Origin: Limnospira fusiformis SAG 85.79
GTDB taxonomy: Bacteria > Cyanobacteriota > Cyanobacteriia > Cyanobacteriales > Microcoleaceae
Assembly: GCF_012516315.1 (NCBI RefSeq)
Contig: NZ_CP051185.1
Location: forward strand, 5,027,363-5,091,362
Direction: 5' to 3'
Length of the DNA stretch: 64,000 nt
Shown piece after piece: positions 1-64,000 of this stretch. How positions within the stretch are numbered: position 1 is the first letter of the stretch; every line of letters starts with the position of its first letter. The position numbers and the translations under genes were made by a program. The notes beneath the pieces were generated by a model. The model was not told where the DNA came from. It saw only the letters and a program-made list of their open reading frames with translations, and ran no database searches.

Positions 1-156
1 ATTCCTGATTTACAGGTCGGAGAAGTGGTCACCCTTTTGGGAAGCGATCGCCATCATAGCATTTCCGCCGATGATTGGGCGGAACAGTTAGGCACGATTT
101 CCTGGGAAATCCTCTGTGGATTTAAACATCGCCTTCCTCGGATTCTTATTAATTAA
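1..156 (+). CDS. alr: Alanine racemase, C-terminal end (partial)
   Basis: This is the last 51 codons of a gene that begins before the window. The translated end contains V-T-L-L-G, then a D-D-W-A segment, then G-T-I-S-W-E-I-L-C and a final K-H-R-L-P-R. That matches the C-terminal beta domain of PLP-dependent alanine racemase, where this segment packs against the partner subunit's active site. The enzyme interconverts L- and D-alanine for peptidoglycan. A DUF427 gene follows 18 bases later on the same strand, so co-transcription is possible. The family call rests on the C-terminal signature only, because the PLP lysine lies outside the window. Confidence 0.8.
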   Translation: MPDLQVGEVVTLLGSDRHHSISADDWAEQLGTISWEILCGFKHRLPRILIN

Positions 157-174
157 ACCCTGAAACCACAAAAC

Positions 175-678
175 ATGAGTTTTTTTAGACCATCACCGAT
201 TACCCCTGGTCCCGGACAAGAATCAGTTTGGGACTATCCCCGTCCCGCCAAATTGGAGGATACCAATAAACACCTGCGGATTATTTTTAATGGCATTACT
301 CTCGCTGACTCCCGCAACGCTAAACGGGTTTTAGAAACTAGCCACCCCCCAACATACTACATTCCCGGCGATGATATTCAACTTGAATATCTTGTGGAAA
401 CTTCCCGCCGCACTATGTGCGAATGGAAGGGAGTTTGTGTTTATTATGATGTCATTGTCGGAAATAAACGAGTATCTAATGCCGCTTGGCGTTATGTGCA
501 GCCAACTCCCAGTTTTGTCGATATCCAAGACTGTTACAGCTTCTATGCTAGTCTCATGGATGAATGTTATGTTAATGATGAGTTAGTGCAATCTCAACCC
601 GGAGATTTTTACGGCGGTTGGATTACTCAAGATATTGTCGGACCTTTTAAAGGTGGGGCGGGGACAATGGGCTGGTAA
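175..678 (+). CDS. DUF427 domain-containing protein
   Basis: The protein has 167 residues and matches the DUF427 fold as found in cyanobacteria. It has a 'RIIFNGITLADS' strand, then a 'TYYIPGDDI' segment, then a C-x-W-K-G loop near residue 82 and a C-terminal 'GDFYGGWITQDIVGPFKGG'. The family is a small soluble beta-rich domain of uncertain biochemical role; some relatives carry nucleotidyltransferase-like names that I would not transfer. There is no signal peptide or membrane segment. The start ATG lies 18 bases after the alr stop. The next 177 bases hold an imperfect hairpin (ACCGCTAGAG with CTCTGGCGGT, about 704-746) and no gene. Confidence 0.8.
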   Translation: MSFFRPSPITPGPGQESVWDYPRPAKLEDTNKHLRIIFNGITLADSRNAKRVLETSHPPTYYIPGDDIQLEYLVETSRRTMCEWKGVCVYYDVIVGNKRVSNAAWRYVQPTPSFVDIQDCYSFYASLMDECYVNDELVQSQPGDFYGGWITQDIVGPFKGGAGTMGW

Positions 679-855
679 ATCCTTAATCATTTCACCTGAA
701 CACCGCTAGAGAGAACAGTTAATAACTATCCCTCTGGCGGTCATTAAATAACCCCAAATCTCCGAGTATATATGAATCTTGAGATAGCCATGATTACCAG
801 TATCATTAGCCATAATTAGTTAATCCTGTATGGCGCGAGATTCAACCAATTTTTA

Positions 856-3636
856 ATGGTAACTAACCCTTTAAACCAAGTGATTTTAAATCCATCCTTT
901 CCACCCAATTTAACCACAGAAGCCACCACCATTCACCCCAGCCAAAACGTGACTCAAACCATCCTAGAAAATGGTCTGACCGTTTTAACCAAACCCGTCC
1001 ATACCGCCCCAGTTGTGACAGTCCAGGTATGGTATAAAATCGGCTCACTAGACGAACAACCGGGGGATAATGGTATCGCGCATCAACTGGAACACATGAT
1101 GTTTCAAGGTACTACTACCCGCCCTATTCAATATGGTAGTTTATTAGAAACCTTGGGGGGAGATTTTAATGCTTTTACAGGTTATGACCAGACAGCATAT
1201 CATAATACTGTGGAATCTAATGCCTTAAAAAGCGTTCTCATTTTGGAAGGCGATCGCCTCAAAAATGCCCTGATTTCTCCAGAGCAACTTGACAAAGAAA
1301 AAGGAGTAGTTATCTCCGAGTTACAGGGATATGAAAATAGCGCCCAATATCGCCTCAGTCGCGCCGTCATGGAAGCCGCCTTTCCTCATCATCCCTACGG
1401 TTTAATGATTGGTGGAACTAAAGCCGATGTCGAAACTTTCACGGTCGATCATGTGCGTTCTTATTACCATCTCAATTATCGCCCTGATAACGCGGTTTTA
1501 ATTGTGGTTGGTGACTTTGACCCCGCATCAATCCTCACCACAATTCAGGAAATCTTTGGCGGCATTCCTAACCCGGATGAACCTCCCACCCGTGTACAGC
1601 GCGGACAAATTCCCAGTACCTTTCCCCCCCAGATTTTACCATCAAATCAACCGATTATTCTACAGGAACCGGGAGCCGTCCCCTTCAGCCTAGCAATTTA
1701 TCCAATCCCCGCCATTAATCATGATGATATTCCCGCCCTGAATATCCTGGATTATATTTTAGATAATGGTGGTCGTAGTTCTCGGATTTATCAAGAATTA
1801 ATCGATAGTGGAATTGCGACGGATGCTGGCAGTACAGTAGTTAATTTAAGTGCGGGAGGTTGGTTAGAAATGTGGGGAACTACCACTAACATCAAATCTC
1901 TGAACCGCCTCGATAAAGCCTGGCAAAAAATGATTGTCAAACTACAACAAAAATTGGTGACTACGGAAGAACTTGATCGCGCCAAAACCCAAATTATTGC
2001 TAGTTCCATCCTGGAAAATCGTGATCTGACCAGTCAAGCCATGCAATTAGGTTTAGACTGGACAACAACGGGGAATTATCGCTATACAGAAGATTATCTA
2101 AAAGCGATCGCCAAAGTCACAGCAGCAGACGTGCAAAAAGTCGCCCAAACCTATCTCAAACCAGAATATCGCACCCTGGGAAGATTTGAACCCACCCAGA
2201 CCCAAACCGAGTCAACAACAGACCCAAATGCTCTTAATTCCGCCGCCACTAAAGTTAATATCCAAACGAACGGTCATCATCGCATTAGTGAACCCCCAGA
2301 CCCAGCAGCCATCAGCCAATATCTGCCAGAAATTCCCCCCGCGAAAGTTCACACCATCACGCCGCCGGAGTCTTTCACCCTAGATAATGGGATGCGAGTG
2401 TTATTACTAGCGGACAATAGTACCCCATCGATATCAATTCGGGGATTTGTGAAAGCCGGGGAAGAATTTGACCCCCAAGGTCGGGAAGGGTTAGCCCTAC
2501 TAACTGCGGAAAACCTAATGAGTGGAACAGTCAGTTATAATGGGCAATCATTAGCCCGTCGTCTGGAAAATCGAGGCGCAAATCTCGAATTTACTGCCGC
2601 CACGGAAGGGGTAGATATTTCGGCTTCCGCTCTCAGTGGTGATTGGCTTCTGGTTTTGGAAACGCTGGCTGATGTATTGCAAAATCCCACCTTTCCCCAA
2701 AAATGGTTAGAACTGACCCGCCAACAACAGATATCTGAGTTACTAGAATCTGAACAGAATCCCGCCTATGTGAGCCACCGCGCCCTACAAAAGCAGCTTT
2801 ATCCCAAAAACCACCCGCTGCATAGTTACCCCACCCAGAACAGCCTCAGAGCCATCTCTCGTGATGAGATTAAGAATTTCCAGAGGACTTATTATCGCCC
2901 TGAGCGGACAGTTTTGGTAGTAGTCGGAGATTTTGATTTAGGGTTGATGCGATCGCAAATCGAAACCGAATTTGGCTCCTGGAAAAACCAAACCACCGCC
3001 CCGGAAAATCCTTGGCCGCCCGTTTCCCTACCCACCAAATTTGTCTGGCTACAGGAAGAGATACCCGGTATAGTGGAGTCAGTCACCGCCATGGGATATC
3101 CTAGCATAGACCGCCACGATTCCCGCTATTATGCAGCCCTAGTTCTTAATCACATCCTAGGGGGTGGCACTTTGTCAAGTCGCCTAGGACTGGAATTGCG
3201 CGATCGCCACGGACTCACCTATGGGGTGTATAGTTGGTTTAATTCCGGGTGGCGTTGGGGTTGTTTCACTATCGAAATGCAAACCGCACCGGAAAACGCA
3301 GCATTAGCAATTGAGAAAACCCTCGCCCTACTCAAACAAGTTCAGCAACAGGGAGTTACCCCCGCCGAAGTAGAAACCGCTAAACATAATATAATTTCGA
3401 GCGATCGTGTAGCTTTAGGAGATCCTGAGTTTCTCGCTGGTGTAATTATGTGGAATGAAATCTTCCAATTTACCCCCACAGAACTTAATCAATTTTACCA
3501 AAAAATTGACGCGGTGACTCCCTCATTAGTTAACCAAGTCGCCAGGGAACTTATCCACCGCGATCGCATAATTGTTGTCACTTCCCAACCCGCCATTACC
3601 AAACCTTTTGTCGGGCGCGTCAACAGCCCCAAATAG
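856..3636 (+). CDS. M16 family zinc metallopeptidase, two-domain (insulinase/pitrilysin-like)
   Basis: The 926-residue protein is two M16 domains in tandem joined near residues 455-505. The N-terminal half carries the inverted zinc motif H-Q-L-E-H (residues 76-80), with the downstream acidic ligand in 'VISELQGYEN'. The C-terminal half lacks HxxEH but has the R/Y substrate-binding motif 'RDRHGLTYGVYSW'. This is the usual division of labour: an active half closing against an inactive half to form a peptide-degrading chamber. There is no obvious signal peptide. The substrate cannot be told from sequence. The ORF starts at an ATG with no strong ribosome-binding site. It converges on the small minus-strand gene at 3718. 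Confidence 0.88.
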   Translation: MVTNPLNQVILNPSFPPNLTTEATTIHPSQNVTQTILENGLTVLTKPVHTAPVVTVQVWYKIGSLDEQPGDNGIAHQLEHMMFQGTTTRPIQYGSLLETLGGDFNAFTGYDQTAYHNTVESNALKSVLILEGDRLKNALISPEQLDKEKGVVISELQGYENSAQYRLSRAVMEAAFPHHPYGLMIGGTKADVETFTVDHVRSYYHLNYRPDNAVLIVVGDFDPASILTTIQEIFGGIPNPDEPPTRVQRGQIPSTFPPQILPSNQPIILQEPGAVPFSLAIYPIPAINHDDIPALNILDYILDNGGRSSRIYQELIDSGIATDAGSTVVNLSAGGWLEMWGTTTNIKSLNRLDKAWQKMIVKLQQKLVTTEELDRAKTQIIASSILENRDLTSQAMQLGLDWTTTGNYRYTEDYLKAIAKVTAADVQKVAQTYLKPEYRTLGRFEPTQTQTESTTDPNALNSAATKVNIQTNGHHRISEPPDPAAISQYLPEIPPAKVHTITPPESFTLDNGMRVLLLADNSTPSISIRGFVKAGEEFDPQGREGLALLTAENLMSGTVSYNGQSLARRLENRGANLEFTAATEGVDISASALSGDWLLVLETLADVLQNPTFPQKWLELTRQQQISELLESEQNPAYVSHRALQKQLYPKNHPLHSYPTQNSLRAISRDEIKNFQRTYYRPERTVLVVVGDFDLGLMRSQIETEFGSWKNQTTAPENPWPPVSLPTKFVWLQEEIPGIVESVTAMGYPSIDRHDSRYYAALVLNHILGGGTLSSRLGLELRDRHGLTYGVYSWFNSGWRWGCFTIEMQTAPENAALAIEKTLALLKQVQQQGVTPAEVETAKHNIISSDRVALGDPEFLAGVIMWNEIFQFTPTELNQFYQKIDAVTPSLVNQVARELIHRDRIIVVTSQPAITKPFVGRVNSPK

Positions 3637-3648
3637 ACCAGTTTTTGA

Positions 3649-3674
3649 GGGTGCGTCCTGGTGATGACGCACCC
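3649..3674. repeat. Perfect hairpin between convergent genes
   Basis: GGGTGCGTC pairs with GACGCACCC across an 8-base loop. It lies 12 bases past the M16 peptidase stop and before the end of the minus-strand 118-residue gene. Neither side has a T-run, so it is not a textbook intrinsic terminator, though it may help end or protect both transcripts. Confidence 0.5.
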
Positions 3675-3717
3675 CGTAAATACCTAATCAATCATTGATT
3701 ATCCTAGTAGTGGATAA

Positions 3718-4074
3718 TTATATAATTCCGGTTCCCTTACCTCGGCTATCTTCAGACATAGTTAATTTACCTTCTTCGTCAGTTTCATTAACTTGTTTAA
3801 GGGTTTCGAGTCGTTTCGCTTTATCAGCTTGTTCTTGTTCCCGTAAATCACCAGGTTCCTCAATGTACATTTCTGGTTCAACCGCAAAATTATCTAATAG
3901 CCCTTCTCGACTCATACGATAACCACCCGTAGTATCTGTGGTTCCCTCTGCTGCGTCAGGAGTCTTTTTAAAGTTGTCCCCCTCCCTTTCCATGCGGGCG
4001 GCTGTTTCCGCTGACATGATGTTGCGATCGTAGTTATCACCTACTGTGGCTTGATTATTTTTTTGAGTTGCCAT
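3718..4074 (-). CDS. Conserved hypothetical hydrophilic protein, 118 aa
   Basis: I do not recognise a named domain. The protein is acidic, highly charged and poor in large hydrophobics. It begins 'MATQKNNQATVGDNYD' and has many Glu, Asp, Lys, Thr and Gly residues, which suggests a largely disordered cytoplasmic protein. A central segment rich in Glu-Gln-Lys-Ala ('REQEQADKAKRLETLKQ') could be a short helix. There is no signal peptide or membrane span. It lies downstream of the small membrane protein gene at 4144 on the same strand with a 69-base gap, so the two may share a transcript. Base composition and strand placement make it a credible gene. Confidence 0.6.
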   Translation of the reverse strand: MATQKNNQATVGDNYDRNIMSAETAARMEREGDNFKKTPDAAEGTTDTTGGYRMSREGLLDNFAVEPEMYIEEPGDLREQEQADKAKRLETLKQVNETDEEGKLTMSEDSRGKGTGII

Positions 4075-4143
4075 AATTTAATTTTCTCCAATTTTGTGCT
4101 ACAATTGCTTAGTTATCTTGTGTTACTGGGTCAATGAATCACC

Positions 4144-4335
4144 CTATTTATTAATGTTGGGAACTATGTCGGGGCGTTCTTTATCCTCCCAACCGACAGG
4201 ACGCTTAGAGTTATACCAAGCAATAGAACCAATAGAAGCTGCTGCAATAAACCCTACTACCAAGGATAAAGTAGCAGCCACTGGAAAATGAGGCGCATTT
4301 GTTGCCACTTCACCTAGAACTAAATTAATATCCAT
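4144..4335 (-). CDS. Small single-span membrane protein, resembles Psb35
   Basis: The 63-residue protein has one hydrophobic span ('AATLSLVVGFIAAASIGSIAW', about residues 20-40) followed by a charged tail containing W-Y-N-S-K-R-P-x-G-W. From memory this resembles a conserved cyanobacterial small thylakoid protein described as the photosystem II assembly factor Psb35, which stabilises the CP47 module. I cannot confirm the match without a search, so no symbol is given. The predicted topology is a short lumenal or cytoplasmic N-terminus, one span, then a polar tail. The upstream region on its strand leads into the 4.5-5.3 kb repeat array, so its promoter should lie in 4336-4497. Confidence 0.5.
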   Translation of the reverse strand: MDINLVLGEVATNAPHFPVAATLSLVVGFIAAASIGSIAWYNSKRPVGWEDKERPDIVPNINK

Positions 4336-4497
4336 AAACAGATATTTTCCTCACAAATCAGCATTAACCCCATACTATCGGTTCATCTCTATCGAGTCTT
4401 CTACCTGTAGTCGTACATTAATCATCAATTGCATCATCCTAAAGTTCAATACCAATCATTCCTAGGGTGGTGCGTCAGATATCAAACCGTTTCGGCT

Positions 4498-5301
4498 GAG
4501 AAACCCGGTTTCCTGACCTCTGTGGGAGAAACCTTTCTTCGAGAAACCAGGTTTCTTTGAGAAACCGGGTTTCTTAACCTCCGTGAGAGAAACCGGGTTT
4601 CTTAACCTCTGTGGGGGAAATCTGTCTTCGAGAAACCCGGTTTCTTTGAGAAACCGGGTTTCTTAACCTCTGCGGGGGAAACCGGGTTTCTTAACCTCTG
4701 CGGGGGAAACCGGGTTTCTTAACCTCTGCGGGGGAAACCGGGTTTCTTAACCTCTGCGGGAGAAACCTGTCTTCGAGAAACCCGGTTTCTTTGAGAAACC
4801 GGGTTTCTTAACCTCTGCGGGGGAAACCGGGTTTCTTAACCTCTGCGGGAGAAACCTGTCTTCGAGAAACCCGGTTTCTTTGAGAAACCGGGTTTCTTAA
4901 CCTCTGCGGGGGAAACCGGGTGTCCTGACCTCTGCGGGAGAAATCTGTCTTCGAGAAACCCGGTTTCTTTGAGAAACCGGGTTTCTTAACCTCTGCGGGA
5001 GAAACCGGGTGTCCTGACCTCTGTGGGGGAAACCTGTCTTCGAGAAACCCGGTTTCTTTGAGAAACCGGGTTTCTTAACCTCTGCGGGAGAAACCGGGTG
5101 TCCTGACCTCTGCGGGAGAAATCTGTCTTCGAGAAACCCGGTTTCTTTGAGAAACCGGGTTTCTTAACCTCTGCGGGGGAAACCGGGTTTCTTAACCTCT
5201 GTGGGGGAAACCTGTCTTCGAGAAACCCGGTTTCTTTGAGAAACCGGGTTTCTTAACCTCTGCGGGGGAAACCGGGTTTCTTAACCTCTGCGGGAGAAAC
5301 C
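4498..5301. repeat. GAAACCGGGTTTC tandem and inverted repeat array, about 0.8 kb
   Basis: The array is built from two interleaved units. One is a 28-base unit (AACCTCTGCGGGGG followed by AAACCGGGTTTCTT), repeated head to tail. The other is a roughly 61-base unit that adds a CTGTCTTCGAGAAACCCGG segment. In the long unit AGAAACCCGGTTTCT is followed after three bases by its exact inverse complement AGAAACCGGGTTTCT, so each copy can form a strong hairpin. There is no open reading frame and there are no unique spacers. It lies between the small membrane protein gene and the 3' end of the hybrid kinase, both on the minus strand. Similar single copies are common in filamentous cyanobacteria; a run this long is less so. 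Confidence 0.9.
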
Positions 5302-5320
5302 CTACTATAATTGTTAATTG

Positions 5321-8300
5321 TTAATTGTTAATTTCTTTGCGGAGGGCTGTTTCCACCCGTTGCCATTCAGCCATAGTTTCAGCAAAGCGTTCAACCGCAC
5401 TACCAGTAACAAAACATTCTACTTCTGGGCTGTCACTTTCCATCCCCGCACGTCCCATATATTCAAGTTCCTTGCAAAACTCAGAAAATCTCAAGGCTCC
5501 CAATTGTGCGCTACTAGATTTTAACGTATGGGCGGACTCTTTTAAACCTTTAGCATCTTGGGCATCAATAGCTTTACGCATACCATCAATATGTTGGGGT
5601 GATTCCTGTAAATAGGTAGCAATTAGCAAATCCACAAAAGGATCATCTTCATCATCATATTCCCTGAGATTTTCCAAAACTTGATGATCTATGGGGCTAT
5701 TATCGGTCATTAATTCTTCCTCGACAGTATGATTATTGAGCATTTTATGTCCATTAGTTTCAGTAACATCAACAACCATAACCTGTCCATTGGGACTACC
5801 CCCATTTGTACTTTGTTGAGGGACGGTTGTAGATTTAACCCGATATCCATTTTGAGCAGATATCTCATGAACTTCAGTTACCGTCGGAGAAATCGGATGA
5901 CATTTAGCTAAGGCTTCGGCTAAAGCCTCTCGGCGGACAGGTTTAGTAATATAATCATCCATGCCTGCATTCAAACACATTTCGCGATCGCCTTGCATAG
6001 CATTAGCAGTCATCGCAATAATTCTAGGTTTCCGTGGACCCATATCGCTACCATCTGAGTAAGCCGCACAGATATGTTTAGAAGCCTCCAAGCCATCCAT
6101 TTCCGGCATTTGTACATCCATCAAAATTACATCATACTGTTGTCGATTTAAGGCATCCAAAACCTCCAAGCCATTACCAGCAATATCAGCGCGATACCCT
6201 AAACGTTGTAATAGTTTAATCGCGACTTTTTGGTTAGTGACATTATCTTCAGCCAATAAAATCCGCAAATTGGCATGAGGTTGAGGAATTGCCGGGTCAT
6301 AGCCAGACTCAGCATTCTTAATATGATAGTGTTTTTCAATAGTCTGGCTATCAGCAAAAATCTGCATCAGGGTATTGTAAAACTGAGATTGTTTGAGAGG
6401 CTTGTTAACCAATCCCGCTACATTAACACCCTGGGCTTCTAGTCGTCGCAGTACCTCGGTATTGCTGGCATAATTAAACATGACTAAATTAAAGGGTTTT
6501 TGGCGGTATTTACCAGCAATCATCTGTTTTTCTAATTGGCGAATTCGACTCGCCAGGGTTGCCTCATCCATATCTGGCAAATTGATGCCCAAAATAATTA
6601 AATCCAATCCGGGGTTATCATGCAAAACCTTTAAGGCATCAGCGCCAGTTTTGACGCGCACGGGAACCATACCCCAAGATTTAACCTGACGGATAAGCAG
6701 TTTTTGATTAATGTCGTGATGTTCAACAATTAACACTTTCTTACCATGAAGGAAATCATCACTAAATTCTCCCAAATCGGGGGTATTAAATCCGCTACAA
6801 ACTATGGTAAAATAGAAGATAGAGCCAGGTCTGAACACCTGTGGGCGCACAAAGTCGGGGGGAGGATTTCCGGCGACACTAGATATCAAAGATGAGGTTT
6901 CATCGTGATATTCATCGAGCAAATTGACCCAACTAGCCACCCACATTTTCCCATTCATTAATTGACTCAACCGCTGAGAAATTGCCAAACCTAAACCAGT
7001 GCCTCCATATTCCCTGGTGGTGGAAGCGTCAACTTGAGAAAAGGCTTTAAATAGGCGATCTATCCGGTCGGGAGGAATGCCAATTCCGGTATCTCGGACT
7101 TCAAATTGCAGGACGTAATGACTTTCAGTAAAATCAGAATCATCAGATTTTTTGACATCTTTTTTAGCATCGGGATGGGTAGCTTTCACTGCTAAAATTA
7201 CCTCGCCTTCGGAGGTAAACTTAATAGCATTACTGACCAAATTAACCAACACTTGACGCAGGCGAGTGACATCACCCAGGATAGTTTTAGGAGTGGAAGG
7301 ATCTATGATATAAGCTAACTCTAAACCCTTTTCGGCGGCGCGCCCAGACAGCAATTCTAGACACTCTTCGAGACAGTTACGGAGTTTAAAAGGTTGCTTT
7401 TCTAGTTCGAGTTTACCAGATTCAATTTTGGAGAAATCTAGGATATCATTAATAATGGTTAAAAGGGCATCGCCACTGGTGCGGATAGTTTCGACAAAAT
7501 CTCGCTGTTCGGGGGTTAATTCCATATCTAATAGTAACCCGGTCATGCCAATTACTGCATTCATAGGAGTGCGGATTTCGTGGCTCATGGTTGCCAGAAA
7601 TTCACTTTTAGCACGACTAGCAATTTCGGCGGCGAGTTTGGCTTCTTCTAAGGCTTGATTTTTGGCTTCGAGGGCGCGATGGCTTTTGACTTCGACTTCT
7701 AGTAATTTGGCTTGGGCGATGGTAATTCCTACTTGGGAGGCGACATCTTCGAGAAATTCGATTTCGTCTCGGTTCCACTCGCGCATTTGTTGGCATTGAT
7801 GCAACATAATAATGCCATTGGGTTCGTCTTGATAGGAAGTGCGAACGGCTAACATGGATTTTAAGGCCATGCGACGACAGAGGGGAATGGAAGATTCCAG
7901 TAAAGGTTCGGAAAAAACATCGGTAGATGCGATCGCTCTATCAGAGGTGAGGAGTGCTTCAATATAGGGATTATAAGATACAGAAATTTCCAGCTTGAGG
8001 GTAGACTCATAGCCAGTTTCTAGGTATTCTGCCACACAGGTTAGGTGTGGGTAAGGTTCGGGAATATAGGTATAAATAGAACAGCGGTTAACAGCAAATA
8101 CCCGACCAATTTGGCTGGCGGTAGTTTGAAATACTTCTTGGGTTTCCAGTTTAGAGCGAACTTTATGGGTAATTTCTTTAAGTAATACTAGATGCTGATT
8201 TTGTTGCTGAAGTGCTTGCGCCGCCTGTTCGCGAGCAATTTCACTACCAATATAGGTAGCCATGAGTTTCAGGATTTCCTTTTCAATGGCTCGAAATTTT

Positions 8301-9802
8301 GAGCGGGGCTGATAACTCAGGAAACTGAGGGTTCCATAGTCTCTACCACTGACGGTGACTTTTACGCCTAGATAGGCTTCAAAACGGCGCACAGCGTAGG
8401 CTGGGTGGTCTTTCCAGGGGGAATTCTGGAGTGATTCGATACCTACTACCTCATCAGACCCGGCGGATTCTCCTTCTAAGGTTTGATGGAGGGCGAGGGT
8501 ATCGCCTTTGGCAAATCCGAAGGTCAAATTTTCAGGAATACGGGTGGCGATCACTTCATAGCGCCCCCCCCAGACGCGCCCTAGCAGTCCTATTTCCACA
8601 CCAAAGCGATCGCATCCCATTTGTAAAAGACGGGTGATACGGGTATCAAAATCGGCGTTAGAACCAATAGTTGCTTCATAAAGCTGAGTCATCGCCTCGG
8701 ATCTTTCTTGCAATTCGTTGGGCCAGGTGCATTGTGGGGGGACAGACGGGACCGGAACCCTCGGCGGATTTTTAACTTCTGGCCGGGACTGAACTTGCTG
8801 GGCGAGTTTAGCTAGGGCGGCGTGCATCGATTGGGGACGCAATGCACCCATAAGGATGGTGCTAGGGGACATAACGCTGATGGGATAGTTGCGCTCATCC
8901 ATCACTACTAGGGGTAGTTGGTGATAGTATTTCCCCAGAACTCTTAGGGCGGCTCCTAGGGTAATGCGCGATCGCACAATTACGGCTGGGTTATTACAGA
9001 TGCTATGGGCTGGGGTTGTGTAAAAATCCACCCCTAAAGCTACCAGGGTGAGAATATCTTGGCTGGTGACAACTCCCACTAATTTAATCGCCTGTTTATC
9101 GGAATTGGGTGCTGATGTGTTCTCTGGGGGGGGGACGGTTTCGGTGACAACTACAGATGGCACTCTGTACCTGGACATTAACTTAGTTATATGGAAAATC
9201 GAGGAGGAGGAGGGGGCGTGAACTAGCCTAGATGTCTGATTGCTGGCAATTTGACTCAGTTGGATTACGTCTTCTGGTACAAAGGTCTGTTGGGACTGAG
9301 GAGCGACGGACGAGGGACTACGACCATTGGTAGAATAGGATAATGACTGAGGCTTTTTCTGGCTTTTATTGCTCCGAGATAGACAGAGGAAATTTTCCGG
9401 ACAGATCATCCCGGTGACTTCCCCCTGATCATTGACAATGGGTAAATGGTGGATCTGGTTTTGCTCCAAGTAAGCAAACAGGGTAAAGATATCGGTCAGG
9501 TCCGACTCTTTGGCGCTAATCACAGACCGAATCATAATCCGAGAGATGGGAAACCCACAGAGGCGATCGTTAATTGAGCAAAGTTCCACGATATCCTGGA
9601 CTGTAAAAATCCCCACCAATACAGAATATACTTCCTGAAGAGTGGTGTTCTCACAACTAACAACTTTTTCCGGTTTTTCTACAATCAATACATAGCTTGA
9701 CCTGTTGCTACTCATCAGCAAAATGACATCTTCGACAAGAGTATCTGGCTTGGTCGTCAGGGGTTTGCGGTTGATTGCTTGAAAAATGGAGGGAATAAAC
9801 AT
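5321..9802 (-). CDS. Hybrid sensor histidine kinase: CBS, GAF, HisKA, HATPase, pseudo-receiver, receiver, HPt
   Basis: In order, the 1493-residue protein has: two CBS pairs (about 1-135 and 180-325); two GAF domains (about 380-520 and 545-700); a HisKA domain with S-H-E-I-R-T-P and the phospho-His near 737; a HATPase domain with N, G1 (DTGIGIP) and G2 (GTGLGL) boxes; two receivers; and an HPt domain with A-H-T-L-K-S-S (His near 1424). The first receiver (about 1014-1130) has '[13 protein letters not shown]', with Gly where the phospho-acceptor Asp is expected. The second (about 1178-1300) has the normal '[11 protein letters not shown]'. There is no membrane span, so it is a cytoplasmic sensor. 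CBS domains often bind adenine nucleotides and GAF domains may bind bilin or cyclic nucleotide, but no bilin Cys is evident. The ligand is unknown. Confidence 0.88.
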
Positions 9803-10203
9803 GGGACAGCTTCTGGTGATTGGGATTGGAGAAGGTGAGATCGGGAGTGATGGAACATCATTGACTCAAAATGACAAGGGGGCTTAGTGGTTGGGGGGGG
9901 GTAAAACCCCCTTTACTATCTCCAGGATAAATTGTATTTGGGGTAAATGTCTGATCTATTTTCCCTTGCATCAGCCAAAATCTATATAAAATAAGGATTA
10001 GGGCTACTTTCAGGGAATCTGAGGGTCATAAATTTCAGCTTACTGATCAGGCTACATCTCCCTTAGAGATTTCCCCCCTACTACTATTGTCAACTTAACC
10101 GCCTAGTATTCCCAAATAATCCCTAGTTGGGATCGTTGATGGTCAATGGTATGCTGGGGAATAACTTAAACTCAAGGTTATACACTGCCCACTATCTGCT
10201 TAT
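9803..10203. other. 401-base divergent intergenic region
   Basis: This region separates the minus-strand hybrid kinase from the plus-strand DUF4330-trpF genes, so it should hold both promoters. It contains a G-tract and a short GGGGG-TAAAA-CCCCC hairpin (9897-9911) followed by TTTACT. I saw no ORF and no promoter hexamer pair good enough to call. Confidence 0.5.
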
Positions 10204-10725
10204 ATGGCTATTTTGGATTCTAAAGGTCGCTTATTCGGAAAGGTGAGCATTCTCGACCTCGGCGCTGCGACTGTCATTTTGTTGGTGATTGTCGGAATTT
10301 TCTTTTTCCCGGGAACTTCTGGGTCGGTGGCTCAAATTGGGGTCACGACTAAACCCGTGGAAGTTGATGTGATTGCTTTGGGGATGCGCGGACGTAATCC
10401 CCAGGATTTTCTCAAGGCGGGAGAAAAGACTAATCTGATTATCCGTAACCAACCCTATGGACAGGTAGACATTAAAGCGGTTGAGTTCCTACCTCGGACT
10501 ATCCCAGTTACCCAACCTGATGGGAGTTTGAGGGCATTACCTGACCCAACGGCTGATTTTATTTTCAGTAACAATATTTTGCTCACTTTGGAGGGCCAGG
10601 GTCAAGTTACTAATACGGGTCCGGTTTTGGGTAATGTCAAAATTCGCATTGGTAATACGGTAGAACTAGAGGGCAATACCTACAATTTTAATGCCAGTGT
10701 GGTTGATATTCGGGTTCAGGATTAA
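10204..10725 (+). CDS. DUF4330 domain-containing membrane-anchored protein
   Basis: The 173-residue protein starts 'MAILDSKGRLFGKVSILDLGA'. One N-terminal membrane span follows (about residues 19-37, ATVILLVIVGIFFFPG), then a beta-rich domain containing R-G-R-N-P and repeated valine/isoleucine strands. This architecture is the cyanobacterial DUF4330 family, whose function is unknown. The topology suggests a short cytoplasmic tail and a periplasmic or lumenal globular domain. trpF starts 15 bases after its stop on the same strand, which suggests one transcript. I see no motif linking it to tryptophan synthesis. Confidence 0.8.
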   Translation: MAILDSKGRLFGKVSILDLGAATVILLVIVGIFFFPGTSGSVAQIGVTTKPVEVDVIALGMRGRNPQDFLKAGEKTNLIIRNQPYGQVDIKAVEFLPRTIPVTQPDGSLRALPDPTADFIFSNNILLTLEGQGQVTNTGPVLGNVKIRIGNTVELEGNTYNFNASVVDIRVQD

Positions 10726-10740
10726 TGGTGGGTTGATTTC

Positions 10741-11382
10741 ATGCGGATTAAAATTTGTGGCATAACCCGACTAGACCAAGGACAGGCGATCGCCTCTTTG
10801 GGGGCGACTGCTTTGGGGTTTATTTGCGTTCCGGCTTCCCCTCGCTATATTAGCCCCGACCAAATTCGGGCGATTACCTCTCACCTACCAGACAGGGTAG
10901 ACCGGATTGGGGTTTTTGCTAATGCCACTTTTGAGCAAATTTGGGAAACTTTCCATCAGGCTAAATTAACCGGGGTACAACTTCATGGCGATGAATCCCC
11001 CTTATTTTGCGATCGCCTACGACAAGAACTTCCCCATGGCGAGTTAATTAAAGCTATCCGGGTTAAAAACCCACAATCTCTCAGCCTAGCTGACAGCTTT
11101 ATTCCCCATGTAGATGCTTTGCTGCTAGATGCCTATCATGGTCAGCAGTTGGGGGGGACTGGTCTCACCATAGATTGGCAATCTTTGGGTGAGTTCCGCC
11201 CCGCCATACCCTGGTTTTTGGCGGGGGGACTTAATCCTGATAACATTATTAATGCTCTCAGTTGCCTACACCCTGACGGTATAGATTTGTCTAGTGGAGT
11301 AGAGCGATCGCCTGGAGACAAGGATATGGCTAAAGTTGCTCAACTATTTGAGAACACAAGATTTGCTATAACTCCTGATTAG
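10741..11382 (+). CDS. trpF: Phosphoribosylanthranilate isomerase
   Basis: The 213-residue protein is a single TIM-barrel enzyme of normal length. It opens with the family signature 'RIKICGITR', containing the catalytic Cys. It has 'GVQLHGDE' in the middle, '[10 protein letters not shown]' with the general-acid Asp, '[10 protein letters not shown]' at the phosphate-binding loop and '[15 protein letters not shown]' at the end. It catalyses the Amadori rearrangement of N-(5-phosphoribosyl)anthranilate to CdRP in tryptophan biosynthesis. It sits 15 bases behind a DUF4330 gene and away from other trp genes, which is normal for cyanobacteria. I see no leader or attenuator. Confidence 0.95.
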
Positions 11383-11440
11383 ATTGTATCATTAATCAAC
11401 AGACAAAAACAACTATACCCCTCCGGGGAATGAGTATCTA

Positions 11441-13159
11441 ATGACTACTGATCAACCCCTTGGTTCTGTGATTCAAGGTTCTTTGACAAAGGGACTGGAA
11501 GTGCGACTACACGCCGATGTTTCCGTCGAGGACATGAGAGTTGGTAAGTTTTTGGTAGTCTATGGAATGCGATCGCATTTCTTTTGTTTACTAACTGATG
11601 TCTGTCTAGGAACCTCTAGCCCCCGTATTCTTAGCAATCCTCCTCTACCGGAAAATGATTTTCTCCAAGCTGTGTTAGCCGGAAATAGCACCTATGGAAC
11701 TATTGAACTTAGTCCCATGTTAATGCTGAATCGGGATGTCTGCGATCGCTATGATATTCAACTCAAGGTTAACGGAAATGGTAACGGTGCCGCCTCTTTT
11801 CAACCTAACACCAACACCGAAGAGTTTGAACTACTCCCCGTTAAAACTATCCCCACCCACTTCTCTCAGGTCTACGAAGCTAAGGAACGAGATTTTCGGG
11901 TGATTTTTGGCTGGGAAGATGACCCCCAACGACGTAATTTTGCGATCGGGGAACCTATTGATATGCCAGTTCCCGTCTGTCTTGACCTCGATCGGTTTGT
12001 GGAACGCAGTAACGGTGTTTTTGGGAAATCGGGAACCGGAAAATCTTTTTTAACCCGGTTATTATTATCGGGAATTATCCGTAAACAAGCGGCGGTTAAC
12101 TTGATTTTTGATATGCACTCTGAATATGGTTGGGAGGCTGTATCGGAAGGTAAACAATTTAATACGGTTAAGGGATTACGACAACTTTTTCCGAATCAAG
12201 TAGAAGTCTATACTCTTGACCCAGAGTCTACCCGCCGCCGAGGAATTCGAGACGCTCAAGAGTTGTATTTGAGTTACAATCAGATAGAGGTAGAAGATTT
12301 AAACTTAGTTCAACGGGAATTAAATCTCTCGGAAGCTGCTTTAGATAACGCTAATATTCTCTGTAGTGAGTTTGGTCAGGATTGGATTTCCCAACTGTTG
12401 GGGATGACTAATGAAGAAATCCAAATATTTTGCGATGAACGCCGGGGTCATAAAGGGTCGATTATGTCCCTACAACGGAAGTTGATGCGTCTGGAAAATT
12501 TGAAGTATATGCGGGCTAGTTGTCCGTTTAATTATATCGATCGCATTCTTCAGTCTCTGTCCGCTGGAAAGCACGTTATTGTTGAGTTTGGTTCCCAGTC
12601 GGATATGTTATCCTATATGCTGGTTACCAATATGATGACCCGCCGCATTCACCAGTCCTATGTCCGAAAAGCTGAAACATTTTTGGCTTCTAAAAATCCT
12701 AGCGATCGCCCTCAACCTCTGGTTATTACCATCGAAGAAGCTCATAGATTTCTCGATCCAGCCGTAGTTAGGTCTACTATTTTTGGCACTATTGCTAGGG
12801 AAATGAGAAAGTATTTTGTCACCCTATTAATTGTCGATCAACGTCCGTCAGGAATTGACTCGGAGGTGATGTCTCAAATAGGGACTCGTATCACCGCTTT
12901 ATTAAACGATGATAAAGATATTGATGCGATTTTTACTGGGGTTTCTGGTGGTCAAAATTTGCGATCGGTTTTGGCAAAACTAGACTCTAAACAACAGGCT
13001 TTAGTTTTAGGTCATGCCGTCCCTATGCCTGTGGTAATTCGCACTAGACCATACGATGAGACATTTTACCGCGAAATTGGGGATATAGCTTGGGAAGAAA
13101 TGCCGGACGAGGTAGTTTTTGAAGCCGCCGCGACCGCTTTAGATGACCTGGGATTTTAG
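11441..13159 (+). CDS. HerA/DUF87-type ATPase
   Basis: The 572-residue protein begins with a HAS-barrel-like N-terminal region (about 1-160). A RecA-like core follows, with Walker A 'GKSGTGKSF' near residue 197 and Walker B 'LVITIEEAHRF' near 430, then a DQRPSG segment (about 467) that fits the sensor/arginine region. This is the HerA/FtsK superfamily of hexameric DNA-translocating ATPases. In archaea HerA works with NurA in end resection; in cyanobacteria the partner is unknown and I see no NurA gene nearby. Its stop codon overlaps the stop of the convergent DUF2062 gene by four bases (13156-13159). Confidence 0.8.
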   Translation: MTTDQPLGSVIQGSLTKGLEVRLHADVSVEDMRVGKFLVVYGMRSHFFCLLTDVCLGTSSPRILSNPPLPENDFLQAVLAGNSTYGTIELSPMLMLNRDVCDRYDIQLKVNGNGNGAASFQPNTNTEEFELLPVKTIPTHFSQVYEAKERDFRVIFGWEDDPQRRNFAIGEPIDMPVPVCLDLDRFVERSNGVFGKSGTGKSFLTRLLLSGIIRKQAAVNLIFDMHSEYGWEAVSEGKQFNTVKGLRQLFPNQVEVYTLDPESTRRRGIRDAQELYLSYNQIEVEDLNLVQRELNLSEAALDNANILCSEFGQDWISQLLGMTNEEIQIFCDERRGHKGSIMSLQRKLMRLENLKYMRASCPFNYIDRILQSLSAGKHVIVEFGSQSDMLSYMLVTNMMTRRIHQSYVRKAETFLASKNPSDRPQPLVITIEEAHRFLDPAVVRSTIFGTIAREMRKYFVTLLIVDQRPSGIDSEVMSQIGTRITALLNDDKDIDAIFTGVSGGQNLRSVLAKLDSKQQALVLGHAVPMPVVIRTRPYDETFYREIGDIAWEEMPDEVVFEAAATALDDLGF

Positions 13160-13740
13160 CGACGCTGCGATCGCTTTTGTTGCCAATATCGGAATAAAGG
13201 CACACTCACAGTATAAATGGCGATCGCTGCTATCAATCCCATCACAGTCGATCCTAACAATAAAACCGCCGCCAATTCTGCCCCAGTTTCTACAAGTTCA
13301 CTAAAATCTTTAACTGATTGTAGATTGACATGATCAGTCATTAGCGAAAATTGATGAATTCCTAGCAGCCACATCCCGAATTTCAAGTTAAAAAAGAATA
13401 GGGGAACATAGGTGAAGGGATTACTCACCCAAGTTCCCGCCACCGCTAGGAGTTTATGACCTCGTAAAATAACCGCAACAGCCACCCCGATAATTGCTTG
13501 AAACCCAAAAAATGGAAAAAAACCAGCAAACACACCCGCCGCCAGACCCCTCGCCAAATATTCTGGTTGTCCTCGCAGACTGATTAACCGCAGATATCCT
13601 AACCTTAACCACCGCCACCAATATACCCATCTTCCTTTCTGCGGCGGATATTCAGATAATCGATACACAGATAATTTCTCCTTGCTGCCATTTCTGCCAT
13701 TTAAATTTTGATTATACAACTTATCCACATTTTTGGGCAT
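13156..13740 (-). CDS. DUF2062 domain-containing membrane protein
   Basis: The 194-residue protein has a hydrophilic N-terminus (about 1-45) and then the DUF2062 signature. It contains 'ARGLAAGVFAGFFPFFGFQ', followed by 'VAVILRGHKLLAVAGTWVSNP' and 'YVPLFFFNLKFG'. Near the end is a second hydrophobic segment ('AAVLLLGSTVMGLIAAIAIY'). Together these predict three or four membrane spans. The role of the family is not settled. The gene converges on the HerA-like gene with overlapping stop codons. The start was chosen at the first ATG, which gives a normal family length. Confidence 0.82.
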   Translation of the reverse strand: MPKNVDKLYNQNLNGRNGSKEKLSVYRLSEYPPQKGRWVYWWRWLRLGYLRLISLRGQPEYLARGLAAGVFAGFFPFFGFQAIIGVAVAVILRGHKLLAVAGTWVSNPFTYVPLFFFNLKFGMWLLGIHQFSLMTDHVNLQSVKDFSELVETGAELAAVLLLGSTVMGLIAAIAIYTVSVPLFRYWQQKRSQRR

Positions 13741-13822
13741 GATTTCATGTAATCATTGACAATTGCTGATTTTTCGGTGCATTCCTGAACCTATGAATTA
13801 TGGCGGGTTCGGGGGTTGCCTC

Positions 13823-13851
13823 TTGCTAAATTACACCGAATATGCTATAAT
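13823..13851 (+). promoter_or_regulatory. Predicted sigma-70-type promoter for dnaG
   Basis: TTGCTA at 13823-13828 is followed after exactly 17 bases by a perfect TATAAT at 13846-13851. The dnaG start codon lies about 50 bases downstream. This is the cleanest housekeeping promoter seen in the window. Confidence 0.7.
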
Positions 13852-13902
13852 AGCTGCGAGCAAAAAGCGACATTAATTTAGATTATAAAATATCCCAAAT
13901 AT

Positions 13903-15837
13903 ATGTCAAGTCCCCGTATTCATTCCGATACAATTCAGGAGGTTAAAGACAGAGCAGATATTTATGATATCATCTCGGAAAAAGTGGTGCTTAAACGCCG
14001 TGGTAAAGACTTTGTGGGTCTGTGTCCATTCCATGAAGAAAAAAGCCCAAGTTTTACGGTGAGTCCTAGCCGACAGATGTACTACTGCTTTGGTTGTGGT
14101 GCGGCGGGAAATGGCATTAAGTTTTTAATGGAGTTGGATAAATCCTCCTTTGCTGATGTAGTTTTAGACCTCGCGCGACGGTATAATGTTCCGGTAAAAA
14201 CGGAATCGCCTGAACAGCATCAGGAGTTCCAAAAGACCCTTTCCTTGCGGGAAAAACTCTACGAAATTTTAGCGATCGCCACCAGTTTTTATCAACACGC
14301 ACTCCGCCAACCCCAGGGAGAAGCAGCTTTAGAATATCTGAAATTTTCCCGTCGTCTGGGAGAGGAAACTATCCAGGAATTTCAGCTAGGTTATGCACCA
14401 GCGGGGTGGGAAACCATTTATGGTTACTTAGTAGAACAAAAACATTTTCCGGTAGAATTAGTCGAAAAAGCCGGGTTAATTGTTCCCCGAAAAGCCGGGA
14501 ATGGTTATTATGATCGTTTCCGCGATCGCCTAATTATTCCCATTTATGATATCCAGGGAAGAGTGATTGGTTTTGGGGGTCGAAGTTTAGGAGATGAACA
14601 GCCTAAATATCTAAATTCTCCCGAAACCGAATTATTTGATAAAGGCAGAACTTTGTTTTGTTTAGACCGAGCCAAAAAGGCTATATCCCAACAAGATATG
14701 GCTGTAGTTGTCGAGGGTTATTTTGATGCGATCGCTCTCCATGCAGCCGGGATTAATTATGTGGTAGCATCCCTAGGAACTGCACTTAGTATTAATCAAA
14801 TTCGTCTGCTGCTACGCTATACAGAATCCAAGCAAATTATCCTCAATTTTGATGCAGATGCAGCCGGAACTAAAGCCACCGAGAGAGCCATAGGAGAAAT
14901 TGAAACTCTCGCCTATCGCGGGGAAGTAAACCTGAGAATTTTAAACCTTCCCAATGGCAAAGATGCCGATGAATATCTATATATTCACACCCGCCATGAT
15001 TATCAGGATTTACTGGAAAAATCACCCTATTTTTTAGAATGGCAAATCCATCAAATTGTCGGCGGTAAAAGCATCGAAAATGTCGCCGAATCACAGAGAA
15101 TAGCCACAGCCATGGTGGAATTACTCCGCAAAGTCCAAGATTTAAACCAACGGACTGCTTACATTCAATCATGCGCGGAAATTCTCAGCCAGGGTCAATC
15201 ACGGTTAATTCCCATGTTAGCCGATAGTCTGCGAAAACAGATTAATAAACCCCTAGTACAAAATCAGCAGAATAAAGCCTCTGATTCCAGGAAATCAGAT
15301 CTTATTATTTCGGCTCAACGTGACCGGACTCTGTTAGAAAAAGCCGAAGGTTTGTTACTGCGAATTTATCTACACTGTCCAGAGTATCGACAGGAAATAA
15401 TTAAGGCTTTGGAGGCAGAAAATTTAGAATTTAGTTTAACCAATCATCGTTTTTTGTGGATAAAAATTTCGGAAATCGAGTTAAGTTTACAGGAACAGAA
15501 ACCCAGAGAAGATATTGATTTGATTTCTCAACTACAAAACTTCGACCGGGAACATTCATCGGAAATCTCGGAAGTCTCTCATTTATTCTACTTAAACGAA
15601 AAGACGATTAATGATATTGAACGTCCTAGTATTGGGATTCGCGCCGCTACAGCTTCCCTAGAATGGGTGCTATGTGAAAAACGCTATCTTCAATATTTAG
15701 ACAAGTGGAAAAAAACTGATATTAAACTTAATTTAGAATTAGCCGAATACTATCAGCAGCAACTCTACGCGGAACAAAAACGTATGAAAGAGTTAGAACA
15801 ACTACGCATGGTTAAGTTTTCCGAGTTGACTTTTTAA
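13903..15837 (+). CDS. dnaG: DNA primase
   Basis: The 644-residue protein has the full bacterial primase layout. The N-terminal CHC2 zinc ribbon has C-P-F-H and, after the spacer, C-F-G-C (about residues 41-66). The RNA polymerase core includes 'DRFRDRLIIPIYD' and 'GFGGRSLGD'. The TOPRIM domain has 'VVVEGYFDAIAL' (catalytic Glu near 270) and the D-x-D of 'LNFDADAAG' near 317. A C-terminal DnaB-interacting region follows (about 450-640). It makes the RNA primers for replication. A strong promoter precedes it. The cyanobacterial C-terminal region is lysine- and glutamate-rich and diverges from the E. coli one, as expected. Confidence 0.96.
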   Translation: MSSPRIHSDTIQEVKDRADIYDIISEKVVLKRRGKDFVGLCPFHEEKSPSFTVSPSRQMYYCFGCGAAGNGIKFLMELDKSSFADVVLDLARRYNVPVKTESPEQHQEFQKTLSLREKLYEILAIATSFYQHALRQPQGEAALEYLKFSRRLGEETIQEFQLGYAPAGWETIYGYLVEQKHFPVELVEKAGLIVPRKAGNGYYDRFRDRLIIPIYDIQGRVIGFGGRSLGDEQPKYLNSPETELFDKGRTLFCLDRAKKAISQQDMAVVVEGYFDAIALHAAGINYVVASLGTALSINQIRLLLRYTESKQIILNFDADAAGTKATERAIGEIETLAYRGEVNLRILNLPNGKDADEYLYIHTRHDYQDLLEKSPYFLEWQIHQIVGGKSIENVAESQRIATAMVELLRKVQDLNQRTAYIQSCAEILSQGQSRLIPMLADSLRKQINKPLVQNQQNKASDSRKSDLIISAQRDRTLLEKAEGLLLRIYLHCPEYRQEIIKALEAENLEFSLTNHRFLWIKISEIELSLQEQKPREDIDLISQLQNFDREHSSEISEVSHLFYLNEKTINDIERPSIGIRAATASLEWVLCEKRYLQYLDKWKKTDIKLNLELAEYYQQQLYAEQKRMKELEQLRMVKFSELTF

Positions 15838-15990
15838 TGTAGTTTGGGAAAACTGACCTAGCCTGTCCCTAGTTAATTAACAATGGTCTGATCAACCGGA
15901 TTAATTCTAAGAAAATTCTCATAAACTTATGGCTATCCTGATAGGGATAAAAGCTGATGTATAGGGAAACGTAAACCCCTGTACTAAACT

Positions 15991-16170
15991 ATGTTAGCTA
16001 AAACTATCATCCTATCTATTTATGCGATCGCAGGTATTTTGGCCATGACTCCCATGGTATTAGCCAGCGAATTTACAGAGGATCACCTATCAGAAGAGAT
16101 AGCCGAAGCCGCCTCCAGAGAGGAAGCGGAAGCCGATCGCGTTCAGCAAACCAGACCCCCCAGAGGCTAA
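15991..16170 (+). CDS. Small predicted secreted peptide, 59 aa
   Basis: I do not recognise this gene. The ORF codes for M-L-A-K-T, a hydrophobic stretch (about residues 5-24, containing YAIAGILAM) and an A-S-A-like cleavage site near 'MVLAS'. A 35-residue very acidic and charged tail follows (E-E-I-A-E-A-A-S-R-E-E-A-E-A-D). This reads as a Sec signal peptide with a short exported tail. It abuts, end to end, the stop of the convergent STAND/WD40 gene at 16171. The 150 bases before it hold no clear promoter. The N-terminal design supports a real gene, but conservation is untested. Confidence 0.5.
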   Translation: MLAKTIILSIYAIAGILAMTPMVLASEFTEDHLSEEIAEAASREEAEADRVQQTRPPRG

Positions 16171-19100
16171 TCAATTACAAATATTAGGATTAATCGCCGG
16201 GTTATTATTATGACGATTTAAATAATTTTGAAGGCGATCGCAAGCCTGATCCAGTAAATAATCAACCTGGTTAAAATTGCTATAATCCAACTCCCAAAAT
16301 ACCATGCGGTTGTCAGCATCAGTAGCCACCAACATTTGGTCATCAGCACTAAAATGCACCGATAAAACCGGTTTAATTCCCACTTCCAGAGTCGTGATTA
16401 ACTGACCAGAACGATCCCAGAGTTTCACCGTCCCATCCTGACTCGCGGAAGCCAGTATCTCCCCAGTTGAATTAAAACTCAAATCAAACACCACCCGGTT
16501 ATGTCGTCCTATGGTAGTAGTTGTAATTGGTTTCCAGTCCGAGGTTTCCCACAATTTCACCGACCCATCCCCCGTCCCCACAGCCAGCAGAGTTCCATTA
16601 GGACTAAAAGCCACCTTAGAGAAGTGACTACCCTGGGAAAGGTCGCGAATTAAAGAACCGTTAATATCCCAAATTTTAATAGTATTATCACCCACAGAAG
16701 CCATGATTTGAGCTTGTTGATTAAAACTAATATCATTAATTCTATCCGTATGTCCAATCAGAGTAGTTTGTAATACTCCATTGATATCCCATAACCGAAT
16801 GATTTGGTCATCACTAACCGAAGCAATTTTTTGACCATCAGGACTAAAACTCACCGTCCACACTGGGAAATCATGGTTGATAGTCCTTAAAACATCACCT
16901 TCTGTATTCCAAATTTTCACCGTTTTATCATTACTAGCAGAAGCAATCAGTTGACTATCAGGACTAAAGCTGATATTATTAACAGTATCCGTATGTTCAT
17001 CAAACATTAGCCTAATATTTAGGGAATTAGTCTCCCATACTATCGCCATATTATTGCTGGAGACTGAAGCTATTAACTCACTATTCGGACTAAAAACAGC
17101 GTTATAAATATCCCTAGGAGATTGCCAGACTCTGGGGAGGTTTTGTAGTCCCCAAAAACGGATAGAACCATCAGCACTGGCGGAAATTAGCGTTTGACTG
17201 TCGGGAGCAAAAACCGCATGATTGACAGTATTTCTATGACCCCGGAGAGTAGAAACCAAAATTCCCTCATAGTTCCAAAGTTTGATAGTTGTATCGGTGC
17301 TGGCTGTCACAATCAGGCGACCATTTGGACTAAAATTAACGCTATTTACTGATTTTTCATGACCTGTTAAAGTTTGAGATAATGTCCCATCGAGGTTCCA
17401 CAGTTTCACCGTATTATCATTACTAGCAGAAGCCAAAATTTGAGAATCTGGACTAAATTTAACACTCCAAATGGCTTGGTCATGACCCTGAAAACTGGTG
17501 ATTAACTCCCCCTGACGATTCCATAATTTAATTACCCCCATTTCATCAGAGGAAACAATCAACTGTTCATCTGGACTAAAACTGACCGACAAAACCTCCG
17601 CTTCGTGTCCGGTTAATATGGCTATGGTGTCACCGTCACGGCTCCACAGACGAATAGTTCCATCTTCACTAGCGGAGGCTAACTGCTGACCATCTGGACT
17701 AAAACTCAGCCATTGTATATCTCTGGTATGTCCTATTAGGGTATTAATTAAAGTTCCATCAGGTCGCCAGAGTTTGATATTTTCATCTTCCCCCGCTGAA
17801 GCTATAATCAATTCTTGACCGGAGGAATTGGGACTAAAAACCACGCGGCGAATTTTGCGTTTATTGGCTAACCAACTTCCTATTAATTCTCGATTTTGGT
17901 TCCAGATCCTGATTGTACCATCTTGATCGCCTGATACTATTTGATCACCAGTAGGGTTAAAACTGAGGCTGAGAATACCGCCAAAAGATTCAGATAGGCG
18001 ATCGCGTTCTCTAAAGATATTATTGACTTCCCACAGAGAACTAGCGGTGCGGCGTTCAATTTCCGTAACGGGTTGGCGTTGCAGAATTCTACCTGCTTCC
18101 ATAGCAGTTAGGGAGGCTTTCAGTTGATCCGTTTCCCCTTTTAACAAAGCCAAATATTCATAATTAAACCTGGCTAATTTTAGTTGTTTTTCCTGGGTTT
18201 TAGTATTGTGCCACAGCATTAATACGGCTATTGATAATAAACTCAACCCTATACATAATCCAATCGTATTAACCAGCCTTTTCCTCAAAACTTGATTGAT
18301 TTCGGTGATTTCGGCTTCAGCTTCCTGTCTTTTTTGTTTCTCATTTTGCAGCTTATAAACTAATTCACTACTCCGTTGTTCCCGAATAAAAGATACTAGA
18401 TAATCATGGACAAGCTGATAACGTTCCTCTGGAATTTCTGGGAGTAAACAGACCAACCCGGATAACACGAATATTTTTAAGACTGTATCTAGTTGATCCG
18501 TGATTTTTAGGTTATCCGCCAAACTTTGTAAATCTCTATTCAAAGCATACCGAGTTTTTAAGGGTCGGTTGTTATATTCATCTGTGAGTAAATATAAGAC
18601 TAATTCGGCGATGTCTTTATTTTCCTCGCCACAGTCTGCCACTACTTCCTCTAAATAACTCTCTACTAACCGCCTTTTCGGTCCTTGGAGGCGATATTCT
18701 TCCAAGGTGGTGATTTGATTGGTGTAAAGTTGAGAACCGACAATTTGTAGTTCAATGGGTCGGACTTCTCCCGACTCTCCTGCTAATTCTTGCACCAGTT
18801 GTTTAATTAATTCCGGTTCCAAGATAAATTGAGTTTTGGCGGTTAAATTTTTGATAACTGAGGCGGCATCTTCCGGGATGAAATTACCCAAATAATAGAG
18901 AATATTTTTATCTAAAATATTGTCGTTAACCGCATCAAAGTATTTTAAACGATTTCCTTCTAGTAGGTGGTGTAAATAGTCCTGACGCAGTGCAAAAATA
19001 GTCTTGATATAGGGAATATTCAAACATTCCCGTAAAAATTGATAAAATTCTTCTCGCTTTTGGGGTTCCTTGGTAGCTACGAAAAACTCTTCAAACTGAT

Positions 19101-21009
19101 CGAAAATAATAATCATCATTAAATTTCGATAATTCAGAACCTGGAGTTGGTCTAAAATTTCGGTCGGGTTAGTTAAAAATCCTGAGTCTAATTCAGAGTT
19201 ATCTAATTGAGATAAAGCTCTGGCGATCGCATTACTGAGTCCCCCCACCCAATTAGTATAAGTTTTTTGATAAATCGGGAGAACTCGCCTGGCTTGAATC
19301 AATGTATTTTTATGTCTCAGTTGGGGAATGAGTCCCGCTTGCAATAGAGAACTTTTCCCGACTCCTGACTGTCCATAAATTATGGTTAATTTATATCTGT
19401 CTTCCCCCAGCCGCTTCATTAATTGGTCAATATCTTGCAATCTTCCCGAGGCGGTCATTTCCGAATTAATTAAAGTCCTATCTTCAGATTGGGGATAACT
19501 GGGATTAGTAATTAACTGGCTTTGCTGTAATGCACCCGCACCAATAAAAGGCCGAAAACTAAACTGTTGTTCGATTTCCCGCTGTTGCTGTTTCACTTGA
19601 TAGGCGGCGAGATATTCACCCTGTCTAAAATAGCTGTAATGTAACTGTTTAAAAATTTTAATATATAGTTCTGGATCATAACAAGGTTTGGTCAAATTCT
19701 TGGCTTGTTTAAAAGTAGCGATCGCCTCTTCATGTTCTCCCAAACCCTGTTGAGATCTCCCGAAACACAGCAAATACCATCCCCAATGATAAGAACGTTC
19801 CCAATCCAACTTTCGTAAATATTCATAGTTCCGGATCTCCTTCCCCTCCTTAACCTGGGAATTTTGCGATAAATTACTGTTGATAATTTCCAGAGATTTC
19901 TGTATAATATACTTAGCGGTTTTAAAGTTACCATTAGCTAATTGTACTTCCGCCAAAAAGTGGTAGGCGCGCGCTGTCCTAAAGGAATGGGACTGATTTT
20001 GATGCAAGTCCAAGGCCCAATTAGCCACTTCATCCAACTCTGACCAATTTTCCAAATAGTGTAATATTTCCCCCAAAGCATTAATAAACTTTGCCACCAA
20101 ATCCGGTCGATCAGCCGATTCAAATTCCTGTAAAGATTGCCGATAATAATCCTTGGCTTTGGCGCAGGCTTCCCACTTTTCCCCCCGGTTCATCATCCCA
20201 TAGTAACGCCACCAGAAACCCAAATAAAACAGAACATGACCACAGCCTAAGCGGTTGTTAGTCTGCTGCCACAATGTTAAACTCCGTTGGTAATGCTGCA
20301 ATGCTTCCTGAGTAGTATGATCAGCAATTCGACCCAGTATCAACTCTAAACTAGCTTCTAAATCCTGATCAAGAGTTACTCCCCGCCGTTGGAGGTCCTG
20401 TTGTGCGGATTCTAGTTCATTGCGTAGGGGAGAACCGCTTTCTAACTCCAGGGTAGCCTCATCTAAAAAAATAGTTGCGCCACTATCGAGTAACTGTTCT
20501 AAAATCTGATTACTGGTCTGTTTCAGGAAGTCAATGAGATGATCAGTTTCAACCTCGAAGTGAATTGTAGTTGCAAAACTATGAAAATCTGGGACTAAGC
20601 GAATCATCATCGACACCAATTGATCGCTTACCCACAAAATCAACGGAAACTCAAAATTGCGGAATTCCTCCCGCATTTGATTAGTCGCCTTGAGTACCCC
20701 CTGCAAATTATTCACCGACTCCAAGCCAAACACCATCAAAGCTGATGGCATTTCCCCCTGTAGGGTATCAAAAATGGTCGTATAGAGAGTTTTAGCCTTG
20801 GGGTCCAAAACTAATTCTTGAATGGGAACAGGACAATCTACCCGCAACTGTTGCACAATAGTTTCCCGAACGGAACGATAATTGCAACAGGCAAGAATCA
20901 GCGAAAAATCACCCTGGAGGCGAGTAATACTGCGGATTAGGGTTCTGATCGCGTCTTGGTTAGCCTTTTCCCCATCGTACATTTTCAAATTCCATGATTG
21001 CTTGGTCAA
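16171..21009 (-). CDS. STAND NTPase with TPRs and 14 WD40 repeats
   Basis: The protein has 1612 residues. Residues 1-180 form an unassigned N-terminal domain, with hydrophobic strands such as 'FSLILACCNYRSVRETIV' and 'FPLILWVSDQ'. Helical TPR-like repeats follow (about 215-500). Next is a STAND-type NTPase with Walker A 'IIYGQSGVGKSSLLQAG' near 543 and Walker B 'MMIIIFDQFEEFF' near 630, then a winged-helix-like segment. A coiled coil (about 875-900) leads into one membrane span (about 906-930). At least 14 WD40 repeats run to the end (about 1005-1580), most with F-S-P-D/N-x-x and a closing (K/R)-(L/I)-W. Fourteen repeats would make two seven-bladed propellers. STAND proteins are ligand-triggered signalling switches, some of them antiphage; the effector here is not identifiable. 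Confidence 0.85.
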   Translation of the reverse strand: MTKQSWNLKMYDGEKANQDAIRTLIRSITRLQGDFSLILACCNYRSVRETIVQQLRVDCPVPIQELVLDPKAKTLYTTIFDTLQGEMPSALMVFGLESVNNLQGVLKATNQMREEFRNFEFPLILWVSDQLVSMMIRLVPDFHSFATTIHFEVETDHLIDFLKQTSNQILEQLLDSGATIFLDEATLELESGSPLRNELESAQQDLQRRGVTLDQDLEASLELILGRIADHTTQEALQHYQRSLTLWQQTNNRLGCGHVLFYLGFWWRYYGMMNRGEKWEACAKAKDYYRQSLQEFESADRPDLVAKFINALGEILHYLENWSELDEVANWALDLHQNQSHSFRTARAYHFLAEVQLANGNFKTAKYIIQKSLEIINSNLSQNSQVKEGKEIRNYEYLRKLDWERSYHWGWYLLCFGRSQQGLGEHEEAIATFKQAKNLTKPCYDPELYIKIFKQLHYSYFRQGEYLAAYQVKQQQREIEQQFSFRPFIGAGALQQSQLITNPSYPQSEDRTLINSEMTASGRLQDIDQLMKRLGEDRYKLTIIYGQSGVGKSSLLQAGLIPQLRHKNTLIQARRVLPIYQKTYTNWVGGLSNAIARALSQLDNSELDSGFLTNPTEILDQLQVLNYRNLMMIIIFDQFEEFFVATKEPQKREEFYQFLRECLNIPYIKTIFALRQDYLHHLLEGNRLKYFDAVNDNILDKNILYYLGNFIPEDAASVIKNLTAKTQFILEPELIKQLVQELAGESGEVRPIELQIVGSQLYTNQITTLEEYRLQGPKRRLVESYLEEVVADCGEENKDIAELVLYLLTDEYNNRPLKTRYALNRDLQSLADNLKITDQLDTVLKIFVLSGLVCLLPEIPEERYQLVHDYLVSFIREQRSSELVYKLQNEKQKRQEAEAEITEINQVLRKRLVNTIGLCIGLSLLSIAVLMLWHNTKTQEKQLKLARFNYEYLALLKGETDQLKASLTAMEAGRILQRQPVTEIERRTASSLWEVNNIFRERDRLSESFGGILSLSFNPTGDQIVSGDQDGTIRIWNQNRELIGSWLANKRKIRRVVFSPNSSGQELIIASAGEDENIKLWRPDGTLINTLIGHTRDIQWLSFSPDGQQLASASEDGTIRLWSRDGDTIAILTGHEAEVLSVSFSPDEQLIVSSDEMGVIKLWNRQGELITSFQGHDQAIWSVKFSPDSQILASASNDNTVKLWNLDGTLSQTLTGHEKSVNSVNFSPNGRLIVTASTDTTIKLWNYEGILVSTLRGHRNTVNHAVFAPDSQTLISASADGSIRFWGLQNLPRVWQSPRDIYNAVFSPNSELIASVSSNNMAIVWETNSLNIRLMFDEHTDTVNNISFSPDSQLIASASNDKTVKIWNTEGDVLRTINHDFPVWTVSFSPDGQKIASVSDDQIIRLWDINGVLQTTLIGHTDRINDISFNQQAQIMASVGDNTIKIWDINGSLIRDLSQGSHFSKVAFSPNGTLLAVGTGDGSVKLWETSDWKPITTTTIGRHNRVVFDLSFNSTGEILASASQDGTVKLWDRSGQLITTLEVGIKPVLSVHFSADDQMLVATDADNRMVFWELDYSNFNQVDYLLDQACDRLQNYLNRHNNNPAINPNICN

Positions 21010-21094
21010 CCTGGCACAGGTTCTGCATGGCGCGATCGCACATCAAGCTATTTAGCCGGGGAAAAGCGCCAAAACCATCTTAGCCTAGTTTCCC

Positions 21095-21277
21095 CTAAGC
21101 GATCGCATTAAACTCCTCACTTACCAACCGTCGCAGGATCTCAGTTACTTCTGCAGCCATACGAGCATCTAGCCGGACTGATTCCTGATTATAATCTTGA
21201 AAATTAGCGATGGGAATAGATCCTCGCAAAGTCATCGAGATGCTTCGTAATCGAGAAGGTTCTCTAGCCTGATACAT
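21095..21277 (-). CDS. Small hypothetical protein, 60 aa, abutting the IS607 element
   Basis: The 60-residue ORF starts with an ATG directly after the tnpB stop (TAA then ATG). It contains 'SMTLRGSIPIANFQDYNQES' and a helical end ('AAEVTEILRRLVSEEFNAI'). I recognise no domain. It lies 85 bases upstream of the STAND/WD40 gene on the same strand and could be its operon partner. Because the start codon touches the mobile element, the original N-terminus may have been lost to insertion. It may be a host remnant rather than a whole gene. Confidence 0.4.
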   Translation of the reverse strand: MYQAREPSRLRSISMTLRGSIPIANFQDYNQESVRLDARMAAEVTEILRRLVSEEFNAIA

Positions 21278-22474
21278 TTACGCGACATTTATCCGGCTAT
21301 TGCCTGACAATGCGACGATAGCACTATTACCCGTTAAGGTAACAGAGGCGGTATCCCGCAAAGCTTTTAGAAAGATTCCAAAAGCACCGTTCCAGTCCCT
21401 GGGTAGAGTGAACCCGCACTCAGGACATCGGAACACTTTTGAGCCACCTAGCTGGGAATGCACATGACCACAGTGAGTACAGGTTTTGCTGGTGTATTCT
21501 TCCGTCACATCTACAACTGTGGTTCCAGTTATTTCCCCTTGATGTCTCAGGGTTAGTTTGAATCGATAATGCGCCCATGTCAGCATGGCGCGGGCAGTCT
21601 TGGATTTGATTAGACGCTTCACCTTGGCAACCATGTTGGAAGTCTCGAAGGTCGGCAGAAAAATTATACTGTAGTTATGAGTCAAGTAGTGAGCAATTTG
21701 TTTGTGGGCCTCATCCACTAGATTGCGGATTTTGGTTCTCATTCGTTGAGCCGCTTGCCTCATCCGTCGCCTCCTTGAACGACAGGGTTCCTTGGCGATT
21801 CGGCTCATCAAATCATCCAAATGTTGACATAACCGAGTGATGCGTCCTATATCTCCGGAGCCCAATTCCAGAAATCGTGAACCATCAAACCCAGTTATGA
21901 AAGTTCGGACGCCCGGGTCTAATGCAATCACGCCAGTAGCGTCAGTTGGGGTAACGGCAACTGGTTCAGGGAAAATCGCAAACCATCGACCTTTGGTAAA
22001 CACCAACTGAGTCCCTTGCCCGCAAGCTTTAGGGATGGGTTCGGAAACCATGAAAATTAATCCTTTCGTTAGTCTTGGATACCAACTCCCTGAAGAGAAA
22101 TTAGCATCGTTAAACTTGATGGCTTGAGAACTAGCCCGACAGCTCCTAAACCTTGCGCCAGGACTGGCTGAAAAGGCGAGATAGGCATCAAAGATAGCAT
22201 TCTGCCGAATATGGCAGGGTGTTTCTTTGACCCATGCAGGCAAGTCGCTCTGCATCACTTCGTTGCGTAATTTCAGTTTGCTTAGTTGTTTACCACTCCT
22301 AGATAATGCAATTGCTTGGTTGTAGCAATACCGACAAGCAGCCAGCCATTTACGCCAGACTTGATTTAGCTCCGGGCTGGGGTAAATCCGGATCTTCTTT
22401 GACCTGAGTTTTGTATTTACTCCGTCCGTATAATCGGGAACTGAAGCAGTGGAAGAGGGCGAGGATGTCCTCAA
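21278..22474 (-). CDS. tnpB: TnpB, RNA-guided nuclease of an IS607 element
   Basis: The reading frame gives about 398 residues from a TTG at 22474, the likeliest start; no ATG or GTG occurs in-frame until well inside the protein. RuvC-I is 'VIALDPGVRTF' with its Asp. RuvC-II is 'IIFLPTFETSNM' with its Glu. A C4 zinc finger has C-T-H-C and C-P-E-C, and RuvC-III is 'PRDWNGAFG' with its Asp. All catalytic residues are therefore present. TnpB is an omega-RNA-guided DNA endonuclease that helps keep its element in place; it is the ancestor of Cas12. The 5' end overlaps the recombinase frame by about 125 bases, as in IS607. The guide RNA would be expected over the tnpB 3' end and beyond. Confidence 0.85.
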   Translation of the reverse strand: MRTSSPSSTASVPDYTDGVNTKLRSKKIRIYPSPELNQVWRKWLAACRYCYNQAIALSRSGKQLSKLKLRNEVMQSDLPAWVKETPCHIRQNAIFDAYLAFSASPGARFRSCRASSQAIKFNDANFSSGSWYPRLTKGLIFMVSEPIPKACGQGTQLVFTKGRWFAIFPEPVAVTPTDATGVIALDPGVRTFITGFDGSRFLELGSGDIGRITRLCQHLDDLMSRIAKEPCRSRRRRMRQAAQRMRTKIRNLVDEAHKQIAHYLTHNYSIIFLPTFETSNMVAKVKRLIKSKTARAMLTWAHYRFKLTLRHQGEITGTTVVDVTEEYTSKTCTHCGHVHSQLGGSKVFRCPECGFTLPRDWNGAFGIFLKALRDTASVTLTGNSAIVALSGNSRINVA

Positions 22475-22982
22475 CCATTTCTGGTTCTGGACTGAGACTT
22501 GTCTGGTTGAGAACCATGAGTGAGCACCTGTTTTGCTCACAGAGCCATCGAAACAAGTCAAATCCAAACCTTGCCAGTCGGTCTTTATGGGCAATGACAA
22601 CCATGCGGACATCTCCTGACAAATGATGTCCCAGTAAGGCCAGCATTTTCTTTCCCTTGAAGTTGAGCCCGCCTCGGATTTCTGAGACGACTTCTGCTTC
22701 GGGGTAGAGGTTGGACAGTGCGGCCACCTGTCGGTTGAGGTCTGACTGCTGGGCGTGGCTACTAACTCTGGCATAGATAACGACTTTGCGTTTGTCACTG
22801 CCTGATTTGGCAGCAGTATATCACTCAACGTTGTATCGTCGTTGCCCAGCGGGGGTTCTGATGGTCTCGATTGAGCCATTTTCGTCCCATCTGCGGAGTG
22901 TTCTTTCATGGACTCCAAGGATTTGGGCCGCTTCCTTGGGTTTGACATATCTGGCAATAGGTTTATCCTCAACTCTTCTCGC
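22350..22982 (-). pseudogene. tnpA: IS607 serine recombinase (TnpA), disrupted
   Basis: The frame reads a MerR-like HTH ('YVKPKEAAQILGVHERTLRR', then 'GQRRYNVE'), a TGA at 22821-22823, then the resolvase domain ('KVVIYARVSSHAQQSDLNRQ', 'VVIAHKDRLARFGFDLF'). Both halves are in the same frame, so a single nonsense codon separates the DNA-binding and catalytic parts. I also find no ATG, GTG or TTG at the expected start: the frame is open only from 22982, after TAA TAA. IS607 TnpA carries out excision and integration through a catalytic serine; the Ser of 'ARVSS' is present. This copy should be unable to move unless helped in trans. Confidence 0.8.
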
Positions 22983-23013
22983 TTATTAGACCCTATTGCC
23001 CTAAAATATTAAC

Positions 23014-24069
23014 CTAATTTGAGATTAAATCATGCTCTCCAGTCTGGCTAGGAAGCCGATCTATAAACTGCACAAAAGCCACTAATGTGGTTTCAATGCT
23101 GTTGCGAAGTTGACTAGGGCCATGTCCCAACTTCGATAGGATTACCGGAGCATAAATCATGTCGGTCAATCCTAAAGCATCTAAGGCAACATCTACAAAT
23201 CTAGCCGTATCCTGACCCAAAGCTGGAATCACATATTTAAGGGTTTCCCAAGTCACCCCCGGCAGTCGAGCCGATGGGGTAAGATGATAATGCCATCTTA
23301 CCATAGAAATTATCCGAGTTAGATCATAGGCAGATAACAGATTATCACCTCGCGGAGTATCATCCACGGCAGATAATAGCACCTTTTTGGTTTTGGCATC
23401 CACCAATCGCGGATTTTGAATAAACGCATCCTCCCCGTAGTCCCCGCGAAATTCTAGGTTTTGATTACCTGTGATTTCTATTAGCCAACGTTCTAAACCA
23501 AAACGGGACTCAAATCGCTTTAACATCCCTGAAAAGGCGTTATAAGTCCCAATTTGTCTTCTGTAGCTGACCACATCAGCCATAGCATCAATAAAGGAAA
23601 AATCCGGCTTTTTACCTTGAGGATCTCGAAATACCCAGTTCTTAATCTGAGCATCGGGAAATTTAGTATTTACCTGGGATCATATATTTAAACCTGCTAT
23701 AATTTTGGTGGTACTCCCAAACTGGACTTTCTCCAGGGCATTTTTTCCCATCCACATAGTTTGCAATTGGTCATCAACAAACCGACCTACACAAACGCAG
23801 GCCTGTAGAATATCGGGGTCCAAGAAGTTCAGGTGGGTGGTGTTGATTTGGGGAACTTTTCCTCGATTAGGATAGGGGCTAAAATCCATGGGTTTCTGTT
23901 CCAAGTAAATTGGATAGTTGGAAAGTTCGGCTTGATATGGGGAATTCTCAATCCCTCTATCCAAAAAGGCTAATTGGCTGGCATTCGCCTCCTGGTCTAG
24001 TTCTATCTGGAGGAACTTCTCGAAAACAGCAGCCCGGTTTTTAGCTTGTGCGAGCAAGGTCTGGTTCAT
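23014..24069 (-). pseudogene. Beta-lactamase-like serine hydrolase interrupted by one TGA
   Basis: Two ORFs (24069-23680 and 23583-23014) are in the same frame and the sequence between them translates sensibly. The only break is TGA at 23680-23682, within 'IIAGLNI-stop-SQVNTKFPDA'. The joined product would be 351 residues. It carries an S-T-T-K (SxxK) motif just before the break and, later, 'RGDNLLSAYDLTRIISMV', typical of the beta-lactamase/D-Ala-D-Ala peptidase superfamily. The stop falls six residues after SxxK, so the product is dead unless read through. A TGG to TGA change is the simplest cause. There is no signal peptide at the N-terminus. The IS607 element lies directly downstream. Confidence 0.72.
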
Positions 24070-24303
24070 TGTCTATGGTGGGTTGTGCATTTTCTCAAAT
24101 GCGATCGCGTTTTCGATAATATCATTGCTGGTATCAGTTACAGCCTGTTCAGAAATCATCTGATCACCTCTCAAAGTCCCTCTCCCTCTCTGGGATCCAG
24201 ATTTAGGGTGAGGGCAATGTATTAAGCGATTGGTGAACAAGCTGTAAGATCAGATAAAATGTAGAATCAAATTATTGTTGCTCAATTGCTACACAAAGCG
24301 CCT

Positions 24304-25788
24304 ATGTCTACTCTAGCACCAGTAAAAACAGAGTACGAGGCTGTCATTGGCTTAGAAACTCACTGTCAGCTTAGTACCCAAACTAAAATCTTCTCTAACT
24401 CCTCTACCGAATTTGGTGCTGATCCTAACACCAATATTGATCCTATATGTCTAGGGCTGCCGGGAGTGCTTCCGGTTTTAAATCAAAAGGTATTAGAGTA
24501 TGCGGTCAAGGCGGCGCGCGCCCTCAATTGTGAAATTGCGCCCTATAGTAAGTTCGATCGCAAACAATATTTTTATCCAGATCTGCCTAAAAATTATCAG
24601 ATTTCCCAATTCGATCTACCTATTGCTACTAATGGCTGGCTGGAAATTGAAATTGTTGATGAGAACAATAATCCTATCCGTAAACGCATAGGTATTACCC
24701 GCCTCCACATGGAAGAAGATGCGGGAAAACTTGTCCATGGAGGTAGCGATCGCCTGGCTGGTTCTACCTATTCTATGGTAGACTTTAACCGGGCAGGTAT
24801 TCCCCTAGTCGAAATCGTTTCGGAACCTGATATCCGTTCGGGTTTAGAGGCGGCTGAGTACGCCCAAGAATTGCGCCGCATTGTCCGCTATTTAGGCGTT
24901 AGTGATGGGAATATGCAGGAAGGTTCCCTACGTTGTGATGTCAATATTTCTGTGCGTCCCGTCGGTCAAAAAGAATTTGGTACTAAAGTTGAAATTAAAA
25001 ACATGAACTCCTTTAGTGCCATTCAAAAAGCGATCGACTACGAAATAGAACGCCAAATTGCCGCCCTAGAAGCCGGACAATCTCTTATTCAAGAAACCCG
25101 TCTCTGGGAAGAAGGCAGCCAACGCACTATCAGCATGAGAAGTAAAGAGGGTTCGAGTGATTACCGCTATTTTCCAGAACCTGACCTTCCTCCTATTCAA
25201 GTATCAGCGGAACAATTGAAACAATGGGAGTCGGAATTACCAGAACTTCCCGCCCAAAAACGACACCGTTACGAGACGGACTTGGGATTATCTCCCTATG
25301 ATACCCGTGTCTTAACGGACGATCGCACTGTGGCGCAATATTTCGAGGCTACAGTCGCAGCAGGTGCAGATACTAAACAAGCGGCTAACTGGTTAATGGG
25401 GGATATTACGGCATATCTGAAAAATGAAAAACTGGCAATTACTGACATTCCCCTTAAACCCGCAGAACTAGCGGAACTAATTAATCTGATTGGCGAAAAT
25501 ACCATTAGTGGTAAAATCGCTAAAGATATTCTGCCGGAACTTTTGGCTAAGGGTGGTTCCCCCAAACAAATGGTGGAGAAAAAAGGCTTAATTCAGATTT
25601 CCGATACAGGGGAATTAGAAGCGATTATCGATGAAGTTATAGCTAGTCATCCCCAGGAAGTTGAAAAGTTTAAGGCTGGTAAAACTAAGCTAAAAGGTTT
25701 CTTTGTGGGACAGGTGATGAAGAAAACCCAAGGACGCGCCGACCCGCAGTTAACCAACAAGTTAATCTCTCAAAAACTCGAAGGTTAG
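24304..25788 (+). CDS. gatB: Asp-tRNA(Asn)/Glu-tRNA(Gln) amidotransferase subunit B
   Basis: From the ATG at 24304 the protein has 494 residues, the usual GatB length. An in-frame TTG lies six codons upstream, but the ATG gives the expected start '[20 protein letters not shown]'. The N-terminal catalytic (cradle) domain has 'IGLETHCQL', '[19 protein letters not shown]', '[10 protein letters not shown]' and '[10 protein letters not shown]'. The helical and YqeY-like tail ends the protein ('[18 protein letters not shown]', which holds tRNA). With GatA and GatC it amidates mischarged Glu-tRNA(Gln). As in most cyanobacteria the partner genes are not adjacent. Confidence 0.96.
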
Positions 25789-25854
25789 TTAGTTCTTGTC
25801 AGCAGCCCTATCTCCCTCCCACGGGGAGGGTTGCTACACCCCCCCCTAAATCAA

Positions 25855-26247
25855 CTACCGATTAATCGTGATTTTTTCTTCTAAGCAAGAACGCAGCATT
25901 CCGGCGTTAAATAGCATGGGTAGAAAATGGATACTATTAACTTCCCGAAAATAGAATAAAATCGGTATAGGCGACCAGAAAATCTCCCAGTTTGTCCATT
26001 CTCGATAGGGAAAACGCCGAATCATCTTACCTGAACGATATATATCTAAATCTGTGGGGGTAAACTGTAGGCGTATGGTGGCTGTCTGAATGGCTAGGAA
26101 TAGTCCAAACAAAGACACGGGAAGGGCTACCCATTTCAGAATCAGAAATAAGGGGATTGAACTAAGTACCAACACCACGGGAATGACGTAACTGGGGGGA
26201 AGTTCGACTATCGGAGGTAGTTGGCTGGTTTCTGAAGTTGTGGTCAT
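25855..26247 (-). CDS. DUF3119 family membrane protein
   Basis: Starting at the ATG at 26247 gives 130 residues beginning 'MTTTSETSQLPPIVELPPSY'. An upstream ATG at 26304 would add 19 basic residues that do not look like the family. Two adjacent hydrophobic spans follow (about residues 20-60), then a strand-rich segment 'FTPTDLDIYRSGKMIRRFPY' and 'WEIFWSPIPILFYFREVNSIHF'. This is the DUF3119 pattern, seen in cyanobacteria and plastids, with no firm function. It is convergent with gatB. Confidence 0.78.
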   Translation of the reverse strand: MTTTSETSQLPPIVELPPSYVIPVVLVLSSIPLFLILKWVALPVSLFGLFLAIQTATIRLQFTPTDLDIYRSGKMIRRFPYREWTNWEIFWSPIPILFYFREVNSIHFLPMLFNAGMLRSCLEEKITINR

Positions 26248-26304
26248 AAGTGCTTTATAATTGATTTTTGAGAGTTTTCTATGACAATTTCTAGGTATAT
26301 GCAC

Positions 26305-26800
26305 AAAATGTCGATTTTGTCAAGCGGTGATTTTTTGGCCCTCTGGCGATCGCCTAAAACTCGTGCATCGTGAATTTTAAATTGTGGCGACAAAATAATC
26401 ATACCAGCGACGCAGTGGGGGTTTCAGCGATTATTTTTACAAATAGACACAGTAAGCCCTTGGATGCGATTATTTTTAGAGTAGCACAACCCCTATAAAC
26501 TCGTCAACAATTTGAGAGAGATTCTCAATAAAAATTTAACAATTCTTAACGTCGATTGAAAATCAAAAACTCTTTGGCGAAAGATATTAGTAAAATTTAA
26601 CTATTTAGTTTTGTACAATAGACTTTTGAGTGGGGGATGATCGACGGATATTGTCGTATGATCCAGTCAAGGTAGAACAACAGTAGTTATTATTGGTGGT
26701 TATGGGGTTTTGGAATCAGGTATTGAGCCATCAAAAGTCTTTAAGTGCCGTCTGTAGCGTCTAAGCAGCAAGTTAAAGCTATCAAATTGAGGTAAGTTAG
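26305..26800. other. AT-rich 496-base intergenic region before the orthocaspase-like gene
   Basis: There is no ORF of interest. The region is AT-rich, with several short runs such as GATTATTTTTA occurring twice (about 26433 and 26466). A long 5' leader or upstream promoter for the gene at 26801 is likely, but I see no hexamer pair I would stand behind. Confidence 0.4.
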
Positions 26801-28675
26801 ATGAAACATTATGTTTGTGTGACGATTGGGATTAACCAGTATCAATTCCTGCAACCCCTAAGTTACGCCCAAAGGGATGCAGAAGCTCTCAATCAGTTCT
26901 GGGCTGAAGATGCTGGTTTTGCGAGCGATCGCTGTGTGTTGATCACGGATACATCCCCGGAAACGTGGGATATGCCGACTTATCCAAGCCGGGGAAACCT
27001 GTTAGACTGGATGGAAAGTATCTGTCGAGAACAACTACAGGCGGAAGATACCCTATTTTGCTTTTTTAGTGGCTATGGCATTCATCATAAAGGGCAAGAT
27101 TATCTAATACCTATTGATGGCAGCCCAGAGAACCTGGAGGAAACGGCTATCCCGATCAGCCTACTGTTTAAGCATTTAAACAATGCACCTACGGATAATA
27201 TATTACTGCTGTTGGATATTAACCGGACTCAGGGAGTACAGGTAGGCGATCAGATTGGAGGGGAGACGATCGCCTTATCGGAAAAATTTAGGATTCCCAC
27301 GATCTTATCTTGTCGTCCTGACGAAGTATCTCGGGAAACCTCCTCCTTACGACATGGCTTTTTCACCGCCGCCCTATTAGAAGGCTTGAAATCAGGAAAG
27401 TGTCAGACTCTGGCTGATTTGAAATCATTTTTAGGCGATCGCCTTCCCGAATTGACCGATCAACATTTACGACCCTTACAAAACCCAGTATTTGCGATCG
27501 CCACCGCAGAACAAGCCCAATTGCGACTCAAACCGGAACCAGCCAAAGCCATGGCGGCGGCGGGAAACCATCAGAGCAATTCTGCGGTCAATAGCACTTT
27601 TGCGCCCAAGCAAAATGGCAGCCACCCGTCAGCTTTACCTAATCTGAAGCTGTCTTCACCGTTCAAAACCGCCCCGGTAAGCCAACCAGACCCCAGTGAA
27701 AACCCCACAGAACCATTAAATCACGATCCGGCTTCTGAATCTTCCCCAGAAGCAGCAGACCCCAGCCAAAAGACCAATGAACAGCCCCAGGAAGAAATTA
27801 TGTCAGACAGATCATTCTTTCAACAGCTTATTATCTGGAGTGGTGCGATCGCTGTACTACTGTTATTGGGAGTTTTCTATACTAACCGATCCCTATTCGT
27901 AGGTTCGCAACCCTCTACCACTCCCTCTTTACCTCCTATGGAGTTATCCCAACCACCCACCCCGGAAACTACCGACCCCACAGAAACAGAAGCCCTAACG
28001 CCGCCAGAAGCTGTAGTTGGGGATGATGTTCCTGAAACCCCTGCGCCGACTCCTGCTAACGGTGAACAGCTTTTACAGCAGGCTAGAATGATAGTTCAAA
28101 ATACCTCCGCTTCTCGTTTGAGTCAGGCGATCGTCCAAGCTAATCAAATTCCGAATAATGACCCACTTTATCCTGAAGCACAATTAGCTATTGAACGCTG
28201 GAGTCAAATGATTCTCGATATCGCAGAAGGACGGGCGGCTATGGGGAATTGGTCGGAAGCGATCGCCGCAGCATCTTTAGTCCCCGAAACTAAACGCCCT
28301 ATTTATGAACAGGCGCAATTGCAAATTCAAAATTGGCAACAGCCTCTCACACAACTGCGCGAGAATCAAGCTAAAATTGAGGCGGCTCGCTCTCAAATTC
28401 GGCCGGGACAGGCTTCGACCTATAGTAATGCGATCGCTGCTGTCTCTACCATTGGTCCGGAAGAATTGGGTTATGACCAAGCCACGGAAGCGATCGCTCG
28501 CTGGAGTGGTGAAATTTGGAAACTCGCTCAGTCTCGCGCTCAAAATAATCAATTTGAGTCCGCTATTTCGGCAGCCGTTTTAATTCCAGAGGGAACCCCA
28601 CCATATACGGCGGCTCAACAGGCGATCGCTCAATGGCGAGCCAGAACACCAAATCGAAACCAGACACAGAATTGA
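26801..28675 (+). CDS. Orthocaspase-like protein with Tyr/Asn at the His/Cys catalytic positions
   Basis: The 624-residue protein begins with a caspase-hemoglobinase (C14) fold (about 1-235). Where active members have S-G-H-G it has 'FCFFSGYGIH' (Tyr92). Where they have D-x-C it has 'LLLLDINRTQG' (Asn141). The His-Cys dyad is therefore replaced, which predicts no protease activity. A proline/serine-rich linker, one membrane span (about 343-362, IIWSGAIAVLLLLGVFY) and a C-terminal helical repeat region follow. In that region W-S-E-A-I-A-A-A-S-L-V-P and related segments recur three or four times. Pseudo-orthocaspases with such substitutions are known in cyanobacteria. It may act as a membrane-tethered scaffold or decoy. 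A terminator follows at 28716. Confidence 0.85.
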   Translation: MKHYVCVTIGINQYQFLQPLSYAQRDAEALNQFWAEDAGFASDRCVLITDTSPETWDMPTYPSRGNLLDWMESICREQLQAEDTLFCFFSGYGIHHKGQDYLIPIDGSPENLEETAIPISLLFKHLNNAPTDNILLLLDINRTQGVQVGDQIGGETIALSEKFRIPTILSCRPDEVSRETSSLRHGFFTAALLEGLKSGKCQTLADLKSFLGDRLPELTDQHLRPLQNPVFAIATAEQAQLRLKPEPAKAMAAAGNHQSNSAVNSTFAPKQNGSHPSALPNLKLSSPFKTAPVSQPDPSENPTEPLNHDPASESSPEAADPSQKTNEQPQEEIMSDRSFFQQLIIWSGAIAVLLLLGVFYTNRSLFVGSQPSTTPSLPPMELSQPPTPETTDPTETEALTPPEAVVGDDVPETPAPTPANGEQLLQQARMIVQNTSASRLSQAIVQANQIPNNDPLYPEAQLAIERWSQMILDIAEGRAAMGNWSEAIAAASLVPETKRPIYEQAQLQIQNWQQPLTQLRENQAKIEAARSQIRPGQASTYSNAIAAVSTIGPEELGYDQATEAIARWSGEIWKLAQSRAQNNQFESAISAAVLIPEGTPPYTAAQQAIAQWRARTPNRNQTQN

Positions 28676-28715
28676 TCCGTTAATCCCCCAAGCTAAAATA
28701 TGTCTCTGGTGAGAG

Positions 28716-28746
28716 GGCAGACAACACTTGTCTGCCTTATTTTATA
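28716..28746 (+). terminator. Intrinsic terminator after the orthocaspase-like gene
   Basis: GGCAGACA pairs with TGTCTGCC across a five-base loop. The T-rich run TTATTTTAT follows immediately. It lies about 40 bases past the stop codon. Confidence 0.7.
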
Positions 28747-29019
28747 GATGGGAACATACCATTAATCATTCATTATCCAATTCTGAGCCAAATTTCAGAT
28801 AACTATTCCCGAAAACTCAGAAATAGCAGCTTTACTGAACCTATCGACTTAATTACCCGATTCAGGATAATTGCATCTTCTCCATAGTCCTAGGTGGGAT
28901 TTGCTAGTTGACACAAAATTGTTAAATAATGTTAACATATAAACCAATGCTCACCTATTCTGATTTTTTGCACTCTCCTGAAAATCTTTAAATATTTAAC
29001 CAGAGCCGGAGCATTTTCC

Positions 29020-31278
29020 ATGACATCAGGGTTTATTTATCAGTCTATTAAACGCTATTTCCGAGTTATTAAACGCCCCAATACGCCTACTTTGTGGGCG
29101 TTTGGTGTGATGGGCTGTTTCAGTGCGATCGCTTGGGGTTGGGTGTCTGACCAGCCGCTAATCAGGGATTTTTTTCAGCTACTATATTTCCAGCAAAAAA
29201 ATCCACCGATATGGTTGCAATTGCCGTATATTCCGAGTAGTTATTTATGGTTGCCCACCATTTTATTAAGTGCGATCGCCTTCATTATTACCAAGATTTA
29301 CCCTAAACCAACAGCCAGATCAAGGGCGATAATTGTCGCCATAATTTTAGCATTAACTATCCGTTATCTACTATGGCGATCGCTCTCTACCCTCAACCTC
29401 AGCGACCCCCTAAATGGTTTATTTAGCCTCACTCTAATGGGTCTCGAAATTTACATTATTGGTGCCAACATAATTCAAGTTTACTTAATTGTAAATAGCA
29501 CCGATAGAAGCAGCCAAGCCGACCAACTCCAACAGTCAGTTATTCAACGAAAATTCACCCCAACCGTTGATATTTTAATCCCCACCTACAACGAACCCTT
29601 ATTTATTCTTAGGCGCACAGTTATCGGCTGTCAAGCCTTAGACTATCACCCCCAAAAAGTCTACCTTTTAGATGACACAAACCGCCCCCAAGTCAAACAA
29701 TTAGCCCAAGAATTAGGCTGTCATTATCTCACCAGACCTAATAACCTTCACGCCAAAGCTGGGAACCTTAACCATGCTTTGAAATTCACAAATGGCGAAT
29801 TAATTACAGTATTCGATGCCGATTTTATTCCCACCAAAAATTTCTTAACTAGAACAGTAGGATTTTTTCAGAACCCTAACACCGCCTTAGTTCAAACCCC
29901 CCAAACCTTTTACAACCCCGACCCAGTATCCCGCAATTTAGGATTAGAAAATATCATTACTCCCGAAGAAGAAGTATTTTATAGACATATACAACCCCTA
30001 AAAGATGGTGCGGGTAGTGTAGTTTGTGCGGGGACATCATTTGTAGTTAGACGCACAGCATTACAAGCCATTGGCGGGTTTGTTACCGAGTCAATTAGTG
30101 AAGACTATTTTACCGGAATTACCCTAGCCAGCAAGGGATACAAACTCATTTATTTAAATGAGAAATTAAGCGCAGGTTTAGCCGCACAAAGTATCACCGA
30201 CCACCTTAATCAAAGAATGCGTTGGGCGCGCGGTACATTACAAGCCTTTTTTATCAACTCTAATCCTTTAACCATACCCGGTTTAACCCTCAGACAAAGA
30301 TTAGCACATTTAGAAGGGTTGCTACATTGGTTTACTAGCATTTCCCGGATTTTTATCCTGTTAATGCCTTTGGCTTATCGGTTTTTAGGTGTCATTCCTA
30401 TCAAAGCTAGTATCGGCGATTTTATTTACTTTTTCATGCCTTATTATCTGGTGTCTCTCCTGGCTTTTGCTTGGTTAAACCAAAAATCTCGGTCAGCCTT
30501 CCTGTCAGAAATTTATGCCATTTTCCAATCTTTCCCCATGGCATTAACTGTAATTCAAGTAATGATTAACCCTTTTAAAGGTGGCTTTAAAGTTACTCCC
30601 AAAGGCAAAAAACAGCAAAAATTTACCTGTTCCTGGAAATTGGCATCACCTATTATATTGCTATTAATAGCCACAATGGTCAGCCTATTCTGGAATTATC
30701 CACTCTTAGCATCAAATGTTGATAATTACCCCGGATTTAATTTGGGTATCATCTGGAGTATTTATAACTTAGTAGTTTTAAGTGTTTCTCTCCTAATTGT
30801 CATAGATGCACCACTACCAGATATCTATGACTGGTTCCAATTGCGTCGGTCTGTCAAACTCCAGATTTCTGACCAAGTGCTATGGGGAATAACTCGTCAT
30901 ATTTCCGAAGTCGGCGCAGAAATTATGATAACAGAACCCGCCGCCGCCTCTATCCTTCATCAAAACAATGGCGAAAAATCGGAATTTTTGCCTTTACAAA
31001 TGGAAATTATTGATGTACAATTAAACTTAGGGGGGAGGATTACTGATACTCAATGGGTCGGTGAATTTCCCACTATTCGGGTTGAGTTTGAAGCCTTGAC
31101 AGTATCGCAACATCGACAACTGGTGGAAATGCTGTTCTGTCGTCCCGGACAATGGCAGAATTTGTCAACTCCCGGAGAATTGCGATCGCTATGGTTATTG
31201 TTGAGGGTCTTACTCAAACCCAAGTTGATATTTGACCGGAAACCACGCATAACAGCGATCGCAGTTCATCAACATTAA
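29020..31278 (+). CDS. Cellulose-synthase-like family 2 glycosyltransferase
   Basis: The 752-residue protein is an integral membrane GT2 enzyme. About four spans precede the catalytic domain, which has 'PTYNEPLFILRRTVIG', D-D-T-N, 'VFDADF' (D-x-D), 'ESISEDY' (catalytic Asp) and 'QRMRWARG' (Q-x-x-R-W). A C-terminal group of spans follows. The tail carries a PilZ-like region ('RRSVKLQISDQVLWGI', 'RHISEVGAEIMI') in which the usual D-x-S-x-x-G reads H-I-S-E-V-G, so c-di-GMP binding is doubtful. It would polymerise UDP-sugars into cellulose or a related glucan while exporting the chain. No bcsB-like partner is adjacent. ATGTTAACAT, a perfect palindrome at 28929-28938, lies upstream. Confidence 0.88.
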   Translation: MTSGFIYQSIKRYFRVIKRPNTPTLWAFGVMGCFSAIAWGWVSDQPLIRDFFQLLYFQQKNPPIWLQLPYIPSSYLWLPTILLSAIAFIITKIYPKPTARSRAIIVAIILALTIRYLLWRSLSTLNLSDPLNGLFSLTLMGLEIYIIGANIIQVYLIVNSTDRSSQADQLQQSVIQRKFTPTVDILIPTYNEPLFILRRTVIGCQALDYHPQKVYLLDDTNRPQVKQLAQELGCHYLTRPNNLHAKAGNLNHALKFTNGELITVFDADFIPTKNFLTRTVGFFQNPNTALVQTPQTFYNPDPVSRNLGLENIITPEEEVFYRHIQPLKDGAGSVVCAGTSFVVRRTALQAIGGFVTESISEDYFTGITLASKGYKLIYLNEKLSAGLAAQSITDHLNQRMRWARGTLQAFFINSNPLTIPGLTLRQRLAHLEGLLHWFTSISRIFILLMPLAYRFLGVIPIKASIGDFIYFFMPYYLVSLLAFAWLNQKSRSAFLSEIYAIFQSFPMALTVIQVMINPFKGGFKVTPKGKKQQKFTCSWKLASPIILLLIATMVSLFWNYPLLASNVDNYPGFNLGIIWSIYNLVVLSVSLLIVIDAPLPDIYDWFQLRRSVKLQISDQVLWGITRHISEVGAEIMITEPAAASILHQNNGEKSEFLPLQMEIIDVQLNLGGRITDTQWVGEFPTIRVEFEALTVSQHRQLVEMLFCRPGQWQNLSTPGELRSLWLLLRVLLKPKLIFDRKPRITAIAVHQH

Positions 31279-31282
31279 TAGA

Positions 31283-31822
31283 TCATCGATTATTGCACTG
31301 GACTCGCTGACTTTCTGTATGGGTGCTACGTTCAATAGTCCTCACATTCATTCCTGGGCTATAGATGGTAGCAGCATCCCCAAGTCTCGCACCATCTAAA
31401 TTAGCCCCATCCAGATTAGTTCTGCTGTCGATGATAGCCCCACTCAAGTCAGCACGACTTAAATCAGCATTACTCAAATCAACCCCACTCAGGTTAGCAT
31501 CAACAAAATTGGCAAAATTAAAGTTTCCCCCCGATAAATTAGAATTACTCAAATTGCTACAGGTGAAAAAAGCACCCGTGAAGTCCGCATCACTCAGATT
31601 AGTATTAGTCAGATTAGCCTGTCGTAATTGCGCGTTGCGGTGAGACTGATTACTCATATCCGCCCCTTGTAGATTGCAACCCTGACAAGAAGAATACTCG
31701 CCCCTCAAAAACGCATTCGGATCCGTAGTGTTAAACTGAGCCATCAGTGGTTTAGCACTCCAAGCAGACATTAACAGAACCGAAATCCCTAACAGTCTAG
31801 TTTTGTTCATCAGTCCAGTCAT
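31283..31822 (-). CDS. Exported pentapeptide-repeat protein
   Basis: The 179-residue protein has an N-terminal signal peptide (about residues 8-28, LGISVLLMSAWSAKPLMA, cleaving after AKPLMA). It then has about 18 pentapeptide repeats of the A(D/N)LXX type ('GADMSNQSHRNAQLRQANLT', 'DADFTGAFF', 'ANLSGVDLSNADLSRADLSG'). These form a right-handed quadrilateral beta-helix. Two cysteines flank 'SSCQGCNLQG' and two more occur later. A periplasmic or lumenal location is predicted. It converges on the glycosyltransferase gene with a four-base gap. Function cannot be inferred from the fold. Confidence 0.85.
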   Translation of the reverse strand: MTGLMNKTRLLGISVLLMSAWSAKPLMAQFNTTDPNAFLRGEYSSCQGCNLQGADMSNQSHRNAQLRQANLTNTNLSDADFTGAFFTCSNLSNSNLSGGNFNFANFVDANLSGVDLSNADLSRADLSGAIIDSRTNLDGANLDGARLGDAATIYSPGMNVRTIERSTHTESQRVQCNNR

Positions 31823-31907
31823 ACCTAATTACATAAACTCAGTCAGGCGCTGACATGGGGGGAGTTTATAGAACATCTACCCCCCCAATGTCAACTTTAA
31901 TAGTCCT

Positions 31908-32525
31908 TTAGTTGTCGTAGACCCTAGCTTCAACAGCTTCTGGATTTTCCTCGCAGTAAACCTCAAAAGCAGTTTTTTCAATCCGTTCTGATCTTTGATG
32001 TGCCGCTTCAGCCTGAAGTTCCTCAACAATATCCCAAGCCGCCGCACATTCACGGGAAGTAGCACCTTTTTCCGCACAGGTAGCCCTAGCGTCTTCGATC
32101 GCCTGTTCTATGCGATCGGCCAGGACAATACTCTTAGGCTTCTCTACAAAGTCACCCTTACTCAGGATATCAGTTATAGAAACAATCCCCAACAGTTCTT
32201 CTTGAATCACCGGAGCGCGGCGAATACCAGTCTGAGCAAATAACCGCGCCACATATTCCACCCCCAAATCAGGGTTAATAGAGATACAGGGCTTAGTCAT
32301 AATCTCATAAACCCGCATCTTTTTCGGATCTTTACCGTAAGCCGTCACCTTGTAAATCACATCCGTCTCCGTCACAATGCCATAAGCATCCTGTTCGTGG
32401 CGACGTTGAACAATCAGCGCCCGCAAACACAGATCATTCATTTGTTTCACCGCTTCTGCTACCGTAGCCGACCCCCGAATCGTCACTACATCGGTCGTCA
32501 TAATATCTTTAGCTTTTAGCATCAT
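31908..32525 (-). CDS. Two-CBS-domain protein
   Basis: The 205-residue protein has two CBS domains (about 1-60, 'MLKAKDIMTTDVVTIRG', and 72-130, 'VYEIMTKPCISINPDLGVEY'). A helical charged tail follows (about 145-205, 'IEDARATCAEKGATSRECAA') with two conserved-looking cysteines. CBS pairs sense adenine nucleotides or S-adenosylmethionine. In plants and cyanobacteria, CBSX-type proteins regulate thioredoxin; a partner here is not known. The start has a good ribosome-binding site (GGAGAA, seven bases upstream) and a promoter candidate at 32553-32580. Confidence 0.86.
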   Translation of the reverse strand: MMLKAKDIMTTDVVTIRGSATVAEAVKQMNDLCLRALIVQRRHEQDAYGIVTETDVIYKVTAYGKDPKKMRVYEIMTKPCISINPDLGVEYVARLFAQTGIRRAPVIQEELLGIVSITDILSKGDFVEKPKSIVLADRIEQAIEDARATCAEKGATSRECAAAWDIVEELQAEAAHQRSERIEKTAFEVYCEENPEAVEARVYDN

Positions 32526-32552
32526 CGCAGGTTCTCCATAACTTGATACACT

Positions 32553-32580
32553 CTTATAGCTTGCCTTGTTATGGCTTCAA
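32553..32580 (-). promoter_or_regulatory. Predicted promoter for the CBS gene
   Basis: Read on the minus strand, TTGAAG and TATAAG are separated by 16 bases. The CBS start codon is about 30 bases downstream. Confidence 0.5.
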
Positions 32581-32589
32581 AAGAAAGAA

Positions 32590-32618
32590 TTGTTTTAACC
32601 CCCGTTTTCTGCTATAAT
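32590..32618 (+). promoter_or_regulatory. Plus-strand promoter-like site with no plus-strand gene downstream
   Basis: TTGTTT is followed after 17 bases by a perfect TATAAT. Transcription would run into the 3' end of the minus-strand pentapeptide gene (32657-33655), so it would produce an antisense or short non-coding RNA. Chance similarity in an AT-rich gap is possible. Confidence 0.35.
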
Positions 32619-32656
32619 GAGAGATAGATCTATTAAATTTTTGCCTTATGTCAAGT

Positions 32657-33655
32657 TCACTCGTGAATACAGCCATCTGGCATCACCGCCCCCATCAATA
32701 TAGCATCAGTCCAACTCACACCGTCAAGAATCGCCCCCCGAAAATTGGCACCCCGCAGATTCGCCCCAGATAAATTAGCCCCAGTTAAGTCCGCTTTCCA
32801 CAGATAAGCATTCCGCAGATTAGCATAGCTAAGATCAGCCCCGCCAAGACGAGCCAGGTTAAGATTAGCCCCCGTCAAATTACTCCGTACCAAATTACCA
32901 CCTTCCAGATTAGCCCGCATCAGCACAGCATCAGCCAGATTACTCCCCCACAGAATCACGTCAGTTAAATTTGTGCCGTGGAGAATAGCACCCTCCAGAT
33001 TAGCCCCCGTCAAATTCGCCGACCTCAGATTAACAGCAGTCAAATCAGCCTTTTGTAAGTTAACCCCCCGCAGATTAGCCTCAGACAGATCTACCCCATT
33101 CAGGTCCATCCCCCCTAAATCCACATCTACCAAATGACAATAACTCAGATTAGCACTGGTGAGACGAGCCTTAGTTAAAACCGAACAGCTTAACCTCCCA
33201 TGACTGAGATTAGCCCAACTCAAATTCGCCTCAGTCAAATTAGCCGACCTAAGATTAACCCCGCTCAAATTCGCCCCACATAGATTAACCCCGGTCAAAT
33301 TAGCCGACCTAAGATTAACCCCTTGCAAAATCGCACCACTCAACTTCACCCCACTGAGGTCAGAATGCACCAAAAACGCACCCCCCAGGTCAGCCTTAGT
33401 CAAATCAGCATTGGTCAATATAGCCCGTCCCAAATGAGCAAAAGTTAAATTACTCCTATATAGGAACGCATTAAACAAATTAGCATCTTCTAAAAACGCC
33501 CTACTCAAATCCGCCCCAGCTAGGGAAGCCCCCCCTAGGTTAATTCCTTGAAGATTACAGCGAAATAATTTCGCACCAATTAGATTAGCCTTCCTAAAGT
33601 CGCGATCGCCCACCTTATAGCGACTTAATAACTCCTTAATATCCACCTGTACCAC
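32657..33655 (-). CDS. Pentapeptide-repeat protein, cytoplasmic
   Basis: The 332-residue protein has a short N-terminal lead ('VDIKELLSRYKVGDRDFRKA') and then pentapeptide repeats over nearly its whole length, about 55 in series (A-N-L-x-x, with many 'SANLTGVNLCGANLSG'-like blocks). There is no signal peptide or membrane span. The fold is a long right-handed quadrilateral beta-helix; some such proteins mimic DNA and protect gyrase, but that cannot be assumed here. It is the first gene upstream of the CBS gene on its strand, about 130 bases away. The DNA is itself internally repetitive. Confidence 0.88.
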   Translation of the reverse strand: MVQVDIKELLSRYKVGDRDFRKANLIGAKLFRCNLQGINLGGASLAGADLSRAFLEDANLFNAFLYRSNLTFAHLGRAILTNADLTKADLGGAFLVHSDLSGVKLSGAILQGVNLRSANLTGVNLCGANLSGVNLRSANLTEANLSWANLSHGRLSCSVLTKARLTSANLSYCHLVDVDLGGMDLNGVDLSEANLRGVNLQKADLTAVNLRSANLTGANLEGAILHGTNLTDVILWGSNLADAVLMRANLEGGNLVRSNLTGANLNLARLGGADLSYANLRNAYLWKADLTGANLSGANLRGANFRGAILDGVSWTDAILMGAVMPDGCIHE

Positions 33656-33832
33656 TCCTATTCACGATCAGCTACATCACTGCCAATCATTTGGACAATA
33701 GATATTTCCACCGTAAACCCTCCCAGATGGGATAACTTTAACCTATATTTAAGTTGCATCAATTACAGCAATATATTACCTTTCCGTCAGTAAGGTATAA
33801 AAACTCAATTCCTCCTTGGCACTTTAAATCCT

Positions 33833-35167
33833 ATGAATGATACCCCAGAACTCAACGATCGCCGCCAGATTTTCGGTTGGATCATGTATGACTGGGCTAA
33901 TTCTGCCTATGTCACCACCGTTGTGGTAGCCGTTCTCCCTGCTTACTTTGCGGCCGTCGTCGTCCCCCCCGGCGGAGTCACCATAGCCGGAATTAACTAT
34001 AGCGCGACCGCCTTATGGGGATTTGTCAGCAGTTTGGCTGCCTTCTTAGTGTTTATGGTAGCCCCTATTATGGGGGCAATTTCCGACTTTTCCGCATCCA
34101 AAAAGAAATTTTTAATAATTTGTGCTTACACAGGCTGCCTAGCCGCTAGTCTATTGTTTTTTTCTGGCAAAGGAGACGTCTGGCTAACGCTCATTCTCTT
34201 TATTATAGCCCAGATTGGCTTTGTTGGGGGCAATATCTTCTATGATGCCTTCCTCCCCCATATTGCATCAGAAGACAAAATGGACTGGGTTTCTGGTCAA
34301 GGTTTTGCTTGGGGATATATAGGCGGTGGCTTGCAATTAGCCTTATCTTTAGCTTTGATTGCTGGACATGAGACGATTGGTATTTCCGCCGAATTAGCAG
34401 CCAGACTCGCCATTTTAATGGCAGCAGTTTGGTGGGGTGGTTTTTCGTTGATCACGTTTTTTAACCTGAAAGAAGCCCAAACCTTTGAGGAAATTCCCCC
34501 GGAATATCAACATTTACCACCCTGGCGCGCTTATATCAAAGTCGGAATTGTCCGAACCATTGTCACCGTCAGGAAGGTGCGTTTATTTAAGCATTTGCTA
34601 AGGTTTCTGATTGCTTACATGATTTATAACAATGGCATCCAGACTGTGATTACTATGGCTACTATCTACGGGGCGGAGGAGTTGGGTTTTTCCCCAAATG
34701 TTCTCATGATTACCCTATTGGTAATCCAGTTTGTCAGCTTTTTCGGGGCTTTGGGCTTTAGTAAACTCGCCGAATTCACTACCTCGAAAACAGCGTTAAT
34801 GATTTCGTTGGTGGGATGGTCTATTGTAGTTATCTATGCTTATTTTATGGACAGCCCCACTGAGTATTTTATCTTGGGGGGAATTGTCGGATTGGTTTTG
34901 GGCGGGTCCCAGTCCCTCAGTCGTTCCTTCTATGGGTCGATCATTCCACCTTGGGCGGCGGCTGAATTTTATGGGTTTTACTCAGTTTTTAACAAAGGTT
35001 CGGCGATTTTCGGACCTTTACTATTTGCTGTAATCCTCCAGGTGACGGGAACAGCACGCAATTCTATTCTGGCATTAATTGTGTTTTTTATAGTTGGTTT
35101 AGTCGGTCTATATTTCGTAGATGTTGAACAGGCTAAACAAGCTAGAAATATTCAGCATTTAGAATAG
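33833..35167 (+). CDS. UMF1-type MFS transporter (Atg22-like)
   Basis: The 444-residue protein has 11 to 12 membrane spans. The N-terminus 'RRQIFGWIMYDWANSAYVTT' is the signature of the UMF1/Atg22-like branch of the major facilitator superfamily. 'GAISDFSASKKKFL' is the MFS loop 2-3 motif, and 'FYDAFLPHIA' is also family-typical. The yeast relative exports amino acids from the vacuole; bacterial substrates are unknown. A good MFS-length gene, standing alone between the divergent pentapeptide gene and the convergent DUF1830 gene. Confidence 0.88.
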   Translation: MNDTPELNDRRQIFGWIMYDWANSAYVTTVVVAVLPAYFAAVVVPPGGVTIAGINYSATALWGFVSSLAAFLVFMVAPIMGAISDFSASKKKFLIICAYTGCLAASLLFFSGKGDVWLTLILFIIAQIGFVGGNIFYDAFLPHIASEDKMDWVSGQGFAWGYIGGGLQLALSLALIAGHETIGISAELAARLAILMAAVWWGGFSLITFFNLKEAQTFEEIPPEYQHLPPWRAYIKVGIVRTIVTVRKVRLFKHLLRFLIAYMIYNNGIQTVITMATIYGAEELGFSPNVLMITLLVIQFVSFFGALGFSKLAEFTTSKTALMISLVGWSIVVIYAYFMDSPTEYFILGGIVGLVLGGSQSLSRSFYGSIIPPWAAAEFYGFYSVFNKGSAIFGPLLFAVILQVTGTARNSILALIVFFIVGLVGLYFVDVEQAKQARNIQHLE

Positions 35168-35285
35168 CGATCGCCTGCATATTTTTCCTGGCTAAAAATA
35201 CCAAACCTGGAGAGTTGGCAACCCTAGTTATAGGCAGCGAAACTCCTCCAGGTTCTGGCTGATTATTGGCAGTTTTCATCAACTT

Positions 35286-35567
35286 CTAGCTGGCAAATTT
35301 AAGGTCTTCGCCTTCGTCTACAATCAAATGCAAACATAAAAGTTTTTGCATCAAAATAGGCTTGCCTTTACCCGCATGATAAATTTCCAATTCCGCATCT
35401 GATGGCGATTCAAATAAAAATCTTTCTCCGGGGAAAACAATATGCTCTAAATACCAGTTATCAATATTAGAAATCCGAGCAATCTCGACTTTTGGGCTAT
35501 CGTTATAGTAGCAACAAAGTTGTTTACTCGTCTGATGGTTATTCAATTGATATAAGTTTGACATCAT
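35286..35567 (-). CDS. DUF1830 domain-containing protein
   Basis: The 93-residue protein fits the small cyanobacterial DUF1830 family. It has 'LCCYYNDSPKVEIARIS', then 'EHIVFPGERFLFESPSDAEL' and 'EIYHAGKG'. It is soluble and strand-rich, and its function is unknown. It converges on the transporter gene. The start was taken at the first ATG of an M-M pair. Confidence 0.78.
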   Translation of the reverse strand: MMSNLYQLNNHQTSKQLCCYYNDSPKVEIARISNIDNWYLEHIVFPGERFLFESPSDAELEIYHAGKGKPILMQKLLCLHLIVDEGEDLKFAS

Positions 35568-36090
35568 GGTTAAATCCTCTGGGAACTAAAAAAAGTTTGT
35601 CGATACTGACTTTGTTAAACTTGATCCCTGACCCCAACTTGATGAGGGACCAAATTCTCAGATTAAGCCAAATTGCTAAAAATCCGTGGACCATGAAACT
35701 GATAATGCTTCTCCCCTGATGAGAATGACCTAGGCTAATTCTCCCTTCCATCTATGTTAGATCTACGGGAAACCAACCCCGATCGCTATTTCCGGGATCT
35801 TCGCCGATTTGGGGCGAGTTAACCCACGGAGGTTTAGCTCTCGGTTCGGACCTTAGCCGTTGTGTGTGTCCATCATCTTAAAAGATTGCATCAAATCAGA
35901 GTCTCCATTTTAATTATTTCTAAAGAATAACAACAAGGCCAGAGTTAGCTAGTCTATCTAATGGCTTACTTTTAAGTATGATGGATCTGGGTAAATAAGT
36001 GTCGCGATCGCTATCACTGACTGATGATGTTTATTATCACATCCCATTGGTTCGCGATATGTTTTGATTTCTGTCATATCCCCAGACCAC
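35568..36090. other. 523-base intergenic region
   Basis: Short ORFs exist on both strands (for example 35539-35751 minus) but have no family-like features. No repeat, RNA or clear promoter was recognised. Confidence 0.35.
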
Positions 36091-37395
36091 TCAGACTGCA
36101 CTTGTCCCGATCGCCGTGGAAGTCTCGGAAAGCTGCAAGTGGCCAAAAAGCTCGGCTAAAATGGTATTGGAGAATAAAAACCCCTCCGGGTCTGTCAGTC
36201 GTAGGTGAGGGGTCGCTGGCTGGTCGGGTTCTTCCTGAGTAGAAACTACTTCCACCCAACCCCGATCGCCTAATGGTTTGAGAATATCAGTAATTTGACT
36301 TACAGCCTCTTGGCCAAATTGCTGTTGCAGCCTCACCAGATCCACACCACTAGCTAACCGTAGTCCCAGCATCAGGGTTTCTAAGAGTATATCCGATCCT
36401 AAAATAATCGCGATCGCCTCTGTTGGGGCGGGTGCAAGATCAGCACTATGAAAAACCTGCAAACTTTCGCTCACCCCCCCGGAGGACTGTAGCCACTGAT
36501 AATAGCGATCGCGGGTTCTCGGTCTGGTCAGTCGATAGCCCCCCACATAACTCGCCGCCCCCATACCAAAGCCATAGTAAGGTTGATTGTGCCAATAAAC
36601 CAAATTATGGCGACATTCAAACCCAGGTCGCGCATAATTGGAAATCTCATAATGTTTAAACCGGGAAGTCAGGCATTTTTGCGCCTGTCGGTAGAGGTTG
36701 GCTGTAGTTTGATCATCAGGAAGGGGAAACTCTCCCGGCTTATAGTAGCGACCAAAAGCGGTTTGAGGTTCCACAATCAGATCATAATGGGAAACATGAG
36801 CAGGATTAATGCTCAAAACCTGATCTAGGGATTCTTGCATCATTTCTGGGGTTTGATGGGGTAAACCAGAAATCAGATCAATACTGAAGTTCACAACACC
36901 CACTTGATTAATTAAATCGATCGCCCTCCAAATATCCGCCACAGTATGCGATCGACCACAAAGCCTTAATAAATCATCCTGAAACGCTTGTACACCCACA
37001 CTCACCCGATTGGCCCCCGCCGCCACAAATCCCTGTAATTTCCCTAAATCAAAAGTCCCAGGGTCCATTTCCACGGAGATCTCAGCATCACTCGCAATTC
37101 CCAAGTTATCGCTAATGGTTTTGATGAGGCGATCGAACTGCTGAACCGATAACAGAGAGGGAGTCCCCCCGCCAAAAAACACCGTTTTCAGTGGCGGTCC
37201 GAAATGCCTTTGATTGAGAATTTCCGATCGCAGAAAATCTACATACTCCTCCATCATCCCAGAATTTTCCCCATGGCGGCGATCGCCTACCACAGACACG
37301 GCAAAATCGCAGTAGTAACAGCGGCGACGACAAAAGGGAATATGTACATAAGCCGCAGTGGGGGTTTCAGTATTTATACAAGATTCATTTAGCAT
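36091..37395 (-). CDS. hemW: HemW-like radical SAM heme chaperone (coproporphyrinogen III oxidase-like)
   Basis: The 434-residue protein starts with 'AYVHIPFCRRRCYYCDF', where Cys22, Cys26 and Cys29 form the C-x3-C-x2-C radical SAM cluster motif. 'FFGGGTPSLL' (SAM binding), 'VSVGVQAFQDDLLRLCGRSH' and 'FSIDLISGLPHQT' follow, all in the HemN/HemW order. HemW lacks the N-terminal Cys-motif extension of true HemN, as this protein does. It is therefore better read as the heme-trafficking chaperone than as coproporphyrinogen dehydrogenase. A C-terminal HemN domain ends it. The neighbour on the same strand upstream is a pseudogene. Confidence 0.85.
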   Translation of the reverse strand: MLNESCINTETPTAAYVHIPFCRRRCYYCDFAVSVVGDRRHGENSGMMEEYVDFLRSEILNQRHFGPPLKTVFFGGGTPSLLSVQQFDRLIKTISDNLGIASDAEISVEMDPGTFDLGKLQGFVAAGANRVSVGVQAFQDDLLRLCGRSHTVADIWRAIDLINQVGVVNFSIDLISGLPHQTPEMMQESLDQVLSINPAHVSHYDLIVEPQTAFGRYYKPGEFPLPDDQTTANLYRQAQKCLTSRFKHYEISNYARPGFECRHNLVYWHNQPYYGFGMGAASYVGGYRLTRPRTRDRYYQWLQSSGGVSESLQVFHSADLAPAPTEAIAIILGSDILLETLMLGLRLASGVDLVRLQQQFGQEAVSQITDILKPLGDRGWVEVVSTQEEPDQPATPHLRLTDPEGFLFSNTILAELFGHLQLSETSTAIGTSAV

Positions 37396-37398
37396 TAA

Positions 37399-39158
37399 TT
37401 AGCGCGCCTGGGACAATTTTAAAATATTCGCCTCAATATCTGATGCAGGTAGGGGCCTAGAAAATAGATAGCCCTGACCAAAGGAGCTACTAGCTCCTGA
37501 AGATACTCTAACACCTCCCTTGTTTCGATACCTTCGGCGATCGCACCATTACCCAATTGATTACTCAATGCTACAATCGTTTGCACTACCTGATGATTCC
37601 GACTTCCTGGCTGCATTTGGTTCACAAAAGATCTATCTATCTTTAAAGTGTCAATGGGGAAACGGTGCAAGTAGCCTAAAGAAGAGTAACCTGTACCAAA
37701 ATCATCCAAACTGATCCCAATTTTTCGCGTTCGCGTAGCGTGTGCGTAGCACGTATCGCAATTTTGATGTTAGGGCGATCGCCATTTCCGGATTATCCAT
37801 TAATGCACTTTCGGTAATCTCCAACTTGATGGCCTGTGGGTTCACTCCCGTATTAGCCAGAACCCGATCTATATCTACCAACAGCGTAGAACTGGCAAAC
37901 TGACGCACCGACATATTAACACTCATCATGCAAAGAATGGATAACCCTGTTGATGCCACTTGTTTAGTTGTTCACAGGCTTGTTGTAGCACCAATAAACC
38001 CACCTGCACCACTAAACCCGTTTCCTCCATACAGGGGATAAACTCTCCCGGTGACACTAAACCTCGCTGGGGGTGTTGCCAACGCACTAATGCTTCAAAA
38101 CCCACCACCTTCTCTGTAGCCAGCCTCACAATAGGTTGGTAATAAGTGATCAACTCTTGTTGTGCGATCGCCCTTTGTAAATCCGTTTCCAGAGTCAGCC
38201 GTTTAAGTGTAGCCGCCGTCATTTCTCGGTTAAAGATTTGATGGCAACCTTTTCCCCGCCCTTTGGCTTTGTACATTGCCGTATCCGCTGCTTGTAATAG
38301 GGCTTCAGCATTAGAGTTTACTTCCGTATCTAGGGGAATTCCCATACAAACAGACATAAAAATATCGCAATTTTCTACCTAAAAAGCCTGGATAAATGAC
38401 CCCATTACTCCATTAATCCAATCTGTTAATTCTCCGGTTGCGGAAATGTTTTTCAGCCCAAAGCAAAACTCGTACTCTCCCACTCTACATAGTAGATCTC
38501 CGGGGCGCAGATGTTTTTTAAGACGTTCTGCGATCGCTCTCAGTAGTTGATTTCCCACCTGGTAACCAAAAGCACCATTAACTAGTTTGAATTGGTCACA
38601 GTCGAGATAGGCGATCGCATAATTTTCCCCGCTGCTGTCAACGTAGCTATCCGATAGTTTGTGTAATAACTGCGCTCGACTTGGTAGCTGCGTTAGCGTA
38701 TCTTCATCTATTAGCCTTTGTAACTGAGCCGTGCGTTCTTCAACCATCAGTTCCAATTTCGTGTTAAAATCGGCTAAAAGTTGATATTGTTGCTTAATTC
38801 TGAGCATAGAGCGAATCCGTGCCAGCAATTCTAAGCCATTAACAGGTTTCGCAATAAAGTCATCTGCTCCCGCCCCCAGACATTCAGCTAGACTCTCTGT
38901 AGAAGATAATGCCGTCACCATAATAATCGGTGTTCCTTTCCATTCACCCATAGCTTTAATACGGCGACAAACCTCAATACCGTCCATAACTGGCATCATT
39001 ACATCCAGTAAAATTAGATCCGGTTTGATTACATTAATTACTGAAAGTGCATCTTGTCCACTATAAGCATAGTGTAAATGATAGTTTTCATCAATCAAAC
39101 AAGTTTCAACTACATCAAAATTATCTGGATCATCATCCACAATTAAAATTGAGAACAT
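37399..39158 (-). pseudogene. Receiver-GGDEF-EAL response regulator, heavily decayed
   Basis: The start is intact: a receiver with 'LILLDVMMPVMDG' (Asp near 52), then a GGDEF domain whose active loop reads 'RVGEYEF' rather than G-G-D-E-F. At 38378-38380 an in-frame TAG stops it, and the GGDEF end ('[20 protein letters not shown]') and EAL start ('[13 protein letters not shown]') continue in the same frame. A frameshift near 37940, a 41-base insertion at 37725-37765 and another frameshift near 37500 then break the EAL domain ('DDFGTGYSSLGYLHRF', 'FGQGYLFSRPLP'). The ancestral product would have handled c-di-GMP. Its receiver is a paralogue of the one at 39280. Confidence 0.85.
37725..37765. 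repeat. 41-base small dispersed repeat inserted in the EAL region
   Basis: The insert reads CGCGTTCGCGTAGCGTGTGC and continues with GTAGCACGTATCG. It is flanked by 7-base direct copies of CAATTTT (37718-37724 and 37759-37765). This GCGTAGC-type composition is typical of small dispersed mobile repeats in cyanobacteria. It splits the conserved EAL segment just before I-G-I-S-L-D-D-F-G-T-G-Y. Confidence 0.6.
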
Positions 39159-39279
39159 CGGTAGATTTTCCTTAGCAATTCAACAACTATCTATGGTTCC
39201 ACGGCATCTAGTTTCACTATCTTAATATAAATATGATACGTTGTAACGTGACAATAGGGTTATTTGTATTATTTAATAG

Positions 39280-40419
39280 CTAATGAACAATCGGTAAAGT
39301 AATATATATCATCGTTTCTTGATTGTATATGCTATTAATTTGTATGGTTCCTCCCACCAATTCAACAATTTTATCCACGATTTTTAAACCAACACCCAGG
39401 CCTTGTTGCTCATAGCTTTTGCGTTCAAACTGCATAAAAGCACCGATTTGATTGATTTGCTCTTCCGTCATCCCACGCCCCAAATCATGAATCCATAGCC
39501 CTAGTTTTTCCCCTTCAGTGATAATCTGAGAGCGAATCGAGATGGGTTTCCCCGGCTTGGAGAATTTCAAAGCGTTGTCAATCAACTCATTTAAAATAAT
39601 CGACAAATACCGCTCTGATATCGCCACGGTAGCCGGTTCTATATCCAACTTAAAATCATCATAGCGTTGGCTATCCGGTGCATATTTTTTGCAGATAGGT
39701 TCCACAAAATACAAAGATAACATTGTAGACCCGGGCGGAACTTCTTTTTCCTCGCTACTTATCAGTTCCAATTCCAAATAAATTAGGAATCTTTTGACTA
39801 AATTTTCCAGGCGACAGGCTGATTGATACGCCAACCTTAACATCTCCACTGTTTCCGACATCTCCACATCTTCTATATCCTTCAGATCCTCCATCACCAG
39901 GGCGAGCATTCCTAAAACACCATTTAGAGGGGTATTTAGTTCGTGGGAGAGACTAGAGGCTAAATTACCCCGCAGTCTGACCAGAGTTTTTTCGAGTACT
40001 TGAATTGTATTCTTCTGCACATTAGACAAATGAGAAATTTGGTCATATTGTTGCTTAATTCTCAGCATTGAATGGACACGAGACCGTAATTCTAAAGCAT
40101 TAACGGGTTTCCCGATAAAGTCATCCGCTCCCGCTGCGATACATTTAGCTAAACTTTCTTTAGAAGATAATGCCGTCACCATAATAATAGGTGTAGATTG
40201 CCATAGTGGCATAGCTTTAATGCGGCGACAAACTTCAATCCCATCAATAGCTGGCATCATCACATCCAGCAAAATCAAATCTGGCTGGATTAATTTGAGT
40301 GCGGAAATTCCCTCCTGTCCACTAGCAGCATAATGTAGCTGATAGTCTTGATTACTCAAAAAGGTTTCAATCACATCAAAGTTGTCAGGTTCATCATCAA
40401 TAACTAAAATAGATAACAT
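39280..40419 (-). CDS. Receiver-histidine kinase (hybrid regulator)
   Basis: The 379-residue protein has a receiver first (D-D near 8-9, 'LILLDVMMPAIDG' with phospho-Asp52, Lys near 104). A short linker, a HisKA domain with 'SLSHELNTPLNGVLG' (His159) and a HATPase domain (N-box 'ILNELIDNALKFS', G2 'QGLGVGLKIV') follow. There is no sensor domain and no membrane span, so it works downstream of another kinase or a direct partner. Its receiver is very like that of the pseudogene at 38379-39158, indicating a duplication. A conserved arrangement 'DEPDNFDVIE' is shared by both. Confidence 0.88.
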   Translation of the reverse strand: MLSILVIDDEPDNFDVIETFLSNQDYQLHYAASGQEGISALKLIQPDLILLDVMMPAIDGIEVCRRIKAMPLWQSTPIIMVTALSSKESLAKCIAAGADDFIGKPVNALELRSRVHSMLRIKQQYDQISHLSNVQKNTIQVLEKTLVRLRGNLASSLSHELNTPLNGVLGMLALVMEDLKDIEDVEMSETVEMLRLAYQSACRLENLVKRFLIYLELELISSEEKEVPPGSTMLSLYFVEPICKKYAPDSQRYDDFKLDIEPATVAISERYLSIILNELIDNALKFSKPGKPISIRSQIITEGEKLGLWIHDLGRGMTEEQINQIGAFMQFERKSYEQQGLGVGLKIVDKIVELVGGTIQINSIYNQETMIYITLPIVH

Positions 40420-40706
40420 TTGTCGATAGTCCTTAGCAAGTCTAAAATCCCAAATTTGATGACTTTTCTTAGTTCATTTAGTCATGAGTTTATAAATATT
40501 GCTCAATACTCATTTACTCATCAGTTACTCTACCCGGCAGTATATCTATAACCTGGTAATTACCGGAAAACTCTGGAAAATTTATACAAATAGCCATCTC
40601 TCCTAAAAACAGGTTTCAAATCTATTGGCTTGACTGAAAACTGAGTTTGGTCAGGTTTGGTTAAAACAAAACTGCCGCGACTCGACGGGGTTATTCTACC
40701 AATTTC
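40420..40706. other. Intergenic region downstream of iscB
   Basis: No ORF or recognised RNA. This is where the downstream end of the IscB element should lie, but without a second copy or an empty site the end cannot be placed. Confidence 0.35.
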
Positions 40707-41849
40707 TTATGTCTTATGCTTGGCTATATCCCCGGTAAGCCATCCCTTAATTGGTTTTAATGGGTTATGGCGAATCGGAAGCCTCTTGTTAGGAGCCGCT
40801 TTTTGACGGCCACCACGCCCAAAACAAGTCATTAGTAGTGGCTGATGAGTTTTGATTTTCAACCGGGTCGGGGTGCTTTTTCCCACACAATCAGCGTCAT
40901 CTAGCCAATGGGTTTTCGGTAGTCCTTGAACCGTCCGATTATATTTTGTTAAACCTCCAGTGCCAATTTCAATGGGTAATCCAGTTAGCTTCAGGCTGTT
41001 AAACAATGCCCATCGGGTAGAGTTGACGGCCGCCGCATTTTTCAGGGGGGCCTTGGCCTGAACTAGCAACCGCTTCAAGATTTCGGGTTTTTTTTCCAGA
41101 AACTGCTCGACTGCCTGAGAACCTTTTTTCTGATGGCATTTATGGCAAGCAATAGCCAGATTGCTAACTCGGTCGGAACCACCCTGGCTTTTTGGCTGAA
41201 TGTGTTCGATTTCTAAAGGGATATTTTGGCCACCACAGTAGGCACACTGGTGTTGCCATTTCGTCAAGAGATATTCTCTCAACTCGTATCCAAACAAAAC
41301 CCCTTGCTGGTATTCAACTCCAGATATTTCCGGGTTGAGCAGTTTTTGGGTGTCAAATCGTACTAACTCCATTGATATGTCCGTTATCGGGCATGAGGAA
41401 ATCAGTCGATTGACCGAGGTCAAGGTGGTTTCAACTCGATGTTTGAGGCTGGGAGCCAACCATCCATATGCGCGCTTTCTGTTATTGAATCTGGCTTGAC
41501 GGTAGCGAGTTTTTCGGTAACGACGGTGGCGACGAACCACGCGACGTGCAGTTAACTTGGCTCGGATTCTATCTCCTCTATGAGCCAATTCAGCCCCCCA
41601 GATAACTGTGTCCCGACTCTGATTAACTAAGGCAATACCCGTCACTGATGCCCCTGGATCTAACTTAATCCGACTAGGTTCATTGACCGGGTTCTCAACG
41701 GTTTTCTTGAGGATAATTGTAAATGGATAAGTCCTAAACACTGCGGCTAAACCCTGCTTCAAAAGCTTTCTGGCTCTGGCCGGATGAGTGGGACTTAACG
41801 GTTGCCCCAGTGTGTCAACCACAAAAACGTAATTTTGGTAATTTGGCAT
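40707..41849 (-). CDS. iscB: IscB, RNA-guided nuclease (RuvC-HNH, Cas9 ancestor family)
   Basis: The 380-residue protein has the full IscB layout. The N-terminal PLMP-type domain is 'QPLSPTHPARARKLLKQG'. RuvC-I is 'IKLDPGASVTGIAL' (Asp64). An arginine-rich bridge helix runs about 98-127. RuvC-II is 'DISMELVRF' (Glu161). The HNH domain has C-A-Y-C, 'LEIEHIQPKSQGG' (His216), Asn230 and C-H-K-C-H (about 202-245). RuvC-III is 'PKTHWLDDADCVG' (His314, Asp317/318). All catalytic residues are visible. IscB uses an omega-RNA, encoded just upstream, to cut both strands of a matched target. It is small for the family but complete. An omega-RNA candidate lies directly upstream and a group II intron beyond that. 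Confidence 0.9.
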   Translation of the reverse strand: MPNYQNYVFVVDTLGQPLSPTHPARARKLLKQGLAAVFRTYPFTIILKKTVENPVNEPSRIKLDPGASVTGIALVNQSRDTVIWGAELAHRGDRIRAKLTARRVVRRHRRYRKTRYRQARFNNRKRAYGWLAPSLKHRVETTLTSVNRLISSCPITDISMELVRFDTQKLLNPEISGVEYQQGVLFGYELREYLLTKWQHQCAYCGGQNIPLEIEHIQPKSQGGSDRVSNLAIACHKCHQKKGSQAVEQFLEKKPEILKRLLVQAKAPLKNAAAVNSTRWALFNSLKLTGLPIEIGTGGLTKYNRTVQGLPKTHWLDDADCVGKSTPTRLKIKTHQPLLMTCFGRGGRQKAAPNKRLPIRHNPLKPIKGWLTGDIAKHKT

Positions 41850-41855
41850 TTAAGC

Positions 41856-42110
41856 TATCTTCCAGATGGGGTAATGTTTGCCTCGGTCATGTTAAAGGGG
41901 CTTTTTACGTCTAGCTCACTCGAGCTTACAAATCCACTCATCTCGTTCCTTAAAGATAGACGACAGAGCCACAGGCTGGCGCTCACCTGTGGGTGTCATA
42001 ACCCCCTTAACGTAGGTCTAATCCTGGACCTGCATCTTGCAGACTCTGTGAGGAGTAATTTCCGGCAGGAGCCAGAAATTACCGGATTTTATGCAAGAGT
42101 CTGGTTTCAC
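41856..42110 (-). ncRNA. IscB omega-RNA / HEARO RNA candidate
   Basis: On the minus strand this stretch leads into the iscB start and can fold extensively. CAGACTCT (42103-42096) pairs with AGAGTCTG (42047-42040). Inside that, GTAATTTC pairs with GAAATTAC (42082-42075 with 42062-42055). Further on, CCACAGG pairs with CCTGTGG (41992-41986 with 41975-41969) around a TGAGCGCCA-like loop. HEARO (HNH endonuclease-associated RNA and ORF) elements have their structured RNA upstream of the nuclease gene, and the guide comes from the flank at its 5' end. The exact ends are estimates. The element's upstream flank here reads GTGA near 42110. Confidence 0.7.
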
Positions 42111-42201
42111 GATCGCTTAATCACCCCCCAGGAATCCCCGACTATATCCTGGCAAACCATTAGGGGTCGAGAATGGAGTCGCCTCCATTCCCTCCCATTC
42201 A

Positions 42202-42235
42202 GAACCGTACATGAGACTTTCACCTCATACGGCTC
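42202..42235 (-). ncRNA. Group II intron domain V
   Basis: On the minus strand a 34-base hairpin starts GAGCCGTATGAGGTGAAAG and returns with CTCATGTACGGTTC. This is the characteristic catalytic domain V of bacterial group II introns, with its GAAA loop and bulge. Confidence 0.88.
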
Positions 42236-42255
42236 CTAGTCTGACTGCTCCATTG

Positions 42256-42873
42256 TTAAGGAACAGCTCTGGCATTGTCAAGTGCCGTTTGATCATCGCG
42301 GGTGTGGCGGTGTAGTAGTTGAAGGTTTTTGTATTCATCCTTTCCGCCTTGGCTTCGAGGTACAATGTGGTCTACTTCAACTATATCTGTTGGTGCGAAA
42401 TACAATCCACACCATTTACACTTGCCTTTTTGCTTTTTGAGTAGTTTTGCTACCCTGTTAGGCGTGTCGATTGCTTGTCCTTTTCTGGTTGCCCAGTAAG
42501 TCCAGTTTCCGTCGTAGGGTGTTGCATCGGGGCGTATTGGGGTGTGTCTGACCAATGGAGTCCAGTTATGTTTCCATAGTTGGAATCCATCTTTAGTTTG
42601 GAATAACCAAGATTCATGCCTTTCTTTCCCATTACTAAGTCTAACCGTTCCATGTCTGAAATAGTTTGTTAGCTTTTCGTGGTTTGCCTTTCCGCATCTT
42701 GATACTGTCCATGCCCGTAACATTAGCCAGGTTATATGGTCTAGCTTAACGAAGGTCTCTGATGAGACGACCCCTGAATAGTAATTTGACCATCCCCGAA
42801 TAATTGGGTTTAGTTTGCTTATCCGGGCTGATTGAGGTGCTGTTTTAAGTTGTTTTATTACACCTTTAATCAC
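42256..42873 (-). pseudogene. Group II intron-encoded protein, C-terminal remnant (maturase X and HNH)
   Basis: The 205-residue remnant begins inside the maturase (domain X) region ('QLKTAPQSARISKLNPIIRG', 'WSNYYSGVVSSETF'). It ends with an HNH endonuclease: C-K-W-C, 'VEVDHIVPRSQGGKD' and 'LLHRH'. The reverse transcriptase fingers and palm with Y-A-D-D are missing, so it is an internal deletion product. The short ORF at 43092-43346 lies in the intron's RNA domains and is not coding. Confidence 0.82.
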
Positions 42874-43647
42874 TTCTTATATGGGCATTCCATCTTTAGA
42901 TTTGTCCTCAGAACCGGGGTACTTTTAAAGGTCTATGTAGGTAGTGCAACAAGACTCCTACTTTTCCCCTTACTCTTTTAAGCGCAGCGTATCAACCTAT
43001 TTCGCTACTTAATTAGTTCTGATGGTTCAAGCCGGACATTCGGTCTCCCTAATCATGGATGGTTGGCAGTGGTCGCATCTGGTAGTAGGTTCTACTTCAC
43101 GCCTTCCGTTCCCCGCTTCAATCTGACGGGGTGTGATTCCTGAAACTGGGGGTGGCTATCGCCGTTACTCTTTCCCACAATCGCCCAAGTGGTTTTAATC
43201 CTCCGTGTTATATAGTTGAGTATTGCGATTTTCTTTGTGGAATTAACCTTGAGTTCCCTGCCTTGCTTTCGCTTTGGGACATATAAACAGTTATAGGGAT
43301 GGTCAGGTGTGCTATCCTTATATTCAAACAAGGGGTTTAAATCCACTCCAGGCAGTTATTTCGGGCATTGCAGCCCTATTTGATGCCTGAACGTCTCGCA
43401 CTGTTACCATAATTATAACCTTTAGATGGTAGCTAACTAAAGATTTTCCTGAGAAATTCGCCGATCGCTTTTCAGCCCTAGGGTGGTCAAGTTCACCTAC
43501 CTAATAGTAAATCCTAGGTTAGACGTTGGACGTGGGGAATAGCCAACATCAGGGTCTTCCGCTCGCTTTGTGAGACGACATAGATCTACAGATTTTCCGG
43601 ACAACTACTTCCACCCAGTAGGGTGGCCCTGATCCTGATGATAATGC

Positions 43648-46600
43648 TTAGACGGCATCAGTTTTCTGATGCAGGGCATCTTCAGAAGAATTTAGGAGAT
43701 CTTGAATCGTCATGGTTAACTGTTTTAATCTCACTGGTTTACTCAAGTATTCATTAGCCCCCGCTAGTAAACAGGCCTTCCGATCGCTTTCCATGGCCAA
43801 AGCCGTTAAGGCAATGATGGGCGTTGTCGCTAACTCTGGAATCTCCCGAATCCGTTTCATCGCCTCTAGTCCATCCATTCCCGGCATTTGAATATCCATC
43901 AATATCAAATCAGGAGATAAAGCCACAGCCTGATTAATTGCCTCCTGACCATTTTTCGCCAACTCAATCCGGTAGCCTTTCGCGGTTAAATAGCTGGAAA
44001 TCGTGCTGATATTCGCTTCATTATCTTCCGCTAAAAGCAGCAAAGGCGCTGCATTTGGGGTTGATGGCGTTTCCACATCATTAGGGTTTAAATCCGCCTC
44101 CGAGTCCATCCGTTGGGGAATCATCACAGAAGCCTGATAGGGTAAATCGATACTAAAACAACTACCCACCCCCACTTCACTGGTTAAACCCACCCGACCG
44201 CCATGCAATTCTACAATTTGTTTTGTCAAGGCCAAACCCAAGCCAGTTCCTTGATATTGGCGATTCAAGGCGCTGTCAATTTGCATAAACGGTTGAAACA
44301 GCTTCTTGATATTTTCTGGGCTGATACCAATGCCAGTATCTCTCACCGAAAACCGGAGATATGGGCTTTCTCCCTCCGCTTCTCTTGGTGGGGGCAATAT
44401 CACTTCTAAGGTGATGCTTCCCCCTTCTGGGGTAAATTTAACCGCATTATTGAGCAGATTAATTAATACTTGACGGATGCGCCGTTCATCGAGTATAATA
44501 TCAGGCAAATTTAAGGGCAGATTAACCGAGAGTTGAATCCGTTTTTTCAGGGCTTGCTGTTTGATGAAGGCGATACTGGATTTACACAGAGGCGCGATCG
44601 CCGTGGGGGAACATTCTAACTCTACCTGACCCGATTCTATCTTCGCCACATCTAAGATATCATTAATCAAAGCCAGCAGGTGAGAGGCGCTCCGTTCCAC
44701 GGTTTGCAGGGCTTTCAGTTGTCTGTCATTCACGGGACCGAACACCTCCTCATGTAGCCCTTCCGTCATGCCTAAAATGGCATTGAGGGGGGTGCGGAGT
44801 TCATGGCTCATATTAGCCAGAAACTCATCCTTGAGACGGGTAGCGCGGATTAGTTCCTGATTGCGTTGAGTAAGCTGTTGTTGCGTCTGTTGACGTTCTC
44901 TGAGTTCCTGTTGCAACTGCTCAAACAGATTAGACTGTTGAATAGCGATCGCCAACTGGAACGAGAATTGCTGCGCCAAATCAATATCCGACTGTTCCCA
45001 ATGGCGGGGGCCGTCACATTGATGAATGCACAACAGTCCCCATAAGACATCTTGACAGATAATCGGTATCACTAAGTTAGCCCGCACCTGAAACTGAGAT
45101 AAAATATCTACATGGCAGTTTTCTAAACCGTCGTGGTGGATATCATCCGCCACATAATAACGTCCTTGAGCGTAGAGACTGGCATAGTTTTCCCCAAAAC
45201 AATGGTCATGGACGGGGATAGCCAGCACCGAGGGGAAGTCATTAACCACTGACTCCGCCACAAACTCACCGTCGTCATAGCCAGAGTCGGGGTAAAATTT
45301 GAAAATACCCACTCGGCTCCCTTGCAGACAGTTGCAAATCTCTCGAGAGGCGGTGTCAAAAATGGTGGGTAAATCCAGGGATTGACTGATGCGTTGATTC
45401 GTCTCCCGCAAGAGCCGTTCTCGTTGCGCTTGCTGCTCAATGGTTTGTTCGGCTTTTTTGCGATCGCTAATATCCGTATGAGTGCCGATAAACCGCAGTG
45501 GTCGTCCCTCAGCATCCCGTTCCACCATGCGCCCTTGGGCTAAAATCCAGCGATAGGAGCCATCTTTACAGCGCAGACGATGTTCATTGCGATACAACTC
45601 CGTTTTTCCTTGAATATGTCGCTCCACGTCCTGGTAAACTTGGGCTAAGTCGTCAGGATGAACCCGACTTTGCCACTCCGTCAACCGGTTCTCAATCTCA
45701 TGCTCCTGATAACCCAGCATGGATTTCCATTGTTTATTGAACCAAAGTTCCCCCGTCTGCATCTTCCAATCCCAGAGTCCTGTATTCGCCGAAGCCAGAC
45801 CCAGTTCTAAGCGCAGTTTACTTTCTTGCAGAGCCTGTTCTGCTTTGGTGCGTTCCTGAAGTGCCGCTTTCTGGGCGCTAATATTCACCACCACACAAAC
45901 ACAACTCCCGTCAGTTTGAGATAACATCGCCACCCCAATTAACACAAATACCAAATGTCCATCTTGATGGCGATAGGCTTTTTCAAAGGGGTGAATAAAT
46001 CCAGATTGGCGTAGATGTTCGATCGCCTGCAAATCCAACTCTCGATATTCAGGGGGTGTGATTTCTGCCCAGTTGATTAAACCCATAGGCCGTTGGGCGC
46101 GGCTATAGCCCAACATCTCTAAAAAGCGATCATTAGCCTCGATGATGTCTCCGGCAAAATTGGTAAACATCATCCCCACTACGTTGGAGTCAAACACCCG
46201 CCGAAAACGAGTTTCACTGGCTTGTAAGGCGGCTTCAGCTTGGCGGATGTCGGTGATATCTAAATTCACCCCAATCATGCTGATGGGCTGACCCGCTTCA
46301 TCCCGGACAACTAACCCAGAGGCTTTAATATAGTGGAGGCTGCCATCGGGATGCAGAACGCGAAATTCGGTGTTATAGTCGGCTTCCCCTAAAATGGCTC
46401 TCTGGAGGAGGTCTTCGGTAGCTTGGCGATCGTCGGGATGAACGCCATGAGACCAAACCTCGTAAGGGACTACGGATTCTGAGTTGGGACACTCTGAAGG
46501 ATAATCAACCCCATAGAGGGCATACATCTGCTCATCCCAAGTAACTCGATTTTGGCGAATATCGAAATCCCAAAAGCCGATGTTTCCCGAATATAAGGCA

Positions 46601-48957
46601 ATTCTGAGCCGTTGGGAGAGTTGGGAAATTTCGGCCTCGGCTTGTTGGCGTTTGGTCATATCCCGGGCGACCCAAATCACCCGGCGATCGCTCATGGGAG
46701 AAATACTGGCTTCAAAATAGATGCGGCGATCCTCCAGGTCGATTTGATACTCAAACGACACGGTTTTTCCGGTGGTTAAGGCTTCCAGAATCGGCAATTG
46801 AGAACGCGATTTTGCTTCTTCTTGAAATAGACAATTGAGGGTTTGATCCAGAATCTCGGTGGCTTGAGGCTCGAGCATTTGGTGGCGGGTGGGCATCACA
46901 TTCACCTTGCGCGCATCGGGGGCAATGATTAAAACCAAATCCCCCATGGCTTCAAAGACGCTGCGTAACTCGGTTTCACTGGTGCGTAGTTTTTGCTCAA
47001 AGGCGGCGCGATCGCTAATATCCCGGAATATCCCTTGCACAACATAGGTCTTGCCTACTTTAATCAGGCTTCCTGAGATATCAACGGGAATTTCTGAACC
47101 ATCGGCCTTCAGAATCCGGGTATCCAACACCCAAAGCTGTTTTTCCTTAATAATCCGCTCAAAACTGCTAAAAATGCGGTCTAATTCCTCGGGGGGATGG
47201 AGTTGGCTGATATGTAGGGGCGATCGCTCTAGGCTCAGTCCGCTGAAATCGTCGCGGGAGTAGCCGAATAAGTCCTCGGCGGCGCGGTTGGCTTCGATCA
47301 GGTAGCCTTCAGGGGTCGCTAGGAGAATGGCATCGGTTGCTCCTTCCATAAGGCCCCGATAGCGGGCTTCCCGAGCCTGTAACTCGGCGGTGCGTTGCTC
47401 AACTCGGCTTTCGAGTTCAGTATTTAAAGATGCTAGGGCGAGTTGAGCCTTTTGGCGCTGCCTAATCTCGTTCTGGAGTTGTTCATGTTGGGTGGCTTGT
47501 TTGAGGGCGATCGCCAATTGAATCGAGAGCGCCTGCAAGAGTTGGATTTCCCCGGTTTGCCAATCTCGCGGCTGATCTCGGTGACTGGCGATCATCAACC
47601 CCCAGAGGCGATCGTCTACCACAAGCGGCACCATCAGCTTGGCTCGGATATCAAAGCTCAATAATAGCTCCTGATGGCACAGGGTCATGGAGTCATCATA
47701 AATGTCTCGCACCACCCGCACGCGACCTTGGCGATAGGGTTCGAGCCACTCTCGAGTCACACAGGGGTCATTGGCTTGACTGTGCAGCACCGAACGACCA
47801 CCGGCCATAATCGATTCGGCAATGACGGAACCGCTCAAATCGTCTTCAAACTTGTAGATAATCACGCGATCGCAGCTCAACACCTGCCGCACTTCATCCA
47901 CCGCCGTCTGGAGAATGGTGGCTAAGTCCAGGGAATTGCGAATGGTTGTGGAAATATTCAGCAGCAGGCGATCGCGCTGGGCCTGAGTTTGAATCCGCTG
48001 AGTTTGTGCGGCCACCTCCTCTTGTAGTTCCTGGTTGCGACGTTCCCACAACGCCAGTTTTTCGGCTTCTAGGCGGTTGACTTTTTGTTTGAGGTTTTCT
48101 GCCAAATTATAGAGTTCAATGGGGTTAAACGCCCGTAGAAGGGTGGTTTGGGTGACGATTCCCACTAGGTTCCCCCGTTCTCCAGTGACCACCACCCGCC
48201 GAATCCGCCGTTCCTCCATCTGTTGCTGGGCTGCCCACAGAAACTCATCCGGTCGCACTGTAAACAGGGGAGAACTCATCACCTCTTGGGCGCTGGTTTC
48301 CCTGATCGCACCACCGACAGCCTGGAATTGCACAATATCCCGCTCGGTGATGATTCCCACAGGACGCTCTATGGGTGGGTTGTCGGCCGGATCGAACTCG
48401 GTGATAATCACGCAACTGACTCGGTTTTGGGTCAATAACTGAGCAATATCTAGCAGGGTGCGATCGGGGGGTGATGTCACCACGTCCTGAGCCATTACTT
48501 CCCCCACTGACCGCAACCGCATCAAGTCCACCGGACGGGTCAGCCTTTGTAGGCTTTCGTGGCTAATCAAACCGAGCAGGCGATCGTGGTCATCGACAAT
48601 GGGTAAATGGCGCAAGCCACGCTTTTGCAGAAAGTCAATGATCGCAAAAATATCAGTTAGTTCCGACTGCTGTAGGGTGATAACCGGTTGGCTCATTACC
48701 TCGCCTACCAACAAACTTTGCAGGGGTTGCTGTTGGGCTGCCAGACGCACAATATCCCGCTCGGTGACAATACCGACAATGCGATCGCTTTCTGTGACGA
48801 CTATAATTGAACTGCTGTCTGATTCACGACTGGGATTACTCATCAAGGCGATCGCCTCTTCCACTGTCGCTTCGGGGGAAATAGTTAACACATTAAGGGC
48901 GATCGCGGTTTTGGGGTCTATGGTGGTTTCCGTCGGACTCTGATTGTAATCAACCAT
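43648..48957 (-). CDS. Giant hybrid sensor kinase: CBS x4, GAF, five PAS, GAF, HisKA, HATPase, receiver
   Basis: The 1769-residue protein has two CBS pairs (about 1-125 and 150-285), a coiled coil (about 290-335), a GAF (about 340-490) and five PAS domains. The PAS units are visible at 'GLMEGATDAILLATPEGYL', 'VFEAMGDLVLI', 'SGNIGFWDFDI', 'VFDSNVVGMMF' and 'SANTGLWDWKM'. A second GAF (about 1190-1335) contains 'DSGYDDGEFVAES' and 'IPVHDHCFGENYASLY', followed by HisKA ('ANMSHELRTPLNAILG', His near 1382), HATPase (G2 'GTGLGLALTKQ') and a receiver ('LILMDIQMPGMDG', Asp near 1687). It is cytoplasmic. The D-P-C and D-H-C motifs in the two GAFs suggest phytochrome-like domains but need a search. It resembles the kinase at 5321 in having CBS pairs first. 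Confidence 0.88.
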   Translation of the reverse strand: MVDYNQSPTETTIDPKTAIALNVLTISPEATVEEAIALMSNPSRESDSSSIIVVTESDRIVGIVTERDIVRLAAQQQPLQSLLVGEVMSQPVITLQQSELTDIFAIIDFLQKRGLRHLPIVDDHDRLLGLISHESLQRLTRPVDLMRLRSVGEVMAQDVVTSPPDRTLLDIAQLLTQNRVSCVIITEFDPADNPPIERPVGIITERDIVQFQAVGGAIRETSAQEVMSSPLFTVRPDEFLWAAQQQMEERRIRRVVVTGERGNLVGIVTQTTLLRAFNPIELYNLAENLKQKVNRLEAEKLALWERRNQELQEEVAAQTQRIQTQAQRDRLLLNISTTIRNSLDLATILQTAVDEVRQVLSCDRVIIYKFEDDLSGSVIAESIMAGGRSVLHSQANDPCVTREWLEPYRQGRVRVVRDIYDDSMTLCHQELLLSFDIRAKLMVPLVVDDRLWGLMIASHRDQPRDWQTGEIQLLQALSIQLAIALKQATQHEQLQNEIRQRQKAQLALASLNTELESRVEQRTAELQAREARYRGLMEGATDAILLATPEGYLIEANRAAEDLFGYSRDDFSGLSLERSPLHISQLHPPEELDRIFSSFERIIKEKQLWVLDTRILKADGSEIPVDISGSLIKVGKTYVVQGIFRDISDRAAFEQKLRTSETELRSVFEAMGDLVLIIAPDARKVNVMPTRHQMLEPQATEILDQTLNCLFQEEAKSRSQLPILEALTTGKTVSFEYQIDLEDRRIYFEASISPMSDRRVIWVARDMTKRQQAEAEISQLSQRLRIALYSGNIGFWDFDIRQNRVTWDEQMYALYGVDYPSECPNSESVVPYEVWSHGVHPDDRQATEDLLQRAILGEADYNTEFRVLHPDGSLHYIKASGLVVRDEAGQPISMIGVNLDITDIRQAEAALQASETRFRRVFDSNVVGMMFTNFAGDIIEANDRFLEMLGYSRAQRPMGLINWAEITPPEYRELDLQAIEHLRQSGFIHPFEKAYRHQDGHLVFVLIGVAMLSQTDGSCVCVVVNISAQKAALQERTKAEQALQESKLRLELGLASANTGLWDWKMQTGELWFNKQWKSMLGYQEHEIENRLTEWQSRVHPDDLAQVYQDVERHIQGKTELYRNEHRLRCKDGSYRWILAQGRMVERDAEGRPLRFIGTHTDISDRKKAEQTIEQQAQRERLLRETNQRISQSLDLPTIFDTASREICNCLQGSRVGIFKFYPDSGYDDGEFVAESVVNDFPSVLAIPVHDHCFGENYASLYAQGRYYVADDIHHDGLENCHVDILSQFQVRANLVIPIICQDVLWGLLCIHQCDGPRHWEQSDIDLAQQFSFQLAIAIQQSNLFEQLQQELRERQQTQQQLTQRNQELIRATRLKDEFLANMSHELRTPLNAILGMTEGLHEEVFGPVNDRQLKALQTVERSASHLLALINDILDVAKIESGQVELECSPTAIAPLCKSSIAFIKQQALKKRIQLSVNLPLNLPDIILDERRIRQVLINLLNNAVKFTPEGGSITLEVILPPPREAEGESPYLRFSVRDTGIGISPENIKKLFQPFMQIDSALNRQYQGTGLGLALTKQIVELHGGRVGLTSEVGVGSCFSIDLPYQASVMIPQRMDSEADLNPNDVETPSTPNAAPLLLLAEDNEANISTISSYLTAKGYRIELAKNGQEAINQAVALSPDLILMDIQMPGMDGLEAMKRIREIPELATTPIIALTALAMESDRKACLLAGANEYLSKPVRLKQLTMTIQDLLNSSEDALHQKTDAV

Positions 48958-49190
48958 CAGCGCAAGGATCTAGGGATGTTTAAACCCAGCATAACCCCGA
49001 AGTTCGGAATTTGTCGATCATGATCATGATAGCTTTCTAGTTCCGCCCTCAAGTATGCAGCTTTCGCGCTCATCAACCGCTCCAGTAAATCGCTATCCCC
49101 TAAATATTTTCGACCTGTTTTTATGGGCAAAAAAAACCGGTTAGCTAGTTAAAAAAGTCTCCGCTAGTCCGGCATTTCACACCATGGTTA

Positions 49191-49628
49191 TTACACCTTT
49201 TCTTTCACTACCAAAACTGAACAATTAGCATCGGCTACCACTTGGGAACTAACGGACCCTTGTAATACTCGGCTAAGTCCAGTTAATCCGCGACTACCAA
49301 TAATAATCAAATCAGTTTTATAGATATTAGAAAGCCGGATAATTTCTTCCGCTGGATCTCCCTGGACAATTTCCACATCACTGGGAACAGCTAACTGTTT
49401 CTGATAGCTGCGTAGATAATTCTCGATATCCCAATAGGCTAACTCTTCTGATGAGCTAGGATGGGGGCGATCGGCAATTGGATCTACATCAGGCCCTGTA
49501 GTTGAAACCACATGGGAGAATATCACATGGGTTGTGGTTTCCAATTGTAGTTGCTTTAAGGCATTCATCATTATCTCCATAGAAGGGGAATCATCAATAG
49601 CAACCAAAATTGTCCTCAGCATTGGCAA
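49191..49628 (-). CDS. Universal stress protein (UspA family)
   Basis: The 145-residue protein has the UspA alpha/beta fold. The first strand is 'RTILVAIDDSPSMEI'. The ATP-binding end motif is 'IGSRGLTGLSRVLQGSVSSQ', in the G-x2-G-x9-G-(S/T) arrangement, followed by 'CSVLVVKEKV'. It is soluble and probably dimeric. The trigger and target are unknown. It stands on the same strand as hisD, 42 bases after hisD's stop, so the two may be co-transcribed. Confidence 0.88.
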   Translation of the reverse strand: MPMLRTILVAIDDSPSMEIMMNALKQLQLETTTHVIFSHVVSTTGPDVDPIADRPHPSSSEELAYWDIENYLRSYQKQLAVPSDVEIVQGDPAEEIIRLSNIYKTDLIIIGSRGLTGLSRVLQGSVSSQVVADANCSVLVVKEKV

Positions 49629-49670
49629 CTTCTCCTCACATTAAGCTGACATAGAAATCAGCAACACCCG

Positions 49671-50984
49671 CTAAAAATCCCCATCTCCCTGATTTTTCGT
49701 CCGCAGACGAACAGAATCTGCATGGGATGGTAGCCCTTCTGCAGTAGCCAAAATATTAACAGCATTTGCGACTTTTTGCAGCGCCTGCGGAGAATATTCA
49801 ATCAAACTGGAGTGTTTCATAAATACTTCCACCCCTAAAGCGGAAGCATACCTAGCCGCACCTGAAGTGGGTAGGGTGTGGTTAGGACCTGCTAAATAAT
49901 CTCCCACGGCTTCCGGGGTCGAACAACCTAGGAAAATTGCCCCCGCATGGCGAATGTGTTCTAATAGTTCCCACGGCTCCTCAACTTCTAGCTCTAGGTG
50001 TTCGGGAGCAAATTCATTAGATAACTGAGCGGCTGCTTCTAGGGAGTCCACCACCACCACTAAGCCATAGTGAGCGATCGCCTTTTCCGTCATAGTTCGG
50101 CGCGGGTGATGCTCAAGCTGTCGTTCCACCTCAGCCACCACCTGACGAGCCAAAGCCGAGTCTGTCGTCAACAAAATCGCCGCCGCCATTGTATCATGTT
50201 CTGCCTGAGCCAGCATATCCGCGGCCACATGAACAGGGGAGGCGATACTATTGGCAATAATTAGCACCTCAGACGGTCCCGCCAGCGAGTCAATACCGAC
50301 AGTACCATAAACCAATTTTTTCGCCAGCGTTACATATATATTACCCGGACCTGTGATCACATCAACTTTCGGCACAGTTTCCGTACCATAAGCCAAAGCA
50401 GCGATCGCCTGAGCGCCACCTACCCGATAAATTTCCTGGACTCCAGCTTCCTGAGCCGCCACCAAAATCGCCGGACTAATCTTATTATCAATGCCTGGGG
50501 GAGTTACCATCACAATGCGAGGCACTTTAGCCACATTAGCCGGAATAGCATTCATTAAAACCGTACTGAGATAGCACGCTTGGCCTCCCGGCACATATAA
50601 ACCCGCCCGGTCAACAGGGGTGTATCGTTTACCTAAAACCACATTATCATCGCCAAACTGAACCCAAGACTTAGGAACACGCTGGCGGTGAAATGCCTCA
50701 ATCTGTTTTTTTGCTAACCGAATTGCATCGAGAAGTTCGCAATTAACCTGTTGATAAGCGACATCCAACTCCGAAGCACTGACCCGCAACTGTTCCAGGG
50801 TCAGAGTTTTGTGGTCAAATTCTTGGGTGTAGTGCAGCAGTGCTTTATCCCCTTGTCGCTTCACGGTTTGCAGAACTTCTCGCACCGTAGCTTCTTTATG
50901 GATAACAGTATCATCATGGGTACGACTGGCGATGCGTCGCAGTTCTGATTGTGCTTCAACCCACTGAGTAATAATTCGCAGCAT
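49671..50984 (-). CDS. hisD: Histidinol dehydrogenase
   Basis: The 437-residue protein is full length. It has the NAD/dehydrogenase signatures 'YVPGGQACYLSTVLMNAIPA', 'RVGGAQAIAALAYGTETVP', 'DSLAGPSEVLIIA' (Zn-site region), 'LAQAEHDTMAAAILLT' (Gln/His ligands) and 'HAGAIFLG' near the end, with 'GPNHTLPTSGAARYAS' in the C-terminal arm. It catalyses the last two steps of histidine synthesis, L-histidinol to L-histidine, with two NAD+. As usual in cyanobacteria, it is away from other his genes. The upstream 322 bases (50985-51306) hold the divergent promoters for it and rpsT. Confidence 0.96.
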   Translation of the reverse strand: MLRIITQWVEAQSELRRIASRTHDDTVIHKEATVREVLQTVKRQGDKALLHYTQEFDHKTLTLEQLRVSASELDVAYQQVNCELLDAIRLAKKQIEAFHRQRVPKSWVQFGDDNVVLGKRYTPVDRAGLYVPGGQACYLSTVLMNAIPANVAKVPRIVMVTPPGIDNKISPAILVAAQEAGVQEIYRVGGAQAIAALAYGTETVPKVDVITGPGNIYVTLAKKLVYGTVGIDSLAGPSEVLIIANSIASPVHVAADMLAQAEHDTMAAAILLTTDSALARQVVAEVERQLEHHPRRTMTEKAIAHYGLVVVVDSLEAAAQLSNEFAPEHLELEVEEPWELLEHIRHAGAIFLGCSTPEAVGDYLAGPNHTLPTSGAARYASALGVEVFMKHSSLIEYSPQALQKVANAVNILATAEGLPSHADSVRLRTKNQGDGDF

Positions 50985-51624
<640 letters not shown>

Positions 51625-51817
51625 GGGGAAACCTCGTGCCGTCCGCGAGTATGTCAGCAAGTCGCACTGAAGTGAGGGGTTGAAAAACCTATAACTTCAG
51701 TGGATGGCTATGCTAAATGGGATATCCCAGAAAACGGTGATCACCAAAAATCCAACAGTGTTGGCTAAAATATTAGCCGAAAGGCTGGGAACTATGCTGA
51801 AGGACAGATAGCACCAG

Positions 51818-52624
51818 ATGCAGCTAATTGATACTCACGTTCACATTAACTTCAAGAGTCTGGCTACAGACCTCGGAGGTATCCGGCAGCGATGGCGGTC
51901 TGCTGGAGTGGTGTCTTTGGTACACTCCTGTGTTCATCCAGGGGAATTTGCCGAAATCAGGGCGATCGCCGACCAAGTAGAAGAACTATCCTTTGCCGTA
52001 GGGTTGCACCCTCTGGATACAGAGAAATGGACAGAAACCACAGCCAGTGAAATTAGGACTCTAGCTGAATCTGATCCGAGGGTAGTAGCGATCGGGGAAA
52101 CGGGGTTAGACTTTTATAAGGCTAAGGATGAAGCCCGTCAAAAGGAAATTTGCCAAGCCCAACTGGAAATAGCTCGCCAACTAAATAAACCCGTAATTAT
52201 CCACTGTCGAGATGCAGCCGCCTCGATGGTGGAACTGTTGCGGGATTTCTTCGATGATAAAGATCATGGTCCCGTGCGAGGTGTTATGCACTGTTGGGGT
52301 GGAAGTCCTGAAGAAATGCAATGGTTTTTAGACTTGGGGTTTTACATTAGTTTCAGCGGAACGGTAACCTTTAAAAATGCTACCCAAATTCAGGAATCTG
52401 CTCGTCGGGTTAGTAGCGATCGGCTATTGATTGAAACTGACTGCCCCTTTCTAGCTCCGGTTCCTCGACGAGGTAAACGGAACGAACCCGCCTTCGTGAA
52501 ATACGTTGCCGAAAAAGTATCCGAACTCCGGGGTGTATCCCTAGAAACTCTGAGTCAGCAGACTACTAAAAATGCCTCGGAATTATTTGGCTTGTCCGTC
52601 ATTCCTAGTAAACTAACCCCCTAA
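51818..52624 (+). CDS. TatD family metal-dependent hydrolase
   Basis: The 268-residue TIM-barrel protein has the TatD ligand pattern: D-T-H-V-H at the start, Glu in '[10 protein letters not shown]' (about residue 93), His in 'VIIHCRDAA' (about 129), His in '[10 protein letters not shown]' (about 155) and the final Asp in '[13 protein letters not shown]' (about 208). TatD proteins are Mg-dependent 3'-5' exonucleases/DNases involved in DNA repair. It lies between rpsT and rpoB, an arrangement conserved in cyanobacteria. No role in Tat export is implied. Confidence 0.93.
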
Positions 52625-52800
52625 TCAAACAAATCAACTCCCAAATTTCCCCAATGGCCCGACGAGCCATTGAGCAATTGCCCAGAGGTGGGGATATATC
52701 GATACTCAATGGGGGCGATGATGTGGTAGGGGTAACCCTGATTTCGCCTAACCCTAACATACCAGCAGACCTTGAACATCCCAGCAGACCTGTAGAAACC

Positions 52801-55800
52801 ATGATAAACACAACCCAATACGAATCCGCATTTGAACTTCCTGATTTAATTGAAATTCAGCGATCGAGTTTTCGTTGGTTTTTAGAAACCGGGCTAATTG
52901 AAGAATTAGAAAGTTTCTCGCCCATCAGTGATTATACAGGGAAACTAGAACTGCATTTCTTAGCCAGAGATTACAAGCTGAAACAGCCCAAATATGACGT
53001 AGACGATGCCAAACGGCGGGATAGTACATACTCCGTGCAGATGTACGTCCCTACCCGACTAATTAACAAAGAAACCGGGGAGATTAAGGAGCAGGAAGTT
53101 TTTATCGGAGACCTGCCCTTAATGACCGAACGTGGCACGTTTATTATTAACGGAGCCGAGCGAGTTATTGTTAACCAAATTGTGCGGAGTCCGGGGGTAT
53201 ACTACAAATCGGAAATCGATAAAAACCAACGACGTACCTATAGCGCCTCCCTCATCCCGAACCGAGGCGCTTGGTTGAAATTTGAAACCGATAAAAATGA
53301 TCTAGTTTGGGTAAGAATTGACAAAACTCGCAAACTGTCGGCTCAGATACTTCTGAAAGCCCTAGGATTGACGAATAACGAAATATTTGACGCATTGCGG
53401 CACCCAGACTACTTCCAAAAAACCATCGAAAAAGAAGGGGAATTTAGCGAAGAAGATGCCCTGATGGAGTTGTATCGAAAACTGCGACCAGGGGAACCTC
53501 CCACCATCACCGGGGGAGAACAACTTTTGCAGAATCGCTTCTTTGACCCGAAACGCTATGATTTGGGTCGGGTAGGACGGCATAAACTGAACCGGAAACT
53601 AAGGCTAAGTGTGCCAGATAGCACCAGAGTCCTAACTCCCACTGATATTCTATCGGCGATCGACTACCTGATTAACCTAGAATACGACATCGGCGAAACC
53701 GATGACATTGACCACCTGGGTAATCGTCGGGTGCGTTCAGTAGGGGAACTATTGCAAAACCAAATCCGAGTAGGTTTAAACCGTTTAGAAAGAATTATTC
53801 GGGAACGGATGACCGTTGGCGATGCCGAAACCCTAACCCCCGCCTCCCTAGTGAACCCGAAACCTTTGGTAGCAGCCATCAAAGAATTTTTCGGGTCTAG
53901 CCAACTGTCCCAATTTATGGATCAAACTAACCCCCTAGCGGAATTAACCCATAAACGGCGTTTATCTGCCCTAGGTCCCGGTGGCTTAACACGAGAACGG
54001 GCTGGCTTTGCTGTGCGTGATATTCACCCAAGCCACTATGGTCGTATCTGTCCCATCGAAACCCCAGAAGGGCCGAACGCGGGTCTAATTGGCTCCCTGG
54101 CTACCCACGCCCGGGTTAACCCCTACGGCTTCATCGAAACCCCTTACTATCCCGTAGAAAATGGACGAGTGCGCCGAGATTTGTCTCCGGTGTATATGAC
54201 GGCTGACGAGGAAGACGATTTACGGGTAGCACCAGGAGACATTAGCTATGACTCCGAGGGATATATCCTCGGCGACCTAGTTCCGGTGCGTTATCGTCAG
54301 GACTTCACCAAAACCAGCCCCGACCAAGTGGACTATGTAGCGGTTTCCCCGGTGCAAATTGTCTCGGTAGCTACCTCCCTAATTCCCTTCCTAGAACACG
54401 ATGACGCTAACCGTGCGCTGATGGGTTCCAATATGCAGCGCCAAGCAGTTCCGCTGCTGCGTCCTGAACGTCCGTTTGTAGGAACGGGACTAGAAGCCCA
54501 GGCGGCGCGGGACTCAGGTATGGTGATTGTATCTCGTACTGATGGAGAAGTCAGTTATGTGGATGGCGCGAAAATTCGGGTGATTGACCCGGAAGGTTGG
54601 GAAATCGAATATGAACTGCAAAAATACCAACGGTCTAACCAAGATACCTGCTTAAACCAGCGCCCCTTAGTCTATGAAGGCGACCAAGTAGTGGCAGGTC
54701 AGGTGTTAGCTGATGGTTCCTCGACGGAAGGGGCAGAATTGGCTCTGGGTCATAACGTTTTAGTGGCCTATATGCCCTGGGAAGGCTACAACTATGAAGA
54801 CGCAATCCTAATTAGTGAACGTCTGGTTTATGACGATGTTTATACGTCAATCCATATCGAAAAATTTGAGATTGAGGCGCGACAAACCAAACTAGGACTG
54901 GAAAAGAAATTACCCGCGAAATACCCAACGTCGGGGAAGACTCCCTGCGACAACTGGACGCTTCCGGGATTATTCGCATTGGCGCTTGGGTAGAGTCGGG
55001 AGATATTCTGGTAGGAAAAGTTACCCCGAAAGGAGAGTCGGACCAACCCCCAGAAGAAAAACTGCTGCGGGCTATCTTTGGAGAAAAAGCCAGGGATGTG
55101 CGGGATAACTCGCTGCGGGTTCCTAATGGTGAAAAAGGGCGGGTGGTCGATGTGCGGGTGTTTACCCGAGAACAAGGCGATGAACTGCCCCCAGGAGCTA
55201 ATATGGTGGTGCGGGTCTATGTGGCACAAAAACGTAAAATTCAGGTGGGAGACAAAATGGCGGGCCGCCACGGTAATAAGGGGATTGTCTCGCGTATTCT
55301 TCCCATTGAAGATATGCCCTATCTCCCTGATGGTCGGCCAATGGATATCGTCCTGAATCCCCTGGGTGTGCCTAGTCGTATGAATGTAGGTCAAATCTTT
55401 GAGTGTTTGATGGGATGGGCGGGAGAAAACCTGAAACGGCGGTTTAAGGTGATCCCGTTTGATGAAATGTTTGGTCAAGAAATGTCCCGTGAGACAGTCC
55501 ACAGTAAACTTAAAGAAGCCCGCGAAAAACTCAAAAAGGATTGGTTATTTAGTGAGGAATACCCAGGCAAAACTATTGTTTATGACGGCCGCACGGGAGA
55601 AGCCTTTGACCAACCGGTAACGGTGGGTATCGCTTATATCCTCAAGTTGGTTCACTTGGTGGATGATAAGATTCACGCCCGGTCTACTGGTCCTTATTCT
55701 TTGGTGACTCAACAGCCGTTGGGTGGAAAGGCACAACAAGGCGGTCAGCGGTTCGGAGAAATGGAGGTGTGGGCATTGGAAGCGTTTGGGGCAGCTTATA

Positions 55801-56111
55801 CTTTGCAAGAGTTGCTAACGGTTAAGTCTGATGATATGGCAGGCCGTAATGAAGCTCTAAATGCGATCGTTAAAGGCAAAGCTATCCCTCGACCAGGTAC
55901 GCCAGAATCGTTTAAAGTGCTGATGCGGGAGTTGCAATCTTTGTGTTTGGATATTGCAGCTCATAAGGTGGAAACTAACAAAAAGGATGGTGCTAGTAAA
56001 GATTTGGAGGTAGACCTGATGGCTGATGAGCCTCACCGGGTCAGAACACCTTCTAAGCCTACATACGATTTGAGCGTCATTGATGACGACGATCAGGGTA
56101 ACCGGTTGTAG
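52801..56111 (+). CDS. rpoB: RNA polymerase beta subunit, frameshifted in this sequence
   Basis: Two ORFs together cover a normal cyanobacterial RpoB of about 1100 residues. The start at 52801 ('[20 protein letters not shown]') fits the family; an upstream frame to 52654 adds 49 unrelated residues. The first part has the lobe and fork regions ('[20 protein letters not shown]', '[19 protein letters not shown]'). It runs off-frame after '[11 protein letters not shown]' (about 54890) and stops at 54993. From there the other frame continues exactly as expected ('[18 protein letters not shown]', then '[20 protein letters not shown]' and '[20 protein letters not shown]') to 56111. The shift is -1, equivalent to one missing or two extra bases. 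The rest is intact. RpoB is essential, so see findings. Confidence 0.9.
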
Positions 56112-56259
56112 GTCAATTCATCTGCTGGGGCGGGTTCAGAAATTGGGTAGGTGGACTTGATGGCTGATTCGGAAAGCATCACCTACAAGCACCTGCCCCT
56201 CTCCGCGCACCCGCGACGATGGAACGGTTTTTTGTGTTAGCATTCAATGTACAAGAATT

Positions 56260-58152
56260 ATGCCTAAGATAGAGCAACGTTTTGATTACGTTAAAATTGG
56301 GTTAGCGTCTCCAGAACGCATCCGACAATGGGGAGAACGTACTTTACCCAACGGTCAAGTGGTAGGGGAAGTTACCAAGCCCGAAACTATTAACTACCGT
56401 ACCCTCAAGCCGGAAATGGATGGGTTGTTCTGTGAGCGTATTTTTGGACCGGCTAAGGACTGGGAATGTCACTGTGGTAAATATAAACGAGTTCGACATC
56501 GGGGGATTGTTTGCGAACGTTGCGGGGTAGAAGTTACAGAATCGCGGGTGCGACGACATCGCATGGGCTTTATTAAACTGGCGGCTCCGGTGACTCATGT
56601 TTGGTATCTCAAGGGTATTCCTAGCTATATGGCGATTTTGCTGGATATGCCTCTGCGAGATGTGGAACAGGTGGTTTATTTTAATGCCTATGTGGTATTG
56701 AATCCGGGGAATGCTGATAATCTATCCTATAAACAACTGCTGCTGGAAGAACAATGGCTGGAAATTGAGGAGCAGATTTACGCAGAAGAAGGCGAACTGG
56801 TTGGGGTGGAAGTGGGTATTGGCGCTGAGGCGATCGCCCGTTTATTGGAAGATATCCCCCTAGAAGAAGAAGCGGAAAAATTGCGAACGGATATTGCTAA
56901 CGCTAAAGGTCAAAAACGCGCCAAGCTGATTAAGCGACTGCGGATCATTGATAACTTTATCGCCACCAGTTCTAAAACGGAATGGATGGTTTTAAATGTG
57001 ATTCCGGTAATTCCCCCGGATTTGCGACCGATGGTTCAGTTAGATGGGGGTCGCTTTGCTACTTCTGACCTAAACGACCTCTATCGACGGGTGATTAACC
57101 GTAATAATCGCCTGGCTAGGTTGCAGGAGATTTTGGCGCCGGAAATTATTATCCGCAATGAAAAGCGAATGCTACAAGAAGCGGTGGATGCCTTAATTGA
57201 TAATGGTCGCCGCGGTCGGACTGTGGTGGGTGCTAATAACCGACCTTTGAAATCTCTCTCGGATATTATTGAGGGTAAACAAGGCCGCTTCCGTCAAAAC
57301 TTGCTGGGAAAACGGGTTGATTATTCGGGGCGTTCTGTGATTGTGGTGGGTCCGAATTTGAAAATGCACCAGTGCGGACTACCTCGGGAAATGGCGATCG
57401 AACTTTTCCAGCCTTTTGTGATTCATCGCCTGATTCGTCAGAATTTGGTTAATAACATTAAGGCGGCGAAAAAGTTGATTCAACGCGGCGATCCGAGTGT
57501 TTGGGATGTGTTAGAAGAGGTGATTTCTGGACACCCAGTTATGCTTAACCGTGCGCCAACTCTCCACCGCCTGGGAATTCAGGCTTTTGAACCTATGCTG
57601 GTGGAAGGAAGGGCGATTAAATTGCATCCCCTGGTCTGTCCGGCTTTTAACGCTGACTTTGACGGTGACCAAATGGCTGTTCACGTTCCTTTGTCTATTG
57701 AGGCTCAGGCGGAAGCGCGTTTGTTGATGTTGGCTAGTAATAATATTCTGTCTCCGGCTACGGGAAGACCTATTGTTACTCCTTCTCAGGATATGGTTTT
57801 GGGTTGCTATTATCTGACTGCCAAAAATCCGAAGGCGGTGCGAGGAAAAGATCGCTATTTCAGTAACCTGGAAGATGCTTGCGTGGCTTATACTCACGGT
57901 TTGCTGGATTTACACGCTGAGATTTGGGTGCGTTTTGATGGGGAGGTTGACCTAGATGAACCTGAAGAAATTGACGGAGAGGAAAAGTCGGCTGATGGAA
58001 GCAATCTGACGAAATTATACAGGGGTCAAAAAAGTGGCAATTTGACCAGGAGAGTTCGAGAAGATAAGGACGGTAACATGATTTCCCAATATGTGCGGAC
58101 AACGGCTGGTCGAATTATCTTCAATAAAACCGTGCTAGATGCTCTGGTTTAA
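56260..58152 (+). CDS. rpoC1: RNA polymerase gamma subunit (N-terminal part of beta')
   Basis: The 630-residue protein is the cyanobacteria/plastid-specific rpoC1 product. It has the zinc site C-H-C-G...C-E-R-C ('[20 protein letters not shown]', residues 68-88), the clamp ('[20 protein letters not shown]'), the bridge-side '[20 protein letters not shown]' and the catalytic Mg site N-A-D-F-D-G-D-Q-M (about residue 464). Splitting of beta' into rpoC1 and rpoC2 is diagnostic of the cyanobacterial lineage. It follows rpoB by 148 bases and precedes rpoC2 by 183. Confidence 0.97.
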
Positions 58153-58162
58153 CAATGATTAA

Positions 58163-58183
58163 AGGCAGATATGATGTCTGCCT
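58163..58183 (+). repeat. Hairpin between rpoC1 and rpoC2
   Basis: AGGCAGA pairs with TCTGCCT across a seven-base loop, just after the rpoC1 stop. No T-run follows, so it is more likely a stability or processing hairpin than a terminator. Confidence 0.45.
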
Positions 58184-58335
58184 AGAGGGGTAAGGGCGGG
58201 GGACTACGCGGAGCCATAGCCAAGGTTAATGCCGTGAACCCGCCTCTCCCCAAAAAACGCCTCGCGAGGGGAAATTCCTGGGGAAAAAATCAGGACTACG
58301 GCTTTAAAAATTTTGCACTTTGAATGTGAACTGCT

Positions 58336-61300
58336 ATGTCTGACAATAAAAAAATCTTCCGCAACCGAGTTATCGATAAAGGTCAACTGAAAAAATTGAT
58401 GACCTGGGCTTTTATGAATCATGGGAGCGCGGTCACGGCTCAAGTAGCTGATGAGTTGAAGGATTTGGGATTTAAATATGCTACGAGAGCGGGGGTTTCA
58501 ATTAGTGTTGATGACCTGCAAATTCCGCAGTCAAAAAAGGATTTATTAGAGGAGGCAGAAGAGGAAATTCGGCGCACAGAACGGCGATACACGAAGGGAG
58601 AAATCACGGAAGTAGAACGTTTTCAAAAAGTAATTGATACCTGGAACGGTACGTCGGAGGCTCTGAAGGATGAAGTAGTGCGGAATTTCCGCTCGACAAA
58701 TCCCCTGAACTCGGTCTATATGATGGCGTTCTCTGGTGCGCGGGGTAATATCTCCCAAGTCCGTCAATTGGTGGGAATGCGGGGTTTGATGGCTGACCCT
58801 CAAGGGGAAATTATTGACCAGCCGATTAAAACTAATTTCCGGGAAGGATTGACGGTAACAGAATATATTATCTCGTCTTACGGGGCGCGGAAAGGATTGG
58901 TAGATACGGCGCTGCGGACGGCAGATTCGGGATACTTGACCAGACGGTTGGTGGATGTGTCTCAGGATGTGATTCTGCGGGAAATTGACTGCGGTACGGA
59001 ACGGGGAATCACTCTGGGAGATATGACGGACGGCGATCGCATTTTGATTCCCCTCAAAGACCGCCTTATGGGTCGCGTCTTGGGTGAGGACGTAAAAAAC
59101 CCAGAGACCGGGGAAATTATTAGCTTTGGAGAAATCCGCGCTGTTCGCAATCAAGTCGTTTGTGATGACCTAGCCTCCGCTATCTGTAATGCTGGGGTGA
59201 AAAAAGTTTTTGTGCGATCGCCTCTAACCTGTGAGGCGAACAGATCCGTATGTCGCCACTGCTATGGCTGGAGTTTGGCTCATGCGGAAATGGTAGACTT
59301 AGGAGAAGCGATCGGTATTATCGCGGCTCAGTCTATCGGGGAACCGGGAACTCAGTTGACTATGCGGACCTTCCACACCGGAGGCGTATTTACCGCTGAA
59401 GCGGCTGGGTTTCTCCGCGCTCCCTTTGATGGGACTGTTAAATTTCCGAAAACTCTCCGTCTGCGTGCTTTCCGTACCCGACACGGGGATGACTCCTTCC
59501 TGGCTGAAAGCAACGGTTATCTCACGGTGGAAGGGAAAGACGGGAACAAGCGCATTAACATCAGCCAAGGCTCTACGGTGGTGGTTCACGATGGACAAGC
59601 GGTTAACGCCGACCAAGTCCTGGTGGAAATTATGGCTGGGGGACGAACCGCTCGCAAAACTACTGAAAAAGCCACTAAGGACGTAGCAACAGATTTAGCC
59701 GGAGAGGTTAAGTTTGCTGACGTTGTACCAGAAGAAAAACTCGATCGCCAAGGAAATATGACCCGCATCGCTCAACGGGGTGGCTTGCTGTGGGTCTTAG
59801 CCGGAGAAGTTTATAACTTACCCCCCGGCGCAGAACCAGTGGTCAAAAATGGCGATCGTGTGGAACCAGGTAGCGTCCTGGCTCAAACTAAACTGCAAAC
59901 CGAACATGGCGGTATTGTCCGCATTACCGATGATAATGACATAGACCCCGCCACTGTAGCCACAGAAACACTCGCTGATGGTATGATCACCACCTCCTCC
60001 GGTGAGGAAAATGCTCTACCACGGGAAATTGAAATTATCACCGCCTCTGTACTTTTAGACCAGGCTTTGGTACGTCTCCAATCAGAGTTGGGACGGGAAC
60101 AATATGTGATTGAAACTAACAGCAATCACCGTTTCTCCCTCAAAGTTACACCCGGTAGCAAGGTCGAAAATCATGAAGTGATCGCGGAATTGATGGATGA
60201 TAGCTACCGCACCACTACTGGCGGGATTATTAAATACGCTGGCGTGGAAGTTGCTAAACGCTCCAAAGGTAAACAAGGCTATGAGGTGACTTCTGGGGGA
60301 ACCTTATTATGGATTCCTGAAGAGTGTCACGAAGTGAATAAGGACATCTCTCTGTTAATCGTTGAAGATGGTCAATATGTCGAAGCCGGAACAGAGGTAG
60401 TTAAAGATATCTTCTGTCAGAGTAAAGGGGTCATTGAAGTTACCCAAAAGAACGATATCCTTCGCGAAATTGTCGTCAAACCAGGGGAATTGCATCTGGT
60501 CGATGACCCCGAAATGGTAATGGCGATCGATGGTCAAATTAAAAACGCCGGAGAAGAAGTTATACCAGGAGTTACAGCCACAGAACTTAATTATGTTGAG
60601 TATGTGGAATCTCCCGAAGGTCCCGCCTTGCTATTGCGTCCCGTCGTGGAATTTCATGTTCCAGAAACTCCCCCAGTTCCCTCCCAGGAATCCCTCAATC
60701 AGTCTATCTCTCTCCAAGCAGTACAACGTCTATCTTATAAAGACGGCGAGCGAGTTCGGTCTGTCGAAGGAGTCGAACTGTTGCGTACTCAGTTGGTAAT
60801 TAACATCGGTACCGAAGCGCCTCAGTTGGCTGCTGATATCGAGTTGATTCCCGATGAAGATAATCCTGAGATTATGCGCCTCCAATTGGTGATTTTAGAG
60901 TCTTTGGTGATTCGGCGCGATATTATCGCTGACTCCACCCAAGGTAGCACCCGGACTCGCTTACTGGTCCATGATGGTCAGGAAATTGAACCAGGCGCAG
61001 TCGTCACTCGCACCGAAATTCTCGGTAAAGATGGCGGTGTCGTTGGCGGTATTCGCTCCGGTGCTGAAATTCTCCGTCGCTGTCTCATTGTTCGTGACAC
61101 CGATATGATGACCATTCAACTACCCGATGGTGTCACTCCTACTGTTAAAGTCGGTCAACTGGTAGTGGAAGATTCCGAAATTGCACCTGGAGTTAAATTG
61201 TCCCAGTCTGGCCAAGTTGTGGCTATTAACCAGGATGACTCGGAAACATCAATAGTTCTCCGTATTGGAAGACCCTATCGCGTTTCCTCCGGCGCGGTTC

Positions 61301-62421
61301 TGCATTTGAGCGATGGCGATTTGGTCCAACGGGGTGATAATTTGGTGCTTTTGGTTTTTGAGCGACCCAAAACTGGGGATATTATTCAGGGTCTACCTCG
61401 TATTGAGGAACTTCTGGAGGCTCGTAAACCTAAAGAGGCTTGTATTTTGGCTAAACAACCCGGTACGGCTCAGCTGGAGGTTTTTGATGATTTGGTCCAG
61501 TTGCGCGTGATTGAGTCTGGCGGCGCTGCGACTGAGTATCCCCTTACTCCTGGTCAGACAGTTATTGTCTCTGATGGACAAACCGTTGATGTCGGACAGC
61601 CTCTCACTGATGGTCCGGCTAATCCTCATGAAATTCTGGAGGTGTTCTTTAACTACTATCTGGAACAGGATGGGATGGTTTATGAGGCGGCTCTCAAGAG
61701 CTTCCAAAAGTGTCAGATTTTCCTGGTTAATGAGGTTCAATCGGTTTATCAATCTCAGGGTATTGATATTTCCGACAAGCATATCGAGGTGATTGTCCGT
61801 CAGATGACCTCTAAGGTTCGCATTGATGATGGCGGTGATACTACTACTCTTCCAGGAGAGTTGACGGAACTTCGTCAGGTTGAACAGGTCAATGAGGCTA
61901 TGTTTATTACTGGCGGCGCTCCCGCTCGCTATACTCCTGTTCTGTTGGGGATTACTAAGGCTTCTCTCAATACTGACAGCTTTATCTCCGCCGCTAGTTT
62001 CCAAGAGACTACTCGCGTCTTAACTGAAGCTGCTATTGAGGGTAAGTCGGACTGGTTGCGAGGTCTCAAGGAAAATGTCATCATCGGACGACTAATTCCT
62101 GCTGGTAGCGGTTTTAATGCTTATGAAGACCCGGTTTTGGCGGAAGAGTCGGTTATGGATGAGGAACCTTACAGCTACCTCGAAGATGATGTTAATAATG
62201 ATGATTTGCGGGAAGATGTAATTCTTGATGACCACTCGGCTCGCGCCTACAGTGACCAGGCTATGTTCTCTGATGACCTCGTAGATAATGAGGATGATGA
62301 GGATAATGAGTTTGCTATCAATGATGATTCTGATAATTTCCCTTTAATTGATGACGACGATGAAGAACCTTTCTCGTCTGCTATCATCACTGATGACATC
62401 CTTGATGACGACGATTTCTAA
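58336..62421 (+). CDS. rpoC2: RNA polymerase beta' subunit (C-terminal part)
   Basis: The 1361-residue protein has the second half of beta'. It has '[20 protein letters not shown]' (trigger-loop/bridge-helix region), a zinc site including [11 protein letters not shown] ('[20 protein letters not shown]') and '[20 protein letters not shown]' (trigger loop). A long SI3 insertion of repeated beta-rich domains, typical of cyanobacteria, follows (about 345-990). The conserved C-terminal end has '[19 protein letters not shown]' and '[20 protein letters not shown]'. The last 70 residues are a strongly acidic Asp/Glu tail ('[13 protein letters not shown]', '[15 protein letters not shown]'), longer than I would expect for most. 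A terminator follows at 62451. Confidence 0.96.
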
Positions 62422-62450
62422 CACCGTGCCTAATTAGGCAATAAACAAGA

Positions 62451-62484
62451 GTAGAGACAAAGCGTACCTTGTCTCTACTTTTTT
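62451..62484 (+). terminator. Intrinsic terminator of the rpoB-rpoC1-rpoC2 cluster
   Basis: GTAGAGACAA pairs perfectly with TTGTCTCTAC across an eight-base loop, followed by six Ts. It lies 29 bases past the rpoC2 stop. Confidence 0.88.
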
Positions 62485-62661
62485 GTTACGGAAGTTATGT
62501 TAAGTTTTGTAACGAAAAATTAACAAATGCTGCAAAAATTTTTTTTTGGGGGGAGTGGTTGCTTTTTGCGGGGAGTTATGGTATACTGCTAAATAATTCA
62601 GATATTGGAAATTTTAATAATTTAACACAAATTACAATTATAAAAAAGTATATCTTGATGA

Positions 62662-62708
62662 TATAGCATTAGTCAAGGTGGTTAGGACGCAGCTTGACTA
62701 ATGCTATA
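62662..62708. repeat. Perfect 16-base inverted repeat
   Basis: TATAGCATTAGTCAAG at 62662-62677 is the exact inverse complement of CTTGACTAATGCTATA at 62693-62708. The loop is 15 bases. No T-run follows. It lies directly upstream of the IS630 element and overlaps the proposed start of the split ORF. Confidence 0.7.
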
Positions 62709-62716
62709 CCCGATGA

Positions 62717-63752
62717 TACAGCCTTTACACAAAACACAAAGTACAGTATAATGTATGGCTATTGTATCAGTTATCACAACCAACTACCATGAGCCGTTAC
62801 TCTTTAGATTTTCGGAAAAAGATAGTAGAAGCCTATGAAAAAGGAGACACTTCTATCCGAAAAGTAGCGAAACGCTTTTTGGTGAGTCCAGACACGGTAA
62901 GGCGACTGGTCAAACAGTATCGATTAACGGGAGACTTATCTCCTCGTAAGTGTGGCACTAAAAAGAAAAGCATTTTATCTAAGCATGAGGAAGCCGTGAT
63001 AGATATTGTGGAAGCCCACCCCGACCTGACCTTATGGCAATATAGTGAGAAGCTCAGAGACAAGCTGGGCATAAATGTCAGTACGACCATGATAGATAGA
63101 TTTTTAAAGCAGCACGATATAAGTCTCAAAAAAAAACATACAGGAGCGAAAAAGTAGTAACTGAAGAAGTACAGAAAGCGCGAGTAGATTATTGGTAAAG
63201 AATTAGAGATGTGTCTCCTGAAAAGCTTGTGTTTATTGATGAAAGTGGGTTATGGGTAGGGATGAGCAGACCGTTAGCCAGAGCGACGAAAGGGAAAAAA
63301 GTCTATGAACTGCGGAAATCCTATCGAGGTCAAAAAATGACAATAATTGGTGCAATTAAGCTCTCCGGAGTGGTAGCGACTCAAACATTAGAAGGGTCCA
63401 TGAAAAAAGAGGATTTTCTCCAATTCATCAAGTTAGATTTATTGCCAAAATTAAAAAAAGGAGATGTAGTGGTAATGGATAACTGAAATTCTCATCATCG
63501 AGAAGAAGTCAAAGAAATGATAGAGTCAGTAGGAGCCAGGGTAGAATATCTGCCGGTGTATTCCCCTGAGTTTAACCCGATAGAGATGATGTGGTCACAG
63601 CTCAAAAGTTTAGTGTGCAAGTTCAGGACGGAGACCATGGAATTATTAGTGAGATTGGTAGAAGTGGCGGTAAGCCTTGTGGATTTACAGTGTTTGAATA
63701 ACTGGTTTACCAAGTGTTGTTACTGTGCTTAATGATTGAGATAAAGGCTGTA
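62717..63752 (+). mobile_element. IS630-family insertion sequence, about 1.04 kb, degenerate
   Basis: The ends are inverted copies: TACAGCCTTTA at 62717-62727 and TAAAGGCTGTA at 63742-63752. Both ends carry the TA that IS630/Tc1-mariner elements duplicate. The transposase gene inside has one frameshift and two stops. The element appears to have landed in a small ORF (see the 63753 entry). Confidence 0.85.
62789..63732 (+). pseudogene. IS630 transposase, disrupted
   Basis: The N-terminal HTH part is intact ('MSRYSLDFRKKIVEAYEKGD', 'TSIRKVAKRFLVSPDTVRRL'). Near 63150 a run of five As in GCGAAAAAG marks a frameshift. In the second frame 'KARVDYW' is followed by TAA (63196-63198), then 'VFIDESG' (first catalytic Asp), 'VVVMDN', TGA (63484-63486) and 'NSHHREEVKEM', then 'YSPEFNPIEMMWSQLKSLV' (catalytic Glu). 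The D-D-E residues are all present, so decay is recent. The gene cannot make active transposase without both suppression and a frameshift. Confidence 0.85.
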
Positions 63753-63961
63753 TAGTCAAGCTGGGGACTGATGGCATTACGGTTTTTTTAGTCTGGCAAT
63801 TAATGAAGCAAAACCAGAAACTGATATCAGAGGTTAACTCCAGAGACAACGAATTAATGAAGCTGATTTACACAATCCTAAATCAATATAGGCAGTACCC
63901 AACAGGATTAAGCGATCGCACTAGCCGGATTAACCGTCCCAGGGGAGAAAGCAAGGAGTAA
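63753..63961 (+). pseudogene. 3' part of a small ORF apparently split by IS630
   Basis: The frame is open from the IS end to TAA at 63959-63961. It codes for 'VKLGTDGITVFLVWQLMKQ', then 'NQKLISEVNSRDNELMKLIY' and a basic end. If IS630 and one TA are removed, the frame joins in register to 62694-62718 (TTG ACT AAT GCT ATA CCC GAT GA). That gives a 77-residue protein beginning M-T-N-A-I-P-D-D. The product would have one hydrophobic stretch and a helical charged tail, reminiscent of small phage-holin-type proteins, but I do not recognise it. An internal ATG at 63803 would give 52 residues. Confidence 0.4.
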
Positions 63962-64000
63962 GTTATCAGACTGACCCAATGGAAGGTAGCCTACTGGGAA

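What the first reader, a model, noticed from the sequence alone, without database searches (positions are those of the whole stretch)
40707..42110. Intact IscB with a structured upstream RNA: a complete OMEGA-type locus
The IscB protein has every RuvC and HNH catalytic residue in place, and the 250 bases upstream fold into nested perfect stems matching the expected place and style of HEARO/omega-RNA. The guide would be the sequence flanking the 5' end of the RNA, near 42105-42125. IscB is short (380 residues) yet complete, which makes it a good comparison point for Cas9 ancestry. HEARO is a known class; the specific guide and target here are not described.
Basis: partly seen in the sequence, partly recalled or inferred. 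Interest (0 to 1): 0.65.

Follow-up and report, generated by a model that had tools for sequence, protein, structure and literature searches.

The report
Decaying IscB with its guide RNA
A spirulina-type cyanobacterium carries a real relative of the Cas9 ancestor IscB next to its guide RNA, but the gene stops early and lacks most of the part that recognises DNA targets, so it looks like a decaying copy of a known mobile element rather than a complete system.

Summary
The RNA is real: Rfam HEARO (RF02033) matches 42044-41871 (-) at 91.4 bits, cut-off 83. The protein is an IscB. "Short yet complete" is wrong. The 380-aa frame ends at an in-frame TAA, and 48 more codons of recognisable IscB C-terminus follow. 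The orthologue at the same site in Arthrospira sp. PCC 9108 reads 425 aa, a paralogue there 429 aa, a Hormoscilla relative 421 aa. The missing part is most of a C-terminal beta domain that in OgeuIscB contacts the TAM. The PCC 9108 orthologue has itself lost the RuvC-II glutamate (E161K). No copy of this subfamily found in the window's genome is full length. Empty sites of two relatives in PCC 9108 place the element at 42099-40541, the guide at 42115-42100 and a CTG target motif at 40540-40538. The same genome holds 50 HEARO matches, 31 IscB-less HEARO elements, and 8 uninterrupted IscBs of another subfamily, 5 of them with Gln for the HNH histidine. Verdict: an ordinary, decaying member of a known class; the genome-wide HEARO expansion is the better lead.

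The parts
40541..42099 (-). IscB/HEARO mobile element (1559 bp, left end CTCTTGCAT, right end GATATA; ends uncertain by about 2 bases because of a CT overlap)
   Evidence: blastn homology limits against six other genomic copies and the empty sites of relatives L073 and L074 in the sister species
41871..42099 (-). HEARO / omega-RNA scaffold (Rfam match 41871-42044; the homologous 5' hairpin domain extends to 42099)
   Evidence: RF02033, 91.4 bits, gathering 83; family homology; fold z -3.54
42100..42115 (-). predicted 16-nt guide (left flank of the element)
   Evidence: inferred from the element boundary; guide length of 16-17 nt taken from OgeuIscB (PMC9640706, passages); guide+CTG has no other match with 2 or fewer mismatches in the two genomes of the genus
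40538..40540 (-). CTG, right-flank motif that belongs to the host site, not to the element
   Evidence: CTG lies between the flanks in the sister-species empty sites of L073 and L074
40707..41849 (-). iscB, 380-aa frame, C-terminally truncated
40563..40706 (-). 48 in-frame codons after the stop: remainder of the C-terminal beta domain
   Evidence: aligned part in full-length relatives
42159..43401 (-). group II intron remnant, 1243 nt (5' end GTGCGAG, 3' end CCTAAT, both placed by eye)
   Evidence: RF00029 hit 42237-42173, 60 bits; both halves homologous to other genomic introns; sequence
42256..42873 (-). 3' part of the intron's maturase gene (GIIM + HNH); no reverse transcriptase domain found
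   Evidence: Pfam GIIM 2e-17, HNH 9.3e-10; the other intron ORF (43092-43346) has no Pfam match
42100..42158 (.). 59-nt segment between intron 3' end and element; contains the guide; 56 of 56 compared bases (42103-42158) identical in the sister species

Best explanation
This is an ISC-type (IS200/IS605-like, TnpA-less) mobile element: an omega-RNA scaffold followed by iscB, inserted between a host-derived 16-nt guide and a CTG motif. While intact, the RNA would have taken its guide from the left flank and led IscB to cut the uninterrupted allele, favouring retention or spread of the element. In this genome the iscB gene now ends at a premature stop that removes most of the C-terminal TAM-interacting domain, so dsDNA targeting by this protein is probably lost. 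The RNA could at most be used by a full-length IscB in trans. Shown here: the RNA family match, the truncation, the element boundaries, empty sites of relatives, and a different change in the sister species. Inferred: past nuclease function and its loss.
For: HEARO match. In-frame stop with a recognisable tail. Of 46 relatives' loci put through a script, 22 were read on the right strand: 20 have frames of 421-432 aa, one (L133) runs into its contig end at 403 aa, one (L042) has its own early stop. The sister-species orthologue is 425 aa but has E161K, at the position of OgeuIscB E193. Other copies of this subfamily in the window's genome: L073 same stop, L075 frameshift, L074 internal deletion, L076, L077 and L080 fragments. 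An AlphaFold model of the 429-aa paralogue (mean pLDDT 64; 77-83 over residues 371-410, 53 over 411-420) has strands 375-378, 382-388, 394-397, 403-406 and 411-415; the stop at codon 381 removes the last four. In OgeuIscB the TAM contacts G461 and R462 and the backbone contact Y469 lie in the TI domain; G461P and Y469A abolish cleavage (PMC9640706, passages). Empty sites of L073 and L074 in PCC 9108 show precise insertion before CTG.
Against: Over 380 codons the window copy and its orthologue show dN/dS 0.33 (15.8 synonymous, 17.2 non-synonymous changes), so the coding region was under constraint for much of its history; gene conversion between copies may have carried that signal in. The 48-codon tail has no further stop, so the truncation may be young. 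The omega-RNA still passes the Rfam cut-off. Two copies with the same stop exist and one sits at a site empty in the sister species, so the stop did not prevent spread or retention. The C-terminal domain was not matched directly to a solved IscB domain. No activity was measured.
Confidence: 0.82

Rival explanations
1. Complete, working OMEGA locus with a naturally compact IscB.
For: All five mapped catalytic residues present and a good HEARO match.
Against: IscB-like C-terminal sequence lies untranslated after the stop; the orthologue, the paralogue and the Hormoscilla relatives continue for 45 to 49 residues past this point; most of the C-terminal domain is lost.
Confidence: 0.07
2. The truncated IscB works without TAM recognition, on single-stranded DNA or RNA, like the engineered TID-less R-IscB.
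For: R-IscB, made by deleting the TID, targets ssDNA and ssRNA (PMC12991159, passages). Two genomic copies (window and L073) share the same stop; between them dN/dS is 0.33 (27.8 synonymous, 31.2 non-synonymous changes). L073 sits at a site that is empty in the sister species.
Against: The window copy is a mosaic; in the tract around the stop it is closest to L073 (4/120 differences against 9/120 to the orthologue) but in others it is closest to the orthologue, so the stop may have moved by gene conversion. R-IscB was engineered. Nothing shows expression.
Confidence: 0.06
3. The stop is read through and full-length protein is made at low level.
For: The frame stays open for 48 codons after the stop.
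Against: An open tail is also expected of a recent stop. I ran no search for a recoding signal.
Confidence: 0.03

Closest known systems
IscB-omega-RNA (OMEGA) systems, e.g. OgeuIscB (PDB 7XHT, 7UTN)
   Same: RuvC and HNH order and mapped catalytic residues, HEARO RNA directly 5' of the gene, predicted guide at the RNA's 5' end.
   Different: C-terminal TAM-interacting domain truncated by a stop; one extra codon in RuvC-III.
HEARO RNA, Rfam RF02033
   Same: Match over the gathering score, model positions 1-211 of 211.
   Different: The 5' hairpin domain is divergent: 52 model columns are bridged by 12 bases.
HEARO RNAs annotated in Limnospira indica PCC 8005 (PMC8400943)
   Same: Same group of organisms; [quoted passage not shown]
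   Different: The word IscB does not occur in its main text; guides and element ends are not discussed in the passages and section part I saw.
R-IscB, engineered TID-less IscB (PMC12991159)
   Same: Loss of the TAM-interacting domain.
   Different: Engineered deletion with tested ssRNA/ssDNA targeting; here a natural stop of unknown effect.

Membership tests
HEARO RNA (RF02033) | covariance-model score at or above gathering (83 bits) | tested here: met
   91.4 bits, 42044-41871 (-)
IscB | RRXRR/RuvC plus inserted HNH, similarity to solved IscB chains | tested here: met
   Pfam; TbaIscB 2.7e-47, OgeuIscB 2e-27; the model of the 429-aa paralogue aligns to IscB 8csz at Z 16.3 (rmsd 11.9, 300 aligned) and 8ctl at Z 16.0 (rmsd 5.0, 223 aligned)
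IscB | RuvC and HNH catalytic residues | tested here: met
   D64, E161, H314, D317, H216 present; RuvC-III has one extra codon, effect unknown
IscB | complete C-terminal TAM-interacting domain | tested here: not met
   stop at codon 381; relatives 421-432 aa; four of five C-terminal strands of the model lie after it
Functional OMEGA system | omega-RNA-guided dsDNA cleavage next to a TAM | not testable with these tools
   needs a cleavage assay
Functional OMEGA system | left flank is the guide and the uninterrupted allele is the target | tested here: inconclusive
   no empty site for the window's own element in either genome of the genus; relatives L073 and L074 have empty sites in PCC 9108, which shows insertion, not targeting
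IS200/IS605 transposon | own TnpA (Y1 transposase) inside the element | tested here: not met
   8 Y1_Tnp matches in the genome, none inside the window
Group II intron (upstream feature) | domain V/VI, GUGYG 5' end and an intact intron-encoded RT | tested here: not met
   D5/D6 present, 5' end GTGCG present, no RT domain in the two ORFs scanned; so a remnant

The most novel reading that the evidence does not exclude
The stop shared by two copies marks a natural, selected TID-less IscB that acts without a TAM on single-stranded nucleic acid, or a truncated IscB that competes for the many omega-RNAs of this genome.
Probability: 0.05. Interest if true: 0.65.

Novelty: new member of a known kind. 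Interest (0 to 1): 0.22.

Why it matters
It corrects a tempting misreading: a 380-aa IscB that looks like a minimal Cas9 ancestor is a truncated gene. It also points to a genus in which occupied and empty sites of HEARO elements can be compared base by base, which fixes element ends, guides and target motifs from sequence alone.

Tried and rejected
Group II intron as functional partner of the omega-RNA: 2 of 50 HEARO hits have a same-strand intron domain V within 300 bp upstream (0.19 expected by uniform random placement, P 0.021; within 2 kb, 4 against 1.2, P 0.06; using the 150 intron hits that one search scored out of 499 candidates). The spacings differ (129 and 166 bp) and the genome is full of introns, so I treat it as coincidence or shared insertion preference.

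Target of the window's guide elsewhere: guide+CTG with up to 3 mismatches gave the locus itself in both species (1 mismatch each, because the element follows) and two 3-mismatch places in the window's genome; the backward control gave 0 there and 1 in PCC 9108. The 16-base guide alone has one 3-mismatch place in the window (39207-39222; 0.44 matches expected). No convincing target.

Empty site for the window's own element: none, because both genomes of the genus carry it. The site of the 429-aa paralogue L095 is rearranged in the window's genome (a different sequence follows 62664), so it gives no clean empty site.

Pseudogene test by dN/dS: 0.29 to 0.36 in the six of seven pairs that had synonymous changes, so not neutral. 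But the element differs at 54 of 1565 positions between species, while 42100-43401 plus 39800-40540 differ at 14, and window tracts match different copies. Gene conversion makes the ratio hard to read.

Structure comparison: rows for IscB entries end at model residue 344-357; only the top row, YnpsCas9 9k31 (Z 17.0, rmsd 15.5), reaches 413. So the C-terminal domain was not matched to a solved IscB domain; profile alignments also end near 348.

Literature: Altae-Tran 2021 and Kapitonov 2016 are not held; Weinberg 2009 was not looked up. What I say of them is recalled. Eight searches were run. In the rows shown (20 of 38, 20 of 4,649, all rows in the others) I saw no title or abstract start that describes IscB in Limnospira or Arthrospira.

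Full report
What is there. On the minus strand, read 5' to 3', the locus holds a group II intron remnant (43401-42159), a 59-base segment (42158-42100), an element of about 1559 bases (42099-40541) with a HEARO RNA and iscB, then CTG and the next gene, a response-regulator-like ORF by eye. Rfam HEARO matches 42044-41871 at 91.4 bits with E 2.8e-17 for the 64-kb window. Pfam finds RRXRR and HNH in the 380-aa ORF. A PDB sequence search gives TbaIscB, HfmIscB and OgeuIscB among the relatives.

The protein is truncated. Read in frame past its TAA (40709-40707), the sequence continues for 48 codons with IscB-like C-terminal sequence. I put 46 relatives' loci through a script. For 24 of them it read the wrong strand and those rows were dropped. 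Of the 22 read correctly, 20 have frames of 421-432 aa, L133 runs into its contig end at 403 aa, and L042 has an early stop of its own. The two Hormoscilla copies, 80% identical, have no stop at this position. In Arthrospira sp. PCC 9108, the only other genome of the genus held, the orthologue at the same site is 425 aa and a paralogue about 21 kb away is 429 aa. The orthologue has lysine in place of the RuvC-II glutamate (residue 161), which maps to OgeuIscB E193. So the two species' copies at this site carry different, probably disabling, changes.

Other copies in the window's genome. L073 (93% identical protein) has the same stop; L075 is frameshifted; L074 has an internal deletion; L076, L077 and L080 are fragments. 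None is full length.

Catalytic residues. D64, E161, H216, H314 and D317 are in place. The window lineage differs from Hormoscilla by His for Asn at HNH residue 239 and by an extra codon giving HWLDDADCVG. OgeuIscB also has His at the position of residue 239. Both changes are in the 429-aa paralogue too, so they do not mark the window copy as dead. The effect of the extra codon is not known.

What the stop removes. An AlphaFold model of the 429-aa paralogue (mean pLDDT 64.1, pTM 0.56) has five C-terminal strands, four of them after residue 380. In OgeuIscB the C-terminal TI domain inserts a hairpin into the TAM duplex; G461P and Y469A abolish cleavage (PMC9640706, passages only). I infer loss of dsDNA targeting. 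The correspondence of the C-terminal domain rests on its position and on the family alignment, because profile and structure alignments to solved IscBs stop near residue 350.

Ends, guide and target motif. Homology to other copies starts between 42105 and 42099 and ends between 40545 and 40537. I joined 45-base flanks of 25 elements (22 of the 31 IscB-less ones described below, plus L073, L074, L075) and searched PCC 9108. Of 25, 20 have an uninterrupted site there, L075 is occupied by the orthologous element, and four (L006, L021, L025, L029) gave no spanning match. In the empty sites of L073 and L074, relatives of the window copy, CTG stands between the flanks. In the 18 empty sites of the IscB-less elements, GTGA stands at the insertion point in 15 and a one-base variant in three (L012 GTGC, L010 TTGA, L020 GTAA). 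Of the 15, L001, L007, L014, L015 and L022 have diverged or imperfectly aligned flanks next to the site. Hence the element ends at GATATA (40541), CTG belongs to the host, and the predicted 16-nt guide is 42115-42100. GTGA fits the NNRR TAM of OgeuIscB. The window's CTGC does not fit the fourth position, but the TAM of this family is untested.

History. Intron, 59-base segment and element are shared by both species. The intron differs by 11 mismatches in 1244 aligned columns, the segment at 0 of 56, the element at 54 of 1565. The excess inside the element, and tracts that match different paralogues, point to gene conversion between copies. Around the stop the window copy is closest to L073 (4/120 against 9/120 for the orthologue), so the stop may have been copied from an L073-like element or the reverse. 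Which of intron and element came first cannot be told.

Genome context. The genome (6.42 Mb, one contig) has 50 HEARO matches, 47 over the cut-off. I sort them as follows: 31 IscB-less elements of 375-405 bp (measured with the GTGA) that start GTCAGC and end TTTTAC before GTGA or a variant; 9 iscB-bearing elements of another subfamily (HEARO loci L003-L005, L016, L018, L019, L064-L066), 8 with a 423-aa frame and one broken, all 9 ending GGTTTAC before GTGA; 6 of the window's subfamily (window, L073-L077); and 4 others (L028, L072, L078, L079). Joined flanks of the 9 iscB-bearing elements gave a spanning match in PCC 9108 for 7; for two (iscB loci L034 and L038) there was only partial or repetitive matching. 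Of the 8 full frames, 3 keep all five catalytic residues and 5 have Gln where the HNH histidine is expected; two PCC 9108 members have His, as have nearly all family relatives in which a script found the motif (one odd extra match in L142). Eight Y1 transposase matches elsewhere could mobilise the elements. This resembles the stand-alone omega-RNAs of Ktedonobacter (recalled from Altae-Tran 2021, not read). In Limnospira indica PCC 8005, HEARO RNAs are annotated and were set aside as intron remnants (PMC8400943, passages and part 1 of 2 of section 16).

Conclusion. A true HEARO/IscB element, but most likely a decaying one. Low interest by itself. The surrounding genome is a good natural system for testing omega-RNA use in trans.

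Noticed in passing
G000 iscB loci L036, L037, L038, L039, L040 (423-aa frames): Five of the 8 uninterrupted IscBs of the other subfamily have Gln in place of the HNH catalytic His (VEQIQPR) with the mapped RuvC residues kept; they fall into both sequence clusters of the family and four of the five have a spanning empty-site match in PCC 9108. They would be expected to nick rather than cut, which is untested.
   Followed up: partly
whole genome G000, e.g. L001, L002, L006-L015, L061-L063: 31 IscB-less HEARO elements (375-405 bp) with uniform ends and different flanks, next to GTGA-type motifs, beside iscB-bearing elements with the same left end: potentially dozens of different guides served in trans.
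   Followed up: partly
window 42159-43401: Group II intron remnant without a detectable reverse transcriptase domain directly upstream of the guide; at least 150 intron domain V hits in the genome.
   Followed up: partly
L068 (G000:C1:2336409-2336658): An IscB-less HEARO element lies directly before sequence that encodes the last 63 residues of an IscB (49% identity to the 423-aa family, E 6.5e-13); no match to the rest of IscB within 1500 bases on the other side.
   Followed up: partly
window 62664 onward: Synteny with Arthrospira sp. PCC 9108 breaks here: PCC 9108 has the 429-aa IscB paralogue about 30 bases further on, the window has a sequence also seen at the right end of fragment L080.
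   Followed up: partly
window 38784-39181 and 40045-40442: A 398-bp stretch of two neighbouring response-regulator-like ORFs (named by eye) is 78% identical, a local duplication.
   Followed up: no
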